Source: a virus. From it: 35,773 bases of DNA. Location: positions 1 through 35,773 of IMG/VR virus record IMGVR_UViG_3300046517_001911. One strand, written 5' to 3'. The translations under genes and the position numbers were made by a program. Positions within the stretch are counted from its first letter, which is position 1. Every line of letters begins with the position of its first letter. The notes beneath the pieces were generated by a model. The model was given only the letters and a program-made list of their open reading frames with translations. It had not been told where the DNA came from and searched no databases. Shown here piece by piece: positions 1 to 35,773 of this stretch.

Positions 1-127
1 CATTATCGACTCCGGTGTTAGAAGGTCTCAATTGACTAAGTGGTTGATTAGGAATTCTCATGCTTTTAGCAGATTCATTTTCAGCTAATGATTTAGCTAA
101 TCTTTGAATTTGCTTTATAGCAGCTTG
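1..127. repeat. Direct terminal repeat (contig closure overlap), left copy
   Basis: Identical base for base to 35647-35773. The repeat lies inside the scaffolding gene, whose frame continues perfectly across the join. A length of 127 equals a common maximum assembler k-mer, so this is best read as the overlap of a circular or circularly permuted assembly and not as a biological terminal repeat. Unique length is therefore about 35,646 bases. Confidence 0.95.
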
Positions 128-736
128 TGGTGATCTAGCAGCAAGACTTTCAAGCATTTCCATTTTAGTTAAGTCTTGTCCTAGAGAATATAAAACATCT
201 CCCGAATTATCTACATAGTTAGCTAATAGCTGTACTGTGTTCGGAAATGCAGAATACTCTATGTCACCAGTTACCTTATCAAAATCATCGTACTTTTCTC
301 TTCCTGCATTGATCTTTTGGGTAAAACTATTAACAGTATTTCTAGCAAGTTCTTCTTCATGCTTTGTTCTAGCTTCTTGCACCCATTGATCACGCAATCT
401 TTGCGCTTCTTCACCAGCAATCTTTCGATAGTAACTTTCATCTAGCTGATTATTTTGAGCATTAATAGGCTCAGTCCTTTTGACTTCACCATATTTTTGA
501 GCATAATAATCTGGCTGCTCATTTTGCAACCTATGCTGTCTATCAATCGTTTCTTTACGAACACGATTAACAATGTCTGTTACTTCAGACTGCCTAAAAG
601 TTCTTTCTTCACGACTCTCACCTACATTTGCATTTGAACTAGAACTTGCATTTGCATTAGAGTCATATGAAGCAGGAGCAGGAGCAGAGTTATTTGTACT
701 TTGACTCTGACTAATTCCTTCTGAAACTTCAGTCAT
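1..736 (-). CDS. Phage head scaffolding protein, N-terminal part (continues at 35773-35603)
   Basis: ATG is at 736. Joined across the circular closure to the part ending at TAA 35603, the gene encodes 259 residues. The N-terminus is low-complexity Ser/Asn/Ala; the middle is highly charged and helical (Arg/Glu/Gln/Lys-rich); the C-terminus is short and basic (RDYRKKYRV). This composition, a basic C-terminal tail that could bind coat, and the position directly before the coat gene are what is known for P22-type scaffolds (gp8, about 300 residues). The role would be to direct procapsid assembly and then leave the shell. No catalytic motif is visible. The call rests on position and composition, not on clear sequence similarity. 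Confidence 0.75.
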   Translation of the reverse strand, partial: MTEVSEGISQSQSTNNSAPAPASYDSNANASSSSNANVGESREERTFRQSEVTDIVNRVRKETIDRQHRLQNEQPDYYAQKYGEVKRTEPINAQNNQLDESYYRKIAGEEAQRLRDQWVQEARTKHEEELARNTVNSFTQKINAGREKYDDFDKVTGDIEYSAFPNTVQLLANYVDNSGDVLYSLGQDLTKMEMLESLAARSPQAAIKQIQRLAKSLAENESAKSMRIPNQPLSQLRPSNTGVDN

Positions 737-906
737 ATTGGTTCCTTAGACTATTCACCCGTCACGGTAATTGGCGCTTCCACAATCGCGTGGATCTCGT
801 CTATTTTCTTAAAAAGATAAAGTTTATAGATAAACTAGCTATTAACCCGCTACGGTATACACAAATTTGACATATTAATACACAATTGTCAACAAAAATT
901 ATTAAA
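737..906 (-). promoter_or_regulatory. Structured leader of the scaffolding gene with two 19-nt imperfect repeats
   Basis: This 170-base gap holds no gene. Two related 19-mers of the form CTATTNACCCGNNACGGTA lie at 751-769 and 839-857 (16 of 19 identical). Read leftward each can form a small ACCG/CGGGT hairpin, and between them CCAC/GTGG can pair around GCGATT (about 785-799). An inverted pair TTGACA/TGTCAA lies near 868-893. P22 scaffold is known to control its own translation; this leader could serve such a purpose, but that is inference. No convincing -10 element was found. Confidence 0.4.
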
Positions 907-1899
907 TTAAACGATTAAAAATCCTATCAATATCGTTCCATCTAAAGCTGTAGCTGCAGTATTATTGTAAATTGTTAATGTCGATGTTCCATTTCCTGCG
1001 GTTGCTTGTAATGTTATATTTTTGGTAGTATTTGTTCCGCCCATCAAGACAGGAAGTACTACTGAACTAGTAGTAATAAAAGAATTAGTAAATGTAATGG
1101 TATAACTAGCACCACCTGCAGTGGTTAAAGATGAGGTTGTAATAACCCCTGCTTGATTATTAATAGTTACAGCATTAGACGCCTCGATCCCTGTTCCTTT
1201 AACAAGAATAATGCTACCAGATCCAGATAATGTATTAGTTGCATTTAATTGCATTACATTAGCAGTTCCAATCCCGGAATCAGCTACAGTACCTGCAATA
1301 TCAGCAGCTTTTAATAGATTATTAAGCACAGTTGCCGCACTTACAGATGCAACAGACGACTTAGTGTTATCTGATACGGATTTAGTTGCTGCCTGACCCA
1401 ATGCGCCGCCATCTTGAATAGTTCCTGCAGTATCGGCAAAAGTTGCAATATGTCCCGCAGTAAATGACCCTGTAACTGATGCCACAACAGATTTAGTATT
1501 GTCTGACACAGCCTTTGCTGCGGCTAAACCCAAAACTCCTCCATCCTGAATAGAAGATGCACCAGCAAATCTTGCTATATGGCCAGCGGTAGGGGTTCCG
1601 GTAACTGTAACTCCGCCCGGGGGAACTACTTCATTTAAGGTTATAACACCATTAGAAATAGTGGGATAAAACTCTGCATAAGTGCCAGGAGATTGAATAT
1701 AATTAGCATTTCCAACAGCACCATACCACATATCGATAATATCAGTATTATAAATGTAAAATCCTTGTAAAGTTACAGGATTTAAGTAACTAGCAGTAGT
1801 AACAGTTGCTAGATTATCACTACTAATTATTTTAACGCGTCTAACATTGGGTTGGTTTATTTGACCTGGTTCATCAGTAATTATTAAGAGGACACCCAT
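907..1899 (-). CDS. Repeat-containing fibre- or decoration-like structural protein
   Basis: A 330-residue protein rich in Thr, Ala, Gly, Val and Asn, with no signal peptide or catalytic motif. It contains two near copies of a unit of about 45 residues around residues 98-185; the shared pieces are AGHIA.FA, IQDGG, LG.AA.K.VSDNTKS and VASV. The C-terminal third alternates Thr/Ser with hydrophobics as in beta-structured fibre tips. Such proteins with AGHIA...TIQDGG repeats are common in phage structural clusters. Its place between the His-rich protein and the scaffold gene suggests a head fibre or decoration protein, but a tail fibre remains possible. Confidence 0.6.
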   Translation of the reverse strand: MGVLLIITDEPGQINQPNVRRVKIISSDNLATVTTASYLNPVTLQGFYIYNTDIIDMWYGAVGNANYIQSPGTYAEFYPTISNGVITLNEVVPPGGVTVTGTPTAGHIARFAGASSIQDGGVLGLAAAKAVSDNTKSVVASVTGSFTAGHIATFADTAGTIQDGGALGQAATKSVSDNTKSSVASVSAATVLNNLLKAADIAGTVADSGIGTANVMQLNATNTLSGSGSIILVKGTGIEASNAVTINNQAGVITTSSLTTAGGASYTITFTNSFITTSSVVLPVLMGGTNTTKNITLQATAGNGTSTLTIYNNTAATALDGTILIGFLIV

Positions 1900-1936
1900 T
1901 TTAATTTCCTTTTAAAATGTTATATATATTAAAATT

Positions 1937-2251
1937 TTAACCGCGAGTCGGAACACTTTTACCCGTAGCACGTTTAAACGAGCCTTCATGATGTCCCATG
2001 CCCATTTTACCATGCTGACCTACTTCCATATCGCCCTTTCTTTGCAATACTCGGCTAATACCTTGTTGATGATTATCGTTCACATGACGGTTATCTATCA
2101 TAGATGAATGAGATTTGGGCGATACTTTGCTACCATGTTCATGCATTTTTGGATGAGCAGCATGATGCGCAGCTTTATGTGAATTGCGAATTGCATGATG
2201 TTCCATTTCTGCCTTTCTGTGATGAGCCGCTCCATGATGTTTTTTGTGCAT
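1937..2251 (-). CDS. Histidine-rich small protein (104 aa)
   Basis: The start at 2251 is chosen over an upstream in-frame one because GGAGGAAAGTAAA precedes it at ideal spacing. The preceding gene's stop overlaps this ribosome-binding site. By count 19 of 104 residues are His, with many Lys, Arg, Met and Gly. HH pairs cluster in residues 5-35, and a second cluster with GKMGMGHHEG lies near the end. There are no Cys or membrane segments. The composition suggests metal binding or a pH-dependent charge switch, or condensation with nucleic acid; none is shown. It sits in the head gene cluster, so it may be a minor virion or assembly protein. Confidence 0.7.
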   Translation of the reverse strand: MHKKHHGAAHHRKAEMEHHAIRNSHKAAHHAAHPKMHEHGSKVSPKSHSSMIDNRHVNDNHQQGISRVLQRKGDMEVGQHGKMGMGHHEGSFKRATGKSVPTRG

Positions 2252-2252
2252 T

Positions 2253-2474
2253 TTACTTTCCTCCAAATAGTTTTTTAACGTTAAAAATTCTTCCCATAGT
2301 AATATTCTGTGTTGCTCGAACTTCTGGATTAGAAAATGTCCAAATTTCACCAGTTTCGTGCATAGCAACAGTATACATCAAATTATGTTCAATACCATAA
2401 TCTATTACAAACCAAGCTAATCCCTTACCTTTGGGTGTTTCTAGTTCAATAGGAGGATTAAGTTGTAATATCAT
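2253..2474 (-). CDS. Conserved small phage protein of the head cluster (73 aa)
   Basis: Begins ILQLNPPIELETPKGKG and has the feature IDYGIEHNLMYTV followed by GEIWTFSNPEVRA. Proteins with this PPI..TPKGKG...DYG.EH...W.F.NPE pattern occur in many phages near portal genes; no function is known to me. The start overlaps the previous gene's stop (ATGA), so translation is coupled. It is probably a small, mixed beta-fold cytoplasmic or virion protein. Confidence 0.75.
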   Translation of the reverse strand: MILQLNPPIELETPKGKGLAWFVIDYGIEHNLMYTVAMHETGEIWTFSNPEVRATQNITMGRIFNVKKLFGGK

Positions 2475-2575
2475 TTAACCCTCGTTGGCTTAACTGCTTT
2501 ATTAGCTGCTTTACAAGATGATTTCTCTATTTTTATGTACTTTTTATCATAAAGGCTCGATGTCTTGGACTTCAT
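2471..2575 (-). CDS. Tiny basic protein (34 aa)
   Basis: ATG at 2575 lies inside the end of the upstream 91-residue gene in another frame. It is preceded by GGAGAATCAA at good spacing and ends in an ATGA overlap with the next gene. Ten of 34 residues are Lys, with a C-terminal AANKAVKPTRVK stretch. The tight coupling on both sides is the main reason to accept it. Function unknown; a basic peptide might bind DNA or act in head assembly. Confidence 0.6.
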   Translation of the reverse strand: MKSKTSSLYDKKYIKIEKSSCKAANKAVKPTRVK

Positions 2576-2822
2576 TTGATTCTCCATTGATTATTTCATA
2601 TTCAATTCTATTTTTCATTTCTTCTATAGATTTTAGGTCTTTATTATTTAATATTACGTTATACATGTTTAAATTGTTGTGCATGTTAATCATGAAACCA
2701 AGATAAGCATCTTGAGTAGATGTTATCTTTGAATCACCATTTACTCTTTTTCTACTTCGTTTTTTTCTAAGAAAGATAAACTTAAATAGATTAGAGATTA
2801 GCCTTTTAAGGGCGCTTAACAT
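2547..2822 (-). CDS. Hypothetical protein with basic N-terminus (91 aa)
   Basis: Residues 1-30 form a hydrophobic/basic amphipathic helix ([20 protein letters not shown]), followed by a short basic linker. The remaining part looks helical ([20 protein letters not shown], then an acidic tail). It overlaps the upstream gene's end by 17 bases and contains the start of the 34-codon gene near its end. I do not recognise a family. The N-terminus could peripherally contact membrane or nucleic acid. Confidence 0.6.
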
Positions 2823-2976
2823 GTTTTATCCTTTTAGGTTTCTTTATCTTAGCTCCTGACTTTCTAGCTTCCGATAAAGCAGCAGCAATAGCTTGCTTGC
2901 GCTTGTGACCAGAATGAACCATTTCTGATATGTTTTTAGATATAGTTTTTTGGCTTTTACCTTTTTTTAATGGCAT
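2806..2976 (-). CDS. Small basic conserved phage protein (56 aa)
   Basis: It starts [19 protein letters not shown] and continues [15 protein letters not shown], ending in a Lys-rich tail. The pattern KGKS.KTIS.NI.EMV.SGH..KQA.A.AL is a familiar tiny phage/bacterial family of unknown role, found commonly near portal genes. The start overlaps the preceding stop as TAATG. It is strongly basic with no Cys or transmembrane segment; a nucleic-acid-associated or assembly role is possible. Confidence 0.8.
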
Positions 2977-3158
2977 TATGCATCTCTCCGATTACGTGGA
3001 TAAAACTTATCATATGCTTTCTTGATATCTACTTGTCCAGCACCATCCATTACTTTACGTTGAGCCGCTTCAAGCTGCTTGCCATTTAAATTATAAGTCT
3101 TCTGTAACTCTCGCGGAGAAGCTTCCTGGAAATCTCTATACGTTGGAGTGCGTTTCAT
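2976..3158 (-). CDS. Hypothetical protein downstream of portal (60 aa)
   Basis: I choose ATG 3158, preceded by AAGGTG at good spacing; a GTG at 3167 is the alternative. The start lies within the end of the portal gene (23-base overlap). Sequence features: [20 protein letters not shown] and then a helical part ending [14 protein letters not shown]. It looks like a compact helical protein. No family recognised. Coupling with portal suggests a head-assembly or accessory function. Confidence 0.65.
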
Positions 3159-5268
3159 TTTTTTCACCTTGATAATGTTTATATTCCATATCCTTATGCT
3201 TCAGATAACTTTCATGTCTCTCTTTAGCATGCCTATGATGTTGATCTTGTCTATTCATATGAATATCAGCTTGATGCACAGCTCTTTCAGTTGCTGCTTT
3301 CTCTAATTGAACAGAGTTCTTTTCACGATCTCTTTGCAAATCTAATAATACCTTTTCTTGTTCTGCTCTTAATCTAGCAATATCTATTTCATATTGTTTA
3401 TCGTGTTTATCTTTATCCAATGCCATTTTTTGCATATTTAATTGATTCTTAATCATATTAGGATTGTTTTGCATTTCATTTTGTTGTTGTTGCATAGCCA
3501 TTTGCTTTCTTTGTTGTAATTCTTTTAGCCATTCATCGACCATGGATTTAAGTTGATCTATTCCTTTACCATCCATGTTATCAAGCACAAAGTTTAAACC
3601 TTTCTCATTGATAAATTCTGCAAACAATGGTGACATACCCATCATTTCTTTAATCATTACTATTGTTCTTGATTTCTGAACTTGGAAAGATGCGCCAGCA
3701 GTAACAATTACATTAAATGCATTAGAGTCATAATCTAAATCCAAACCTTGTTCTTGATTTACTCTGATATAGTTCTTTTTACCTTCCTCATCAATCAACG
3801 GTAAAGTGTTAGGAGTAGTGTAATATTTAGGTATTAAATCAATATATATTTGCAATGCCCTTTGATAGCCTTGTAAGAATCCCACAATATAAGGCATAGC
3901 CGTAGCATTAGATTGACTAGCAGCCTCTACAATAGCTACTCCTGATAGCTGATTATTATTTATACCAAGACTAGCATCATATGATCCTAATATATTCTGT
4001 ATTAATGAATCTGAACCAGTAAAAGCTTGAAGAGCTTCAGGAGGAGCAGGAACTTTCATTATTTCTCTAATCGGATCAGGAATTGGCTGGTTAGGGTCCT
4101 TTTCATAAAAAGCATTTACAACTACGTTAGATGGTTTCTGTATATTTTTTATTGCTTCTAGCCATTCTTGTTCTTTCGGTAAAGCCTCTTTCTTGATAAT
4201 AAATTTATGTTGAACAATATTTTCTATTTCATTAGCTAATGCAATACCCGCATAGTTCTTTAGCCGTTGAGCGCCTTTTGCATGATAAACATACGGACGA
4301 GTAACTTGCCTGACATTTCCATTCTTAGGAGTTTTAATAATTACACTATTACCATCTACAAAAACTAATGGTAAATATTTAAAATCTGTATCAACATGTT
4401 CAATTACTGTATTTTCTATGATTCTATATCTTTCAATTGTAGTTAATTGAGTCTTACGCTCGGTGACGATGGCAGGCGGTGCCGCGAAATCGTCCCATTC
4501 ATCTAACATTTTGTTATATTCTTTTTTAGTTATAGTTCTGTCATTCACTAATGTTACTATAGTTGCATCTCTTTTTTTCTTTTCATAATAATCAGCTATC
4601 ATTATTATTTCAGTGTTATCGTTAAGATATGACCAATTAAATCCAGCAAAATTTCTAGCAAAAGATATATTACTTATATCTATTTCTGGATAAGTTTCCT
4701 CGAATACTTCTTTAGACATCGGGAATAATTCAAAACAAAAATTACCATCTCCTTTGTGAGAATACCTTGATAATTGATCAAATCCACATAGCGTAGGATC
4801 ATAAACTCTATCTATTTTTATTTCCTGCTTAGTAGACATCTCATCTGTATAGTCTGTATATACTTTTAATACGCAAAATCCACCACCCAGGACATCTTTG
4901 TATACTTCGTACTTAGTATGAGAATTGCTATTATCACATAGTACATGTCTGCTATGTTGCTCTAAGAATTTCATAACAACTGGATCAACTTTATCTTGAT
5001 TACCAGCTCTAATCTCAATATCAGGCTCTTGTTTGCTGAACTCACCGAGCAATCGTGAGATATATGCCTCTAGGACATTGAATTCAAGCTGTGGCTTGCT
5101 TAAAGTCATTAGCAGTGTTATTTCTTCTTCTTTGAGAGAGCTCTCGAATACAAAGCGTTTAAATTCGTTATACCGATCATAGTTAGGCTGGAAATAGTCA
5201 TGAGATCGTCGTATCTTTGTCTTAATACGATCTAGTTGGTCTTGGTAGCGTTTAGCTGCTACTTCCAT
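3136..5268 (-). CDS. Portal protein (P22/Sf6-type)
   Basis: About 710 residues, close to the P22 portal at 725. Portal forms the dodecameric ring at one capsid vertex through which DNA is packaged and ejected. The central region follows the P22-type portal pattern: early SLKEEEITLLMTLSKPQLEF, then YEVYKDVLGGGFCVLKVYTDY, a mid AKGAQRLKNYAGIALANEIE and IVEAASQSNATAMPYIVGFL. Residues from about 600 to the end form a long Gln/Lys/Glu/His-rich helix, as in the P22 barrel region. I prefer ATG 5268 because AAGGA lies 8 bases upstream; ATG 5277 abuts that motif. It follows large terminase by about 50 bases. Confidence 0.93.
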   Translation of the reverse strand: MEVAAKRYQDQLDRIKTKIRRSHDYFQPNYDRYNEFKRFVFESSLKEEEITLLMTLSKPQLEFNVLEAYISRLLGEFSKQEPDIEIRAGNQDKVDPVVMKFLEQHSRHVLCDNSNSHTKYEVYKDVLGGGFCVLKVYTDYTDEMSTKQEIKIDRVYDPTLCGFDQLSRYSHKGDGNFCFELFPMSKEVFEETYPEIDISNISFARNFAGFNWSYLNDNTEIIMIADYYEKKKRDATIVTLVNDRTITKKEYNKMLDEWDDFAAPPAIVTERKTQLTTIERYRIIENTVIEHVDTDFKYLPLVFVDGNSVIIKTPKNGNVRQVTRPYVYHAKGAQRLKNYAGIALANEIENIVQHKFIIKKEALPKEQEWLEAIKNIQKPSNVVVNAFYEKDPNQPIPDPIREIMKVPAPPEALQAFTGSDSLIQNILGSYDASLGINNNQLSGVAIVEAASQSNATAMPYIVGFLQGYQRALQIYIDLIPKYYTTPNTLPLIDEEGKKNYIRVNQEQGLDLDYDSNAFNVIVTAGASFQVQKSRTIVMIKEMMGMSPLFAEFINEKGLNFVLDNMDGKGIDQLKSMVDEWLKELQQRKQMAMQQQQNEMQNNPNMIKNQLNMQKMALDKDKHDKQYEIDIARLRAEQEKVLLDLQRDREKNSVQLEKAATERAVHQADIHMNRQDQHHRHAKERHESYLKHKDMEYKHYQGEKNETHSNV

Positions 5269-5317
5269 GTAGAGCATCCTTTTTTATGGTTGACTATATA
5301 ATATACCATTGATTGCA

Positions 5318-6850
5318 TTAAGTATAAGCTTTCTTTCTTAGCTGATCTAATCTATTAAATCCGCTCATCATATTCCTAGCTAAATCATTTTGATTTTCAT
5401 TAACTTTGCTCATATTGATTATAGTTTTATCTATTAACCCTATCTTAATAGCATCGTACATTGTATCTGCTATATCATCGAATCTGTGTGAGTTATTTGC
5501 AGTTATTCCTTTGCAATGATTGACGCACATATCGGTATGCTTACCATAAGTAGGTAAACTTATTAATCTTGATGCTACGTGTGGCTGAGCTTCAATGAAT
5601 CTATCTATTTTGCTTCCACTTGTTCGAGTTCTTTCTATCTCTATTACTCTCATTCCCTGATAATTCTTTAGCAATGAAACCAATACAACACCAGTAGATT
5701 TCTTTTCAATAGCAACTGCATTTGGTTTAACTTTATGTCTCATGCAATCTGCATAGAAGTTTAAGAATTCATTCTCTAAGTCTTTAGGCTCTATTCTTAA
5801 TTCCCAGCAATTTATCCAATGCAATCCATAATTGTTAGTTTCAATACCTTTAACTTTTATCTTATAAATTCCCCAAAAGCTAAATACTGTTGCATCATTA
5901 TACTCTTTTTCTGTTTCTGCTGAATCACAAGTAACAAATGTAGCTATAATACTTGGCTCATCTTCTAGTATTACAAACCATTCTTGCTTGAAAATGCCAC
6001 CACCAGAAGGCTGAGGATTTTGTTGATGCTGAGCATAGAACACATAAGGATTAATTGACTCCATTTTTTTTAAATCTGCTACAGTGTGCATTTCTGGATA
6101 TAGTGCATTTCCTGAGTCATCTAATGATTTAAACTCTAATACTTTCCAATCACCTTCTTTTATTAAATGAGAAACTAGATCATCTTCATGAACTCTTTGT
6201 CCTATGAAAATAGTTGGAGTAGTTGGAGAATTAGCTCGAGATATATAAGTATCGTAATACCAATCTTTAATACCATCTCGTATTATTTGACTGTATGCTT
6301 CATTAGGCTTGTGTATATCGTCAATAATTCTCGCTCCACCAAACCTACTGACATTCTTAATCCCCGCCCCACGTCCAGTAATAGAACCACCAGCACCAGC
6401 AGCATACACGCTACCGTCTTTCGTAGTTTCGAAGTTATCTTTAGCATTTGTATCATCCTTTAACTTAACACCGAATAAATCTTGATATTCTCTTAATTGT
6501 ATTATATTTCTAACAGTTTGAGTTTGTTTTTTAGCAAGTGAATGCGCATAAGAAGTGTATATAAAATTTGAATCAGGATATTGCGCTAATGACCAAGCAA
6601 CGAAATGAAGTAAAAGCTCGGTTTTTCCGTATCTAGGCGCTACATTAATTATAAGTTTTTGTGTTTTTCCATCAAAAACATTGACTAATTCTCTACATAT
6701 GCTAACAAAATGTGACTCACGCCCAGCTGGCTTAGATATCTCAAAATTCCTACCAGTTCTTATCTTATAAAAGATCTGAGTAAAATATAAAAGAGAGTTA
6801 ACTAACTTTTCGTGTATTAATTCATCAGTATTTATATTCGCTGTCAGCAT
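5318..6850 (-). CDS. Terminase large subunit (ATPase/nuclease)
   Basis: About 510 residues. The N-terminal ATPase has Walker A APRYGKTE near residues 71-78 and Walker B ARIIDD near 173-178; a coupling motif (FIGQR) follows. The C-terminal RNase H-like nuclease shows TCDSAETE (Asp about 309), AIEKKSTG (Glu about 382) and HRFDDIADT (Asp about 458-462). It pumps DNA into the procapsid through the portal and makes the packaging cuts. Start: ATG 6850, with a GTG directly before it at 6853 as an alternative. It overlaps the end of the small subunit gene. Its family and the P22-like context suggest headful packaging, which is inference. Confidence 0.96.
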   Translation of the reverse strand: MLTANINTDELIHEKLVNSLLYFTQIFYKIRTGRNFEISKPAGRESHFVSICRELVNVFDGKTQKLIINVAPRYGKTELLLHFVAWSLAQYPDSNFIYTSYAHSLAKKQTQTVRNIIQLREYQDLFGVKLKDDTNAKDNFETTKDGSVYAAGAGGSITGRGAGIKNVSRFGGARIIDDIHKPNEAYSQIIRDGIKDWYYDTYISRANSPTTPTIFIGQRVHEDDLVSHLIKEGDWKVLEFKSLDDSGNALYPEMHTVADLKKMESINPYVFYAQHQQNPQPSGGGIFKQEWFVILEDEPSIIATFVTCDSAETEKEYNDATVFSFWGIYKIKVKGIETNNYGLHWINCWELRIEPKDLENEFLNFYADCMRHKVKPNAVAIEKKSTGVVLVSLLKNYQGMRVIEIERTRTSGSKIDRFIEAQPHVASRLISLPTYGKHTDMCVNHCKGITANNSHRFDDIADTMYDAIKIGLIDKTIINMSKVNENQNDLARNMMSGFNRLDQLRKKAYT

Positions 6851-7304
6851 CACGTATCTTCTGTTTTATTTCAGAAATATTCACATTATTAGTGGTTTCT
6901 CTCTTATCACCATAGGTTCTAGGATTCAAACGTGTTGCAGCAAACTTATAAGTATCAATCTTTAGTTTGTCTCTATTTATTTTTATTAAGTTATCATTCT
7001 CATTAATTTCCTTTTCGTATTCATCTCTATTCGAAATATCAATAGTATTATCTAGTAACAAATGTGCTTGAATTTCTTTCGCTTTTAGGTACATCTCGAT
7101 TAACTCTGGGTATTTTCTGAACCAATTATACAAAGTTTGAACATTTGGTAAATGAGGATAAAGTTTCTCTAAACGTTGATAGCCTACTGAATGAGAAGCA
7201 GTTAAACCACAAATTTCTTCAGCTAATTCTTTCGTATAAATTGTTGGTCGTCCCCCTGGATGTTTTCCGTTCCCATTTTTTCCGTTTTTTTGGCTGATGG
7301 TCAT
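6825..7304 (-). CDS. Terminase small subunit (Sf6 gp1-like)
   Basis: About 159 residues from ATG 7304, preceded by TTGGAGAAAC; an upstream in-frame start would overlap the previous gene further. GGRPTIYTKELAEEIC begins a helix-turn-helix DNA-binding domain, with PNVQTLYNWFRKYPE as the recognition part. A coiled oligomerisation region follows, and KFAATRLNPRTYGDKRE near the C-terminus is the signature of this Sf6-type family. It recognises the pac site and stimulates the large subunit. The pac site is usually within or near this gene in P22-like phages, but I could not locate it. Confidence 0.92.
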   Translation of the reverse strand: MTISQKNGKNGNGKHPGGRPTIYTKELAEEICGLTASHSVGYQRLEKLYPHLPNVQTLYNWFRKYPELIEMYLKAKEIQAHLLLDNTIDISNRDEYEKEINENDNLIKINRDKLKIDTYKFAATRLNPRTYGDKRETTNNVNISEIKQKIRDADSEYKY

Positions 7305-7548
7305 TATCTTGTTTCTCCAATTCTTCATCTAAAAGTTTTTCGGCTTCTTCATCAGTAATTTTATCATCTAGGGATTTGATTCTTTTTTTAGCATTTTTAT
7401 ATTCATTGCTATTTTTGTTCATTATTTCCTTAAAATCTTCTTTTATGATTTTTCCTGATCCATCGCACTCATAACAATCTTTCATCATCATTCCGCCGCC
7501 TAGGATAGACCCAGTTCCAATACATACTTTGCATCTAATTTTATTCAT
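7219..7548 (-). CDS. DnaJ-type zinc-finger protein at head of the late operon (109 aa)
   Basis: Two CxxCxGxG modules, CKVCIGTG (residues 6-13) and CYECDGSG (residues about 25-32), form a single DnaJ-like zinc site. The rest is a charged helix (DEEAEKLLDEELEKQ) and a very basic tail. The last 86 bases overlap the terminase small subunit in another frame, which is unusually long for a phage overlap. It is the first gene of the leftward late operon. A role in assisting terminase folding or in regulation is speculative. Confidence 0.75.
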   Translation of the reverse strand: MNKIRCKVCIGTGSILGGGMMMKDCYECDGSGKIIKEDFKEIMNKNSNEYKNAKKRIKSLDDKITDEEAEKLLDEELEKQDNDHQPKKRKKWERKTSRGTTNNLYERIS

Positions 7549-7678
7549 GACATTACCTATTGATATTTATCTAATCAATATATCATGAAATCACTTTAAA
7601 AAAAAGATTGAAAGCTATTGCTATAAGAGTAATTAATTGATATTATGATATCACTACTAACCAATAAGGAACTTTGAG
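7549..7678. promoter_or_regulatory. Divergent promoter region, late operon versus rightward small-gene group
   Basis: No gene lies here. A site ATGATATCAC at 7645-7654 matches 9 of 10 bases of the palindrome seen at 13797 and 14034, and TTGATA precedes it at 7637. A related TATCATGAAATCA lies at about 7581-7593. Possible -35 TTGAAA at 7608 and TATATT-like -10 sequences leftward are weak, so exact promoters are not assigned. The layout demands divergent starts here, and the operator-like palindrome suggests control by the phage RHH protein or another dimeric regulator. Confidence 0.5.
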
Positions 7679-7867
7679 ATGAACAGACTAACAATGAAAC
7701 AAGAATTAGATTTAATGAAAAAAATAGAGGAAAGAGGATTAATTGGAGAATTTAAAAAACACAATTCATATTTTCACTCATTGTACAAAAAAGGAATAAT
7801 ATCAAAAGAAGAACTACTAAAAAGTCATGATTCTAGTTTAACAAGTTTAGGAGGTGAAATAAATTAA
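7679..7867 (+). CDS. Hypothetical small charged protein (62 aa)
   Basis: AAGGA lies 8 bases before the ATG. The protein is helical and charged (TMKQELDLMKKIEERGLIGE ...), with KKGIISKEELLKSHDSSL later. No Cys, no membrane segment, no recognised family. It is the first gene of a rightward group opposing the late operon, so it may be expressed early. Confidence 0.65.
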   Translation: MNRLTMKQELDLMKKIEERGLIGEFKKHNSYFHSLYKKGIISKEELLKSHDSSLTSLGGEIN

Positions 7868-7881
7868 AATAATGATGGATC

Positions 7882-7903
7882 AAGGTGTCGAATTCGACAC
7901 CTT
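7882..7903. promoter_or_regulatory. Perfect 22-bp palindrome
   Basis: The two arms AAGGTGTCGAA and TTCGACACCTT are exact reverse complements with no spacer; GAATTC is at the centre. It lies 15 bases after the stop at 7867 and about 40 bases before the next start. As RNA it would form an 8-9 bp hairpin but no T-run follows (TAAAAAC), so a classical terminator is unlikely. It could be a dimeric-protein operator or an mRNA processing/attenuation hairpin. Confidence 0.6.
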
Positions 7904-7912
7904 TAAAAACAA

Positions 7913-7930
7913 TTAACACTAACACTTAAA
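7913..7930 (+). repeat. Short direct repeat before a start codon, copy 1
   Basis: TTAACACTAACACTTAA occurs here and again at about 8113-8129, each time shortly upstream of a ribosome-binding site and ATG. It is probably a duplicated translation-initiation region or a remnant of gene duplication; the genes downstream are not obviously related. Confidence 0.55.
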
Positions 7931-7945
7931 AAGGAAGAAATTATC

Positions 7946-8116
7946 ATGAGAATAGAAACAATATATCTTGTTGTAACATTTTATGTTTTAGAATCTAAAA
8001 TACATTATAAATCATTTGAATCACTTGACGAAGCAAAAACTTATGCAGATTCAAATAATCTGAATGGTTACATGGCATCAGGCGTAACAGACATAATTTT
8101 ATATAAAAACATTTAA
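7946..8116 (+). CDS. Hypothetical protein (56 aa)
   Basis: ATG 7946 follows AAGGAAGAAA. The protein starts with a beta-like hydrophobic stretch (IETIYLVVTFYVL), followed by HYKSFESLDEAKTYADSNN, a strand-helix pattern typical of small phage alpha/beta proteins. The stop is within the second copy of the short repeat. No family recognised. Confidence 0.6.
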   Translation: MRIETIYLVVTFYVLESKIHYKSFESLDEAKTYADSNNLNGYMASGVTDIILYKNI

Positions 8117-8129
8117 CACTAACACTTAA
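8113..8129 (+). repeat. Short direct repeat before a start codon, copy 2
   Basis: Second copy of TTAACACTAACACTTAA (first at about 7913). The first bases form the stop of the preceding gene, and the following GGACATTTAAC leads into ATG 8141. Confidence 0.55.
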
Positions 8130-8140
8130 GGACATTTAAC

Positions 8141-8437
8141 ATGATAGAAAGAAAATTACATGAAATTCAAACAGTTGAACAATTAATAGAACAATATAAA
8201 ATTAATAAAGCTAACATTAAACAATTAGAACAATATAATGAACTAGTTAAAAAGCAATTATTAGAACATTATTTAGATGAATCAGGAATTGTAAAAAATT
8301 CATCTGGTTTAACATTAGCTACATATAAACCTAGTATTAGAACAGTATTTCAAACGAAAAAGTTTGAATCAGAAAACAAAGAGCTTCATGAAAAATATTT
8401 AGATCTTATTGAAGTTAAAACATTTTTAGTTAAATAA
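8141..8437 (+). CDS. Small coiled-coil protein resembling YqaJ-associated phage proteins (98 aa)
   Basis: The first 50 residues form a charged helix suited to a coiled coil (EQLIEQYKINKANIKQLEQY). Then comes SGLTLATYKPSIRT and the ending KKFESENKELHEKYLDLIEV followed by KTFLVK. The ending FDSKxFKxxxPELYxxY...RxFLVK is familiar from small proteins encoded beside YqaJ/RecB-like exonucleases in recombination modules. No such exonuclease is adjacent here. Assignment is by memory of pattern and is tentative. Confidence 0.55.
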   Translation: MIERKLHEIQTVEQLIEQYKINKANIKQLEQYNELVKKQLLEHYLDESGIVKNSSGLTLATYKPSIRTVFQTKKFESENKELHEKYLDLIEVKTFLVK

Positions 8438-8451
8438 AAGGATAATTTCAA

Positions 8452-8676
8452 ATGACAGACAAATACGAAATTTCAGATAAAGAATTAGATATACTTAAGA
8501 CTTTACCAGCAGTAGAGTTATCTGAAGAAGGAAAAGATTTACTGGAGAAATTAAAAAAACCTAAATATTTAATTAAAGATTTTGAAGATTACATGATTAG
8601 CAAAGGTTTAAATCCGTATGCTCCATGGATGAAGGAAGATCATGAAAGATGTAAAAAAATTCTAGAAAATAAATAG
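8452..8676 (+). CDS. Hypothetical acidic/basic small protein (74 aa)
   Basis: Alternating charged helices (YEISDKELDILKTLPAVELS, then EEGKDLLEKLKKPKYLIKDF). Near the end it has a short SKGLNPYAPWMKEDHERCKK segment. No family recognised. It is the last gene of the rightward group, directly before the hairpin at 8686. Confidence 0.65.
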   Translation: MTDKYEISDKELDILKTLPAVELSEEGKDLLEKLKKPKYLIKDFEDYMISKGLNPYAPWMKEDHERCKKILENK

Positions 8677-8685
8677 TTTATAAAA

Positions 8686-8734
8686 TATAACAATCTTATT
8701 AGAAATGGTCGCAAAATCTAGTAAGATTGTTATA
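8686..8734. terminator. Long AT-rich hairpin between convergent transcripts
   Basis: Arms 8686-8703 and 8717-8734 pair over 18 bp with one G-T wobble (ATAACAATCTTA with TAAGATTGTTAT at the base) around a 13-base loop. It lies between the rightward group ending at 8676 and the leftward lysis group ending near 8758-8840. The position fits a bidirectional transcription end or mRNA-stabilising structure. There is no strong T-run, so intrinsic termination efficiency is uncertain. Confidence 0.6.
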
Positions 8735-8757
8735 ATAATTATAACTCATGTAAACTA

Positions 8758-8817
8758 TTACAGCATATGTACTTTTCTAAATTCATTAACTATTTCAGTC
8801 CAAATTTTAAACTTCAT
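8758..8817 (-). CDS. Possible micro-ORF downstream of holin (19 aa)
   Basis: ATG 8817 is preceded by GGAGTTTAAA at good spacing and encodes MKFKIWTEIVNEFRKVHML. It lies 23 bases after the holin stop at the end of the lysis transcript. The RBS is the only support; it is too short for similarity judgement. Confidence 0.3.
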   Translation of the reverse strand: MKFKIWTEIVNEFRKVHML

Positions 8818-8839
8818 TTTAAACTCCATTAATTACCAT

Positions 8840-9289
8840 CTATTTTTTAAAAATATTTAACTTAGGCAAACTATCACCCGAACCAAAATAAAACTTATAA
8901 ATCTGCCTAATATCCCAAACTATCATTACTAACATCACTATCAAAATTTGTTGCACTATTTGATTGGTTACGCATTCAATCGCATACATGTCAATTACAA
9001 TAGCAATCATAGCAATTATAGCAAGCAAAGGACGAGTAAACCTTAATGCTCCTGTCTCGTTATTAGATTGCTCTCTAGCTCCTTGTAGGTCTTTTAATTG
9101 AAGCTCAAGCTCTTTTAATTTCCTTTCTGCATCTGGATCATTCTTTATTGCATCGATTACTTTCGAAGGGTCGCTCATATCAATTCCTCCTAAGGTCTTA
9201 GATATTAAACTTCCAACGATTCCGCCAACAGGACCTCCAAGCATTGAACCAAGAAATGGTGATATTTTACTTATAATATCAATGATCAT
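8840..9289 (-). CDS. Holin, 3TM family (GTA-release type)
   Basis: A 149-residue protein. A Gly-rich hydrophobic segment at about residues 8-33 (GGPVGGIVGSLI), a charged helical linker (about 40-75), then two hydrophobic segments at about 86-104 and 108-127. The final stretch is polar and basic. This is the layout of the 3TM holin family first described for gene transfer agent release. It would accumulate in the inner membrane and open it to free the endolysin encoded upstream at 10248-10814. The gene overlaps the end of the preceding Cys-pair gene. Confidence 0.85.
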   Translation of the reverse strand: MIIDIISKISPFLGSMLGGPVGGIVGSLISKTLGGIDMSDPSKVIDAIKNDPDAERKLKELELQLKDLQGAREQSNNETGALRFTRPLLAIIAMIAIVIDMYAIECVTNQIVQQILIVMLVMIVWDIRQIYKFYFGSGDSLPKLNIFKK

Positions 9290-9530
9290 TGTTTATCTCC
9301 CAATAATTTCTTTTCAATAACTTCAAATTCAGCATCAATATAATCATCTTTTTTGATTTCACATTCACTAATGGAGTATTCCTTCTAAAGTTACGTCTTA
9401 AATCATTTAATTTCTTATACAATAAATCAATACATTTTCTACAAATATGATTTCCAAACGAATCATCATAGGGACAATCTCCTGTTGACATCACTTTATT
9501 ACACGCCGCACATTCACTTTCAGAACTCAT
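9279..9530 (-). CDS. Zinc-ribbon-like small protein (83 aa)
   Basis: CAACNKVMSTGDC followed by NHICRKCIDLLYKKL: two CxxC pairs about 20 residues apart suggest one structural zinc site in residues 7-33. The C-terminal half is basic and then hydrophobic (MIILMLNLKLLKRN), and it overlaps the holin start by 11 bases. The second half may have drifted; a frameshift relative to relatives cannot be excluded. Role unknown; it sits in the lysis cluster. Confidence 0.6.
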   Translation of the reverse strand: MSSESECAACNKVMSTGDCPYDDSFGNHICRKCIDLLYKKLNDLRRNFRRNTPLVNVKSKKMIILMLNLKLLKRNYWEINNDH

Positions 9531-9715
9531 TTTTTATCCCCCATAAACCATCCACTATAATCTCTAACTAATGGAAAATTATAATAATCATCTCTATTAA
9601 AAGGCATTGATGAGTCAATGTTAAACCATACTTCATCAGTAATATTTTCAAGGAACCATCTCCTATAAGAATTCCATGATTTTTTATTTTTGCGATGTTT
9701 TTTGTTTTTTAACAT
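9527..9715 (-). CDS. Hypothetical basic/aromatic protein (62 aa)
   Basis: A very basic N-terminus (KNKKHRKNKKSW) then aromatic-rich sequence (YRRWFLENITDEVWFNIDSS, RDYSGWFMGDKK). The stop overlaps the next start by 4 bases (ATGA). Not recognised. Confidence 0.55.
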   Translation of the reverse strand: MLKNKKHRKNKKSWNSYRRWFLENITDEVWFNIDSSMPFNRDDYYNFPLVRDYSGWFMGDKK

Positions 9716-9742
9716 TTAAATTCCCTATTTTTTAGTTAAATA

Positions 9743-10111
9743 TTAAAAATCCCCTTTAAAATAATCAGAACAATATTTTACTTCTAGATTTCTTAATTCT
9801 TTCAATATTTTTATTAAAATACAGGTATTAGGATAATTTAAGTAACCAAAGTTATCATAATAATTATTATTTCCTAACCATAAATGCCTAATACCATCAA
9901 AATAAGCATACCCATGAAATAAAGGTTCAACCATAATGTTATCTTCTTGATCCGATCCTACGATCTCACAAGAATAAAACATAAAACCTGACTTATCCGA
10001 ATAATCATCCTTTTTATAAAACAAAATAGCTTCTCCCATTTCTATTTTGTCCCAGTCATTAACATTTTTTCCGCAATCATGAATTAAATCTTTTAGATAA
10101 AGTTGTATCAT
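9743..10111 (-). CDS. Hypothetical protein (122 aa)
   Basis: A mixed alpha/beta protein with aromatic-rich strands (EAILFYKKDDYSDKSGFMFY, HGYAYFDGIRHLWLGNNNYY) and a C-terminal helix (CILIKILKELRNLEVKY). It looks like a small beta-barrel-type fold, but no family is recognised. Part of the leftward lysis transcript; ribosome-binding site is weak (GAGGATTAAAA). Confidence 0.6.
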   Translation of the reverse strand: MIQLYLKDLIHDCGKNVNDWDKIEMGEAILFYKKDDYSDKSGFMFYSCEIVGSDQEDNIMVEPLFHGYAYFDGIRHLWLGNNNYYDNFGYLNYPNTCILIKILKELRNLEVKYCSDYFKGDF

Positions 10112-10120
10112 TTTTAATCC

Positions 10121-10255
10121 TCAATTATTACAAAGGCATACAGTAATGCATGTATAACACTGTGTATCTCCTTCACTATCATAATGAATATCTGGATCAT
10201 TGCAGCAATCGTTAGTACATGGACAACCTTGATCATTTGTTATAATATCATCCAT
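10121..10255 (-). CDS. Cys-rich micro-protein (44 aa)
   Basis: Eight Cys in 44 residues (CPCTNDCC, then CYTCITVCLC). ATG 10255 follows GAGGAGAGCGT and overlaps the endolysin stop as ATGGATGA. There is no signal peptide. The spacing fits one or two zinc sites or a metal cluster more than secreted disulfides. Function unknown. Confidence 0.6.
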   Translation of the reverse strand: MDDIITNDQGCPCTNDCCNDPDIHYDSEGDTQCYTCITVCLCNN

Positions 10256-10814
10256 ACGCTCTCCTCAACCATCCATTAAGAAATTCTTTATTATTACCAT
10301 CAAGTGAAATTAATCTGTAATATCCTGCTCTTTCAGATCGCATTGAGTATAATAATTCCAAACCACAATTATGTCTTAATAAATAATTTATTAAAGTTAA
10401 AGTTTTTTCTCCTAAAATTCCATCATCGACTATTGCATCTTTTTTTCCAATCACTGCCCAACACGCTCTTTGAGTACATTTTATTGCAGGACTTATTCCC
10501 ATGTTAACAGCCATATCAAAAATATAATTGCAACAATCTTGATCATTAATATTATCAAATTTGCAATGCTCCCAAAATTCTCCACGATAAATTGCTTTCG
10601 CTTGTTCTTTAGTAAGACTAACTATATCTTCTGATTCTTCAGAGAAAATTCCATATGTTTTTAATTTTTCAACTGATATTGATTTTAAAAATCTAAGAGA
10701 AATTCCAAAATTTGTTATTCCTCCCGGATCATGCGGATTATTTACTAATCCTCCTTCATTACTTAAAACATATTCAACAGCAGAATCAAATTTAAGATCT
10801 GAATAAATAGACAT
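10248..10814 (-). CDS. Endolysin, glycoside hydrolase 108 family lysozyme
   Basis: A 188-residue protein with the GH108 signature near the start: SNEGGLVNNPHDPGGITNFG, with Glu20 in the EGG motif as expected catalytic acid. A second half resembling the family's peptidoglycan-binding domain has ERAGYYRLI and the ending NKEFLNGWLRRAYG. It would cleave the glycan strand of peptidoglycan at the end of infection. There is no signal peptide or SAR segment, so export should depend on the holin at 8840-9289. Start overlaps the nuclease stop. Confidence 0.92.
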   Translation of the reverse strand: MSIYSDLKFDSAVEYVLSNEGGLVNNPHDPGGITNFGISLRFLKSISVEKLKTYGIFSEESEDIVSLTKEQAKAIYRGEFWEHCKFDNINDQDCCNYIFDMAVNMGISPAIKCTQRACWAVIGKKDAIVDDGILGEKTLTLINYLLRHNCGLELLYSMRSERAGYYRLISLDGNNKEFLNGWLRRAYG

Positions 10815-11182
10815 TATATCTCATCCTTTAAATATTTATTAACAATATCCATAGCCTCTTCCCATCCGTAAGAAAATGTAGCGTAATAACCAGTTTTAAT
10901 CAATTTTTCTATGAATTCTATTTGTTCAATTTTTTGTTTTCTGTTTTTTTCTTTTTTAGTCTTCATTTCAATGAATAACCCATGCCAATGTTTATTAGGT
11001 AACAAAATTTGATAATCTGGCAATCCTTTTGACAATCCAATATCCTTTAATAATTTTCCTAATATAAAACTTCTTTTACCTTCATTAACATGTTTTATGA
11101 CCAATCCTTTTAATTTTGATTGATATTGAGTCCATGTGTAAAATGCTAAACAATCTTTATATTCTGGTGGATTTCTTATCAT
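10814..11182 (-). CDS. VRR-NUC domain nuclease
   Basis: A 122-residue stand-alone VRR-NUC domain of the PD-(D/E)xK superfamily. Visible core: GLSKGLPDYQILLP (catalytic Asp in the PDYQ element), then LFIEMKTKKEK (the E-x-K pair), Q..FIEKLIKTGYYATFSYGWEEA. Such small nucleases are common in phages and process DNA ends or Holliday junctions. It could act in recombination with the annealing protein at 15350-16147 or in genome maturation. Placed here directly upstream of the endolysin with a one-base overlap. Confidence 0.9.
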   Translation of the reverse strand: MIRNPPEYKDCLAFYTWTQYQSKLKGLVIKHVNEGKRSFILGKLLKDIGLSKGLPDYQILLPNKHWHGLFIEMKTKKEKNRKQKIEQIEFIEKLIKTGYYATFSYGWEEAMDIVNKYLKDEI

Positions 11183-11183
11183 T

Positions 11184-11321
11184 TTAAAAAATAATAAAAT
11201 AAAGTGAATGAAATATTACGCCAATTAAAATACCCTCGATAAAACTAGGCCAACACATTGTTTCCATCATATAAGAAATACGATCAAAAACAGTATTGAT
11301 AAAAAATTTTACATTATTCAT
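11184..11321 (-). CDS. Small single-pass membrane protein (45 aa)
   Basis: ATG 11321 follows GGAGAGTTAATT. The C-terminal half (FIEGILIGVIFHSLYFIIF) is one hydrophobic membrane segment; the N-terminal half is amphipathic (NNVKFFINTVFDRIS). It is the first gene of the lysis transcript. It might be a pinholin-like or antiholin-like protein, or unrelated; the size alone does not decide. Confidence 0.65.
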   Translation of the reverse strand: MNNVKFFINTVFDRISYMMETMCWPSFIEGILIGVIFHSLYFIIF

Positions 11322-11334
11322 AATTAACTCTCCA

Positions 11335-11363
11335 TTGATAATATCATTATAACATGGTATTAT
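11335..11363 (+). promoter_or_regulatory. Rightward sigma-70-like promoter with overlapping leftward promoter
   Basis: TTGATA (11335-11340), 17-base spacer, TATTAT (11358-11363), serving the gene at 11399. On the other strand a perfect TATAAT lies at 11351-11346 with a poorer TTTCAT-like -35, placing a start at about 11339 ahead of the membrane gene at 11321. TGATAATATCA (11336-11346) is an exact palindrome around one base and resembles the palindromes at 7645, 13797 and 14034. Confidence 0.7.
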
Positions 11364-11398
11364 GATAAATGAAATACATTAATCAACAGGAGAATTAA

Positions 11399-11545
11399 AT
11401 GTCTAAATCTGTAGAATATATTACCAAGAAAGAATTTAATGAACACAAAAAAGAAGTAAGCAAAATGATTAAGGAAGCTGTAAAAGAAGTTAAAAAATGG
11501 GATGTTAAGCAAGATAAAAAATTAATCAGCAAAAAATCTAAATAA
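11399..11545 (+). CDS. Lys-rich small protein (48 aa)
   Basis: ATG 11399 follows ACAGGAGAATTAA. About one third of the residues are Lys, and a helix with KEVSKMIKEAVKEVKKWDVK dominates. It is a single-gene transcript between a good promoter and a hairpin with a T-run. A charged amphipathic peptide of this kind could bind nucleic acid or a host protein, but no family is recognised. Confidence 0.65.
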   Translation: MSKSVEYITKKEFNEHKKEVSKMIKEAVKEVKKWDVKQDKKLISKKSK

Positions 11546-11557
11546 TATTTATTTAAC

Positions 11558-11593
11558 CCGTTTAGAATAAAAATTGTTCTTTACGGATTTTTT
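11558..11593 (+). terminator. Probable rightward terminator
   Basis: CCGTTTAGAA (11558-11567) pairs with TTCTTTACGG (11577-11586) with two central mismatches, followed by A and six T. Suits the end of the single-gene transcript that stops at 11545. Confidence 0.6.
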
Positions 11594-11631
11594 ATTTACT
11601 AAAACCTATTTAAAAGACTTATAAGGCATTT

Positions 11632-11690
11632 TTGATATATACCCTTTAGGGTAAGGTGGGTATCACTACAAAATCGTCTCATGATACCCA
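11632..11690. promoter_or_regulatory. Cluster of TACCC/GGGTA inverted repeats downstream of the replication genes
   Basis: Four TACCC/GGGTA elements occur in about 55 bases: TACCCTTTAGGGTA (near 11640-11653) and TGGGTATCA (11657-11665) paired with TGATACCCA (11682-11690), a 9-bp stem with 16-base loop. No T-run follows leftward. They could end the leftward replication transcript or form a replication origin or protein-binding region. The stretch 11546-11699 has no gene. Confidence 0.45.
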
Positions 11691-11699
11691 TATATCGTT

Positions 11700-12221
11700 T
11701 TAAGTTAACATTAAATTTACATCCTTAGATGATTTATCTAAATTTTCTTTCTTAAGAAGATTAACATTGTCATTTTCTAATGATTTGTATTTTTTGTATC
11801 TTAATTTTCTAATATTAATCATTTCTTCATCATGATGGTGTTTGAATTTCTTAATCAACTCTATTTCTTTTTCGCTACGTACAGCCCAACTTCCAATTTT
11901 ATCGTAAATAGTTTTCACGAGAGGATTATTGAAATCACCTCGTATTGCAAGTCTCATGCATTCTTCAGCGTCAGGAACATTTAAAGACCGTTCGCAGATC
12001 TTTATAAACTCTGCAAGAGATGGAGGCCAATCAAGATTTAGTTTGCAATGGTCAATTGCTTCTTTCAGAACATTTAATTCAAATGACGCAATACCATCGC
12101 TCCAATCCTCAATCCACATTTGAATAAATTTTTCATTTGTGAATCGGCTCGTATGTTTATCTCCCCAAATAATACAGAACCTCAAGTGCAATCGTTTGGC
12201 AACTTCAATAGCATTAATCAT
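11700..12221 (-). CDS. Probable replication protein, helicase-loader-like (lambda P type)
   Basis: A 173-residue protein. The N-terminal part has INAIEVAKRLHLRFCIIWGD followed by a helical region with FELNVLKEAIDHCKLNLDWP and PSLAEFIKICE. The motif W(P)PSLAEF..IC and the gene's place directly after the initiator-like gene are typical of phage P-like loaders that recruit host DnaB. The C-terminus is basic and helical (HHHDEEMINIRKLRYKKYKS). Starts with a 4-base overlap with the upstream gene. The loader role is inferred from order and length; lambda P is 233 residues. Confidence 0.6.
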   Translation of the reverse strand: MINAIEVAKRLHLRFCIIWGDKHTSRFTNEKFIQMWIEDWSDGIASFELNVLKEAIDHCKLNLDWPPSLAEFIKICERSLNVPDAEECMRLAIRGDFNNPLVKTIYDKIGSWAVRSEKEIELIKKFKHHHDEEMINIRKLRYKKYKSLENDNVNLLKKENLDKSSKDVNLMLT

Positions 12222-13021
12222 AATAATCCTTCCTTTTTAAAAAAATTAGTAATCACGTCCCGTCCAACTTTTGAATCACTTTTTGAATTAAAATATTTTT
12301 GATGTTTTGTTAAATCGTCAGTCCATCTCTCCCCATTCAGAAATGTTGTTGGCAATGGTATGTATTTTATATCCTGAGTCCTCCATTCGTTCTCCAATCG
12401 TTTCATCAAGTGAGATTCAATCTCATCAATTTTTTCGTCTAGGTTATTTTTTACCCAAACCTTCAATGTTCCTTTTTTGTTCTGTTTACGTGGGTATAAA
12501 TTCCAAAACCGTTCGAATTTCTCGTGTTCATCGTCAGATGAACAATATCTTTTATCTTTTATATTTTTAATATCTTTTATATTTAATAATCTATTATATA
12601 TATGGTCCTGGTTTACCGGTTCTGGATTTTCAGGAAGCGGTTCATCAGGAAATGGGGTGTTTTTTGTTAAAAAATTATCAGATTCTAAGCAGGATAAGAA
12701 TTCTTGTCCATTTTTTACATAATAAGTGGTACTTAAGTAACGTTGAGACTCATCTTTTTCCTGTATTCTTTCAATAAGCTTTAATTCAATCAATTTATTT
12801 AAAATTGCATAAGCTTTATCCTTTCCAAATCCAAATTGTATTCTTAATTGAGCAATGCTTAACTTCCATTCTTCAGGTCTACTCTGAAGACTAACCCACA
12901 TTGCTAAACAACATGGATCAATGTTTGATTGCAAAACTTTAGTCAGTATTTGCGTATATGGAACAAAATCTTTCTTTAAATTTCCATTTTCGAATTGCGG
13001 TTTGTACTTGTTTACTGTCAT
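12218..13021 (-). CDS. Replication initiator-like protein with winged-helix N-terminus
   Basis: A 267-residue protein. Residues about 20-100 form a winged helix (LAMWVSLQSRPEEWKLSIAQ, then FGFGKDKAYAILNKL, LIERI). A linker rich in Pro, Glu and Asn follows. The C-terminal domain starts EKFERFWNLYPRKQNKKG and ends with YIPLPTTFLNGERWTDD, a pair common in phage replication proteins of the lambda O/DnaT-like sort. It would bind the origin and work with the loader encoded after it. Origin iterons, often inside such a gene, were not seen clearly. RBS is AAGGAG, 12 bases ahead. Confidence 0.75.
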   Translation of the reverse strand: MTVNKYKPQFENGNLKKDFVPYTQILTKVLQSNIDPCCLAMWVSLQSRPEEWKLSIAQLRIQFGFGKDKAYAILNKLIELKLIERIQEKDESQRYLSTTYYVKNGQEFLSCLESDNFLTKNTPFPDEPLPENPEPVNQDHIYNRLLNIKDIKNIKDKRYCSSDDEHEKFERFWNLYPRKQNKKGTLKVWVKNNLDEKIDEIESHLMKRLENEWRTQDIKYIPLPTTFLNGERWTDDLTKHQKYFNSKSDSKVGRDVITNFFKKEGLL

Positions 13022-13068
13022 AATAGATACTCCTTACGAGTGTTAAATTTAGATAGTCCTATATCTTA

Positions 13069-13102
13069 ATCGTGTCCTATCCGTGGGACACGATATTTTT
13101 TT
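13069..13102 (+). terminator. Palindrome with T-run: terminator or operator
   Basis: ATCGTGTCC (13069-13077) pairs exactly with GGACACGAT (13086-13094) around 8 bases, then A and seven T on the + strand. As RNA it is a good rightward terminator. As DNA it is a 26-bp dyad about 50 bases upstream of the replication genes and could be an operator for their leftward promoter. Which role applies cannot be decided from sequence. Confidence 0.6.
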
Positions 13103-13167
13103 ATCTCTGTAATAATTAAATGAAATTTCACGAATTGTATTGCGATTGATAAAAATAAAAGATAAAA

Positions 13168-13254
13168 TGAATTCTCAATATCCATCTAATATCCTTAAGT
13201 CCTTATGTGCACTTAGTCCAAGTGATTGCCTATTTCTTAAATAGGCTTTTTTTT
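13168..13254 (+). ncRNA. Candidate small antisense RNA ending at a strong terminator
   Basis: The terminator is clear: GCCTATTT (13228-13235), loop CTT, AAATAGGC (13239-13246), then eight T. No rightward gene precedes it. A second small hairpin, CACTT/AAGTG, lies just upstream (about 13210-13224). A TTGCGA/ATAAAA-like promoter near 13140-13166 would give an RNA of about 85 bases antisense to the leader of the leftward replication operon, in the manner of lambda OOP. The start is a guess. Confidence 0.45.
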
Positions 13255-13264
13255 ATTAAATAAC

Positions 13265-13483
13265 TTAATTTTTTATTTTATAAAAAGTATCTGTCATTGG
13301 ATTATATTCCATTTTCTTATTCCATTCATAATGATCATTACATCTAAAACACATTTGATGTGCTTCCTCCTTGGTATAAGATTCTTTAGTTAGCCAATGG
13401 CGCTCAGGATATTGTTCTTTATCTGATTCATGTCTTATTTCTGAACCCAAACCCATACAAGTTAATAAACTGTTATTTTTCAT
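13265..13483 (-). CDS. Hypothetical small protein with CxxC (72 aa)
   Basis: Residues: LLTCMGLGSEI, then KEEAHQMCFRCNDHYEWNKK. A single CxxC with nearby His could bind zinc as a dimer or with Cys9. It starts a short distance after the tRNA-Tyr gene and is read with the tRNAs toward the replication genes. Not recognised; RBS AAGGATATTTT. Confidence 0.6.
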   Translation of the reverse strand: MKNNSLLTCMGLGSEIRHESDKEQYPERHWLTKESYTKEEAHQMCFRCNDHYEWNKKMEYNPMTDTFYKIKN

Positions 13484-13507
13484 AAAATATCCTTATTGTA
13501 ATATATT

Positions 13508-13589
13508 TGGAAAGGGATAGATTCGAACTATCGTGCCTTTTGGGAACAGATTTACAGTCTGCCGGTTTCAGCCACTCACCCACCTTTCC
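13508..13589 (-). tRNA. tRNA-Tyr (anticodon GTA)
   Basis: An 82-base tRNA with long variable arm, as expected for bacterial tRNA-Tyr. Acceptor GGAAAGG/CCTTTCC (13583-13589 and 13509-13515) pairs fully. The anticodon arm is GCAGA-CTGTAAA-TCTGT with GTA, and the T-arm is GATAG-TTCGAAT-CTATC. The discriminator is A and no full CCA is encoded, so the host enzyme must add it. It lies in a leftward transcript that continues into the replication genes. Confidence 0.93.
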
Positions 13590-13597
13590 ATAAACTT

Positions 13598-13653
13598 TGG
13601 GGATTTAGGTGGAATCGAACCACCACAGAGCCTAGATGTCTCCAAGTCATCCC
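13598..13653 (-). tRNA. Truncated tRNA-like unit lacking a D-arm
   Basis: Read leftward it starts GGGAT right after the spacer AGTTTAT and ends ATCCCCA. A perfect T-arm GGTGG-TTCGATT-CCACC (13608-13624) is present. An anticodon-arm-like GATGA-CTTGGAG-ACATC (loop with TGG, a proline-type anticodon) has one mismatch. No D-arm exists, and only five acceptor pairs (GGGAT/ATCCC) form. It is either a decayed tRNA or a deliberate tRNA mimic. Confidence 0.45.
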
Positions 13654-13659
13654 ATAAAC

Positions 13660-13767
13660 TGGCGGAAAATGTAGTTAGACTTCTTCACAGGCTTCTATGC
13701 ACATACACTAAACCGAATTGCCTGCTTTACATCTGATGTGGTATGTGTATCACAATCTACATTTCCC
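13660..13767 (-). ncRNA. Candidate 108-base structured RNA with CCA end and pseudoknot
   Basis: Ends pair over 11 bp: GGGAAATGTAG with CTACATTTTCC, one G-T, followed by GCCA. Inside, CACATAC pairs with GTATGTG (7 bp), and CAGGC, lying between those arms, pairs with GCCTG beyond them (5 bp): an H-type pseudoknot. A small ACAT-CAG-ATGT hairpin sits between. It is flanked by the same AGTTTAT spacer that precedes the other two tRNA-like units. It does not fit canonical tRNA, having no T-loop. Confidence 0.45.
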
Positions 13768-13777
13768 ATAAACTTAA

Positions 13778-13806
13778 TTGATATCATAAACAATAAATGA
13801 TATCAT
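13778..13806 (+). promoter_or_regulatory. Rightward early promoter with tandem operator-like palindromes
   Basis: TTGATA (13778-13783), 17 bases, TATCAT (13801-13806), reading toward the RHH gene at 13851. ATGATATCAT at 13797-13806 is a perfect 10-bp palindrome on the -10 element; TTGATATCAT at 13778-13787 (one mismatch) sits 19 bases away on the -35. Confidence 0.75.
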
Positions 13807-13830
13807 AATACAACAAGTTAATAATATCAA
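13802..13830 (-). promoter_or_regulatory. Leftward promoter for tRNA region and replication genes
   Basis: Read leftward: TTGATA (13830-13825), 17-base spacer, TATGAT (13807-13802). The -10 overlaps that of the rightward promoter and the operator-like palindrome at 13797, so one bound dimer could block both. Expected start near 13795, ahead of the structured RNA at 13767. Confidence 0.72.
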
Positions 13831-13850
13831 TGTTTATCGGAGAGTAATAA

Positions 13851-14009
13851 ATGAAAAATGATAGAAAAGTAAAAACTTTTGTTGTTAGATTTCCTAGAGA
13901 CCTTTGGTTATTTCTAAGAAAACATTCTGTGGACATAGAATGCTCAATGAACAAAATAATACTAGAGTGTATGAATTCTTATAAGGAAAAAAATGAAAAA
14001 AAACTTTAA
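13851..14009 (+). CDS. Arc-like ribbon-helix-helix DNA-binding protein (52 aa)
   Basis: VKTFVVRFPRDLWLFLRKHS is the beta strand and first helix, and MNKIILECMNSYKEK the second helix, the same layout and length as P22 Arc (53 residues, RWPREVLDLVRK...SVNSEIYQRVMESFKK). RHH proteins bind short palindromes as dimers of dimers. Alternating TFVVRF would insert into the major groove. Start follows GGAGAGTAATAA. It stands directly downstream of the double ATGATATCAT-type site, so autoregulation and control of the divergent promoters are likely. Confidence 0.88.
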   Translation: MKNDRKVKTFVVRFPRDLWLFLRKHSVDIECSMNKIILECMNSYKEKNEKKL

Positions 14010-14015
14010 ATATGT

Positions 14016-14043
14016 TTGACATCATTAAATATCATGATATCAT
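14016..14043 (+). promoter_or_regulatory. Rightward promoter with operator-like palindrome
   Basis: Consensus -35 TTGACA (14016-14021), 16-base spacer and TATCAT (14038-14043). ATGATATCAT again lies exactly over the -10 (14034-14043). It follows the RHH gene and would drive the rest of the early operon, so it is likely controlled in step with the promoter at 13778. Confidence 0.72.
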
Positions 14044-14077
14044 AGAAATATAAACAACACTTAATGGGACTGAATAT

Positions 14078-14185
14078 ATGTTTAAAGACGCTTTAAATGA
14101 TTCAAATTATCACAATAATGATACTGAATGTGAATTATGCAATGGATTTCACGGAAATAACTCTAACTGCCAAAGGAATAATTAA
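14078..14185 (+). CDS. Micro-protein with Cys pair (35 aa)
   Basis: TECELCNGFHGNNSNCQRNN carries CxxC plus His and a further Cys, enough for one zinc site. Preceded by only a weak GGGACTGA and followed two bases later by the next ATG. First gene after the promoter at 14016. Confidence 0.45.
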   Translation: MFKDALNDSNYHNNDTECELCNGFHGNNSNCQRNN

Positions 14186-14187
14186 TT

Positions 14188-14571
14188 ATGAACTTTTTAA
14201 GTCATAGAATACCATCAATATTAAGAGATAAAAATTTTGTTCACCATCTGGATTGTTTAATTTCATTCGGTAGAAAAAATTTTAAAGAAATAGAGTATGG
14301 TGAAAAAGAACATTTATCTTCATTCTTAGTTAAAAGTGTAGGTAATGATCTGTTTGATATTCTAGATATTGACGGATATGAGGATATTGATATATGCGAT
14401 ATTGATTCAGAATTGATAATATCAAAGATAGAAGATAAATTTAAAGATGATATTAATTATCTTATGCAAGAAATAATTGAAAATAATAAATATGATGAAA
14501 ATATTGAAAAAGGATTTTCTCATGTAGTAAACAGGAATAATGGTGAGTTTAATTGGGTTAAAAATTATTAA
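14188..14571 (+). CDS. Hypothetical acidic protein (127 aa)
   Basis: Strongly acidic middle (DILDIDGYEDIDICDIDSEL) and a helical C-terminus (INYLMQEIIENNKYDENIEK). The N-terminus, FLSHRIPSILRDKNFVHHLD, is amphipathic. High net negative charge recalls phage DNA-mimic or host-inhibitor proteins, but nothing specific supports that. Lies just before the first Imm5-like gene. Confidence 0.6.
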   Translation: MNFLSHRIPSILRDKNFVHHLDCLISFGRKNFKEIEYGEKEHLSSFLVKSVGNDLFDILDIDGYEDIDICDIDSELIISKIEDKFKDDINYLMQEIIENNKYDENIEKGFSHVVNRNNGEFNWVKNY

Positions 14572-14585
14572 CAAGGAATATAGAA

Positions 14586-15335
14586 ATGTTAAGTTTTCAC
14601 GGTAAGCAAGAAATTAAAGATAAGTATTTAGCTAGAGTTATAAAACATAGAGAATTAGATAATATAATTCAAGGGATTGGATGGGAGAATGGCAAAGGAT
14701 GTGCGGTGGGGTGTACTTTAGAAAATTATGATCATTCTAGATATCCAATCGAGCTTGGATTACCCGAGTGGTTAGCAAGATTAGAAGATAGAATATTCGA
14801 AGGATTTCCGAAAGAAAAAGCAATGTTTTGGCCTGAAAGATTTCTAGCATCAATTCCAGTCGGGGTATGCGTTGAAAATGTAAGACATCATTCAAGTATC
14901 AAAAGAATGGAAAGATTACTAGAAATACAAAATAAATTATTAGAAAAACATAATGAACAATATATTTTAGATACTATTAATTCAATAAAATTAGTAATTG
15001 ATTGTCATAGATTAGAGTTAAAAAATGAATATTGTGATTGGGCAAAAGCAGAATCAGCAGCAGGGTCAGCAGCAGAGTTAGCAGCACAGTCAGCAGCAGA
15101 GTCAGCATGGTCAGCAGCATGGACAGCAGAGTCAGCATGGTCAGCAGCACAGTCAGCAGCAGAGTCAGCATGGTCAGCAGCACAGTCAGCAGCAGAGTCA
15201 GCAAGGTCAGCAAGGTCAGCAGAAGACTCATTGGCAGCAGCATGGGCAGCACAGTCAGCAGCAGACTCATCATGGGCAGCAGCATGGGAAGTTGAAGCTA
15301 ATACTTTAATTGAATGTTTGAAAAATTGTGAATAA
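14586..15335 (+). CDS. Imm5-like domain protein with Ala/Ser-rich repeat tail, copy 1
   Basis: A 249-residue protein. Residues 1-145 match a widespread family annotated as putative immunity protein (Imm5-like): LSFHGKQEIKDKYLARVIKH, then GWENGKGCAVGCTLENYDHS, RYPIELGLPEWLARLEDRIF and ERFLASIPVGV. Residues about 152-235 are a low-complexity tail of SAA, SAE, SAW and SAR elements with Ser every 3-4 residues, giving a continuous helix with a small-residue stripe; then WEVEANTLIECLKNCE ends it. Family members in phages often carry such tails; function is unknown. The paralogue lies at 16147-16920 on the other side of the annealing protein gene. Confidence 0.8.
   Translation: MLSFHGKQEIKDKYLARVIKHRELDNIIQGIGWENGKGCAVGCTLENYDHSRYPIELGLPEWLARLEDRIFEGFPKEKAMFWPERFLASIPVGVCVENVRHHSSIKRMERLLEIQNKLLEKHNEQYILDTINSIKLVIDCHRLELKNEYCDWAKAESAAGSAAELAAQSAAESAWSAAWTAESAWSAAQSAAESAWSAAQSAAESARSARSAEDSLAAAWAAQSAADSSWAAAWEVEANTLIECLKNCE
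15047..15293 (+). repeat. In-frame triplet/9-mer repeat tract, copy 1
   Basis: TCAGCAGCA, GAGTCAGCA and TGGTCAGCA elements recur throughout. All units are multiples of three, so slippage changes tail length without breaking the frame. The last part is identical to the tract in the second paralogue. Confidence 0.85.
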
Positions 15336-15349
15336 TTGGAGTGAAAAAT

Positions 15350-16147
15350 ATGGATAAATCTATAGTTAATATTAATAATGATATAAATATAAGTGAAGAG
15401 TTACTTGAAAAAGTTATATTGCAAAATGATTTGGGTGGATTAACACCTTTAGAAAAAGTTCAACATGTTAAAAATGTTTGTTTAAGTTTAGGATTAAATC
15501 CAATAACAAAGCCTATACAGATTCATAAATTTCAAGGTAAAGAAGTTATGTATATGTCTAAAGATGGTGCTGAACAACTTAGGAAAATACATAATGTATC
15601 AATAATTAAATTAGAAACAGATATTTTGCGAAATGATCTTTATGTTGTTAAAGTATATGCTCAACTTACAAATGGAAGACAAGATTGCTCAACAGCAGCA
15701 GTTGGAATATTAGGACTTAAGGGAGACGCAATTGGAAATGCAATGAAGAAATGTGAGACTCAAGCAAAAAGACGAGTAACTCTTTCAATATGCGGTTTAG
15801 GTATGCTTAGTGAAGAAGAATTAGAAAATCTTCCTAAAGACAATGTAATTTTAACAAAACAAATAAAAAAAGAAATAGAAAATAATAAAACAGATGATAA
15901 GATTGATTTTGATATTGATGAAGCACTTATTAATATATCTCAATGTTCATCACAGGATGAATTAAAGAGATTAGTATCATCTTATAGTGTTTTTAAATCA
16001 GGATTAAGCAAGGTTGATATAAATAAGATAGTAGAAGCTAAAAATAAAAAACAAGAAGATTTAAAGCCAAAAGAATTACCAAATGCAGTAAGTGAATTTT
16101 TAAGAGAATATGATTCAGTTGATATAGAAACAGGGGAGATTAAATAA
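15350..16147 (+). CDS. Probable phage single-strand annealing protein (RecT/Red-beta-like superfamily)
   Basis: 265 residues from ATG 15350, with GGAG 8 bases ahead; GTG 15341 is an alternative. Key stretches: GLNPITKPIQIHKFQGKEVM, MSKDGAEQLRKIHNVSI, ALIGNAMKKCET-like (seen as GDAIGNAMKKCETQAKRRVT) and LSICGLGMLSEEE. This pattern of LNP.T.P, K.G...L...H and AKRRVTLSICGLGML is frequent in phage recombination modules and resembles Bet/RecT proteins, which anneal complementary strands. The C-terminal 80 residues are charged and variable. No partner exonuclease adjoins; the VRR-NUC at 10814 is the only nuclease seen besides terminase. It ends in a TAATG overlap with the second Imm5-like gene. Confidence 0.62.
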   Translation: MDKSIVNINNDINISEELLEKVILQNDLGGLTPLEKVQHVKNVCLSLGLNPITKPIQIHKFQGKEVMYMSKDGAEQLRKIHNVSIIKLETDILRNDLYVVKVYAQLTNGRQDCSTAAVGILGLKGDAIGNAMKKCETQAKRRVTLSICGLGMLSEEELENLPKDNVILTKQIKKEIENNKTDDKIDFDIDEALINISQCSSQDELKRLVSSYSVFKSGLSKVDINKIVEAKNKKQEDLKPKELPNAVSEFLREYDSVDIETGEIK

Positions 16148-16920
16148 TGTTAAGTTTTCACGGTAAGCAAGAAATTAAAGATAAATATCTTAATAGAGTT
16201 ATAAAACATAGAGAGCTAGATAATATAATCCAGGGAATAGGATGGGAGAATGGAAAAGGATGTGCTGTTGGGTGTACTTTAGAAAACTATAATCATTCAA
16301 GATACCCAATGGAATTAGGACTTCCGGAATGGTTAGCTAGATTAGAAGATAAAATTTTTGAAGAATTACCTAAAGAAAAAGCAATGTTGTGGCCGGAAAG
16401 ATTTTTAGATGCAATTCCAGTCGGAGTATGTGTAGAAAAAGTTAAACATATAATATCAATTAAAAGAATGGAAAGATTATTAGAAATACAAAATAAATTA
16501 TTAGAAAAACATAATGAACAATATATTGTAGATACTATTAACTCAATAAAATTAGTAATTAATTGTCATAAATTAGAATTAAATGAACAGTATTGTGATT
16601 GGTCCGCATGGGCAGCAGCAGAGTCAGCAGCAGAGTCAGCAAGGTCATTATCATGGTCAGCAAGGTCAGCAAGGTCAGCATGGGCAGCAGCAAGGTCATC
16701 AGCAGAATTAGCAGATTCAGCATGGGCAGCAGCAGAGTCAGCAGAGTCAGCAGCAGACTCATCATGGGCAGCAGCACAGTCATCAGCAAGGTCAGCAAGG
16801 TCAGCAGCAGACTCATTGGCAGCAGCATGGGCAGCACAGTCAGCAGCAGACTCATCATGGGCAGCAGCATGGGAAGTTGAAGCTAATACTTTAATTGAAT
16901 GTTTGAAAAATTGTGAATAA
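16147..16920 (+). CDS. Imm5-like domain protein with Ala/Ser-rich repeat tail, copy 2
   Basis: A 257-residue paralogue of 14586-15335. The domain (residues 1-145) differs mainly by conservative changes and many silent ones; GWENGKGCAVGCTLENYNHS and the ERFLDAIPVGV segment are kept. The tail (about 152-243) is longer and arranged differently (SAWAAAESAAESARSLSWSA and so on). The last 118 bases through the stop and 6 bases beyond are identical to copy 1, as are the first 38 bases, while the middle has diverged. This fits gene conversion at both ends. Coupled by TAATG to the annealing protein. Confidence 0.8.
   Translation: MLSFHGKQEIKDKYLNRVIKHRELDNIIQGIGWENGKGCAVGCTLENYNHSRYPMELGLPEWLARLEDKIFEELPKEKAMLWPERFLDAIPVGVCVEKVKHIISIKRMERLLEIQNKLLEKHNEQYIVDTINSIKLVINCHKLELNEQYCDWSAWAAAESAAESARSLSWSARSARSAWAAARSSAELADSAWAAAESAESAADSSWAAAQSSARSARSAADSLAAAWAAQSAADSSWAAAWEVEANTLIECLKNCE
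16602..16877 (+). repeat. In-frame triplet/9-mer repeat tract, copy 2
   Basis: Same GCAGCA/GTCAGCA elements as at 15047-15293 in another order and with TCATCA variants. Bases 16809-16926 equal 15224-15341 exactly. A likely hot spot for homologous exchange or slippage. Confidence 0.85.
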
Positions 16921-16934
16921 TTGGAGATTAAATA

Positions 16935-17234
16935 ATGCCTTGCTATACACCACCTCATTCTTGCTGCGAACATAAAGACAATGAAAGAGAAAATATATTG
17001 TGCGATGTGCTGGAATCTGTAAAAAATCTTGACAAAGAGAATACTAAAATATTTGAAAATTTAAAAGATGAAATTAAGTACTATAGGAAACAATCAGATA
17101 AAACAACTGAAATGCTTTGTAGGATTCTAAATTCGCTAGAATTTGAAACTTCAAGAATTGAAATTGATAACGACATAAAAGAATGGAAAATTAAACATGA
17201 TGAATTTGATACCAAAAGAAAGGAAAATAAATAA
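16935..17234 (+). CDS. Hypothetical Cys-start coiled-coil protein (99 aa)
   Basis: The N-terminus MPCYTPPHSCCEHKDNE has a Cys/His cluster that could hold zinc. Residues 20-95 are charged helix (ILCDVLESVKNLDKENTKIF, then EIKYYRKQSDKTTEMLCRIL) suited to a coiled coil. Its stop overlaps the next start as TAATG. Not recognised. Confidence 0.65.
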   Translation: MPCYTPPHSCCEHKDNERENILCDVLESVKNLDKENTKIFENLKDEIKYYRKQSDKTTEMLCRILNSLEFETSRIEIDNDIKEWKIKHDEFDTKRKENK

Positions 17235-17386
17235 TGAAAACAATTATATTATTAATTTTCGTCACGTATGTATTATGTTTTTTTGCTGGAACTGCTTTTT
17301 TAGTTGAGAAATATAATTGGTCATGCTATTGGTTTATTATAACTTTTATTTGTGTAGTTTGTTTTAAAGTTAAGGATTATTTATGA
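17234..17386 (+). CDS. Small two-segment membrane protein (50 aa)
   Basis: Two hydrophobic segments, KTIILLIFVTYVLCFFAGTA and WSCYWFIITFICVVCF, separated by EKYNW; the end is KVKDYL. Looks like an inner-membrane hairpin. It is in the early operon, so superinfection exclusion or membrane targeting is as likely as lysis. Coupled on both sides (TAATG, ATGA). Confidence 0.65.
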   Translation: MKTIILLIFVTYVLCFFAGTAFLVEKYNWSCYWFIITFICVVCFKVKDYL

Positions 17387-17538
17387 CAAATAAAGAAAAT
17401 ATTAGTATTACGGTTGAAGCATATAAAAAAGGTTCTAATGATGTAATTAAATTAATAATAGAATTTTTAAATAATATTAGTAAAAAACAAGAAGAAACTT
17501 TTAAAGAATTATTGTCTAATACGAATATTAAGGATTAA
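17383..17538 (+). CDS. Hypothetical helical protein (51 aa)
   Basis: Helical with a charged C-terminal half (LIIEFLNNISKKQEETFKEL). Starts in an ATGA overlap with the membrane protein. No family recognised. Confidence 0.6.
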   Translation: MTNKENISITVEAYKKGSNDVIKLIIEFLNNISKKQEETFKELLSNTNIKD

Positions 17539-17544
17539 ATATTT

Positions 17545-17835
17545 ATGATAGTTAAAGATAAACAAGAAATATTAGATAATGCTAATGATGTAAGTAATAA
17601 GTTTTTATATACTATAGAAAAACAAATAAAAAAATTCTTAAAAGATGAAGATGTTGCTTCTCAAATATATTTTCAAATATATTGCGTTAGCATACTCATG
17701 TCTAAAATATCGCTAGGAATAGAGAAGTTTTGTCAAATGTATGGAAACTTAACTCTAGACTCTAACGGAGTTATTAATTGGATAAATGAAGTAACAAAAG
17801 AAATAGTTATAGAAAACTCAAGTAAACTTCATTAA
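17545..17835 (+). CDS. Hypothetical helical protein (96 aa)
   Basis: Mostly helical: NDVSNKFLYTIEKQIKKFLK, then SQIYFQIYCVSILMSKISLG and a polar end with LTLDSNGVINWINEVTKEIV. The hydrophobic middle is shorter than a sure membrane segment. Not recognised. The RBS is weak (AAGGATTAAATATTT). Confidence 0.6.
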   Translation: MIVKDKQEILDNANDVSNKFLYTIEKQIKKFLKDEDVASQIYFQIYCVSILMSKISLGIEKFCQMYGNLTLDSNGVINWINEVTKEIVIENSSKLH

Positions 17836-17849
17836 TAACGGAGAAAGTA

Positions 17850-18026
17850 ATGCATTATTTTGATTTAGTTAAAAAACTGTATGGTAATAATGTTGTAAGT
17901 AATTGTTGTAGATATAAAATATTATTGAAGTACTGTAATAAAGATAATAGTTACTATATCTGTAAAAAATGTAGTAAACCTTGTGAAACACATCATATAG
18001 AAGACATGTCAGGAGAAGTTAAATGA
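17850..18026 (+). CDS. Zinc-binding small protein (58 aa)
   Basis: Preceded by ACGGAGAAAGTA. Cys pattern: NCCRYKILLKYC, YICKKCSKPCETHH; CKKC..PC with flanking His makes a zinc knuckle likely. ATGA overlap with the next gene. No family recognised. Confidence 0.6.
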   Translation: MHYFDLVKKLYGNNVVSNCCRYKILLKYCNKDNSYYICKKCSKPCETHHIEDMSGEVK

Positions 18027-18187
18027 GTGATAATGATTGTATAAATGAATGTAAGTCTTCAAAATTATACTCAATTTATTATCTTTTAAATAATTTGATA
18101 ACTCATAAAAATTATCAAATAGATGAAAATAGAAAAATTAGCAAAAGAATAGATGATATAGAGAAAAGATTGAATAGCCTTACTTAG
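18023..18187 (+). CDS. Hypothetical helical protein (54 aa)
   Basis: Helix-rich (SIYYLLNNLITHKNYQIDEN and ISKRIDDIEKRLNSLT). The last 20 residues have a heptad pattern, so dimerisation by coiled coil is likely. Not recognised. Confidence 0.55.
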   Translation: MSDNDCINECKSSKLYSIYYLLNNLITHKNYQIDENRKISKRIDDIEKRLNSLT

Positions 18188-18198
18188 GAGTTATTAGG

Positions 18199-18366
18199 AT
18201 GAAATTTTTAAAAGAAAACTTTACATCATTAGTAATACTAGGATTATTTTTCGTAGCATTAGGTAATTTTTCATGGAATGTGTATTTTTCACTCAAAGAT
18301 ATAAGAAAAGAAGTTCATGAAATATATAAAATTCTTGATGAAAGTAAAAAAACAGTGTTGTTTTAA
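18199..18366 (+). CDS. Small single-pass membrane protein (55 aa)
   Basis: KENFTSLVILGLFFVALGNF forms one membrane segment at residues 5-24, followed by a soluble charged helix (LKDIRKEVHEIYKILDES). A leading Lys-rich end suggests N-in orientation. Early-operon location; function unknown. Confidence 0.6.
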   Translation: MKFLKENFTSLVILGLFFVALGNFSWNVYFSLKDIRKEVHEIYKILDESKKTVLF

Positions 18367-18374
18367 TTTAGCTA

Positions 18375-18390
18375 TAGTGATATTATAATA
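18375..18390 (+). promoter_or_regulatory. Possible internal promoter
   Basis: TATAAT at 18384-18389 within TGATATTATAATATTG, in a 46-base gap that is long for this operon. A clear -35 is not seen. The TGATATTAT part recalls the operator-like sites upstream. Confidence 0.35.
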
Positions 18391-18418
18391 TTGTAAACTT
18401 AATTAAGGAGTAATGGCA

Positions 18419-18661
18419 ATGAATCACACTGAAATTTGCATATGTGGTCATCACACAAGAAGACATAATGATACAGGTATTTTTACTGGATGGGGAATGG
18501 GTCATTGTACTTTATGTAAATGTAAATATTTTGAATGCCATAAATGTATTGAAGATAGTAAAGAAATAAAAAAACAAAAAATTATCCCACAGGCCATATG
18601 TATAACATGTAATGAAATAGGAATTCATACTCATTTAATAAGGAGAATAAATAATGTTTGA
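18419..18661 (+). CDS. Zinc-binding protein with two Cys/His clusters (80 aa)
   Basis: ATG 18419 is preferred, with AAGGAG 8 bases ahead; ATG 18413 is too close to it. ICICGHHTRRHNDTG and GHCTLCKCKYFECHKC suggest one zinc ribbon, the pattern CxCGHxxxxH...C..C.C..F being common in small phage proteins; a further CITCNEIGIHTH lies near the end. Stop overlaps the next gene by 8 bases. Confidence 0.7.
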   Translation: MNHTEICICGHHTRRHNDTGIFTGWGMGHCTLCKCKYFECHKCIEDSKEIKKQKIIPQAICITCNEIGIHTHLIRRINNV

Positions 18662-18824
18662 AGAATTTAACTTTAGAAATGATCAAATTAAAATAAACTT
18701 AGAATTACTAAAAAGAATAGAAAGGATAGAAAGGCTATTCAGAATAATTCCTGGTGATAGAGAATCATTTAGCATGGGTGATCCATTACCCTTATTACAA
18801 GATCTTGGCGCAGTAATGGATTAA
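18654..18824 (+). CDS. Hypothetical protein (56 aa)
   Basis: A helix (INLELLKRIERIERLFRIIP) followed by an ordered-looking acidic/Pro end (SMGDPLPLLQDLGAVMD). RBS AAGGAGAATAAATA lies inside the previous gene. Not recognised. Confidence 0.6.
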   Translation: MFEEFNFRNDQIKINLELLKRIERIERLFRIIPGDRESFSMGDPLPLLQDLGAVMD

Positions 18825-18842
18825 CTTAACGGAGAAATAACC

Positions 18843-18980
18843 ATGGACAGAATTTTAGAACTAATCTTAGTAGCAGGAATAATCGTAATGGGAATGTATG
18901 CAATGAAAATATCTGAAGACTCTATTCAACAAGTATCTTATATGAACCAACAAATCCACATGATGTTTATTAAAAGTTAA
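18843..18980 (+). CDS. Small single-pass membrane protein (45 aa)
   Basis: RILELILVAGIIVMGMYAMK is one membrane segment, followed by a polar, Gln/Met-rich helix (SEDSIQQVSYMNQQIHMMF). RBS ACGGAGAAATAACC. Function unknown. Confidence 0.6.
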   Translation: MDRILELILVAGIIVMGMYAMKISEDSIQQVSYMNQQIHMMFIKS

Positions 18981-19032
18981 TGAGACTTAAATGGCAAAGA
19001 AATGTGCTTTAAAGACTATAAGGAATAAAATA

Positions 19033-19227
19033 ATGAAAATATTATGCAGAATATTCGGTCATAAATTGTATAAAATAGTTGAATTAACTGAAAATCCGTA
19101 TTTAGGTGATCACACACAAAATGGAAAAAAACCTTATATGCTTTTTTCAAAACATTCTATGTGCAGTCGATGTTTCTTTGATCATATACATAATACTTAC
19201 ATATTTTCCTATGGAGACTTAGAATAA
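19033..19227 (+). CDS. Small CRIFGHK-type protein with Cys pair (64 aa)
   Basis: Start 19033 is chosen: AAGGA lies 8 bases ahead and MKILCRIFGHKLYKI is the usual beginning of this small phage/prophage protein group; an upstream ATG 18991 is weaker. MCSRCFFDHIHN provides the second Cys pair, probably joining Cys5/His10 at zinc. TAATG coupling to the next gene. Function unknown. Confidence 0.7.
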   Translation: MKILCRIFGHKLYKIVELTENPYLGDHTQNGKKPYMLFSKHSMCSRCFFDHIHNTYIFSYGDLE

Positions 19228-19370
19228 TGGAACTTTTATCATGCGCAATATCAAGAGATGTAATTGAACACATATTTTTAAATGAACGTGATGCCATCCA
19301 AATGTTAGATAGTTTTGATGACCATACATCAGAAGAATTTAAAATTGAAGAATATGAGGTAATCGAATAA
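19227..19370 (+). CDS. Hypothetical acidic protein (47 aa)
   Basis: Acidic and helical (VIEHIFLNERDAIQMLDSFD), coupled through TAATG before and after. Not recognised. Confidence 0.55.
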   Translation: MELLSCAISRDVIEHIFLNERDAIQMLDSFDDHTSEEFKIEEYEVIE

Positions 19371-19774
19371 TGAACCTAGAATCACAAGTATGCAGTTTAG
19401 AATTATCAAAAAAACTTAAAGAATTAGGAGTTAAACAAGAAAGTTATTTTTGTTATGCAGGTAACATTGGTATTATACCTTCTTTACAAACTGAAAAGTT
19501 AAGAAATATTTCAGAAATTTGGAATACTGCTGAAAAATATATTTTTTCAGCCTTTACCGCCTCAGAACTTTTAGAATTATTGCCTAAACAATTTAAAATT
19601 GATGGTACAGTTTTAGAGCTGCACATAAATTTTGATACAAAAGGAGGATCATATATTTATTATATTGCTGAAGGAGAATATGTTGAACATGAATTTAAAG
19701 ATGATAAATCATTATTAAATTCATTAGCAAAAATGCTAATATACCTACTAGAAAACAAATTATTGGAGATTTAA
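19370..19774 (+). CDS. Conserved phage protein, paralogue 1 (134 aa)
   Basis: LESQVCSLELSKKLKELGVK, QESYF at the start; FTASELLELLP in the middle; and SLAKMLIYLLENKLLEI at the end. These three blocks are typical of a very common phage family of unknown role found in early regions. A second copy is at 20824-21240. The variable centre differs in length and content. A helical N-terminal motif plus C-terminal helix suggests a compact mixed fold. Confidence 0.8.
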   Translation: MNLESQVCSLELSKKLKELGVKQESYFCYAGNIGIIPSLQTEKLRNISEIWNTAEKYIFSAFTASELLELLPKQFKIDGTVLELHINFDTKGGSYIYYIAEGEYVEHEFKDDKSLLNSLAKMLIYLLENKLLEI

Positions 19775-19775
19775 T

Positions 19776-19859
19776 ATGGAAAGAACCTGTGAGAATTGCG
19801 ACATAGAATTATGGATAGACGAAGAAAAGTTATGTGAATTTTGCGAAGAAGAGATATAA
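19776..19859 (+). CDS. 27-residue zinc-knuckle peptide
   Basis: RTCENCDIELWIDEEKLCEF then CEEEI: two CxxC pairs 14 residues apart, the minimum for a zinc ribbon. RBS TTGGAGATTTAAT. A complete zinc site in a protein this small is the main argument that it is real. Confidence 0.5.
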   Translation: MERTCENCDIELWIDEEKLCEFCEEEI

Positions 19860-19870
19860 GAGGTTAAATT

Positions 19871-20083
19871 ATGTGGATAGAAGCAACCGACGAAACCAAA
19901 CGAAAAGTACTAATTAACCTAGACAACGTAACCCAGATAACCGACTCCGGAGAAGAAACAGAACATCAAAACTACATATTCTTTTTCTCAATACTCATTA
20001 ATTGTTACTGGGTATTTGATTCAAAAGAAGAAAAGGACGAAACATATAGATGGATTAAACGATTATTGGAAGTACCACAATGA
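19871..20083 (+). CDS. Hypothetical protein (70 aa)
   Basis: Beta-type sequence (MWIEATDETKRKVLINLDNV, NYIFFFSILINCYWVF) and a C-terminal helix (ETYRWIKRLLEV). The pattern resembles small SH3-like or FlbD-like folds in outline only. RBS AGAGGTTAAATT. The start of the YopX gene overlaps its end. Confidence 0.6.
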   Translation: MWIEATDETKRKVLINLDNVTQITDSGEETEHQNYIFFFSILINCYWVFDSKEEKDETYRWIKRLLEVPQ

Positions 20084-20454
20084 GAGAAATTAAATTTAGA
20101 ATCTGGAACAAAACATTAAAGAAATACATTTATTCTGAAGAATTTGAAGGAAACCAAACATTAAGTCTACATTTCTTCTTTAAATTCATTGAAGACATGA
20201 AAGATTGTGGTAATGAATTTGGAATACTAGAACAATATTCCAATCTAATAGATAAAAATCATGATGAAATATATGAAGGAGATATAGTTAAAATTACTGA
20301 ATTTTCTCCACCAGATTATAAACATGAATCATCAATATTTATCACAATTATGGAGATGGATGCATATCATTTAAACTTAATAGATAGATCATTTGTAGAA
20401 ACAGAAATAATCGGTAATATACATGAAAACCCAGAATTATTGGAGAATGAATAA
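20080..20454 (+). CDS. YopX family protein
   Basis: 124 residues beginning MREIKFRIWNKTLKKYIYSE, with EQYSNLIDKNHDEIYEGDIV in the middle and EIIGNIHENPELLE at the end: the full set of YopX signatures. YopX proteins are common in phages and prophages; the biochemical role is not established. Length is normal for the family. Coupled before (ATGA) and after (TAATG-like). Confidence 0.92.
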   Translation: MREIKFRIWNKTLKKYIYSEEFEGNQTLSLHFFFKFIEDMKDCGNEFGILEQYSNLIDKNHDEIYEGDIVKITEFSPPDYKHESSIFITIMEMDAYHLNLIDRSFVETEIIGNIHENPELLENE

Positions 20455-20606
20455 TGAATTTTAATTTACCAAAACATGTAGGATGTTACATAATTAATAA
20501 TGAACTAAATTTTTGTTTTTACAAAAAACCTAATATTTTTCACAGATTTATGACAAAAATATTGCTAGGATGGAAATGGAAATGCTACAAGGAGGAAAAC
20601 AAATGA
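20454..20606 (+). CDS. Hypothetical small basic protein (50 aa)
   Basis: Begins NFNLPKHVGCYIINNELNF and ends KPNIFHRFMTKILLGWKWKC. The last part, KP...RF...LLGWKW, occurs in many tiny phage proteins of unknown role. Its end contains the AAGGAGG that serves the next gene, and it ends as ATGA. Confidence 0.6.
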   Translation: MNFNLPKHVGCYIINNELNFCFYKKPNIFHRFMTKILLGWKWKCYKEENK

Positions 20607-20827
20607 ACTACCCACATTTATACGTAAAATCTTTATTGGAAGAAGCAAAAGAAGAAAATCAAAAAATGATTAATTTAAATTTAGAATATAATAAAAGAAG
20701 AATGAAGAATTATCATCCTGAAGACTATATTGATTTAATAAAAAAAATAGAAGAAACTACTTTGTATATTGAGCAATTAAATCAAGAAATAGTTGAAACA
20801 ATCAAAAATATTAAGGAAAACAAATGA
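20603..20827 (+). CDS. Hypothetical coiled-coil protein (74 aa)
   Basis: ATG 20603 follows AAGGAGGAAAACAA, a strong site; an upstream ATG in frame lacks one. Nearly all helix (YVKSLLEEAKEENQKMINLN, then LIKKIEETTLYIEQLNQEIV), so probably a dimeric coiled coil. ATGA overlap with the next gene. Not recognised. Confidence 0.65.
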   Translation: MNYPHLYVKSLLEEAKEENQKMINLNLEYNKRRMKNYHPEDYIDLIKKIEETTLYIEQLNQEIVETIKNIKENK

Positions 20828-21240
20828 ACATAGAATCACAAGTTTGTAATTTAGATTTATCGATTAAGCTTAAATCACTTAATGTTAAACAAGAAAGTTT
20901 GTTTTATCATCATTGGCAAAAAAAAAATAGGGATTATGAGTATATAGATCACACTATAGAAGACTATAAACTTGAAGATTCTGATGATGGCAAATGGATG
21001 TTTAAATGTTACTCAGCCTTCACCGCTTCAGAACTTTTAGAATTATTGCCTGTTGAAATTTCAAGAGATTTAATTAAATATACATACTTAGTAATTCTTA
21101 AAAAAAATCATGAGTATGAAATAAGATATGATAGTTGTAGGCTTGATGACACACAATGTATCGAATTTGGCGATACATTAACAAATTCCCTAGCAAAAAT
21201 GCTAATATATCTAATAGAAAACAAAATATTGGACATTTAA
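20824..21240 (+). CDS. Conserved phage protein, paralogue 2 (138 aa)
   Basis: IESQVCNLDLSIKLKSLNVK, YSAFTASELLELLP and NSLAKMLIYLIENKILDI show it is a relative of 19370-19774. A stretch of about 39 bases encoding SAFTASELLELLP is almost identical in DNA between copies (19549 and 21016), so the pair arose by duplication inside this lineage or exchanges sequence. Last gene of the early operon. Confidence 0.8.
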   Translation: MNIESQVCNLDLSIKLKSLNVKQESLFYHHWQKKNRDYEYIDHTIEDYKLEDSDDGKWMFKCYSAFTASELLELLPVEISRDLIKYTYLVILKKNHEYEIRYDSCRLDDTQCIEFGDTLTNSLAKMLIYLIENKILDI

Positions 21241-21254
21241 TATTTCAATAAAGA

Positions 21255-21281
21255 AAGCCCGTTAATCGGGCTTCTTTTCTG
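21255..21281 (+). terminator. Intrinsic terminator between early and late operons
   Basis: AAGCCCG (21255-21261), loop TTAAT, CGGGCTT (21267-21273), then CTTTTCT. On the opposite strand the tail is TTCTTTATT, so it may work for both converging transcripts. It lies partly in the last codons of the leftward 49-residue gene. Confidence 0.85.
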
Positions 21282-21411
21282 TATTTTGTTCTACTATTAA
21301 AGGTAAATTACGCAATAAATCCAAAGCGTTGAATACATTTTTAGCAGGAAATTCCATCAAAACACTAGCCAATGCCTGAATTTGAGTTTCACTGATTTTA
21401 AATTCTTTCAT
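21262..21411 (-). CDS. Small hypothetical protein at the end of the late operon (49 aa)
   Basis: AGGATAATTT precedes ATG 21411. Helical sequence (KISETQIQALASVLMEFPAK, NVFNALDLLRNLPLIVEQ) with a Lys/Pro-rich end. The last codons fall in the terminator hairpin. Not recognised; a chaperone or fibre-assembly role would fit its place but is guesswork. Confidence 0.6.
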   Translation of the reverse strand: MKEFKISETQIQALASVLMEFPAKNVFNALDLLRNLPLIVEQNTEKKPD

Positions 21412-21419
21412 AAATTATC

Positions 21420-21641
21420 CTATATAGATGTTAAATTATATTTTGACCACAATAAATTACCATTAATATCAACATTAGTTAATAAAAATGAATCACGACT
21501 TACTGTATTTATCCACTCAACTTTGTTCGGACTATTAAAATTAGCAATTATAAATTCTTGAACTGTAGGCTCTTGTGTTTGTGGATCTCTATCACAAACA
21601 TATTGTAAACCACTATTATAAATTGACGATGGGTTGCTCAT
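21420..21641 (-). CDS. Small protein after tail fibre (73 aa)
   Basis: Start 21641 has AGGAGATATT ahead; an upstream in-frame start lacks one. SNPSSIYNSGLQYVCDRDPQ then a beta-type half (EFIIANFNSPNKVEWINTVS). Could be a fibre-tip or fibre-assembly protein by position. Not recognised. Confidence 0.6.
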   Translation of the reverse strand: MSNPSSIYNSGLQYVCDRDPQTQEPTVQEFIIANFNSPNKVEWINTVSRDSFLLTNVDINGNLLWSKYNLTSI

Positions 21642-21661
21642 AATATCTCCTATTATTAAAA

Positions 21662-24211
21662 TTAAGCTGCTTTTTGAATCCACCAAATAACAGTACCTGT
21701 ATCTGAAACACCTAAACTAGATGTTATTGTAAAAGATATTCCGTTTGAAATTGTATAAGTTAAAATTCCAGGAGTACCACCTAAAGTTGAATGATTCATA
21801 AAGATAAGATCTCCTGTAGATACTGCTGTTGTATTAACAGTAGTAGTAGATCCTGATAATACAACAGAATTAGCACAACCATTAGTTCCTTGCTTAACTT
21901 TTAATGTTTTTCCAAGAGTATTAACAATTAAATTATTATTACTTACAACATCACCACTAGTATTTAATAAAAATCCATTCGTATAACTAATGTTAGATCC
22001 TTGTGCAACACCAGAAGCATAATTAAATTGTAATGCATTAGAAAGATGAACAATTTGAAAATTACTACCAGAATATGAAGAAATATTATTTGATCCGTTC
22101 CAAAATGAATCAAAATTTATTGCTTGATTACCGTGCGCATCATTAAAAATTGATAAACCAGAATAACCATCAGCAGTAGTATAAAATTTCAATGAATTAT
22201 TAGTAGTTCCATCAGTTCCGTATAAATTTAAAACACCAGGAGTTTGAAAAGTTTGAGAAGAACTATTCGCACCAATATACAAATGACCGCCTGTAGCAGA
22301 ATCATAAAATAAATGAGTATTATCTTGAGAAATTACACCACTTGTACCAGAAAATATTACACTACCACTTGTTAATCCTGATAATGTTAATCCAGTAGTC
22401 GTAAGTATATTAGTGCTAGGATTAAAACTTAAACCTGTTCCAAGATTAAATGGTTGATTACTATTAGAAGAAGAAGCAGCAAATAAAGGAAAAAATGAAG
22501 CATTTGTGGAAACAGAAACAGTTGCACCATTATTAGCATTCGTAGCAGTAGTAGCAGTTGTTGATGATGTAGCATTTCCAGATAAACTAGCTGTAATAAT
22601 TCCTGCACTAAAATTACCGCTTCCATCTCTTTGTACTAATGTACTTGCAGTATTAGTAGAACCATAAGGTAAACTAACTAAACGCTTAGAACTATCTGTA
22701 GCTACTATTTGACTTGCTGTTAAAGAACTAAGTGTAATTTGGTTTGTTGAATAACTTATATAAAATGGAACAGTATTATTTGTAAGATTAACAATTGCAT
22801 ATTCATTTCCAGAAGCTGCTTGATATAATCCAGATCCCCAATATGGAGTTGCCGAGAAATTATATAAACTTAATGCACTTTGAGATATATCGCTAATATT
22901 TAAAACAAAACTAGATGATACTCCTAAGCCACTTGATATTGTTGCTGCATTTGCTATTGATAAATCAATATTAGTTCCTGATGGAGTTATATCTAAATCA
23001 CTACTAGTAATATTTAAAATTCCTGTTAATCCATTTAAACTAATAACTCCAGATGAAGCCCCACCAACATCTCCAACTTTTTGAATATCAACTAACATGT
23101 ATCTAACAATATATTCATTATTAGCCGGTGTAAGATCACCGTTATTGTTAATTATTGGATATATTTTATCATTTGGATTTAACATTACAGTGATATTATA
23201 AGGTACTATTACTGCATCTAAGTCATTAGTTCCCTGGGTGACAAAAGGCATTAATGCATTTGAACTATAAATGGGCACAAATCCGGAACCAGAATCTATA
23301 CCGATACTGTAATTATAGCTATTTGGATTAGTGTTACTAACAGTACGAATTCTATTAGTTATTCCAATCCTAAATTCCGCTGCTTCTAATCCTACATATT
23401 GAAAATAAACATAGCTTGAAGAATCAAGAGCACTAACAAAATTAACATTTATAGCAGGTAAATTATTAGATCTTATGCCTTTAAAAGTTCCAGCATCTGT
23501 AAAACTTTCAGAAAAAGTATTATTATGTACCCAAGCACTAGTTAATGCCGTTGAAGCTCCTGATCCTGTTAAAGATATTTCACCATCCGTGATATCTATT
23601 CCTGGGCCTGCCGTAACATCAACAGGAGTAGTTGAACCATTCCATGACTTAACTATGACTGGAATTGTTACAGATCCAGATTTTCCATTTACTAAATATA
23701 CTTTTGTATTAACTAACCAAGATCCAGCAGCAGTAGATGTATCTTCAACTTTAAATAATATGTCATCTAGTCCATTCATAGATATTATTGGAATACCCGT
23801 TGAATCAGCAACGCTAAATGATTGTGTAGAATTAATACTCCTTATTTCTGGACCTAATCCCAAGGAAAAACTTTGACCAGGAACATTAGCAATAGGAAGT
23901 CTTAGTTGATTCCCTGGATTATTAGTAGTAACAATGATAAAAAAAGGACAGGGAATAGGAAGTTGATAAACTCCTCCCATAAAGTCTGAATCTGTTATGA
24001 TTAATTCTGCTCCCGTTCCAGATCCAAGATTAATTAAAGCATCATCAGGATTAGAAACATCAGATAAATTATTAGCTTTTAATAAAAAAGGACCTCCTCC
24101 GCTACTAGGAGAAGTAAATTGAGTATTAATACCAGATCTTAAGCCAACTATTATATCAGTTGATTGTATTTCTCCTCCATTTGAAAATTGACTAAATTTT
24201 ATATCTGCCAT
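21662..24211 (-). CDS. Large tail fibre/receptor-binding protein
   Basis: 849 residues. It begins ADIKFSQFSNGGEIQSTDII followed by VGLRSG and a Gly-rich hinge, a typical virion-attachment start of phage fibres. The rest is Ser/Thr/Asn/Gly-rich beta sequence with Thr/Ala repeats (ATSSTTATTATNANNGATVS) as in trimeric beta-helical fibres, and the end (LGVSDTGTVIWWIQKAA) is aromatic. No endosialidase or lyase signature and no intramolecular chaperone were recognised. It probably determines host range. Confidence 0.8.
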   Translation of the reverse strand: MADIKFSQFSNGGEIQSTDIIVGLRSGINTQFTSPSSGGGPFLLKANNLSDVSNPDDALINLGSGTGAELIITDSDFMGGVYQLPIPCPFFIIVTTNNPGNQLRLPIANVPGQSFSLGLGPEIRSINSTQSFSVADSTGIPIISMNGLDDILFKVEDTSTAAGSWLVNTKVYLVNGKSGSVTIPVIVKSWNGSTTPVDVTAGPGIDITDGEISLTGSGASTALTSAWVHNNTFSESFTDAGTFKGIRSNNLPAINVNFVSALDSSSYVYFQYVGLEAAEFRIGITNRIRTVSNTNPNSYNYSIGIDSGSGFVPIYSSNALMPFVTQGTNDLDAVIVPYNITVMLNPNDKIYPIINNNGDLTPANNEYIVRYMLVDIQKVGDVGGASSGVISLNGLTGILNITSSDLDITPSGTNIDLSIANAATISSGLGVSSSFVLNISDISQSALSLYNFSATPYWGSGLYQAASGNEYAIVNLTNNTVPFYISYSTNQITLSSLTASQIVATDSSKRLVSLPYGSTNTASTLVQRDGSGNFSAGIITASLSGNATSSTTATTATNANNGATVSVSTNASFFPLFAASSSNSNQPFNLGTGLSFNPSTNILTTTGLTLSGLTSGSVIFSGTSGVISQDNTHLFYDSATGGHLYIGANSSSQTFQTPGVLNLYGTDGTTNNSLKFYTTADGYSGLSIFNDAHGNQAINFDSFWNGSNNISSYSGSNFQIVHLSNALQFNYASGVAQGSNISYTNGFLLNTSGDVVSNNNLIVNTLGKTLKVKQGTNGCANSVVLSGSTTTVNTTAVSTGDLIFMNHSTLGGTPGILTYTISNGISFTITSSLGVSDTGTVIWWIQKAA

Positions 24212-24232
24212 GTTAATAACTCCATTAAAAAT

Positions 24233-24412
24233 TTATTCAGTTATCATTCTATTGTTATCTTCTGTAATAATAAAATTGTTATCTTCTGTAATAATATATC
24301 CAGTAGAAGGAGGGATAATAGGATAAAAATCGCTATTTGGAGCAACAAATATATTATCTCTATCTGGATTAAAATTTGGATAAAAAGTAAAATTATGTAT
24401 ACGAGATAGCAT
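24233..24412 (-). CDS. Small tail-associated protein with ITEDNN repeats (59 aa)
   Basis: ATG 24412 is preceded by AGGAATTTCTTTAT. NFTFYPNFNPDRDNIFVAPN then two tandem copies of IITEDNN (a 24-base direct repeat at about 24245-24297) and a partial third. The gp10-like protein at 30691 has related IITEDGNKII units. The start overlaps the preceding gene's end by 20 bases. Function unknown; perhaps an adaptor for fibres. Confidence 0.6.
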   Translation of the reverse strand: MLSRIHNFTFYPNFNPDRDNIFVAPNSDFYPIIPPSTGYIITEDNNFIITEDNNRMITE

Positions 24413-24746
24413 ATAAAGAAATTCCTACATCTGCTAAAGTACTGTCAGTAATCATGCTTATGGTATCACCTGCATTCACAGTTCTAGATCCAGGATTCAA
24501 TTCAGCAGTACATACAACTAAAGTTCCCCCTGCTGGAAAAGCTGCCGTAGCACCCGTTAAATCAACCCAAACATTAGCGCCAGGCTGAATAGAGAATACT
24601 GCAATCCACATTTTATGATTAGACGGAACAGTAATACTTGTTTCAGCTCCTGATACTAAAGTTGCATTCCATTTATCTTTTGCAGTAGTTGGCGCATATG
24701 CATTATAACCCTGAATATCTCTACCAAAATTTAAAAGTGTGGACAT
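24393..24746 (-). CDS. Small structural protein, tail region (117 aa)
   Basis: Beta-rich sequence without Lys-rich helices: SGAETSITVPSNHKMWIAVF, ANVWVDLTGATAAFPAGG and TVNAGDTISMITDSTLADVG. It resembles a jelly-roll-like decoration or fibre-tip protein. It lies between the two large fibre-like genes. No family recognised. Confidence 0.6.
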   Translation of the reverse strand: MSTLLNFGRDIQGYNAYAPTTAKDKWNATLVSGAETSITVPSNHKMWIAVFSIQPGANVWVDLTGATAAFPAGGTLVVCTAELNPGSRTVNAGDTISMITDSTLADVGISLYAISYT

Positions 24747-24755
24747 TTTTTATCC

Positions 24756-26732
24756 TTAAAGTTTCATGAAAATATTATAAAAAGTTGAAGATTGTACGAT
24801 ATTAGAAGAATAACTTGAACCTGTTGAGTTAGTAGTTCCACCAGCAACCCCAGACGTTCCAGCAACAGCTACATTATTTGTCCCACTACCTGTTGCATAA
24901 AGTGTTATATTATGTGTATGACTTGATAATTCATTAGTCGATTGAATATGACTATATTCTCCATTTTTAGATCCAACAGGAGATAGAATAGCAAGAGCAC
25001 CTCCGGCACTTGCAGCATATGCAATATAATTTTGTCTACTTATAGCATCATTAAATGTATTAGTTAGATAAAATTGAATCCCAGAAATTAATGCATTTGG
25101 CCCTGGTGAAACATAATAAATATGATTAGCAACTACGGTTGAAGGTAATGTATTCCCAGAAAAATAAATTGGTTGTCCCATGTATAAAGTTAAACCAGGA
25201 GAACTTATATTTACTAAAATATTACCACTACCATCATCAGTCCAAGTAGCAACAGTTGTACTATATGAATTGTTAACTATATATCCAGAACTTTGGCTTA
25301 TTAAATCTGACAATGGAACTGTTCCCATAATAACTTGTCCAAACATTTTAGTTAATGCTAAAGCTTTATTTAATGAAAAATCACCATAAGCTGTACTTCC
25401 AAAATTAGTAGGAGATCCAGATATGGTATACATTTGACATACTGGATTAGAATTTGATCCGGTATCATATGGCTTTGATAAATTCCAAATTAAATTGAAT
25501 AAAGGCCATGCGCTACCTCCCACACATGAAACTGGCAAATTAGTTGGTGATATTAATGCAAGAACACCATCATTCATCGGAGTCCACCCATATGGAGAGA
25601 ATGAATTAGTGGATGTTCTTATATCACCAGTTCTTGGACTAGACACGATAGAGTTAATATAATCATAAGTTTGAAATGAATTATCGGCTGGGGTATTACT
25701 TAAATAGAATGATGGTAAAGCTATATTAACATTAAATGTGCTTCCAATGGGAAATCCAATTTGTATATAAAGTGCATCATCAGAACCAGCTCCAATTGTT
25801 ATACCTTGAGCGGATGGAATAGGCAAATTTAAAGAAAATTTATTCCATGTAGATCCTAATGTAATTGTTTTTGTTGAAACTGAAGGAGATGTTACACCGC
25901 TACCACAAAATTGAAATATACCAACTGTTAATGATTCTCCAAGTCCATCTACACTCATTGCTTGAATTGTAAAGGAATCATTAACATATCCGCTTAATGA
26001 AGCTATGTGTAGTGATAATGGAATCTGTAAATATCTAATAGATTCAGAACCTATAGATGAGCAATTAATATTCATGTAAAATTCTGGGGTAATATCATCA
26101 GATAATATATTATTACCAAAACTAGATACAAATTTTTGAAAAGATATTATTTCAGTACCATTAACTGCATTTTTATAATAATTAATGTCTGGCATTATAT
26201 TTCCATCATGTTGACTTGGAGCCAATGTTATAGAATTTAAAGTAATACCATTAATTATTATCGTATTTGACATTGTTGTACTGTTAAGAGGAATAGCCCC
26301 AACATTTCTCCAAAAACAATTATTAACAATTAAATTATCATTTGTATCTATTGATATTACTGATGGAACAGTAGGAGTATATGGAAAATTACTTCTAGTG
26401 AATTGTAACTCACCATCAGAATTGTATACCGTTATGTAATAGCTATCAAATGTTAAATTATCGGCTTCATAAGGATAAAAATAAGGAATTACATCATTTC
26501 CATCAGCATCTTGTATAGTTCCTACCGCACTTAACGTCATTGGATTTGGAAGTGCTACATAACTATAAGGAGGATTAGTACCTTGTTGGGTATACCAAGG
26601 TTTTAGTATTGATCTTTGTGTTTCTGAATAAAGTGTAATTATTCCGGCAGCCAAAGGCAATCCAGTATCTTTATCTACAAGATAATCTTGTAATATCGGT
26701 GCAGCTATAAGTAAACTTGGATTAATTGCCAT
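24756..26732 (-). CDS. Tail fibre/needle protein with collar-type C-terminus
   Basis: 658 residues. It starts AINPSLLIAAPILQDYLVDK, a common attachment start (...LVDKDTGLPLAAGIITLYSE). A jelly-roll-like middle precedes a C-terminal half of the phage collar/receptor-binding sort: PYGWTPMNDGVLALIS, ...SAWPLFNLIWNL, then ELSSHTHNITLYATG with the His-x-His motif that holds metal in T4 gp12-like trimers, and a final STFYNIFMKL. It follows the gp16-like gene as P22 gp9 does, but is not a P22 tailspike by sequence. Confidence 0.75.
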   Translation of the reverse strand: MAINPSLLIAAPILQDYLVDKDTGLPLAAGIITLYSETQRSILKPWYTQQGTNPPYSYVALPNPMTLSAVGTIQDADGNDVIPYFYPYEADNLTFDSYYITVYNSDGELQFTRSNFPYTPTVPSVISIDTNDNLIVNNCFWRNVGAIPLNSTTMSNTIIINGITLNSITLAPSQHDGNIMPDINYYKNAVNGTEIISFQKFVSSFGNNILSDDITPEFYMNINCSSIGSESIRYLQIPLSLHIASLSGYVNDSFTIQAMSVDGLGESLTVGIFQFCGSGVTSPSVSTKTITLGSTWNKFSLNLPIPSAQGITIGAGSDDALYIQIGFPIGSTFNVNIALPSFYLSNTPADNSFQTYDYINSIVSSPRTGDIRTSTNSFSPYGWTPMNDGVLALISPTNLPVSCVGGSAWPLFNLIWNLSKPYDTGSNSNPVCQMYTISGSPTNFGSTAYGDFSLNKALALTKMFGQVIMGTVPLSDLISQSSGYIVNNSYSTTVATWTDDGSGNILVNISSPGLTLYMGQPIYFSGNTLPSTVVANHIYYVSPGPNALISGIQFYLTNTFNDAISRQNYIAYAASAGGALAILSPVGSKNGEYSHIQSTNELSSHTHNITLYATGSGTNNVAVAGTSGVAGGTTNSTGSSYSSNIVQSSTFYNIFMKL

Positions 26733-26767
26733 CCCTAGCGTTCCTCTTCCAATTTAAAAATTATATA

Positions 26768-28534
26768 TTACTTTTTGAGAAATTTTGACCCTTTTATGTA
26801 TTCTTTCATTAATGGTGACAATGCTCCTGCCAAACCACCAACTACTCCACCGATAGGTCCGCCAACTAGACCTCCGGCAATTGCTCCCCCAGCAGTAGTG
26901 CCAGATTTTTTAATTAAAGAAGAAACTTTACTTCTTTTTTTCATATTATTTGCCCAATCTATCATATCTTTGCTTATAAATCTTTCAAATCCTTTTGTTT
27001 TTGATAAATTTAATATATTTTCAGCCATTTTTTCATAGTCTCCTGGTTTAACTTTTGTCAAAGCTGAATGAATAATATTTCCACCTACAGATGGCCCTAA
27101 TTGTTTTATAACTTCTAATGTATTTTCATCAGGTTTGGTAAATAATTTTACAACATCATTGCTTGTTACTTGAGACAATTTTCCTTCGCTTCCAGAAGCT
27201 AATCTTTGTAATGTGAGTTTAGCTTCACTACTATATTTTGCAGGTCCAGCAGCCCATTTTGATCTAAACTCATTTTCTAAATTCTTAAATTCTTCTGGTA
27301 ATTCTGACATAAAGCTATCTTTATCTTTATTTAAATCACTTGCTACTTTTTGTAATTCTATATGATTTCTCCTAGCTTTTGAGTCCATTTTTCCTTCTCG
27401 TTTTAATGATCTCATTTCTTTTTTAATTGCAGATTGTAATTTGTCATAATTTTCTAATGTTGGGCTTTCTTTATACTCTTTATGTAGATTTTTTAAATCA
27501 CTATCATAAAGTCTAGTAACTTTTTTATTACTAAAATATTTACTTTCTTTATTAACAGGAATACTCAATGCGTCTTCTATTTTCTTTGCCATAGACGGAG
27601 TAAATTCTTCTTGACCAAAAATATCACTAACTTTTTCAATAAAATTTTCTTCTCCACCTCTCTTTCTATATGTAGCAGGTAATGCTAATTCTTTCTCTGT
27701 GATTTTTCCTTTTCTAAAGTCTTTTAAAGCTGATTGTAAAGCTTTAACTTGAGATTCCTCAAAGCCTGGTTCTATCAAATATGCAAATTTTTCAATATTA
27801 CCTTCTGGTAAATTTTCTTTTGGTGTTTTATAAACATCTTTTTTGCCATATTCCGAATAGAGTTTTTTCTTCAACGGCAATGCTTCTCTTTTTCCAGATT
27901 CTTCAGCAAATTTAACCCTTTTTGATAAATTTTCTATATTTTCACTTTCTGTTTCGGCATTAGCAAGAGATTTCCTAAATCTTTCAGATTCTTTTGACAT
28001 TTTTTCAGGAGATACATAATCAAATAATCCACTTTTTTTAATTCCAGCAGCTGGAATAGCAATTGATCCTAAAGCACTACTTAATGCTCTACCATTCCCC
28101 TCTGAATCCTCTCCTATTAATCCACCTGTCATCAATCCTGATAAAGATTCTTTTGCTAATTTTGATAATCTTTTCATTTCTGGTAATAACTTAGATATTA
28201 CTTTTTGTGTTTTAAGCCATCCACCAAGTCCGCCACCTAATTCTCCTCCTAAAAATGCTCCTCTTGATAATAAATCTTGGGGAAGATATTTTTGCAAATC
28301 TGGATGAGGAACTTTCGGAGCGCCAACTATTCCTAATGGAACATTTAAAATTGATGCTCCCATATCCCCAGCACTTTGAAGAAAACCACCAGCCATAGAA
28401 GGTAATCTACTTGTTTCAACTGCTCTATTAAATTTAGAAGCATAATTTCCAGCCTTATCTAAAAATGATCCTGAATCACTTTGTTGTGATCCTTCTAAAA
28501 ACTTTAATGTTTCCTTGTCAGTAACTCTTTGCAT
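26768..28534 (-). CDS. Ejection protein, gp16-like by position and size
   Basis: 588 residues from ATG 28534, which overlaps the previous stop (TAATG). P22 gp16 is 609 residues and last of the three ejection proteins, as here. The N-terminal 120 residues contain Gly-rich hydrophobic parts (ALSSALGSIAIPAAG nearby), the middle is a long Lys/Glu helix region, and the C-terminus has a glycine-zipper-like membrane segment (GGAIAGGLVGGPIGGVVGGL). Such proteins leave the virion first and breach the inner membrane. Lytic transglycosylase motifs were not seen. Confidence 0.65.
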   Translation of the reverse strand: MQRVTDKETLKFLEGSQQSDSGSFLDKAGNYASKFNRAVETSRLPSMAGGFLQSAGDMGASILNVPLGIVGAPKVPHPDLQKYLPQDLLSRGAFLGGELGGGLGGWLKTQKVISKLLPEMKRLSKLAKESLSGLMTGGLIGEDSEGNGRALSSALGSIAIPAAGIKKSGLFDYVSPEKMSKESERFRKSLANAETESENIENLSKRVKFAEESGKREALPLKKKLYSEYGKKDVYKTPKENLPEGNIEKFAYLIEPGFEESQVKALQSALKDFRKGKITEKELALPATYRKRGGEENFIEKVSDIFGQEEFTPSMAKKIEDALSIPVNKESKYFSNKKVTRLYDSDLKNLHKEYKESPTLENYDKLQSAIKKEMRSLKREGKMDSKARRNHIELQKVASDLNKDKDSFMSELPEEFKNLENEFRSKWAAGPAKYSSEAKLTLQRLASGSEGKLSQVTSNDVVKLFTKPDENTLEVIKQLGPSVGGNIIHSALTKVKPGDYEKMAENILNLSKTKGFERFISKDMIDWANNMKKRSKVSSLIKKSGTTAGGAIAGGLVGGPIGGVVGGLAGALSPLMKEYIKGSKFLKK

Positions 28535-29775
28535 TATTGATACCATCCTCCGTCTGCTCTAAGATAATAATTTTTTCCATCTTTAGATTTCATTGATCTA
28601 ACAGGATTAACCATATCTTCTACTTGAAGTCTATATTTATCCAAAGGAGTTTCTTTAGTTGCTTTTTTAATAGCTTCCAATTGAGAATAACCGTTTTCCA
28701 TATATTCTGCTGCTTTTTCAGATCTTTCTTGAAGTACTGAATTTAATAATTTTTGTGCTTTTAATTTACCAATAAATACATCTGGAAAATCAGAATTAGG
28801 ATTTGCCTTAATAGTATTGATTAATGTTTGATCTCTACCTGTAAATGCACCTTTTAAACTAGGTGCAACTTGTAAAGCTATTTCTCCCGAGGAACTTTGT
28901 AATTGACCTAATAGCTGTCTTCTTTCCGGAGTTCCTGCCCATTTTGTTAAGAATGAACCTACAGGGCCTGTGACATTTTTAAATTCAGGATCATTGATTG
29001 ATAAATTTATCAAATTATCTAAAGCAGTATTTTGATTTGATATTCCTTCATATGTATTAACTAAACTATCATATGATTTAGCTTTAGAAGTTCCTAAACC
29101 TTCTTTGAATGATTTTTCTTCTGCAGTCATACCTTTAGCAATAGGGAAGTTACCAAATGCACTAATTCCAATTAACTGACCATCTATTTCTCTAACCTCA
29201 GGTTTTGGCAATCCAAGTTGATCACTAAGCAATGCTGCTTGAGCATAAGTCAATCCTGGGATAGAAGGTTGTTGTGAAGTAACCTCTTTATTTTGCTTTT
29301 GCCTTTGAACAGCGTCAGGTGATGAAAAAGTTTGTCCACCATTTTGATCCATTGTTCCTCGTGTAACATTGGATGGTCCACTTCCTCTTAATAAATGTTC
29401 AATTAACTTATTTCTTCTTGTGATGTCTTCTGCTTTAGCTCTTCTTTCTGCTGCTTCTGCTGAATATAACTCAGGATTATATTTCATTTTTTGTTCTAAA
29501 TCTTTAAGCTGTGCATTCATCAATGATGATCTATATTTCATCTCATTTTGCTCTAAATTTCCCTTGGATATATTCTGAGCTAATATCTCAGGATATTTTT
29601 GTAAATACATTGCCTGTTCTTTTTGTTTTTGTTTATTTAACTCATTAGCAATCATTGCTTGCTGCATTTCTATTGGAGTATTCATTAAACTTTTAACAGC
29701 ATCTGCACCACGTGATGCACCCGTCATAAAAGGGTTTGCTTGTTCAAAGCTTAATATAGGAAATTGCATCGGCAT
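28534..29775 (-). CDS. Ejection protein, gp20-like by position and size
   Basis: 413 residues (P22 gp20: 471). The N-terminus has QFPILSFEQANPFMTGASRG and then long Gln/Glu/Lys helices (QQAMIANELNKQKQKEQAMY). The C-terminal half has QLQSSSGEIALQVAPSLKGA, FTGRDQTLINTIKANPNS and ends KDGKNYYLRADGGWYQ, which resembles phage virion proteins in other podoviruses. Order and high helical content support a role in forming the DNA-ejection conduit. Confidence 0.65.
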   Translation of the reverse strand: MPMQFPILSFEQANPFMTGASRGADAVKSLMNTPIEMQQAMIANELNKQKQKEQAMYLQKYPEILAQNISKGNLEQNEMKYRSSLMNAQLKDLEQKMKYNPELYSAEAAERRAKAEDITRRNKLIEHLLRGSGPSNVTRGTMDQNGGQTFSSPDAVQRQKQNKEVTSQQPSIPGLTYAQAALLSDQLGLPKPEVREIDGQLIGISAFGNFPIAKGMTAEEKSFKEGLGTSKAKSYDSLVNTYEGISNQNTALDNLINLSINDPEFKNVTGPVGSFLTKWAGTPERRQLLGQLQSSSGEIALQVAPSLKGAFTGRDQTLINTIKANPNSDFPDVFIGKLKAQKLLNSVLQERSEKAAEYMENGYSQLEAIKKATKETPLDKYRLQVEDMVNPVRSMKSKDGKNYYLRADGGWYQ

Positions 29776-29789
29776 AATTAATCCTTTTT

Positions 29790-30383
29790 TTACATCATTA
29801 AATATGGCAACATTGAAGTAGCTGCTTGTTGACCACCACCATATAGCATCCCCATAGTTCCCATGGTATTAGAATTTTTATTTACTGTACCCGCATATGA
29901 TAGACCAGCTTGACTTTGTAAATTATCAGCAAGCATTTTAGCTAGGGTATCAGAAGCGCTATAACCAGTATTATAAAGACCTTGTTCTCCTTCCAATCCA
30001 GTGCCATAAAGTCCCATTACTTGTCTCATATATTCATCATAATCTCTATTTGCCATATTACTTGCTACATCCATATTTTGTTGCTCATGCATTGGTGATC
30101 CTGCCATGCCACCTGCTGAGGCTGCATTTCCAGATGCACTTAATGCTTGTTGAAGAGCAAAATTATAACCAGGAGATGACTGATAACCGGCCCCTAATTC
30201 TGCTTGTTTGGCACCAGGGTTATTTGCAAGTTGACCATATTGATTTTGCAATGTAGGTAATGCTTCATTACCAGCATTAATATATGGATCAAAATAAGGT
30301 GATATGGTACCTGGTATTTGATTCAAATATTTCATAGATTTTTTAGCAGGGTCTTCGCCACCCAAAAAATCAAACATTCCCAT
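29790..30383 (-). CDS. DNA transfer protein, gp7-like
   Basis: 197 residues (P22 gp7: 229). Visible: FDPYINAGNEALPTLQNQY, then SPGYNFALQQALSASGNAA, GGMAGSPMHEQQNMD and RDYDEYMRQVMGLYGTGLEG, ending in Gly/Ala/Met-rich sequence. This set of PY..AG..AL..L, SPGY.F.L.QA..A..NAA and GG..GSP is typical of gp7-like internal virion proteins. It is expected to be packed in the head and ejected with DNA. Confidence 0.75.
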   Translation of the reverse strand: MGMFDFLGGEDPAKKSMKYLNQIPGTISPYFDPYINAGNEALPTLQNQYGQLANNPGAKQAELGAGYQSSPGYNFALQQALSASGNAASAGGMAGSPMHEQQNMDVASNMANRDYDEYMRQVMGLYGTGLEGEQGLYNTGYSASDTLAKMLADNLQSQAGLSYAGTVNKNSNTMGTMGMLYGGGQQAATSMLPYLMM

Positions 30384-30395
30384 AATTAATTCCTT

Positions 30396-30689
30396 TTAGG
30401 TAAGAGTAAATGTTTTCCAAGTTCCAGCAACATTACCTTTAAATTCATTAGTGGTAGAATCATATATTATGTTGTTAATAGATTGATCACTAGTTAACAA
30501 GGAAACATCTGAACTAGATAATGGAGGTATAACAAATCCTTCATTTTTAAAATTTGTCTGTAATGTTGAAACTAATTGTTGAAACCATAATTCCCAATAT
30601 CTATTCATTTTACCATTATTATCTAAAAAAGGACCTCTTGGTAGATCAGGAAATATAGTTTGTGGTTTATTAACATTTGGTATAGCCAT
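30396..30689 (-). CDS. Small structural protein in the gp26/gp14 position (97 aa)
   Basis: N-terminal NVNKPQTIFPDLPRGPFLDN, NGKMNRYWELWFQQLVSTLQ, then a beta-type end (NIIYDSTTNEFKGNVAGTWK). The pattern of FLD..G.....W..WFQ.L...L occurs in many podovirus neck regions. P22 has the tail needle gp26 here, but this protein is too short and not repetitive enough to be one. Its role is probably in tail-plug assembly. Confidence 0.65.
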   Translation of the reverse strand: MAIPNVNKPQTIFPDLPRGPFLDNNGKMNRYWELWFQQLVSTLQTNFKNEGFVIPPLSSSDVSLLTSDQSINNIIYDSTTNEFKGNVAGTWKTFTLT

Positions 30690-30690
30690 A

Positions 30691-32283
30691 TTATTGCCTT
30701 ATATTAATTGTTCCATCCGTTGCAACAAATCTTCCGAATCCCCAAAATTTAAATTGACATACCATGTCATTAGCAATCCCTAATTGCCACCACATTAGTT
30801 TATTTTTTCTATAAGCTAATGGATTTAAATCATAAGACCATTCATTTCCAAAAGTAGCGCCACCATCAGTAGAAATAGATAAATCAACTCTTGGTGTATT
30901 AAGTATATTTCCTATAAACTGTTCTTCTTCGCTTATTATTTTGTTTCCATCTTCTGTTATTATCTGATCACCAGTCTCTGAAATAACAAATATTTCTTCT
31001 GAACCTTGTTGTAAATATGGAGTTTCTCCACTTTCTATTGTAAAACCTACATCATTAGCTACAAAATATTGTTGAGATACATCTCTTATATTATTGCAAA
31101 TTCTTACACGGGGTATTTCAGCTCCATCATAATTATAAAATGCTGTATCAAATGCATACATATTACCATTATTTTTTGTAACAAAATAGTACTGATTGTT
31201 GAAGAATGCTACTTGATTTGCTATGAAATAATTGTACTTATCATCACATGCATTATAGAATTTCTTTGTATTAAAATCATAAAATAAAGATAGATTATCT
31301 GTATAAAAATTAATATGGTATATTAAATGACCATCTTGTCTATACATGAATCCTTGGGAATCGGCTGGATTTTGTAACTGAGAAAATAAGTAATCAATAC
31401 CATCAGTAGTTATTTTTTCAACCATTTGTCCATTAGTATATACAATAATCGGCCCTGATTTTTCATTTATTCCCAACCATGCAACAATTTCATCTGTAGC
31501 AGCTATAGTAGATGGATTAATACATCCATAATCTATATTAAATGATGTATTTCTTTGATATGGAAATAATTGATATCCTACATCAAACCATGCTTCACTT
31601 ACTGTGCTACCCATTACTAGAATCATATTTCCTCTAGAAGGAAACCTTACTACGGCCTGCACATTATCTGGTTTAGTTTGTAAGAATCCTACGCGCTGTG
31701 CAGTTGATGGCCAAGTAGTACCATCATTTGGTTCTGATAATCTCCATACATTTGTTGCTCCACCTTCAAATAAATCTTGTTTAGCAGCGCATAAAAAATA
31801 TGTATCATGAAAATCTATATATCCAGGAACAAAATCAGTAGTTATTATTTGAAATGCTGGAGACAGAGTAGGATCATATATGTATATTTTAAAACCATCT
31901 GAAATTGCAATTTGTGGTTTATTGTTTTCAGATATGTAAACTATTCCAGTATTTGTTTGAAGACTTCCTATTCTATTCACTACTATATTTGTTGGAAGCG
32001 AATTAGCCTGATTAAAATCTAAGCTTACTAGAAATACCCCAGTATCTATTACAACCACTAATTTATTAAGTTTTGTACTAGTATGTATTCCTCTTCCAGA
32101 TAATCCATTTGAAAAAAGATTAGATTTTATTACAGATTCATAACCAGCATACGGCACCAACCAATTGTCAGAAAGAAACATATTAATCGTTTTTTCTGAA
32201 TTTATTTTAGGATAACGACCAAATACAGACGAACCTGCTATATTTATAGGTAATGATTTGAAATTTTGTCCTCTTGCTATCAT
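30691..32283 (-). CDS. Packaged-DNA stabilisation / tail hub protein, gp10-like
   Basis: 530 residues from ATG 32283, with AGGAATACAG ahead; a TTG at 32316 is the longer alternative. P22 gp10 is 472 residues. Features: SSVFGRYPKINSEKTINMFL, NGLSGRGIHTSTKLNKLVVV, ISDGFKIYIYD, DTYFLCAAKQDLFEGGATNV, and SFNIDYGCINPSTIAATDEI. This is the beta-propeller-like pattern of gp10-type plugs. A stretch near residue 440 (EEIFVISETGDQIITEDGNK) contains short ITED-type repeats. It closes the neck after packaging and follows the gp4-like gene. Confidence 0.8.
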   Translation of the reverse strand: MIARGQNFKSLPINIAGSSVFGRYPKINSEKTINMFLSDNWLVPYAGYESVIKSNLFSNGLSGRGIHTSTKLNKLVVVIDTGVFLVSLDFNQANSLPTNIVVNRIGSLQTNTGIVYISENNKPQIAISDGFKIYIYDPTLSPAFQIITTDFVPGYIDFHDTYFLCAAKQDLFEGGATNVWRLSEPNDGTTWPSTAQRVGFLQTKPDNVQAVVRFPSRGNMILVMGSTVSEAWFDVGYQLFPYQRNTSFNIDYGCINPSTIAATDEIVAWLGINEKSGPIIVYTNGQMVEKITTDGIDYLFSQLQNPADSQGFMYRQDGHLIYHINFYTDNLSLFYDFNTKKFYNACDDKYNYFIANQVAFFNNQYYFVTKNNGNMYAFDTAFYNYDGAEIPRVRICNNIRDVSQQYFVANDVGFTIESGETPYLQQGSEEIFVISETGDQIITEDGNKIISEEEQFIGNILNTPRVDLSISTDGGATFGNEWSYDLNPLAYRKNKLMWWQLGIANDMVCQFKFWGFGRFVATDGTINIRQ

Positions 32284-32326
32284 CTGTATTCCTGTTATTG
32301 ACAATTTGGGCGTCAATCTCTTCCAA

Positions 32327-33310
32327 CTAATCAGGTCTCCATCCGCGCCCGATATTCACGTCTCCCCAATTGTATCCACTACCTTGACCTAGTATGCTGT
32401 ATCCATTCCTAGTTAGATCAGGAGGAGACATAAACATTAATTCACGTTCCATCTTTTGCAATATTTTTGCAGATTCTGGATTAAATAAAATTCCATATTC
32501 TGAACACATATAATGTGCTAATGCATATCGTAAATATTCTATATATGAAGAATCGAAACCCGCATTACTGGTTTGCAAGAAATTGTAACTAGATAAATAA
32601 GCTTGAGCAGTAGCACCAGTTCCACCACCTCCGGTAATAGAAACAGAAGGAGTTTGAACATATCCCCCACCGGCACTAATTAGATGTATTTTAGAAATCG
32701 AACCATTGGAGACTGTTGCATATGCAGTAGCGCCAGTTCCAGATCCAGAAATAGTAACTATAGGTGCTGAGGTATAACCACTTCCTCCATTCGTAACTGA
32801 AATACTTGATACAAAACCTAAGGAAAGTGAAGAAAAAATATTGGTTAAATCTTGTTGTAAAGTAACATCACTTAAGAAAAGTTTAGCCATTATCTTTAAT
32901 GGATAATTACTTTGCGGTAAGAAATATAGAGATAATGTTCCACCATCTTGCCCACGGTTAAAATTCCAATTGAAAGGTAGTGTTTGTATATTATCTACTC
33001 TACTTGATCCGAAATATGTTCTCCTAGTTGTGCTATCCATTGGATATCTAACAACATCAATATTAAATGTGGCAGATTCAATAGCAGCTATATTTGGTAG
33101 AAAATAATATTCTTGACCGCCAACAAGAGGAATCTCAATGTATGTCCAATATGGTATTAAATCAGTTTCTATTTGCTTATAGTCTAGCAAGGCGTTCAAA
33201 AGAAAAAGTCCATCCGTTATCTGATCACCGGTAGGAGTTTGTAAATTGTGGGCTACAATACCTGATAAATACCAGGAACGTGTTATAAGCTGTTGTGCTA
33301 AATAAGACAT
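32327..33310 (-). CDS. Head-completion/tail accessory factor, gp4-like with inserted repeat domain
   Basis: 327 residues, about twice P22 gp4 (166). The N-terminus (LAQQLITRSWYLSGIVAHNL, QITDGLFLLNALLDYKQ) and C-terminus (YIEYLRYALAHYMCSEYGIL, FNPESAKILQKMERELMFM) match this helical portal-adaptor family. Between them, about residues 170-245, are two units of 35-38 residues around NGGSGYTSAPIVTISGSGTG and AGGGYVQTPSVSITGGGGTG. Such GYTSAP.V.ISG repeats are common exposed beta modules on phage virions. The insertion would project from the neck ring. Confidence 0.78.
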   Translation of the reverse strand: MSYLAQQLITRSWYLSGIVAHNLQTPTGDQITDGLFLLNALLDYKQIETDLIPYWTYIEIPLVGGQEYYFLPNIAAIESATFNIDVVRYPMDSTTRRTYFGSSRVDNIQTLPFNWNFNRGQDGGTLSLYFLPQSNYPLKIMAKLFLSDVTLQQDLTNIFSSLSLGFVSSISVTNGGSGYTSAPIVTISGSGTGATAYATVSNGSISKIHLISAGGGYVQTPSVSITGGGGTGATAQAYLSSYNFLQTSNAGFDSSYIEYLRYALAHYMCSEYGILFNPESAKILQKMERELMFMSPPDLTRNGYSILGQGSGYNWGDVNIGRGWRPD

Positions 33311-33334
33311 ATATCACGTTCCTGTAATGAAACA

Positions 33335-34210
33335 TTAAACTAATGCAGGATAAGCACTATTAGAAACACCAGTCCATGCAACCACTGAAATATTTACTGA
33401 ATCACTTGCCGAGGTAACTTTGTAATCAATTTCAGGTTTACTTGATCCAACACCAGCAATAACTTGCACGTATTGAGTTTGAGTTACACCAGCAATTTGA
33501 CCCGTAATAGTTACAAGATTTGCAGTGGCACTACTTCCAGTCGGACGCAATTGAACTGAATCACCAACAGCAGCAGGAGTAAATGAAACCAATAACCAAA
33601 CAATAACATTCTGCAACGTAGTTGTTGGAATTGGAGTTGACATATCAATTGCTGTGAAAGTAGTAGCATTACCACCCGATAATACGGAAGCAGGAGCAAT
33701 ATAATAACTTAAAGCACCAACCATATTTTGAGGCTTATTAGTAGCATATACAAAATGAACAGCTCCATCAGTTGCAATAAAACCAATCAACCTCATTGAG
33801 TCATATCCAAGCGGTAATACAGGAGCAATATTGCTAGTTAAACTTAAAATAGCAGCGGTAGGTTGATAGCCACGAGAATCAGCAATTAACCACACTGCGT
33901 ATTGGGTACTAGCAGCCAGTGTACCTGTATCTAAACCATTGGCACCATTTACAGCAGAATTAATCAATAATGGTGATTGGTAATTTTGGAATTGAATAAC
34001 AGGTAATACATTACCTTGAAGATTAGGAAATCCAACTTCAATATCAATATTATTAGAACTATCTCTACAAGAGCCAGAGGCAATAGCAAGAACAGTTGTT
34101 GAATAAATTGAAATATTTAATCCACTAATATATAAATGTGGAAGCGAATAAACAGGATCATTTTGGATCTGAGATATTGCCCCACCAGCATTAAAATTTG
34201 AAACGCTCAT
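33335..34210 (-). CDS. Structural protein between coat and neck (291 aa)
   Basis: Begins SVSNFNAGGAISQIQNDPVY, with YISGLNISIYSTTVLAIASG and RDSSNNIDIEVG, a pattern (L.IASG.CRDS...DI) seen in phage structural proteins of unknown role. Mostly beta and Ala/Thr/Ser-rich, with no charged helices. Position after the coat gene suggests a head decoration or head fibre protein. Confidence 0.65.
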   Translation of the reverse strand: MSVSNFNAGGAISQIQNDPVYSLPHLYISGLNISIYSTTVLAIASGSCRDSSNNIDIEVGFPNLQGNVLPVIQFQNYQSPLLINSAVNGANGLDTGTLAASTQYAVWLIADSRGYQPTAAILSLTSNIAPVLPLGYDSMRLIGFIATDGAVHFVYATNKPQNMVGALSYYIAPASVLSGGNATTFTAIDMSTPIPTTTLQNVIVWLLVSFTPAAVGDSVQLRPTGSSATANLVTITGQIAGVTQTQYVQVIAGVGSSKPEIDYKVTSASDSVNISVVAWTGVSNSAYPALV

Positions 34211-34224
34211 ATTTTTCTCCTATT

Positions 34225-35541
34225 TTAACCTTGAGATAATGGGACTAAATAACGCATAGAATATTCAGGAACTAATACAGATCCATGAACTTCATCATAA
34301 ATCATACCAGTTTGATTTTGTCCAAATACAGAACCATATGTTAATCGAATAGAAGTTCCTGTGTCTGGATCATATTCATTCGCTGAATCATAAGGACTTT
34401 GTTCAGGCAATTGAGGCATAGCCAAATATAATGCATCTGCCCCCAAAATACCTCCACAACGATGAGAAGGGAATGTCTCTATTTTCATGCCAGCTTGAAT
34501 GGCATTATTTAAGTTTTGATCTTTACCACCGGCCCAATTTAATGCAGGAGTAATATTAAGAACAATATTTCCACCAGTTGAACCAGCATTAGCAGTGACT
34601 CGAATTTGAACTGGATTTGCAGATGGATAATGACCGATAAATGTTAAATAACGCATATTCGGAAGTCCACTAATACCATCCATGAATTGTAAAAGATCAC
34701 CATGGAAAACAGCATTAGTATCAGTGGATGTTCCATTGGTGGTTACTGTAATTTGGGTAACATTTTGACCGCTTGGATCATTAGTTCCCACTACAGTAAA
34801 AATATCACCATTAACGCCAGAGTTACCAGAAACATGAATAGGCATTAAATTAGATTGATAATAATGAACTAAAGGAGTACCAAAATCACCAATTTCCCAT
34901 GACATTGCGATTTCATCATTGCGATGAGGAACAAATTGATTTAATCCATTACCTACTACTGATGGGATGATTGTATCAGGAAGATATACTTTAATTCCTT
35001 CAGCAACTGATCCATAATTTTTGAAATACATAATGGCTTGTGCTAATTGTTGATAAGAACTAATTGGTGTGCTTCCATTTCCAAAGAAACGATACGGTCC
35101 AGAAAATGTATTAGTTGATCCATCTACTTGGCTAACTACTGAGGAATCCCAGTTTTTGGCAATATTACCCTCAACTAAATTAGCTAATTCAGCCATGAAA
35201 GATTTACCGAAAACGCGCATGTAATCTTCTTCGCCTTTCTCTAAATTAAATATACGTTGTTGAGATGTAACAGTAAATGAAGAATTATTCGCTTGATCAG
35301 CTACAAGTGATTGAACTCTTTGAACAGCAGATTGAAAAGAAGCCACCAAACCAGCAGAAGTAGTAGCTCTTGGAGGTAAATCAAATGTTACAGTACTACC
35401 AAGATTAGATTGAATTTTATCAAAATCTTTAAACTTAGTATTTGCTGTAGAAATGTGACAACATAAATTAAGTAACAATCCTAATGACGAACGTTGATAG
35501 GTTTGTACTTGTTGTAAAATATTGGATGGAAATACAGCCAT
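34225..35541 (-). CDS. Major capsid (coat) protein, P22-like
   Basis: 438 residues (P22 coat: 430). Known pieces in outline: N-terminal helix, then STVTFDLPPRATTSAGLVAS, the E-loop/spine part NLEKGEEDYMRVFGKSFMAE with LANLVEGNIAKNWDSS, an inserted beta domain (about residues 240-330) as in the P22 I-domain, and the final IYDEVHGSVLVPEYSMRYLV. Place directly after scaffold and before gp4-like confirms the assignment. Forms the HK97-fold icosahedral shell. Confidence 0.9.
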   Translation of the reverse strand: MAVFPSNILQQVQTYQRSSLGLLLNLCCHISTANTKFKDFDKIQSNLGSTVTFDLPPRATTSAGLVASFQSAVQRVQSLVADQANNSSFTVTSQQRIFNLEKGEEDYMRVFGKSFMAELANLVEGNIAKNWDSSVVSQVDGSTNTFSGPYRFFGNGSTPISSYQQLAQAIMYFKNYGSVAEGIKVYLPDTIIPSVVGNGLNQFVPHRNDEIAMSWEIGDFGTPLVHYYQSNLMPIHVSGNSGVNGDIFTVVGTNDPSGQNVTQITVTTNGTSTDTNAVFHGDLLQFMDGISGLPNMRYLTFIGHYPSANPVQIRVTANAGSTGGNIVLNITPALNWAGGKDQNLNNAIQAGMKIETFPSHRCGGILGADALYLAMPQLPEQSPYDSANEYDPDTGTSIRLTYGSVFGQNQTGMIYDEVHGSVLVPEYSMRYLVPLSQG

Positions 35542-35602
35542 TGTATTGCTCCTAACAATTAAATTTTATTAATCGTCAAATAATGACCGAGCTATTAATG
35601 TT

Positions 35603-35773
35603 TTAGACTCTGTATTTTTTCCTGTAGTCTCTGACACTCATAGCACCATTATCGACTCCGGTGTTAGAAGGTCTCAATTGACTAAGTGGTTGATTAGGAA
35701 TTCTCATGCTTTTAGCAGATTCATTTTCAGCTAATGATTTAGCTAATCTTTGAATTTGCTTTATAGCAGCTTG
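35603..35773 (-). CDS. Scaffolding protein, C-terminal part (continues from base 1 of the circle)
   Basis: The frame leaving base 1 continues here and ends at TAA 35603. The last 43 bases' worth of sequence beyond the repeat (35603-35646) supplies the unique end, NGAMSVRDYRKKYRV. The basic tail fits a coat-binding function as in P22 scaffold. Followed 61 bases later by the coat gene's start at 35541. Confidence 0.75.
   Translation of the reverse strand, partial: QAAIKQIQRLAKSLAENESAKSMRIPNQPLSQLRPSNTGVDNGAMSVRDYRKKYRV
35647..35773. repeat. Direct terminal repeat (contig closure overlap), right copy
   Basis: Identical to 1-127; see that entry. Any circular map should drop one copy. Confidence 0.95.

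Follow-up and report, generated by a model that had tools for sequence, protein, structure and literature searches.

A candidate family of pseudoknotted, non-tRNA RNAs represented in the tRNA-Tyr array of an uncultivated phage

What is a 108-base unit that ends like a tRNA, lacks a cloverleaf and stands ahead of tRNA-Tyr in a phage genome? Phage tRNA arrays are usually viewed as supplements to the host tRNA pool and, lately, as a means of resistance to tRNA-cleaving defences. The unit, called unit 1 here, belongs to a virus record 35,773 bases long, the whole of which was analysed and is referred to as the window. The window is probably a complete circular assembly because its ends (1-127 and 35647-35773) form a perfect 127-base terminal overlap. 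Its proteins include a portal, a large terminase, an O-like replication protein and an endolysin, and no near relative at the DNA level was found among isolated phages.

The 35.8-kb window contains the spacer AGTTTATGG at exactly three places, immediately before unit 1, unit 2 and tRNA-Tyr (Table 1), against a chance mean of 0.43 per window and with none of 100 shuffles reaching three. The initial annotation had proposed from a common spacer that the three are members of one array; the layout supports this, since the spacer is found nowhere else in the window, and similar arrays are met again in related phages (see below). The locus reads as a short leftward array with unit 1 first, then unit 2, then tRNA-Tyr. 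Unit 2, the T-arm of which gives a weak 17-nt match to the tmRNA model of Rfam (E 0.28), looks like a degenerate or minimal tRNA-like unit. A nearby transcription start had also been predicted: a consensus match does place one about 28 nt upstream of unit 1, but such promoter-like sites are no commoner in the window than in shuffles. On the other strand, a 52-aa ORF (13851-14009, +) weakly resembles Arc-like repressors (E 0.009); palindromic TGATATCAT sites at 13779-13787, 13797-13806 and 14034-14043 stand beside it, overlap the predicted promoter of the array and are possible operators. At another locus, L022 (minus strand, ~17180-17129), a 52-nt minihelix unit, GCCGATGACA...TGTCATCGGC-GCCA, is preceded by AGTTTAT.

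Table 1. Features of the array locus in the window, in the order of leftward reading
Feature	Positions	Strand	Remark
Sigma-70-like promoter match TTGATA-17-TATGAT	13802..13830	-	Consensus match only; first hexamer at 13830, second ends at 13802
AGTTTAT leader preceding unit 1	13768..13774	-	
Unit 1, 108-nt RNA unit, family named F3 here	13660..13767	-	First base 13767, last base 13660; homologues L199, L008, L220
P1 5' strand GGGAAATGTAG, acceptor-like 11-bp closing stem	13757..13767	-	
S1 5' strand CACATAC, pseudoknot helix	13741..13747	-	Covarying
TGTAAA, immediately 5' of S2	13726..13731	-	Invariant in 4/4 homologues
S2 5' strand GCAGGC, pseudoknot helix	13720..13725	-	Covarying
S1 3' strand GTATGTG, pseudoknot helix	13700..13706	-	Covarying
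S2 3' strand GCCTGT, pseudoknot helix	13687..13692	-	Covarying
GAAGAAG, immediately 3' of S2	13680..13686	-	GAAGAA part invariant
P1 3' strand CTACATTTTCC, acceptor-like closing stem	13664..13674	-	
GCCA, discriminator-like G and encoded CCA	13660..13663	-	NCCA ends also in other array units
AGTTTAT at unit 1/unit 2 junction	13654..13660	-	A shared with CCA
Unit 2, 56 nt, perfect T-arm (GGTGG TTCGATT CCACC), 5-bp acceptor, without D-arm	13598..13653	-	
AGTTTAT preceding tRNA-Tyr	13590..13596	-	
tRNA-Tyr (GTA), CCA not encoded	13507..13590	-	ARAGORN, Rfam

Unit 1 shares with tRNA an acceptor-like closing stem, in which GGGAAATGTAG pairs with CTACATTTTCC over 11 bp including one G-U, and an NCCA 3' end, here GCCA. 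Its interior helices S1 (7 bp) and S2 (6 bp) interleave as an H-type pseudoknot. The initial annotation had described the stem, the GCCA end and interleaved CACATAC/GTATGTG and CAGGC/GCCTG; all were found again, on the minus strand, and the second helix is one pair longer (GCAGGC/GCCTGT). Only 0.02% of shuffles yield a terminal stem of 9 bp or more in the exact register of unit 1, and the closing stem is well beyond chance. The pseudoknot of this single sequence is not significant: of the shuffled interiors, 49% also offer an H-type helix pair of at least 6+5 bp, and with a z-score of about -1 the folding energy is ordinary, so that single-sequence structure did not prove it. The absence of T-loop and cloverleaf, noticed at the outset, stands as well. 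No cloverleaf, T-arm, D-arm or anticodon arm was detected in unit 1, and tRNA-Tyr is all that ARAGORN and Rfam recognise in the window. Rfam 15 holds no family that matches unit 1 and no matching riboswitch, lax thresholds included, and ARAGORN reports no tmRNA in the window. Where the unit had been suggested to mimic a tRNA, the likeness holds for its ends, i.e., acceptor-like stem and NCCA, and fails for the body, which has neither tRNA elbow nor anticodon.

Homologues were collected with a terminase profile, which gave 80 related phage contigs, and further loci were added from their non-coding arrays and from pattern scans built on these, about 290 loci (L numbers) in total. Unit 1 and three units of uncultivated phages, L199, L008 and L220, make up the family F3. 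L199 was found among stem-closed NCCA units; it has AGATGTAAAGC and GTGAAGAAGTCTA in common with unit 1, and the two colinear identical runs, of 11 and 13 bases, were reached in none of 20,000 shuffles. L008 and L220 have only short motifs in common with unit 1, which arise by chance in 0.6% and 0.07% of shuffles, respectively. L220 was detected by motif only. L008, a relative at 64% by terminase, is a weaker witness and not independent evidence of the pseudoknot because its search demanded one.

The position of the pseudoknot relative to the shared motifs UGUAAAG and GAAGAA is the same in all four members: UGUAAA stands directly before S2 and GAAGAA directly after its 3' strand, without exception. 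The bases of S1 differ, CACAUAC/GUAUGUG in the window against CUCAGCG/UGCUGAG, ACUGGCC/GGCCAGU and GUAUGGC/GCCAUAC in the homologues. With helix columns chosen by hand in four sequences, 93.8% of the cells are standard pairs and 11 of 12 pairs have changed on both sides; the covariation score is 1.18, compared with 0.34 when shuffled and at most 0.15 when slid. The probability of both helices by chance ranges from 0.00045 to 0.0076 per sequence. S2 is interrupted by a 3x3 internal loop in L199 and comprises 4 bp adjoining the motif in L220. Compensating changes in homologues were what the initial annotation had asked to be looked for, and they were found; its reading of unit 1 as a new phage small RNA is likewise supported. 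These comparisons support F3 as a putative conserved family of structured RNA, previously undescribed and distinct from tRNA.

Several other searches added no member. BLASTN with unit 1 against phages and plasmids returned nothing usable, an exact 22-mer from the end of unit 1 had no match in viral contigs, and no viral contig was retrieved with the replication protein of the window as bait. Pattern scanning of the whole records of ~100 related phages, and a search of 143 genomes from the order of an uncultured Legionella MAG, gave no additional F3 unit; the window itself holds no second copy. Among nine exact-motif matches to the F3 core, L199 alone stands in array context and the other eight look like chance.

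The surroundings of the F3 core differ from member to member. In the window it is enclosed by the 11-bp stem, and in L199 it lies between GGCC and GGCC-ACCA, with F1-like flanks (see below), inside a multi-unit array. In L008 the core is framed by GGCC...GGCC-GCCA, ends in GGCCGCCA and stands alone between genes, downstream of a VRR-NUC gene. In L220 it is found within an F2 tRNA-like unit. The four loci show one core exchanged among three different outer frames.

Many relatives of the window carry arrays of CCA-ended or tRNA-like non-tRNA RNAs, and in the arrays of NCCA-ended units the junctions read TTTATG. The F1 frame, GGCC-GACGAUAY...GAAAAUA-GGCC, was recognised in 29 distinct units, 16 of which encode NCCA and which are often preceded by a TTTAT junction (L010, L038, L086, L115, L117, L119, L120, L130, L131, L141, L143 and others). 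Resemblance of F1 to a hammerhead was dropped, as its CUGA varies between copies. F2 comprises 52 distinct tRNA-like units of 109-213 nt with an insert that differs between phages (L061, L067, L088, L117, L146, L151, L199-L203, L241, L256, L260, L292-L294 and others). Its 5' part consists of an 8-bp acceptor-like stem, two linker bases and a D-like arm with the loop GACAGUGA; the variable insert is followed by a T-like arm with the loop UGCAAUU, abutting the acceptor, and there is no anticodon arm. The invariance of both loops is partly due to the search pattern, which fixed them. The 8-bp stem lies in exact register in 42 of 77 distinct pattern matches and at any other offset in at most one. 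In 31 of those 42, 98.6% of cells are paired and both sides differ among units at 17 of 18 pairs; since a row had to have 7 or more of its 8 acceptor pairs formed to be kept, the acceptor part of this count is partly by construction, while the D-like and T-like arms played no part in the choice. F2 by itself is strongly supported as a new RNA family. A same-strand F1, F2 or tRNA lies within 300 nt of 22 of the 81 F1 and F2 units. No published description of these families was found in a search whose scope left aside subscription papers and preprints, and 'undescribed' is to be taken as provisional.

When one F2 unit was compared by BLASTN with 50,697 records of isolated phages, nothing convincing was matched, and F2-like matches in Salmonella and Klebsiella jumbo phages were rejected since they lie inside a protein gene. 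An exact F2 probe matched six contigs of a species-genome collection, of which L291-L294 look genuine by inspection. In L293, a contig of a Chloroflexi MAG, the F2 unit lies at ~2900-3070 on the minus strand, and the contig also has tmRNA calls and other structured-looking DNA. Pseudoknots were counted in the interiors of 29 of 52 F2 units where 20 were expected, and the idea of a general excess was dropped because this one is only mild. The F2 inserts of L177, L195 and L213 are alike (AGCTGAGCCTTCTCCCCAGTGGA...GTTCAGCAAAACTGGAG) and could form a further H-type pseudoknot.

Other units of these arrays were observed in passing. An F1 frame in L199 (+, 2379-2515) surrounds a tRNA-like insert for which ARAGORN makes no call; the insert has a 7-bp acceptor, and its T-arm, ATAGG TTCGAAT CCTAT, is perfect. 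At least three more stem-closed NCCA classes occur, each in a pair of phages: L086/L201, L088/L130 and L119/L141. In the first pair, GGGTGAG...CTCATCCC-AGCCA of L086 and GGGGAGAG...CTCTTCCCC-TCCA of L201 have the core CAAAGTAAGCGTACGATGAAAT in common. Normal tRNAs alternate with stem-closed, CCA-ended units without a tRNA model match in L094, a 102-kb contig, and in L091, which has 23 tRNAs. Twelve matches to CCAGTTTATGN and CCAGTTTATG spaced by 55 to 85 bases were obtained, of which L087, L089, L090, L092, L093, L095, L096 and L097 were discarded as protein repeats or non-array DNA.

The nearest known kind is represented by the species 1 and species 2 RNAs of T4 (rnaC, 139 nt, and rnaD, 119 nt), which adjoin tRNA-Arg and are annotated as stable. 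Like unit 1, which has its junctions in common with tRNA-Tyr, they are small non-tRNA RNAs encoded in a phage tRNA cluster; the T4 RNAs were detected experimentally, and unit 1 is a prediction from sequence. Their function is still unknown (PMC9697503). A T-arm-like hairpin is present in rnaC, and the sequence following rnaD reads CACCA. Strings like UGUAAA and GAAGAA occur in rnaC mismatched and in the wrong order, and rnaD has only a GAAGAA-like one; by motif check, neither the F1/F2 loop pair nor the F3 motif pair in order is present in either RNA. The tRNA-like structures of plant RNA viruses also combine a helix-closed CCA end with a pseudoknot. They form the 3' terminus of an RNA genome and unit 1 is an array gene of a DNA phage, with its pseudoknot, unlike theirs, outside the acceptor arm. 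Type III antitoxin RNAs of the ToxI kind, too, are short H-type pseudoknots with an arrayed arrangement in the genome. Their repeats are cut by the toxin and are devoid of acceptor stem and CCA; the window, in contrast, has one F3 copy, and a scan of the proteins that neighbour the array revealed no toxin. GOLLD and ROOL are structured phage and prophage RNAs of unknown function, often near tRNA islands and with pseudoknots, which both form nanocages, GOLLD often exceeding 800 nt (PMC12286853). Unit 1 differs from them in its 108 nt and in having no Rfam match, and at six loci of related arrays Rfam recognised only tRNAs. RNA anti-CRISPRs (Racr) are small phage RNAs that inhibit defence by mimicking CRISPR repeats (PMC10651486).

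We consider it probable that unit 1 is a structured RNA which is released from the array and acts in trans. A long acceptor-like helix followed by NCCA is acceptable to RNase P, and endonucleases cut in AU-rich spacers; because unit 1 offers such a helix and such a spacer, it would most likely be released as a stable RNA of ~108 nt. By analogy, host tRNA-maturation enzymes would excise it from the array transcript, RNase P cutting at G13767, guided by the helix and NCCA, and an endonuclease cutting in the AU-rich GUUUAU spacer, followed by trimming to CCA. The RNase P step is argued by analogy because the closing frame is not conserved between F3 members, and we infer transcription, processing and stability of the RNA. 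Its working part would be the H-type pseudoknot, presenting the invariant UGUAAA and GAAGAA to a partner. As a tentative guess, the partner might be a host RNA-binding or defence protein for which unit 1 is a decoy or inhibitor. Phages use tRNA-Tyr as protection from retron-Eco7 and Septu (PMC11555353, PMC13096335), the Cas12a3 defence cleaves tRNA CCA tails (PMC12851939), and Racr is a precedent for RNA that inhibits a defence (PMC10651486); these precedents and the tRNA-Tyr companion are circumstantial for such a role.

The same unit might instead act in cis, as a leader that is not released and whose pseudoknot regulates the leftward replication operon from its 5'-UTR. Its place would suit this, since the predicted leftward transcript begins with it and the O-like replication gene lies downstream, as would the solitary core of L008 after the VRR-NUC gene and the common occurrence of H-type pseudoknots in riboswitches. 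We regard it as unlikely, for unit 2 and tRNA-Tyr stand between unit 1 and the first gene, which would be cut apart by tRNA maturation; the downstream genes differ between members, the cores of L220 and L199 being inside an F2 unit and a multi-unit array; a closing stem with an NCCA end is unexpected in a leader; and no riboswitch of Rfam matches. Still less credible, and largely refuted by the homologues, is the view of unit 1 as a degenerate or insertion-bearing tRNA, a remnant of a decaying cluster with an accidental pseudoknot. Unit 2 does resemble a tRNA remnant or a minimal tRNA, and the pseudoknot and folding energy of the single sequence are not unusual, but decay would hardly leave a perfect 11-bp closing stem, conserved motifs with compensatory changes in three other phages, and no T-arm, D-arm, anticodon arm or tRNA model match.

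A released RNA could also serve through its tRNA-like end, tying up RNase P, the CCA-adding enzyme or a defence nuclease that cleaves tRNA, with the pseudoknot only stabilising it; a decoy for tRNA enzymes was among the roles suggested in the initial annotation. That many related phages have NCCA-ended units with several unrelated interiors speaks for this, as do the CCA-tail cleavage by Cas12a3 and the protective tRNA-Tyr cited above. It leaves unexplained, however, why UGUAAA, GAAGAA and the pseudoknot geometry persist while frames are swapped, and CCA is not encoded in about half of the F1 and most F2 units; we think it rather improbable. The preferred reading, a released RNA acting in trans through its pseudoknot, places these conserved elements in the working part.

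Conserved non-tRNA units suggest that phage tRNA arrays also carry small structured RNAs, and the T4 species 1 and 2 RNAs could turn out to be one case of a widespread class. The covariation supplies defined structures for testing. It is a real, if speculative, possibility that many uncultivated phages have a modular RNA system in which a few frames suited to maturation (long acceptor stem, GGCC frame F1 and elbow frame F2) hold exchangeable interiors, pseudoknots included, as arrayed anti-host RNA effectors. If true, the engineered tRNA scaffold would have a counterpart in nature.

Two further observations concern the proteins of the window. Those encoded at 14586-15335 and 16147-16920 (+) are nearly identical (MLSFHGKQEIKDKYL...); repeats rich in Ala, Ser and Trp lie close to their C-terminus, and the first of them has no Pfam or PHROG match. 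An 849-aa protein (21662-24211, -) has a K1-lyase as its C-terminal domain and is likely a capsule-degrading tail protein.
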